DNA from: Propionibacteriaceae bacterium
GTDB lineage: Bacteria > Actinomycetota > Actinomycetes > Propionibacteriales > Propionibacteriaceae
Length of the DNA stretch: 11,201 nucleotides
Assembly: GCA_020438595.1 (NCBI GenBank)
Contig: JAGQUI010000050.1
Span: 1 to 11,201 of the forward strand
Direction: 5' to 3'
Made by a program: the position numbers and the translations under genes. Below are positions 1 to 11,201 of the stretch, one piece after another. The notes beneath the pieces are model-generated. The model saw nothing but the letters and a program-made list of their open reading frames with translations, was not told the origin of the DNA and did no database searches. Numbering within the stretch: the stretch's first letter is position 1; each line of letters opens with the position of its first letter.

Positions 1-1
1 A

Positions 2-1495
2 CGACACCTGCCCGCCGGCCCGCACCTGCAGGACGCGCTCCCGCTCGGCCCGGATCATGTCGGTGCGGATCCGGGCGTACAGCTCGCTGGGCGTCTCCTG
101 GCCGTCGGACGTGCCCAGCCGTTCCCACGCCGCGAAGTTGCGCTGCTCGCTGCGCTGCCGGATCAGTTCCACGACACCGTGCGCGTCCTCGAACTCCAGC
201 TCCGCCAGCCGCTCGTCGGCGGCCTTCGACGCTTGCTGCAGCAGGGTGGCGCGGGCGAGCGCGTCCTCCATCGGGTCGGGTGGACGGACGTGCAGCCGGC
301 GGGCCAGCCACGGCAGCGAGAGGCCCTGGATGAACAGGGTGCCGGCCACCACCGTGAACGCGGCCAGCAGCAGCACCTCGCGGTACGGGGTTCCCGGCGG
401 GATCACGAACGCTGCGGCGAGGGTGACCACGCCGCGCATGCCGGCCCAGCCCAGGATGAAGGTGTTGGCGGCCGGCGGCGTGCGTCCGGTCACCGGGTCG
501 GGCCCGGGACGGACCAGCAGGTAGCGCGCCGGGAACACCCATGCCAGCCGCAGCACGATCACCGCGCCGAGTGTGGCCAGGCAGACCCCGGCCACCAGTT
601 CCAGCGGGACGGCCGAGCGGAGCACATCGCCGACGATCCACTGCGCCTGGAGCCCGATCAGCAGGAAGACGAGGTTCTCCAGCAGGAACGCGATCGTCTT
701 CCAGTTCGTCCGCTCGGTGATCCGCGACTTGGCGGTCTGCAGCAGTGGCGCCTTGTGCCCGAGCAGCAGCCCGGCGACCACGACCGCGAGCACCCCGGAC
801 GCGTGGATCGCCTCGGCGGCGAGGTACGCCACGAACGGGACCACGAACGAGACGGCCGTGTCGAGCACCGGGTCGTTGATGAGTGGACGGAACCACGCCA
901 CCGCCTTGAACACCGCGAAGCCCACCAGGGCGCCCCCGCCGGCGGCCAGGGCGAAGTCGCCGGCGACCTGCCAGGCGCTCACCCCGGCACCGATCGCGAG
1001 GATCGCCGTCCGCAGCGAGACCAGCGCGGTGGCGTCGTTCAGCAGCGACTCGCCCTCGAGGATCGTGACCAGCCGCCGCGGCAGCCCGATCCGGCGCGCG
1101 ACGGCGGTCGCGGCCACGGCGTCCGGGGGCGCCACCACCGCGCCGATCGCGAACGCCACCGGCCAGCCGATCCCCGGCAGCAGGGCGTGCACGACCGCGC
1201 CGACCCCGAGCGTGGTGAACACCACCAGCCCGACCGACAGCAGCAGGATCGGGCGCCGGTTGGCCGCGAAGTCGACCAGGGAGGTCTGCACGGCGGTCGC
1301 GTAGAGCAGGGGCGGCAGCAGGCCGAGCAGCACGACCTCCGGTTCCAGGTGCACCTCCGGCACGCCCGGGACGAAGCTGGCGGCCACCCCGGCGGCGATC
1401 AGCAGCAGCGGCGCGGGGAAGCCGAGGCGTCCGGCCAGGGCCGTGCCGGCGAGGATGGTGACGACCAGCACGACCAGGAAGAAGGCACTCTCCAC
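2..1495 (-). CDS. Na+/H+ antiporter, CPA1 (NhaP-like) family, partial
   Basis: Predicted polytopic inner-membrane antiporter that exchanges cytoplasmic Na+ (or K+) for protons and so serves pH and salt homeostasis. The gene leaves the window at its 3' end: 498 residues are visible, and bacterial CPA1 proteins of this type run a little over 500. Seen in the translation: about a dozen hydrophobic segments up to residue ~400; the ion-site motif APPDAVAA (about 122-129, Asp125); EGESLLNDATALV (147-159, Asn153-Asp154); and WAGMRGVVTLA (350-360), all typical of CPA1. A charged, helical cytoplasmic tail begins near residue 400. The start is the GTG at 1495. It is the only plausible in-frame start after the TGA at 1538-1540 that ends the HXXEE gene, and no clear Shine-Dalgarno precedes it. 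The 42-bp gap suggests co-transcription with the HXXEE gene. Family is secure; ion preference is not. Confidence 0.93.
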   Translation of the reverse strand, partial: MESAFFLVVLVVTILAGTALAGRLGFPAPLLLIAAGVAASFVPGVPEVHLEPEVVLLGLLPPLLYATAVQTSLVDFAANRRPILLLSVGLVVFTTLGVGAVVHALLPGIGWPVAFAIGAVVAPPDAVAATAVARRIGLPRRLVTILEGESLLNDATALVSLRTAILAIGAGVSAWQVAGDFALAAGGGALVGFAVFKAVAWFRPLINDPVLDTAVSFVVPFVAYLAAEAIHASGVLAVVVAGLLLGHKAPLLQTAKSRITERTNWKTIAFLLENLVFLLIGLQAQWIVGDVLRSAVPLELVAGVCLATLGAVIVLRLAWVFPARYLLVRPGPDPVTGRTPPAANTFILGWAGMRGVVTLAAAFVIPPGTPYREVLLLAAFTVVAGTLFIQGLSLPWLARRLHVRPPDPMEDALARATLLQQASKAADERLAELEFEDAHGVVELIRQRSEQRNFAAWERLGTSDGQETPSELYARIRTDMIRAERERVLQVRAGGQVS

Positions 1496-1537
1496 CCGGG
1501 CATTCTGCTCAGCCGCGCACGCTGCGTCCCGGGCTTC

Positions 1538-2074
1538 TCAGTGGGTACTTCTCGCGAGCGCACCATTCTGGACGAGCGCGGCGGCGAGGGCGTGGGCGGC
1601 GAGCAGCAGGGGTGCCAGCAGCAGGAGGCTCGCGTCGGGGCGTGTGGAGATCTGGATGCCGTCCCGGCGGAGGGTGCGGATCGCCCACAGCCAGTACGGG
1701 ACCACGATCACGGGCGAGGTGACGACCCCGGTGGTGTAGCCACGCAGGACGGCGGAGGCGGCGAGGTGCCCGATGCCGTGCCAGCCGAAGGCGTTCAGGC
1801 TCCACTGGAAGAAGCGGCCACGGCCGCCGGTACGCATGCCGTCCACGGTGGCGGCGGCCACGAGCGCGCCCATCAGGCCGATGGCGACCAGGTACTGCGC
1901 GGGACCTCCCTCGATCGCCCGGACCAGGAACGCCGGTGTCCGGACGCCCTCCGGCAGCCGCCGCAGCAGCCTGCGCCCGGAGGACTGGAAGGTGAGCGCC
2001 TCCTCGGCGTCGTGGAGCGCCCAGGCGGCGAACAGCCCGACTGCCACGAGTGCGGGGGGTTTTTCGCTACTCAT
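1538..2074 (-). CDS. HXXEE domain-containing membrane protein
   Basis: A 178-residue integral membrane protein of the HXXEE family, named after its His-x-x-Glu-Glu motif. The motif is at residues 21-25 (HDAEE, in WALHDAEEAL), inside the first hydrophobic segment. A second His pair lies in FGWHGIGHLAAS (His99, His103), followed by a hydrophobic stretch around 105-132 and a last one at 149-166. The conserved His and Glu residues suggest a metal or catalytic centre in the membrane, but I know of no established biochemical function. It faces the TetR gene at 2117 across 42 bp and its start codon sits inside the repeated GGTAGCGA palindromes, so it is the likely regulated target. A TATTAT hexamer 7 nt before the ATG suggests a leaderless mRNA. 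The antiporter follows in the same direction. Confidence 0.85.
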   Translation of the reverse strand: MSSEKPPALVAVGLFAAWALHDAEEALTFQSSGRRLLRRLPEGVRTPAFLVRAIEGGPAQYLVAIGLMGALVAAATVDGMRTGGRGRFFQWSLNAFGWHGIGHLAASAVLRGYTTGVVTSPVIVVPYWLWAIRTLRRDGIQISTRPDASLLLLAPLLLAAHALAAALVQNGALARSTH

Positions 2075-2105
2075 GGTAGCGATAATAGACTACCGAAGGT
2101 AGCGA
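2064..2105. promoter_or_regulatory. Divergent operator/promoter between HXXEE and TetR genes
   Basis: The block holds two interlocking inverted repeats: TCGCTAC (2064-2070) with GTAGCGA (2076-2082), and CTACC (2090-2094) with GGTAG (2098-2102). The octamer GGTAGCGA occurs twice, at 2075-2082 and 2098-2105, 23 bp apart. Overlapping -10-like hexamers lie on the two strands: TATTAT on the minus strand (2087-2082), 7 nt before the HXXEE ATG, and GATAAT on the plus strand (2081-2086) for the TetR gene. A TetR dimer bound here would block both promoters. Binding by the adjacent regulator is inferred from position. Confidence 0.65.
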
Positions 2106-2116
2106 AAGGAAGTCCC

Positions 2117-2692
2117 ATGAGTCCGACCGGCACGGGACGGCCGCGGGACGCGTCCGTCGAGCCGAGAGTGCGGGAAGCCGTGCTGAAGCAACTCGTCGAG
2201 CACGGGTATCCGGGCCTGCGGATCGAGGACGTGGCCCGTTCATCGGGGGTGGCGAAGACCACGATCTACCGGCGCTGGCCGTCCCTGGACGCGCTCGTGC
2301 TGGACGCGATGGGCGCGGCGCTGGGCGACCGGACCGTCCAGGAGACAGAGGACCCGCTCGCCGACCTGCTCACCCTGGTGCGGGTGCTGCACCACTCGCT
2401 GGTGGAGAACCCGCTGGGCTGGTCGCTGCCCGGCATCGGGTTGTCCGTGGCGCAGGATCCGGAACTGGGCCCTGACTACCGCCGACGGTTCATCACGCCG
2501 CTGCGCGAGCAGGCCCTGGCGCTGCTGGGCCGCGCCGCGGAACAGGGGTTGGTGCCGGCCGGGATCCCCGCCGGACTGCTCGTCGACGCCGTCGCGGGCA
2601 GCTTCGTGTTCCGTCGGCTCGCCGGGGAGGAGCCGCCGTCACTGGCCGAACTGGAGGCGCTCGTGACCGCCCTGACGCGCCCGGAGTCCTGA
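2117..2692 (+). CDS. TetR/AcrR family transcriptional regulator (divergent from HXXEE gene)
   Basis: A 191-residue one-domain-plus-ligand-domain repressor. The N-terminal helix-turn-helix covers about residues 34-55, with LRIEDVARSSGVAKTTIYRR the typical TetR recognition region (TTIYRRW). The rest is an all-helical effector and dimerisation domain with no family-specific ligand motif that I recognise. The start is the ATG at 2117, preceded by a good Shine-Dalgarno (AAAGGAAG, 2105-2112). The open frame extends far upstream, but that extension is antisense to the HXXEE and antiporter genes and is not real. It is divergent from the HXXEE-antiporter pair and shares a palindromic spacer with them, so it probably represses itself and that pair. 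Its stop is only 4 bp from the stop of the convergent methyltransferase gene, which leaves no room for a separate terminator. Confidence 0.93.
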   Translation: MSPTGTGRPRDASVEPRVREAVLKQLVEHGYPGLRIEDVARSSGVAKTTIYRRWPSLDALVLDAMGAALGDRTVQETEDPLADLLTLVRVLHHSLVENPLGWSLPGIGLSVAQDPELGPDYRRRFITPLREQALALLGRAAEQGLVPAGIPAGLLVDAVAGSFVFRRLAGEEPPSLAELEALVTALTRPES

Positions 2693-2696
2693 GCGG

Positions 2697-3308
2697 TCAG
2701 ATCAGCCTGCGGGCGTGGACGCGCTCGACGGCGCCGTAGGTGAGCCGGTCGCTCGCGACGACCTGCGCCCCCTGCGCGTCGAGGTGGACGCTGGGCCGGC
2801 GGGTGAAGTGCTCCCCCGACATCCGGATGGTCACCGCTTCGAGCACGTGCTGGCCCGCCTTCACCAGCGGATTGGTGGCGACGACGTGGTCGGCGAGCAG
2901 CAGGCTGCCTCCGGGCCGGAGCACCCGGACGGCCTCGCCGATCGCCTGCGCGTCGTCCGGTACCTCGCACAGGGCGAAGGTGCACACCACCGAGTCGAAG
3001 GACTCGTCGGGGAAGGGCAGCGCCATCGCGTCCGCCTGGCCGAGCGCGATCTCGCGCCCGATCACGCTGGCCCGGCGCCGGGCGAAGTCGAGGATCTCCG
3101 GATCCAGGTCGACGCCGGTGAGCCGGACGTGGTCCGGGTAGTGCGGGAGGTTGAGCCCGGTGCCGACGGCGATCTCGAGGACGTCGCCGCTGGCGCGGCC
3201 GCAGACCCAGCTCCTGGTGTCGGCGAAGAACCGGCGCTCGAGCCGCAGCATCATCGAGTCGAATCGTGCGGCGCGCTCGGCGGAGATACGGGGGGTGGTG
3301 CCAACCAT
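2697..3308 (-). CDS. Class I SAM-dependent methyltransferase (UbiE/PmtA-like)
   Basis: A cytosolic Rossmann-fold methyltransferase of the Methyltransf_11 type. Numbering from the first possible Met (3317; 206 residues), the SAM-binding motif I is LEIAVGTG (47-54). The acidic end of strand 2 follows in LTGVDLDPEILD (67-77), then QADAMALPFPDESFDSVV (94-111) as motif II and VLRPGGSLLLADH (132-144) as motif III. The sequence NLPHYP after motif I recalls phospholipid N-methyltransferase and UbiE-like proteins, but the substrate cannot be read from the sequence. I place the start at the second Met (3308) because a good promoter (CTGACT, 17 bp, CATAAT) overlaps the first ATG and ends 7 nt before the second, giving a leaderless mRNA. 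The gene lies downstream of the isochorismatase-like gene but appears to have its own promoter. Confidence 0.9.
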   Translation of the reverse strand: MVGTTPRISAERAARFDSMMLRLERRFFADTRSWVCGRASGDVLEIAVGTGLNLPHYPDHVRLTGVDLDPEILDFARRRASVIGREIALGQADAMALPFPDESFDSVVCTFALCEVPDDAQAIGEAVRVLRPGGSLLLADHVVATNPLVKAGQHVLEAVTIRMSGEHFTRRPSVHLDAQGAQVVASDRLTYGAVERVHARRLI

Positions 3309-3344
3309 GTCGGACATTATGACCGGCGCCCCCGCCGCAGTCAG
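3309..3344 (-). promoter_or_regulatory. Promoter of the methyltransferase gene
   Basis: On the minus strand a -35-like CTGACT (3344-3339, 4 of 6 to TTGACA) is separated by 17 bp from a -10-like CATAAT (3321-3316, 5 of 6 to TATAAT). Seven bases later comes the ATG at 3308, so transcription would begin at or beside the start codon. The -10 covers the alternative ATG at 3317, which argues against that start. The -35 lies inside the arm of the inverted repeat at 3340-3369. Confidence 0.6.
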
Positions 3345-3369
3345 TCCCCCGTACGGACGACGGACTGAC
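3340..3369. terminator. 8-bp inverted repeat: terminator of the hydrolase gene or operator of the methyltransferase
   Basis: A perfect inverted repeat, GTCAGTCC (3340-3347) and GGACTGAC (3362-3369), encloses a 14-nt loop that itself contains the palindrome CCGTACGG. It starts 9 bp past the stop of the isochorismatase-like gene, so it could form that gene's terminator hairpin, without a U tract. It also covers the -35 of the methyltransferase promoter, so it may instead be a repressor site. The sequence does not decide between the two. Confidence 0.5.
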
Positions 3370-3378
3370 GTAGCGCGA

Positions 3379-3927
3379 TCAGCCGAAGACGTCCGCGGTG
3401 GTGACCGTCCCGGCCTCGCGCCCGGGGGCCTCCTGGTAGGTCCAGTACAGGTTGGTGTGCGCGATCACCGCGTCCGGGGCGGGCGCACCCCAGGCGGTCA
3501 GGTCCTCGGTGGTGTGCGCGTCGGAGACCAGCACGGTGTCGTAGCCGCGGGTGAAGGCGCCGTGCAGGGTCGAGCGGATGCAGGCGTCGGTCTGGGCGCC
3601 CGCGAGGTAGAGCCGGCCCACGCCGCCGTCGGCCAGAACCTGTTCGAGGTCGGTGCCCTCGAAGGCGTCCCCGTAGAGCTTCTCCACGCGCGCGTCTACG
3701 TCGGCCACCTCGAGTTCGGGCACGATCTGCCAGGCCTCGCTGCCGTGGGTGCGGCCCTCGGCCACGTCCTGCACCCAGATCACACCCACGCCCGCGGCGC
3801 GCGCCCGTTCCACGGACGTGCGGACGTTCGCCAGCACCTGGTCGCGGTCGTGCACGTCGGCCACGACGCCGTTCTGCACGTCGATCACCACGAGGGCGGA
3901 GTTGGGTCGGCCAGTGAGGGTGGTCAT
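3379..3927 (-). CDS. Isochorismatase-family cysteine hydrolase
   Basis: A 182-residue cytosolic alpha/beta hydrolase of the isochorismatase/nicotinamidase superfamily. The catalytic triad can be placed: Asp16 in ALVVIDVQNG, Lys83 in VEKLYGDAFEGTDLEQVL, and Cys116 in LAGAQTDACIRST. The residues before the Cys (GAQTDAC) match the usual G-x-x-T-D-x-C signature. Length is normal for a single-domain member. The family hydrolyses isochorismate, nicotinamide, N-carbamoyl compounds or related amides. The Phe89 region (GDAFEGTDLE) resembles the YcaC/isochorismatase-like subgroup rather than PncA, so nicotinamidase is less likely; the substrate is open. The ATG at 3927 has a clear Shine-Dalgarno, AGGAGA (3937-3932). 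Its neighbours give no pathway, and the methyltransferase downstream appears to have its own promoter. Confidence 0.92.
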   Translation of the reverse strand: MTTLTGRPNSALVVIDVQNGVVADVHDRDQVLANVRTSVERARAAGVGVIWVQDVAEGRTHGSEAWQIVPELEVADVDARVEKLYGDAFEGTDLEQVLADGGVGRLYLAGAQTDACIRSTLHGAFTRGYDTVLVSDAHTTEDLTAWGAPAPDAVIAHTNLYWTYQEAPGREAGTVTTADVFG

Positions 3928-4006
3928 GTTGTCTCCTGTCGCTCGACGCGAGCCTAACCACCACCTCCGACAGTCGGTCGGGGCAGGCGAACAAGTGCGC
4001 AACCCG

Positions 4007-4012
4007 TAGCCT
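4007..4012 (+). promoter_or_regulatory. -10-like element before the Pro-rich membrane-protein gene
   Basis: TAGCCT fits the TANNNT pattern of actinobacterial -10 boxes and lies 7 nt before the GTG at 4020, the spacing expected of a leaderless transcript. No convincing -35 is seen. The support is weak alone, but the same arrangement recurs at other genes here. Confidence 0.35.
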
Positions 4013-4019
4013 CGTGCCC

Positions 4020-4454
4020 GTGACGTACCCGCCATTCCCGGGCCAGCCCGGCACGTACCCGCCGCAGTTCCCGGGTCTCTACCCCGGACACTGACCTGGT
4101 CCGCGTGCACATCCAGGGCAGCCAGCTCACCTCGAACCTGATCGTGCCGTCCCTGCTCCTCGACGGCCGCCCGGTCGCGTCCCGTTACGGCGAGAACGCC
4201 TACCAGTTGCCCGCCGGACGGCACCGGGTCGAGCTCTACGGGCAGTGGCTGCGCCGCTACGGCCAGGCGCTGCTCGACGTGGACATCGCTCCCGGTGCCG
4301 CGGTCGACGTGTTCTACGCGGCGCCGTGGCACCAGTTCACGACCGCAGCATCGGGTTCGTGAAGCAGGCCCGCAAGGGGGTCGGCGGGCTCGTGGCCACG
4401 TCGGTGCTGCTCGTGGTCGTGCTGGTGTTCCTGGTCCAGACGATCGTGTCCTGA
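4020..4454 (+). pseudogene. Small Pro-rich, C-terminally membrane-anchored protein, broken by two compensating frameshifts
   Basis: The intact gene appears to start at GTG 4020 and end at TGA 4452-4454, giving 144 residues in three blocks. Block 1 (frame of 4020) encodes a Pro/Gly/Tyr-rich tail, MTYPPFPGQPGTYPPQFPG, and meets TGA at 4092. Block 2 (frame of 4105) encodes the folded part. Block 3 (frame of 4020 again) encodes SIGFVKQARKGVGG and a hydrophobic anchor, ending in VQTIVS. One extra C in the CCCC run at 4082-4085 explains the first shift: removing it gives YPDTDLVRVHIQGS. One missing G near 4345 explains the second: restoring it gives HQFTTGSIGFVKQ. The net shift is zero. I recall actinobacterial proteins with this Pro-rich/beta-domain/single-TM layout but know no function. 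It is either a true pseudogene or a case of two sequencing errors in GC-rich DNA. Confidence 0.7.
4105..4362 (+). CDS. Longest open segment of the frameshifted gene (central domain)
   Basis: This is the part a gene caller would report: GTG at 4105 to TGA at 4360-4362, 85 residues. It holds the central domain, with SNLIVPSLLLDGRPVASRYG, the turn LPAGRHRVELYGQWLRRYGQA, and AAVDVFYAAPWHQFTT. The pattern of short hydrophobic strands with the phrase PAGRHRVELY resembles a small beta-sandwich that displays a bound group or ligand, but I do not recognise a named family. The last residues (AASGS) come from reading past the lost base and do not belong to the original protein. Without the downstream block it has no membrane anchor, so as it stands the product would be soluble or unstable. 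No Shine-Dalgarno precedes the GTG, which argues against this being an independent gene. Confidence 0.5.
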   Translation: MHIQGSQLTSNLIVPSLLLDGRPVASRYGENAYQLPAGRHRVELYGQWLRRYGQALLDVDIAPGAAVDVFYAAPWHQFTTAASGS

Positions 4455-4457
4455 CCC

Positions 4458-4489
4458 GGACCGAGTGGGGACGGTTCCTCACTCGGTCC
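4458..4489 (+). repeat. Hairpin repeat copy 1
   Basis: This 32-nt element has arms GGACCGAGT and ACTCGGTCC and the invariant core GGGGACGGTTCCT. It folds into a 14-bp stem (one G-T pair) with a CGGT loop. It begins 3 nt after the stop of the Pro-rich gene, in that gene's sense. It is 11 nt from copy 2, which has the opposite orientation. Probable terminator or REP-like element; no target-site duplication is visible. Confidence 0.85.
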
Positions 4490-4500
4490 ATTCCCGGGGT

Positions 4501-4533
4501 GGACCGAGTCAGGAACCGTCCCCCACTCGGTCC
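4501..4533 (-). repeat. Hairpin repeat copy 2, forming the 3' end of purT
   Basis: On the minus strand the element reads GGACCGAGT, then GGGGGACGGTTCCTG, then ACTCGGTCC (33 nt). Unlike the other copies, its base before the right arm is G, which creates the TGA stop of purT at 4511-4509. The codons for DRVGDGS of PurT lie within it. With copy 1 it forms an inverted pair between the convergent Pro-rich and purT genes. Confidence 0.85.
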
Positions 4534-5720
4534 AGGGTGATGGTCAGGGCCGCCGCGGCCGCCCGGGCGCGTTCGCGGGCCTGGTCGACGTCCGCGCCCC
4601 GGGCCAGCGTGACCGCCACGCGGCGGCGTCCGGACACCGACGGCTTGCCGAACAGCCGCACCTGCGCGGTCGGGACGGCCAGGGCTGCGTCCACGCCGCC
4701 GAACCGGGGGACGCCGCTGCCCTCGGCCAGCACCGCGCAGGACGCCGCAGCGGGCTCGCTGCCGATGCGCTCGGCGCCGCCGGCGGGCAGCCCGAGCACG
4801 GCGCGGGCGTGCAGCGCGAACTCCGAGAGGTCCTGCGACACCATCGTGACCATCCCGGTGTCGTGCGGACGCGGGCTCACCTCGGAGAACAGCACGTCCT
4901 CGCCGACGATGAACAACTCCACCCCGAACAGGCCCCAGCCGCCGAGCGCCCCGGTCACCGCCGCGGCCATCTGCTGCGCCTTCGCCAGCGCCGCGGCCGG
5001 CAGTGCGGCGGGCTGCCACGACTCGCGGTAGTCGCCGTCGACCTGGACGTGCCCGACCGGGTCGAGGAACGACGTGCCGCCCGAGTGCCGGATCGTGAGC
5101 AGGGTGATCTCGGAGTCGAACTCCACGAAGCCCTCGACGATGCAGCGTCCCTCCCCGGCGCGTCCGCCCTCCTGGGCGTAGCGCCACGACTCGGCCACGC
5201 CGTCGGCGGAGCGCAGCACCGACTGCCCCTTGCCCGAGGACGACATCACCGGCTTCACCACGCACGGGAAGCCCAATTCGGCCGCCGCGGACGCGAGCTC
5301 CGCCTCCGTCTCGACGAACCGGTACGGCGAAGTGGCCAGGCCGAGTTCCTCGGCGGCGAGGCGTCGGATGCCCTCCCGGTTCATGGTCAGTTGCGTGGCC
5401 CGCGCGGTGGGCACTACCCGGACGCCGGCGGCCTCCACCTTGGCCAGCGCGTCCGTGGCGATCGCCTCCACCTCGGGCACCACCACGTGCGGCGCCTCGA
5501 GCCGGATGATCTGGCGCAGCGCCGCCGGGTCGAGCATGTCGATCGCGTACGAGCGGTGGGCCACCTGCATCGCCGGGGCGTCGGAGTAGCGGTCGACGGC
5601 GACCACCTCGGCCCCGAGCCGCTGCAGCTCGATCGCGACCTCCTTGCCGAGTTCGCCGGCGCCGAGCAGCATCACGCGGGTGGCGGACGCGGACAGCGGC
5701 GTCCCGATCTCTACGGTCAT
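4509..5720 (-). CDS. purT: Formate-dependent phosphoribosylglycinamide formyltransferase (PurT)
   Basis: Cytosolic ATP-grasp enzyme that formylates GAR with formate and ATP in the third step of purine synthesis, an alternative to the folate-dependent PurN. The match to the E. coli enzyme as I know it is close throughout: [20 protein letters not shown] (14-33), [18 protein letters not shown] (40-57), [20 protein letters not shown] (108-127), [14 protein letters not shown] (154-167), the ATP-grasp metal site [28 protein letters not shown] (263-290) and QVRLFGKP (353-360). The ATG at 5720 gives 403 residues, near the family length; an in-frame ATG at 5753 would add 11 residues with no counterpart in the family. 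The C-terminus is odd: the last eight residues, LDRVGDGS, and the stop come from the hairpin repeat at 4501-4533. It lies 55 bp behind the DUF1801 gene and may be transcribed with it. Confidence 0.96.
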
Positions 5721-5775
5721 GGCGCCATCCAACCAAACAGAGAGTGATCCCACGTCCCGTGTTCGGGAGGCAGCT

Positions 5776-6150
5776 TCACTTCGTGGTCTCGTCGAGGAAG
5801 CCGTGCCGGGCCAGCACCGCGTCCACGAACTCCTTCAGCGCCGGCTTCGCGGCCTCGTTGGCGTACTTCACGCTCACCGAGCCCTTGCCGCCGAACGCGC
5901 CGGGAATGGCCTGCTGGGCCGCCGCGACCAGGTCGAAGTCGATCGCGTGCGCGGAGAAGTGGCCCTTCGCCGCGGTGAACATGACGTAGCCCTTCAGGTA
6001 GCTGTCGAAGAATCGGTACATCGGCACCTGCCGGAACATGATCGGCTCCAGCCGGGGCGCCCGTGCGGCCACATGGTCCCAGAACTCCTGCAGCCACAGC
6101 CGGCCGGCTTCCGGGGCCTCGTCGAGGTACTGCTGCGGTGAATCGGCCAT
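5776..6150 (-). CDS. DUF1801 (YdhG-like) protein
   Basis: A 124-residue soluble protein of the DUF1801/YdhG superfamily. The recognisable part is [37 protein letters not shown] (40-76), where family members usually carry a P-x-Y/W motif and a hydrophobic FxxxKxHxSxH strand. KGHFSAHA (62-69) fits this. It is followed by [12 protein letters not shown] (88-99) and a C-terminal helix. The B. subtilis relative YdhG/Fra has been described as a frataxin-like iron chaperone, but most members have no assigned function, so none is claimed here. It starts 3 bp after the stop of the anti-sigma-position gene, with GAGG just ahead of the ATG, so it is translated from the sigma-factor operon. Length is typical and nothing is missing. 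Confidence 0.8.
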
Positions 6151-6153
6151 GCC

Positions 6154-6756
6154 TCAGCGTAGTTCGGACAGGTCCGCCCAGCCCCCGACTCCGTCGTTGC
6201 CCATCCCCTCCAGGTCGACGACCCTGGTCGAGATGGTGGCCAGCAGCTTCTCGCCGGTGTATGCGTCGAAGACCAGCGTGAACACCGTGCCGGAGCCGTC
6301 CGCCGTCGCGCCCTCCAGCCGCGTGCAGTCCGGACAGGTGAAGTCGCCGATCAGCTGGACCAGCACCACCTGTCGCCAGGCGCCCTGCTCGGGCGGCGTC
6401 TCGCGGAGCAGCTGCTCCTGCACCGTGCCGATCGTGGTCAGGGTCTGCTCGGCCTCGACCAGCGACGTGGTCTGGATGGCGCGCACCTGCGTCCGGACCA
6501 GGCGGGTAACGTCTCGCAGGGTCGTGGTCGGCCCGGTCGGCGTCGCTGATGCGGCCGGCACGGCGGTGATCGGCTGTCCGGACAGGTTCGTCCAGACCAC
6601 TCCCCCCGTGGCGAGCACGGCGACGGCCGCCGCTGCGGCGATCCCGGTGTTCCGCCGCCGTGCAGCACGGCCGAGTGCGGCGTCCAGGTCGGGCTCGGCG
6701 ACGTCCGGTGCCTGCCACTGTTCGCCCCGCTCCCGCAGCAGTTCGTCAATGGTCAT
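6154..6756 (-). CDS. Single-pass membrane protein in anti-sigma position, with CPDC motif
   Basis: A 200-residue protein whose ATG overlaps the stop of the ECF sigma gene (ATGA), a strong sign of translational coupling and of a sigma/anti-sigma pair. Layout: an acidic-basic cytoplasmic part (1-36, ending RAARRRN), one transmembrane helix (about 38-57), a Thr/Pro/Ala-rich linker (62-79) and an extracytoplasmic domain to residue 200. The cytoplasmic part is too short for a classical zinc anti-sigma domain and has no HxxxCxxC motif, so binding to the sigma factor is inferred from context only. The outer domain contains GDFTCPDCTRLEGA with a CxxC pair (Cys141, Cys144), its only cysteines, as in disulfide or metal sites. 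I recognise no named family. Alternatives are a lipid-side sensor or a protein regulated by, rather than regulating, the sigma factor. Confidence 0.72.
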   Translation of the reverse strand: MTIDELLRERGEQWQAPDVAEPDLDAALGRAARRRNTGIAAAAAVAVLATGGVVWTNLSGQPITAVPAASATPTGPTTTLRDVTRLVRTQVRAIQTTSLVEAEQTLTTIGTVQEQLLRETPPEQGAWRQVVLVQLIGDFTCPDCTRLEGATADGSGTVFTLVFDAYTGEKLLATISTRVVDLEGMGNDGVGGWADLSELR

Positions 6757-7280
6757 CGGTAGTCCTCCCCGAGCAGGGCGCGCAGGCGCTTCCGCGCGTC
6801 CGAGAGCGTGGATTTCACGGTGCCCTCCGAGCACCGCATCACCTCGGCGACCTCGTCGAGCTTCAGCCCGAGGTAGTAGTGCAGGTCGACGGCCAGGCGC
6901 TGCCGTGACGTCAGCCGGGCCAGCGCGCGTTCGAGGTCGACGGACGCGGTGGCGTCCGCTCCGGCGGGAGCCGGGCCACCGTCCTCGGGCAGCACCGTCG
7001 AGCGCGACAGCCAACGGGTCGCCTGCCGCCACGCCTTGCGGCGCTGGTCGGCGGTGATCGCCAGCAGCCAATTGCGGGCGGTGCCCCGCTCCGGGTCGAA
7101 CTGGGCCCGCTTGCGCCACGCGTTCGCGAGCGCGTCGGCGAGGATGTCGTCGGCGGCGGAACCCGAACGGGACGCCAGGCGCGCCATCGCCGGCCAGTGC
7201 GGCCGCACCCATTCGGTGAACGCGTCCCGGCTGTCGAGGTTGGACTGCGCGTCGGGGTTCCGCGCCTGCACCTGTGTCAC
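6753..7280 (-). CDS. ECF-type RNA polymerase sigma factor
   Basis: A 175-residue group IV sigma factor directing RNA polymerase to a small set of promoters. Sigma region 2 spans about 20-88, with the core signature DDILADALANAWRKRAQFDPERGTARNWLLAITADQRRKAWR (44-85) in the familiar fDpxRGtaraWLltIarn pattern. A linker rich in Pro, Ala and Asp follows (95-114). Region 4 spans about 116-170, with the HTH LKLDEVAEVMRCSEGTVKSTLSDARKRLR (139-167). No extra C-terminal domain is present. The start is GTG 7280; a second GTG at 7271 is better placed behind the GGG run and is a real alternative, costing three residues. It heads a minus-strand operon with the membrane protein, DUF1801 and possibly purT, and diverges from the DUF202 operon. 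No matching pair of self-recognised promoters is obvious in the 73-bp spacer. Confidence 0.93.
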   Translation of the reverse strand: MTQVQARNPDAQSNLDSRDAFTEWVRPHWPAMARLASRSGSAADDILADALANAWRKRAQFDPERGTARNWLLAITADQRRKAWRQATRWLSRSTVLPEDGGPAPAGADATASVDLERALARLTSRQRLAVDLHYYLGLKLDEVAEVMRCSEGTVKSTLSDARKRLRALLGEDYR

Positions 7281-7291
7281 ACCCTGTCTAC

Positions 7292-7310
7292 CCCTTCACC
7301 GCCGGAAGGG
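7292..7310. promoter_or_regulatory. Inverted repeat in the sigma/DUF202 divergent spacer
   Basis: CCCTTC (7292-7297) and GAAGGG (7305-7310) form a 6-bp inverted repeat with a 7-nt gap, in the 73-bp spacer between the sigma gene start (7280) and the DUF202 start (7354). The position suits an operator or a 5' hairpin of the sigma mRNA. The repeat is short and may be chance in GC-rich DNA. Confidence 0.3.
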
Positions 7311-7340
7311 TTGGGTCGAGCCTAATCGGAGCCCCGGTCG

Positions 7341-7346
7341 TAGGGT
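7341..7346 (+). promoter_or_regulatory. -10-like element before the DUF202 operon
   Basis: TAGGGT fits the TANNNT form and ends 7 nt before the GTG at 7354, the leaderless spacing. No Shine-Dalgarno lies between them, which favours this reading. No clear -35 is visible about 17 bp upstream. Confidence 0.4.
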
Positions 7347-7353
7347 GTCGCAC

Positions 7354-7728
7354 GTGGAGCAGAACGAATCCCGGCCCCGGTTCCCGCGCTCGGTGTACGG
7401 GCGCGGCAGCGAACCGGACGCGCGGTTCAGCCTCGCCAACGAGCGGACGTTCCTGGCCTGGATCGGCGCCGCGCTGGCCCTGGTCTCGGTCGGCGTCGGC
7501 CTGGAATCGCTCGCGCTCAACCTCAACCCGGGCCTGCGGCTGGCCGCCTCGATCGTGCTGGTCGCCGCGGGCATCGCCTGCCCCGTCCAGGCCTGGTTCG
7601 GCTGGGCCAGGGTCGAGTCGGCGTTGCGTGAACGCCGTCCGCTGCCGTTCAGCCCGCTGCTGGTCGTCCTCCCGGCCGCGCTCGGCCTGGCCGGTGTCCT
7701 CGTCCTGCTCGCACTGGTCGTGAAGTGA
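7354..7728 (+). CDS. DUF202/YidH-family membrane protein, first of a tandem pair
   Basis: A 124-residue inner-membrane protein. A polar N-terminus of about 23 residues leads into the family motif RFSLANERTFLAWIGAALAL (24-43). Three transmembrane helices follow, at about 33-54, 61-81 and 101-123. YidH and DUF202 proteins have no established biochemical role. The start is the GTG at 7354, chosen because it gives the normal short N-terminus and sits 7 nt behind a TAGGGT hexamer. The frame is open far upstream, but that region is antisense to the sigma factor. The next gene begins inside this one's stop (GTGA at 7725-7728), so the two are translationally coupled. The pair may work as a heteromer, which is an inference from coupling and shared family. 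Confidence 0.9.
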   Translation: MEQNESRPRFPRSVYGRGSEPDARFSLANERTFLAWIGAALALVSVGVGLESLALNLNPGLRLAASIVLVAAGIACPVQAWFGWARVESALRERRPLPFSPLLVVLPAALGLAGVLVLLALVVK

Positions 7729-8075
7729 CCAGCCCCGACGAGGTCTGGGATGCCGGCCTCCAGCCCGAGCGCACCGGCCTGGCCTGGCAACGGGCGGCGC
7801 TGGCCTTTCTCGGCCTCGGCCTCGCACTGCCGAAACTCGCCTGGCCCGCCCTCGGCGCCTGGGCCGTCCCGCCCGCCGCGCTCGTCGTCGCCGGAGCGAT
7901 CAGCCTGTTCCTCATCGCCCACCGCCGCTACCGCGCCACCCACGACACCCTGACCAGCAGCCGCAGTCTCCGCAACGGCGGACGGCTCGTCCTCACCGCC
8001 ACCGTGCTCAGCCTGCTGCTCGCCCTCGTCGCCGCCGTCCTGGTGGCCGCGGCGGCCCTGGGGCGAATCGGCTGA
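7725..8075 (+). CDS. DUF202 family membrane protein, second of a tandem pair
   Basis: A 116-residue membrane protein distantly related to the preceding gene product. The family motif is GLQPERTGLAWQRAALAFLG (11-30), the counterpart of LANERTFLAWIGAALAL in its neighbour. Three hydrophobic segments are seen, at about 21-38, 47-65 and 87-111, with a basic loop (HRRYRATHD) after the second. The GTG start at 7725 overlaps the upstream stop by four bases, and the PAP2 gene starts 4 bp after its own stop, so all three are one transcription unit. The short-helix architecture and the small size are normal for the family; no function is known to me. Confidence 0.88.
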   Translation: MTSPDEVWDAGLQPERTGLAWQRAALAFLGLGLALPKLAWPALGAWAVPPAALVVAGAISLFLIAHRRYRATHDTLTSSRSLRNGGRLVLTATVLSLLLALVAAVLVAAAALGRIG

Positions 8076-8079
8076 ACCC

Positions 8080-8742
8080 GTGCCGAACCCGCACCCGTAC
8101 CGCCAGGCCGTCCGGGGACTGCCGGCGGCGGTGGGACTCGCCGCGGCGAACGTGCTGATCGGGCGCGCCCTCGCCCGCAACGCGAGGGTGCAGGAGCGCG
8201 AGACCGACGTGATCCGTGCCCTCCAGGCCCGCGGCTCGCCCGGCCGGGACCGGCTGGCGAGGCTGGTCTCGACCGCTGCCGACGTCCCGGCGAGCATCGC
8301 CCACGGCGCGGTCGCGGTCGCAGTGCTCTGGCGGTGGACGCGTGATCCGCGCCTGGCCGTGGCACCCGCCGTGGCCCTCGTCGTGGAGACGGCGGTCTAC
8401 CTCGTCGCCGGAGCGCTGGTGAACCGCGACCGTCCGGGCGTCCCCCGGCTGGACCGCGACCAGCCCACCTCGTCCTTCCCGTCCGGGCACCAGGGCGCGA
8501 CCGTCGCCCTGATGGTGGTCCACCTGGCCGTGGCGCGACGCGTCGCGAACCCCTGGCTGCGTACCGCGATCACCGCGGCGTGCGTGGCCTACCCGTCGAC
8601 GCTCGCCTGGGCGCGTGTCCACACGGGCCTGCACTACCCGTCCGACGTCGTCGCGGGCACCCTGAACGGTGTCGCCGCCGGCCTGATCGCCCTGGACCGA
8701 GTCGGGGACGGTTCCTTACTTGGTCCACCCCCGCCGACCTGA
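8080..8742 (+). CDS. PAP2-superfamily membrane phosphatase
   Basis: A 220-residue polytopic membrane phosphatase of the PAP2 superfamily, which dephosphorylates lipid phosphates such as phosphatidic acid or undecaprenyl pyrophosphate. Active-site motifs are in order: RP at 118-119 (ALVNRDRP), SSFPSGH (131-137, with His137 the acid/base) and ARVHTGLHYPSD (178-189, giving Arg179, the nucleophile His185 and Asp189). The Lys that begins the classical KX6RP motif is Gly here (Gly111), as I believe occurs in some actinobacterial members. The start is GTG 8080, 4 bp after the second DUF202 gene. The C-terminus is abnormal: from about Leu205 on, [12 protein letters not shown] is read from a hairpin repeat, and the stop lies in the start of the second unit of a 56-bp tandem duplication. 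The original protein probably ended near residue 204 or soon after. Confidence 0.92.
   Translation: MPNPHPYRQAVRGLPAAVGLAAANVLIGRALARNARVQERETDVIRALQARGSPGRDRLARLVSTAADVPASIAHGAVAVAVLWRWTRDPRLAVAPAVALVVETAVYLVAGALVNRDRPGVPRLDRDQPTSSFPSGHQGATVALMVVHLAVARRVANPWLRTAITAACVAYPSTLAWARVHTGLHYPSDVVAGTLNGVAAGLIALDRVGDGSLLGPPPPT
8694..8726 (+). repeat. Hairpin repeat copy 3, inside the PAP2 coding region
   Basis: The element reads GGACCGAGT, then CGGGGACGGTTCCTT, then ACTTGGTCC. It is translated in the PAP2 frame as DRVGDGSLLGP, the same frame in which copy 2 is read in purT. The right-arm change C to T leaves a G-U pair in RNA of the PAP2 sense strand, so the stem survives. Confidence 0.85.
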
Positions 8743-8749
8743 TCGCCCC

Positions 8750-8782
8750 GGACCGAGTGGGGGACGGTTCCTCACTCGGTCC
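8750..8782 (+). repeat. Hairpin repeat copy 4
   Basis: The element reads GGACCGAGT, then GGGGGACGGTTCCTC, then ACTCGGTCC, with perfect 9-bp arms. It lies between the PAP2 stop (8742) and the stop of the convergent TetR gene (8787) and is the best candidate for a terminator of both. It is the second unit of the tandem duplication. Confidence 0.85.
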
Positions 8783-8786
8783 ACCT

Positions 8787-9377
8787 TCAGGGACGCAGCG
8801 CGGCCAGCCCGAGCGAGAGCAGGTCGTCCAGGCGGACGTCGCCGTCCACGGTGCGCGGCTCGTGCAGGTGGCCGCTGATCTGCAGCTGGGCGAGTCCGTG
8901 CAGGAAGACCCACAGCACGGTGGCGAGCTCGCGCGGCGCCCCGGGCCCGAGCTCGCCGTCGGCCTGCGCCTGCTGGACGAGCTCGCGCAGCGCGGCCATG
9001 CCGTCGTCGGCGGCCGACTCCAGTTCGGGCGTCGACGCGGTGAGTGGGCTGCCGCCGAACACGAGCTGGTAGTGCTGTGGCTGCTCGATCACGTGGTCGA
9101 GGTAGGCGGCGCAGCCGGCGTGCAGCCGGGACGCCGGGTCGGACGGCGCCGCCGACGCGCGGCGGATCCGCTCCGCCAGCTGGCCCAGCGAGCGGGCGGC
9201 GAGGGCGGCCAACAGGTCGGACTTGTCCGTGAAGTGCCGGTAGGGCGCCGACCGGGACACCCCGGCCGCGGAGCCCACCGACCGCAGTGTGACCGCATCA
9301 GGGCCGCCCGCCTCCAGCAGCGTGCTCGCGGCCGCCACGATCGCAGTGCGGGTCGGTTCGGGGTTCCGAGGGCTCAT
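8787..9377 (-). CDS. TetR family regulator with WHG-type C-terminal domain
   Basis: A 196-residue repressor. The DNA-binding domain has the HTH at about residues 29-50 (VTLRSVGSAAGVSRSAPYRHF), where SAPYRHF is the common variant seen in this TetR subgroup. The C-terminal part has LATVLWVFLHGLAQLQISGHL (151-171), which matches the WHG-type ligand domain. The ATG at 9377 follows a good promoter (TTGACA, 16 bp, TAGGAT) by only 6 nt, so the mRNA is probably leaderless. It is divergent from the SnoaL-like gene, and the 17-bp palindrome at 9397-9413 covers the -35 boxes of both, so it most likely represses itself and that gene. The effector is unknown. Its 3' end faces hairpin repeats 3 and 4. Confidence 0.94.
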   Translation of the reverse strand: MSPRNPEPTRTAIVAAASTLLEAGGPDAVTLRSVGSAAGVSRSAPYRHFTDKSDLLAALAARSLGQLAERIRRASAAPSDPASRLHAGCAAYLDHVIEQPQHYQLVFGGSPLTASTPELESAADDGMAALRELVQQAQADGELGPGAPRELATVLWVFLHGLAQLQISGHLHEPRTVDGDVRLDDLLSLGLAALRP

Positions 9378-9383
9378 GGACTG

Positions 9384-9444
9384 ATCCTAGAGCTGCTGTT
9401 GACATTGTCAACAAACGACGTAAGCTGACAGTGTCAACAAACGA
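9384..9444. promoter_or_regulatory. Divergent promoters and TetR operator
   Basis: The palindrome TGTTGACATTGTCAACA (9397-9413) has perfect 8-bp arms. It carries TTGACA on both strands: the plus copy (9399-9404) with TAAGCT at 9421-9426 for the SnoaL gene, and the minus copy (9411-9406) with TAGGAT at 9389-9384 for the TetR gene. A second site, TGACA-G-TGTCA, is at 9426-9436, and TGTCAACAAACGA occurs exactly twice (9406-9418 and 9432-9444), 26 bp apart. Repressor binding would shut both promoters. Confidence 0.8.
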
Positions 9445-9452
9445 GAGGAACC

Positions 9453-9830
9453 ATGATGACCACCGCAGACCTCACCGATCTGGCCCGTGACTACCTGCAG
9501 ACCTGGGCCGACCCCGATCCCGCCCGCCGCCGCACCGCGATTGACGAGCTCTGGGCGCCGGACGGCCGGCTCGTGATCTCGCCGATCGGGCTCGTCGTCG
9601 AAGGAGTGGACGCGATCGACGCCCACACCACGCGTGTCCACGACGAGAACATCGACGGCCGGGGCATGTCCTTCACCTATGACCAGCACGCGGAGGCCGG
9701 CGACGCGGCCCTGCTGCGCTGGTCGATGCGCGCCCCGGACGGCACGGCCGTGGGCCGCGGCGTCGACGTCGTGTTCCGCGATGAGGACGGCCGTGTCCGC
9801 ACCGTCTACATGTTCATGGGCGTCGACTGA
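9453..9830 (+). CDS. SnoaL-like / NTF2-fold protein
   Basis: A 125-residue soluble protein with the NTF2-like cone fold expected of SnoaL-related proteins. The N-terminal helices (LTDLARDYLQTWADPDPARRRTAIDELWAPDGRLVISP) are typical, with WAPDGRL the usual end of helix 3 and start of the sheet. VVEGVDAIDAHTTRVHDE follows, then the strands DAALLRWSMRAPDG and AVGRGVDVVFRDEDGRVRTVYMFMG. Such proteins include polyketide cyclases, small isomerases and binding proteins; no catalytic residues specific to one activity are evident. Two adjacent ATG codons (9453 and 9456) are possible. The Shine-Dalgarno GAGAGGAA (9443-9450) is better spaced for the second. Control by the divergent TetR regulator suggests induction by a small molecule that this protein binds or converts, which is an inference. 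Confidence 0.88.
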   Translation: MMTTADLTDLARDYLQTWADPDPARRRTAIDELWAPDGRLVISPIGLVVEGVDAIDAHTTRVHDENIDGRGMSFTYDQHAEAGDAALLRWSMRAPDGTAVGRGVDVVFRDEDGRVRTVYMFMGVD

Positions 9831-9847
9831 GCCCCGTCAGCCCGAGT

Positions 9848-9880
9848 GGACCGAGTAAGGAACCGTCCCCGACCCGGTCC
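9848..9880 (-). repeat. Hairpin repeat copy 5
   Basis: On the minus strand the element reads GGACCGGGT, then CGGGGACGGTTCCTT, then ACTCGGTCC. It begins 2 nt after the stop of the activase gene, in that gene's sense, and lies between it and the convergent SnoaL gene. The arm change A to G gives a G-U pair in that gene's RNA, keeping the stem. Confidence 0.85.
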
Positions 9881-9882
9881 GG

Positions 9883-11201
9883 TCAGGAGCGCTTGAGGGC
9901 GTCCTCCCAGGCGTCCACGGGGGAGACCGGGACGATCGGGAGCGCGCGCGGAGCCTGCGCCTCGTGGGTCTCCTCCAGCCGGAACCCGCCGGACGCGGCG
10001 TGCCGCTTGTGGGCGGTCGCGACCATCAGCTTGATCCGGTTCAGCTGGTTCGTCGCGGACGCGCCCGGGTCGTAGTCCACGCTGACGACGTTCGCCTCGG
10101 GGTGGCGGCGCCGCAACTCCGCGAACATCCCCTTGCCAACCACGTGGTTCGGCAGGCACGCGAACGGCTGCGCGCAGATGATGTTCGGCGCTCCGAGCTC
10201 GATCAGCTCGACCATCTCCGCGGTGAGCAGCCAGCCCTCGCCCGCGCGGGTGCCGATCGAGATGACCCCGTCCGCCTTCTTCGCGAGGTCGGCCATCTTC
10301 GGCGGCACGTCGAACTTGCCGTTGGTCCTGGCCAGCGCGGTCACCACCGGCTGTTGGAACTTCTCGATCAGCCACAGCGCCATCCGCTTGAAGTGGTGCG
10401 AGCGCGGCCCGATGCCCATCGTCTCGAACTGGAACTGCGAGGAGTACAGCGGCATCAGGAAGAACTGCAGGATGCCGGGCAGCACCGCCTCGCAGTCCTC
10501 GCCCTCGACCACGTCGACCACGTGGTTGTTGGCGTCCGGGTGGAACTTCACCAGGATCTCGCCGACGATCCCGACCCGCGGCTTGCGCGGGACGTCCCGC
10601 AGCGGCAGCGCGTCGAACTCCTTCACGATCCGGCGGATCAGGCTCGTGTAGCCGATGCTGCGGCCCAGCGACCTCGAGTAGCCGCCGTGCTGCAGGAACT
10701 CCTGGCAGATCACGTCCCAGGTGCGGTACAGCGCCTGCGCGCTGCCCGGCTGCCGCTCGTACGGACGCACGCGCAGCAGCAGCGTCTGCAGCAGGTCGCC
10801 CAGGATCAGCGCCTGCACGGCAGGCACCAGCAGCGCCGGCGTCATCTTGAAGCCCGGGTTGCTCTCCAGGCCCTGCACGCTGATCGCCAGCACCGGCACC
10901 TGCGGGTAACCGGCGTCGGCCAGCGCCTTGCGCAGCAGGCCCACGTAGTTCGTGGCCCGGCACATGCCACCGGTCTGGGTGATCGCCACGGACGTGTGGT
11001 CGGGGTCGGCCTCGCCGGAGCGGATCTTGTTCACGAGCTGGCCGACCACCATGATCGCGGGGAAGCAGGCGTCGTTGTTGACGTACTTCAGGCCCACCTC
11101 GACGTCGTCGCCGCTCGCGTTCTCGAGCAGCTGGAAGTTCAGGCCGAGCTTGCGCAGCACCGGCATCACCAGCCGGAAGTGGATCGGCGCCATCTGCGGC
11201 G
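9883..11201 (-). CDS. 2-hydroxyacyl-CoA dehydratase activase-type protein, C-terminal part, partial
   Basis: The window holds the last 438 codons and the frame stays open at the right edge, so the ATG at 11193 is internal. The sequence matches the C-terminal region of the large fused BadF/BcrA-type activase proteins: MAPIHFRL at the start, then GLKYVNNDACFPAIMVVGQL, AITQTGGMCRATNY, a SVQGLESNPGFK stretch and PRVGIVGEILVKFHPDANN. The family couples ATP hydrolysis on an ASKHA-fold activase domain (upstream, not in the window) to one-electron reduction of a [4Fe-4S] dehydratase. Cysteines that could bind clusters, numbered from that Met, are Cys43, Cys78, Cys340 and Cys346. The TGA is at 9885-9883, 2 nt before hairpin repeat 5. 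The substrate is unknown; this class is better known from anaerobes, yet large fused forms occur in actinobacteria. Confidence 0.85.
   Translation of the reverse strand, partial: PQMAPIHFRLVMPVLRKLGLNFQLLENASGDDVEVGLKYVNNDACFPAIMVVGQLVNKIRSGEADPDHTSVAITQTGGMCRATNYVGLLRKALADAGYPQVPVLAISVQGLESNPGFKMTPALLVPAVQALILGDLLQTLLLRVRPYERQPGSAQALYRTWDVICQEFLQHGGYSRSLGRSIGYTSLIRRIVKEFDALPLRDVPRKPRVGIVGEILVKFHPDANNHVVDVVEGEDCEAVLPGILQFFLMPLYSSQFQFETMGIGPRSHHFKRMALWLIEKFQQPVVTALARTNGKFDVPPKMADLAKKADGVISIGTRAGEGWLLTAEMVELIELGAPNIICAQPFACLPNHVVGKGMFAELRRRHPEANVVSVDYDPGASATNQLNRIKLMVATAHKRHAASGGFRLEETHEAQAPRALPIVPVSPVDAWEDALKRS

Follow-up and report, generated by a model that had tools for sequence, protein, structure and literature searches.

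REP, BIME, and REPIN sequences, with their RAYT (= TnpA-REP) transposases, have been described in E. coli, Pseudomonas, and Stenotrophomonas (PMC2817692, PMC3733652). As far as these sources describe them, the repeats are short palindromes arranged in inverted pairs, lie between tandem and convergent genes, and supply stop codons, while the transposase genes are flanked by their own inverted repeats; all of these features recur in the system reported here. In the classification of Quentin et al. 2018, as outlined there, TnpA-REP (subclass 2.1) is marked by NHVH, FQ, Y[IV]HLNP, and SS motifs and an HTH tail. TIRtrons/TIRYTs (Di Nocera et al. 2013, PMC3733652; Quentin et al. 2018, PMC6006769) have a Y1 transposase gene between inverted repeats. 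The descriptions given in these two papers indicate that the repeats share a GGGGWSAS motif, can be dispersed, paired, or clustered, can be self-complementary, in one S. maltophilia family, and form ‘moderately abundant’ families, and that the transposase has a C-terminal HTH-type or DnaA-C-like domain. The same HUH/Y1 fold occurs in the IS200/IS605 elements (IS608 and ISDra2), which carry a Y---Q motif in subclass 1.1.

The window, an 11,201-nucleotide stretch of Propionibacteriaceae DNA, contains five elements exactly where a first-pass annotation had placed them, and the near-perfect 9-bp arms and invariant core that it described are both present (Table 1). A 13-base core, GGGGACGGTTCCT, is common to all five, compared with a single occurrence in total over 200 dinucleotide shuffles of the window. 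In coordinate order, 9, 9, 8, 9, and 8 of the 9 outer-arm positions pair, and the predicted RNA folds of the core strand range from −20.9 to −27.8 kcal/mol (z −3.1 to −6.5). An Rfam scan returned nothing at the gathering threshold. Our own gene calls, with a Pfam match in 12 of the 17 proteins scanned, confirmed four convergent junctions (2692/2697, 4454/4509, 8742/8787, and 9830/9883), three of them occupied. Since copies 3 and 4 both lie within a tandem duplication whose units share 91% identity (start-to-start distance, 56) and which takes in the last PAP2 codons, they are probably not two independent insertions.

Table 1. Repeat elements, duplication, and adjoining genes in the window.
Feature	Position	Strand	Remark
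Element copy 1 (32 bp)	4458..4489	+	Sense to the gene ending at 4454
Element copy 2	4501..4533	-	Inverted partner of copy 1; purT stop codon (4509-4511, - strand) inside
Element copy 3	8694..8726	+	Within the end of the PAP2 open reading frame
Element copy 4	8750..8782	+	Second unit of the local tandem duplication
Element copy 5	9848..9880	-	Where the right half of an inverted pair sits in G004 and G001
Tandem duplication, PAP2 3' end + element	8675..8785	+	Two 55-nt units: 8675-8729, 8731-8785
purT-like gene	4509..5720	-	Last codons (RVGDGS stop) encoded by copy 2
PAP2-family gene	8080..8742	+	Runs into copy 3 (LDRVGDGS...)
TetR regulator	8787-9377	-	Part of 8787..9830 segment; matching site in G004 and G001 without TetR gene
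SnoaL-like gene	9453-9830	+	Part of 8787..9830 segment; matching site in G004 and G001 without SnoaL-like gene
Gene without Pfam match	9883..11193	-	Adjoins copy 5; G004 and G001 have matching DNA in synteny

In six related genomes (G001–G006), 63, 81, 40, 69, 1, and 21 exact cores were found, respectively, spread across many contigs, with no match of the reversed core in any of the six. The annotated likeness to REP/BIME sequences thus held in the relatives, where the copies are many and dispersed, often in inverted pairs, and mostly extragenic; G002, for example, has 48 strict copies of window-type elements within its scan loci. One exact pattern found no match in viral contigs, and a plasmid search also gave none. 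The junctions were counted in 40 core-bearing regions of G001 and G004, covering 63/63 and 43/69 of their exact cores, respectively, with up to 3 mismatches allowed. Of the 117 strict copies in these regions, 115 were located at gene junctions, and window-type elements occupied 23 of the 100 convergent junctions, 26 of the 378 tandem ones, and 3 of the 96 divergent ones. The proposed preference for tail-to-tail junctions therefore stands per junction (Fisher, 1.9e-5 vs tandem and 3.1e-5 vs divergent), but confinement to them was too strong a claim, the tandem sites being as numerous as the convergent ones. In all 26 tandem sites, the upstream stop was closer than the downstream start, and the placement rule for the elements is gene 3' ends.

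The linked Y1 (HUH) transposase that the REP interpretation called for was found in the related genomes, where five of the six contained Y1_Tnp genes above the cut-off, the exception being G005 with its single core. All 11 genes are flanked on both sides by inverted GGGGAC-box elements, each with a gene-specific arm, and at one locus (L071) there is overlap between the coding end and the downstream element. The arm of the window elements is present at two of the 11 genes (L075 and L077). The two transposase genes of G002 bear other arms despite the many window-type elements there, a point against the transposase link. Among 29 loci examined, 27 showed the Y---NP frame and 26 of those 27 had at least one element; protein identity and arm similarity were correlated over 26 genes (Mantel r 0.54, reached in 0 of 2000 permutations). 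The HUH and Y---NP motifs of TnpA-REP class 2 are present, with NH[VA]H and Y[VI]W[NHD]NP in 11/11 proteins, SS in 11/11, and FQ in 10/11. The Y motif, mostly YVWNNP and thus W-N-NP-like, is nearer subclass 2.4 than 2.1 by motif comparison. In a fold comparison, the L071 protein model was matched best by 4er8, the complex of a REP transposase with a REP hairpin (E 3.8e-6, TM 0.41/0.67); a PDB sequence search gave no match at E <= 0.01. For the three proteins scanned against NCBIfam, REP_Tyr_transpos was the best match, at 59–71 bits under a cut-off of 80. In a domain scan of three proteins, only weak HTH matches, below the cut-offs, were located, at approximately residues 215–249. The C-terminal helices of the L071 model (residues 191–252) have pLDDT values of mostly 81–95, and a C-terminal helix-turn-helix is probable.

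Family-wide, 11 of the 12 Y1_Tnp-positive genomes were repeat-rich, compared with 8 of the 135 others (Fisher, 7e-11), at a threshold of 14 that was chosen after the counts were seen. These eight count against the link: two of them contained 330 and 281 matches, and a transposase profile search of the eight returned nothing, for which incomplete assembly or loss would account. The flanked Y1 genes, the dispersal of the copies, and this association together indicate that the repeats and transposases of the relatives are a REP/TIR system, closest to the TIRtrons, with which they share a Y1 gene between inverted repeats (11/11 in G001–G006). The host, Propionibacteriaceae, differs; the box takes three forms, GGGGACAG, GGGGACGG, and GGGGACTG, and a full fit to GGGGWSAS is seen for GGGGACAG alone, the window box, GGGGACGG, being one position off; and a single genome can contain as many as 374 matches of GGGGACGGTTC, compared with the moderate abundance reported for TIRtron/TIRYT families. 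Unlike REPs, the elements share a GGGGAC box inside the palindrome, and GT[AG]G, which marks the 5' foot of the hairpin in GTAG REPs, occurs as a foot in no copy on the core strand; GTGG was observed on the other strand in 4/5 window, 44/85 G001, and 18/31 G004 copies. The Y---NP motif also separates the transposases, at 1–5 Y1_Tnp genes per positive genome, from IS200/IS605 subclass 1.1. Very probably, then, these short repeats are mobile, non-autonomous elements of the REP/TIR type, served by a Y1/HUH TnpA of the REP-associated type whose gene lies, in the relatives, between two such elements in inverted orientation. The enzyme most likely recognizes the GGGGAC[AG]G box and a transposase-specific 3' arm, and it would act on single-stranded DNA, moving or copying the elements, often in inverted pairs; copies just behind stop codons would survive, and those in promoters or genes would be removed. 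The link is drawn from related genomes, and a cognate gene for the window's own species is putative.

Mobility, as originally proposed, agrees with the different presence and absence of elements at matching junctions between species. Two occupied junctions of the window itself were compared by eye, outside the table of orthologous junctions: the purT relatives in G006 and G004 end in an ITLD stop, with no element behind the G006 gene, and the TetR and SnoaL-like genes split an element pair that stays intact in G004 and G001. Elsewhere, one junction has three copies in G001 and none in G004, and another has two in G002 and none in G001, G004, and G006. The family at a given junction, matched to the transposase, can also differ between related species; in the orthologous-junction table, the family (by our own arm classification) differed in 21 of the 26 doubly occupied pairs and was the same in 5, in a set that includes transposase loci and whose loci were partly picked around elements, which biases its enrichment. 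As a fairer comparison, in a single region picked because G004 has elements there, 20 comparable G004/G001 junctions comprised 4 filled in both, 1 in each genome alone, and 14 empty (Fisher, 0.0049). At six doubly occupied G001/G004 junctions without transposase genes, the family differed in 4 and was the same in 2, a split that, on a rough estimate, could also be expected from independent insertion into favoured junctions. Element-by-element conversion between families was rejected: among the 39 G004 sites with several copies, 33 contain a single family (9.8 expected), and a search there for mixed arrays and chimeras gave three weak chimera candidates, perhaps misclassified. Whole-unit gain and loss is thus preferred, and the relatives compared, at only ~75–93% identity, do not resolve precise excision or a target rule. 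We tentatively raise the possibility, in our view a rather unlikely one, that gene-end junctions are lasting docking sites refilled by the active transposase lineage's own family, with positions persisting while identity turns over, and that genes may also become caught at such a site, as could be the case for the TetR/SnoaL pair.

Maintenance by the host is a doubtful alternative, in which each hairpin would be kept as a bidirectional terminator or mRNA 3'-end stabilizer that ends or protects convergent transcripts. The hairpins are strong, the core strand is the more stable in 5/5 window copies and coincides with that of the closest gene end for copies 1, 2, 3, and 5 (copy 4, 8 bp behind PAP2 in sense, is antisense to TetR, 5 bp from its stop), and the elements sit close behind stop codons and are enriched at convergent junctions. 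At 35 of the 46 gene ends there, the closest element lies in sense, which speaks for the REP/TIR reading as well; the bias is not significant in G004 by itself (14/20, p 0.12), and at tandem junctions it disappears once all GGGGAC-box elements are counted (29/52). However, the bidirectional terminator of the first-pass annotation found no support, as a consensus scan for a hairpin followed by a T-run matched the window only at 3909-3925, off all five elements. Moreover, the window-family copies of G001 mostly lack the left arm and show an own-arm complementarity of 4.3/9, equal to that of permuted pairings; the hairpin is thus not conserved per copy, and a single-copy palindrome as the conserved unit is ruled out. 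Approximately a third of the G001 sites (11 of 34) have a single orientation and cannot fold even as inverted pairs, in a looser search (<=4 mismatches) that could count a palindrome twice and in G004 also picked up other families. The presence/absence and family differences described above show that a given site needs no given element, and the elements go together with the transposase gene. The elements may affect mRNA 3' ends.

Equally unlikely, in our estimation, are translation-linked 3' elements, as for the E. coli REPs, which according to the account in PMC12306157 stall ribosomes and lower output when within ~15 nt of a stop codon. Their position is consistent with such a role, 21 of the 26 tandem sites lying −30 to +20 from the upstream stop, but selection against insertions elsewhere predicts this position equally well. 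Highly improbable is a passive spread of the repeats through replication slippage and recombination, independent of any transposase, for which the local 56-bp tandem duplication, three copies in tandem at a junction of G001, the repeat-rich genomes without a transposase gene, and the mostly single-family G004 sites could speak, against the dispersal across many contigs, the elements flanking all 11 transposase genes, the arm/protein co-variation, and the genome-level association.

The preferred REP/TIR system is a known kind in a new host group, some propionic-acid bacteria. In the sample of PMC6006769, as presented there, the superfamily was represented in Actinobacteridae by the IS200 type (subclass 1.1) alone, and that account identifies no REP-like repeats next to subclass 2.1 genes, which bear the HTH tail. 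In the present data, a small and scattered part of a single actinobacterial family combines Y---NP transposases with dispersed, transposase-matched, often palindromic repeats. Through the few transposase genes in each positive genome, relatives in synteny, and junctions that are empty, filled, or filled differently, it offers a useful natural series on how REP families arise, settle at gene ends, and replace one another.

Each of the five hairpin elements described in the first-pass annotation was confirmed in the window. All of them contain GGGGACGGTTCCT in the core orientation, 8 or 9 of the 9 positions of their outer arms can pair, and the 13-mer core occurred once in 200 dinucleotide shuffles of the window. 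The core strand gives the better fold for every element. For copies 1, 2, 3, and 5 it coincides with the strand of the closest gene end, and copy 4 lies in sense orientation 8 bp from the PAP2 gene and in antisense orientation 5 bp from TetR. Our own gene calls, made with a home-made caller (88% coding; Pfam matches for 12 of the 17 proteins scanned), reproduced the four convergent junctions, of which three hold elements.

Features of the window and related genomes carrying the core (the 13-base core may bear other arms, and core counts do not represent the window-type element alone)
Feature	Coordinates and strand	Observation
Copy 1	4458–4489 +	
Copy 2	4501–4533 −	Contains the purT stop codon
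Copy 3	8694–8726 +	Within the end of the PAP2 open reading frame; inside a 56-bp tandem duplication with copy 4
Copy 4	8750–8782 +	Inside the same duplication
Copy 5	9848–9880 −	
436-residue protein	9883–11193	No Pfam match; DNA 90–93% identical in G001 and G004
G001 (UBA6238)		Titled Propionibacteriaceae; 63 exact 13-base cores
G002 (PROP2)		81 exact 13-base cores
G003 (a Propionicimonas)		40 exact 13-base cores
G004 (HGW-Actinobacteria-5)		69 exact 13-base cores
G005 (a Propioniciclava)		1 exact 13-base core
G006 (Chersky_165)		Titled Propionibacteriaceae; 21 exact 13-base cores

An exact pattern scan of genome contigs returned 40 stretches from six MAGs (G001–G006), in which the reversed-core control gave zero. 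Propionicimonas and Propioniciclava are both genera of Propionibacteriaceae. G002 and G004 bear titles of wider scope, but G004 and G005 were found within the sample of G002's family. Synteny with the window was observed at 80–93% identity by segment in G004 and 75–90% in G001. The hairpin is not conserved across the relatives. Own-arm complementarity was 4.3 of 9 in G001, the level of permuted pairings; a G001 copy has only an inverted neighbour to pair with, and 23 of the 34 sites in that genome hold both orientations. It was 6.7 in both G002 and G004, exceeding all 200 permutations in G004 but not in G002, because the G002 copies are alike.

The linked Y1 transposase proposed as a search target was found in the relatives, with Y1_Tnp (PF01797) above the cut-off in five of the six genomes (11 genes). 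Inverted elements whose box is GGGGACAG, GGGGACGG, or GGGGACTG border each of the 11 genes on both sides, the downstream element at L071 overlapping the coding end of the gene, and all 11 proteins carry HUH and Y---NP motifs. The window's arm is borne by the elements at L075 (G001) and L077 (G004). Among the 29 loci examined, no Y---NP frame was detected at L083 and L093, no element at L098, and an element on one side only at L097. Three proteins scanned gave the Y1_Tnp domain, weak HTH matches only, and 59–71 bits for NCBIfam REP_Tyr_transpos, below its cut-off of 80; the AlphaFold model of the L071 protein had a mean pLDDT of 76 and 4er8 as its first structural match. Arm similarity co-varied with protein identity (26 genes; Mantel r 0.54, 0 of 2000 permutations). 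A protein search from L077 brought up 3597 relatives with E ≤ 1e-20. Several of the 120 matches listed bear the name REP element-mobilizing transposase RayT, and the organisms named in that list are Propionicimonas, Micropruina, or Propionibacteriaceae. Given the dispersed cores and the element-flanked transposase genes, we judge the repeats, initially read as REP/BIME-like, and the transposase to be a REP/TIR system closest to TIRtrons. The transposase probably moves the elements, and these may affect RNA.

Head-to-tail arrays of GGGGACGG boxes flank the transposase genes at L076, L087, and L089. At L075, L077, and L078 (G001, G004, and G003), transposase genes of different repeat families adjoin apparently the same gene, guessed to be cobalamin adenosyltransferase-like, as if the locus were old and its repeats had changed. 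A second chromosomal site of transposase genes, apparently shared by four genomes (L072, L076, L079, and L080, matched in the broader junction table described below), bears four different repeat arms, and by eye the context downstream of L073 resembles it.

The elements had been described as confined to tail-to-tail junctions, which is too strong. A census took regions picked for holding cores, 20 each from G001 (covering all of its 63 exact cores) and G004 (covering 43 of 69). In these regions the window-type element (≤3 mismatches, 117 copies) filled 23 of 100 convergent junctions, 26 of the 378 tandem junctions, and 3 of the 96 divergent ones. All 26 tandem sites lay nearer the upstream stop, 21 of them at −30 to +20. 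The nearest element had the sense orientation in 35 of 46 cases at convergent gene ends (p = 5e-4) and in 19 of 26 at tandem ends (p = 0.03), a bias significant at neither type in G004 alone; for all GGGGAC-box elements, it held at convergent ends (56/68) and was gone at tandem ends (29/52). In a looser census, 18 gene ends of G001 and G004 overlapped an element, eight of them ending GDGS-stop (GGG GAC GGT TCC plus stop), as does the window's purT; purT relatives in G006 and G004 end ITLD-stop. REP termini often supply stop codons, according to PMC3733652.

On the 3′ side of purT, a window-type pair is present in the window itself; the pair found there in G004 belongs to the type that borders that genome's L073 transposase gene, and G006 has no element. 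Among 20 comparable G004/G001 junctions in the L123 block, 4 were filled in both, 2 in one only, and 14 were empty (Fisher 0.0049), and families differed at all four doubly filled junctions. A broader junction table, which is biased and includes transposase loci, held 26 doubly occupied pairs (21 of different and 5 of the same family). The PAP2 junction has the same family in the window, G004, and G001. The pair there is inverted without genes inside in G004 and G001; in the window, its halves are separated by divergent TetR and SnoaL-like genes (8787–9830). Since G001 is more distant there and lacks these genes, the simplest reading is that they were gained in the window's lineage.

PF01797 matched 12 of 147 sampled family genomes, and 19 of the 147 had at least 14 matches of GGGGACGGTTC, a threshold picked after the counts were known; this repeat-rich set takes in 11 of the 12 (Fisher 7e-11). 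The remaining positive, G033, gave a match with no Y---NP frame. No transposase was detected in eight repeat-rich genomes by PF01797, nor by a profile search run without a positive control. G079 and G103 have 330 and 281 core matches and no detectable transposase gene, reflecting either a lost driver or an assembly gap. With few candidates scored per genome (6 and 8 among the entries listed), the transposase profile matched 1 of 394 genomes at the class level (G002 itself) and 7 of 293 at the order level, all seven already family-sample positives.

A general palindrome tool gave REP-like counts for the family member Acidipropionibacterium thoenii in PMC12306157; no report of such a system in Propionibacteriaceae was found in the open-access papers searched. 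As far as the literature was covered, Propionibacteriaceae is a new host group for REP/TIR systems, and the system here offers good natural contrasts.
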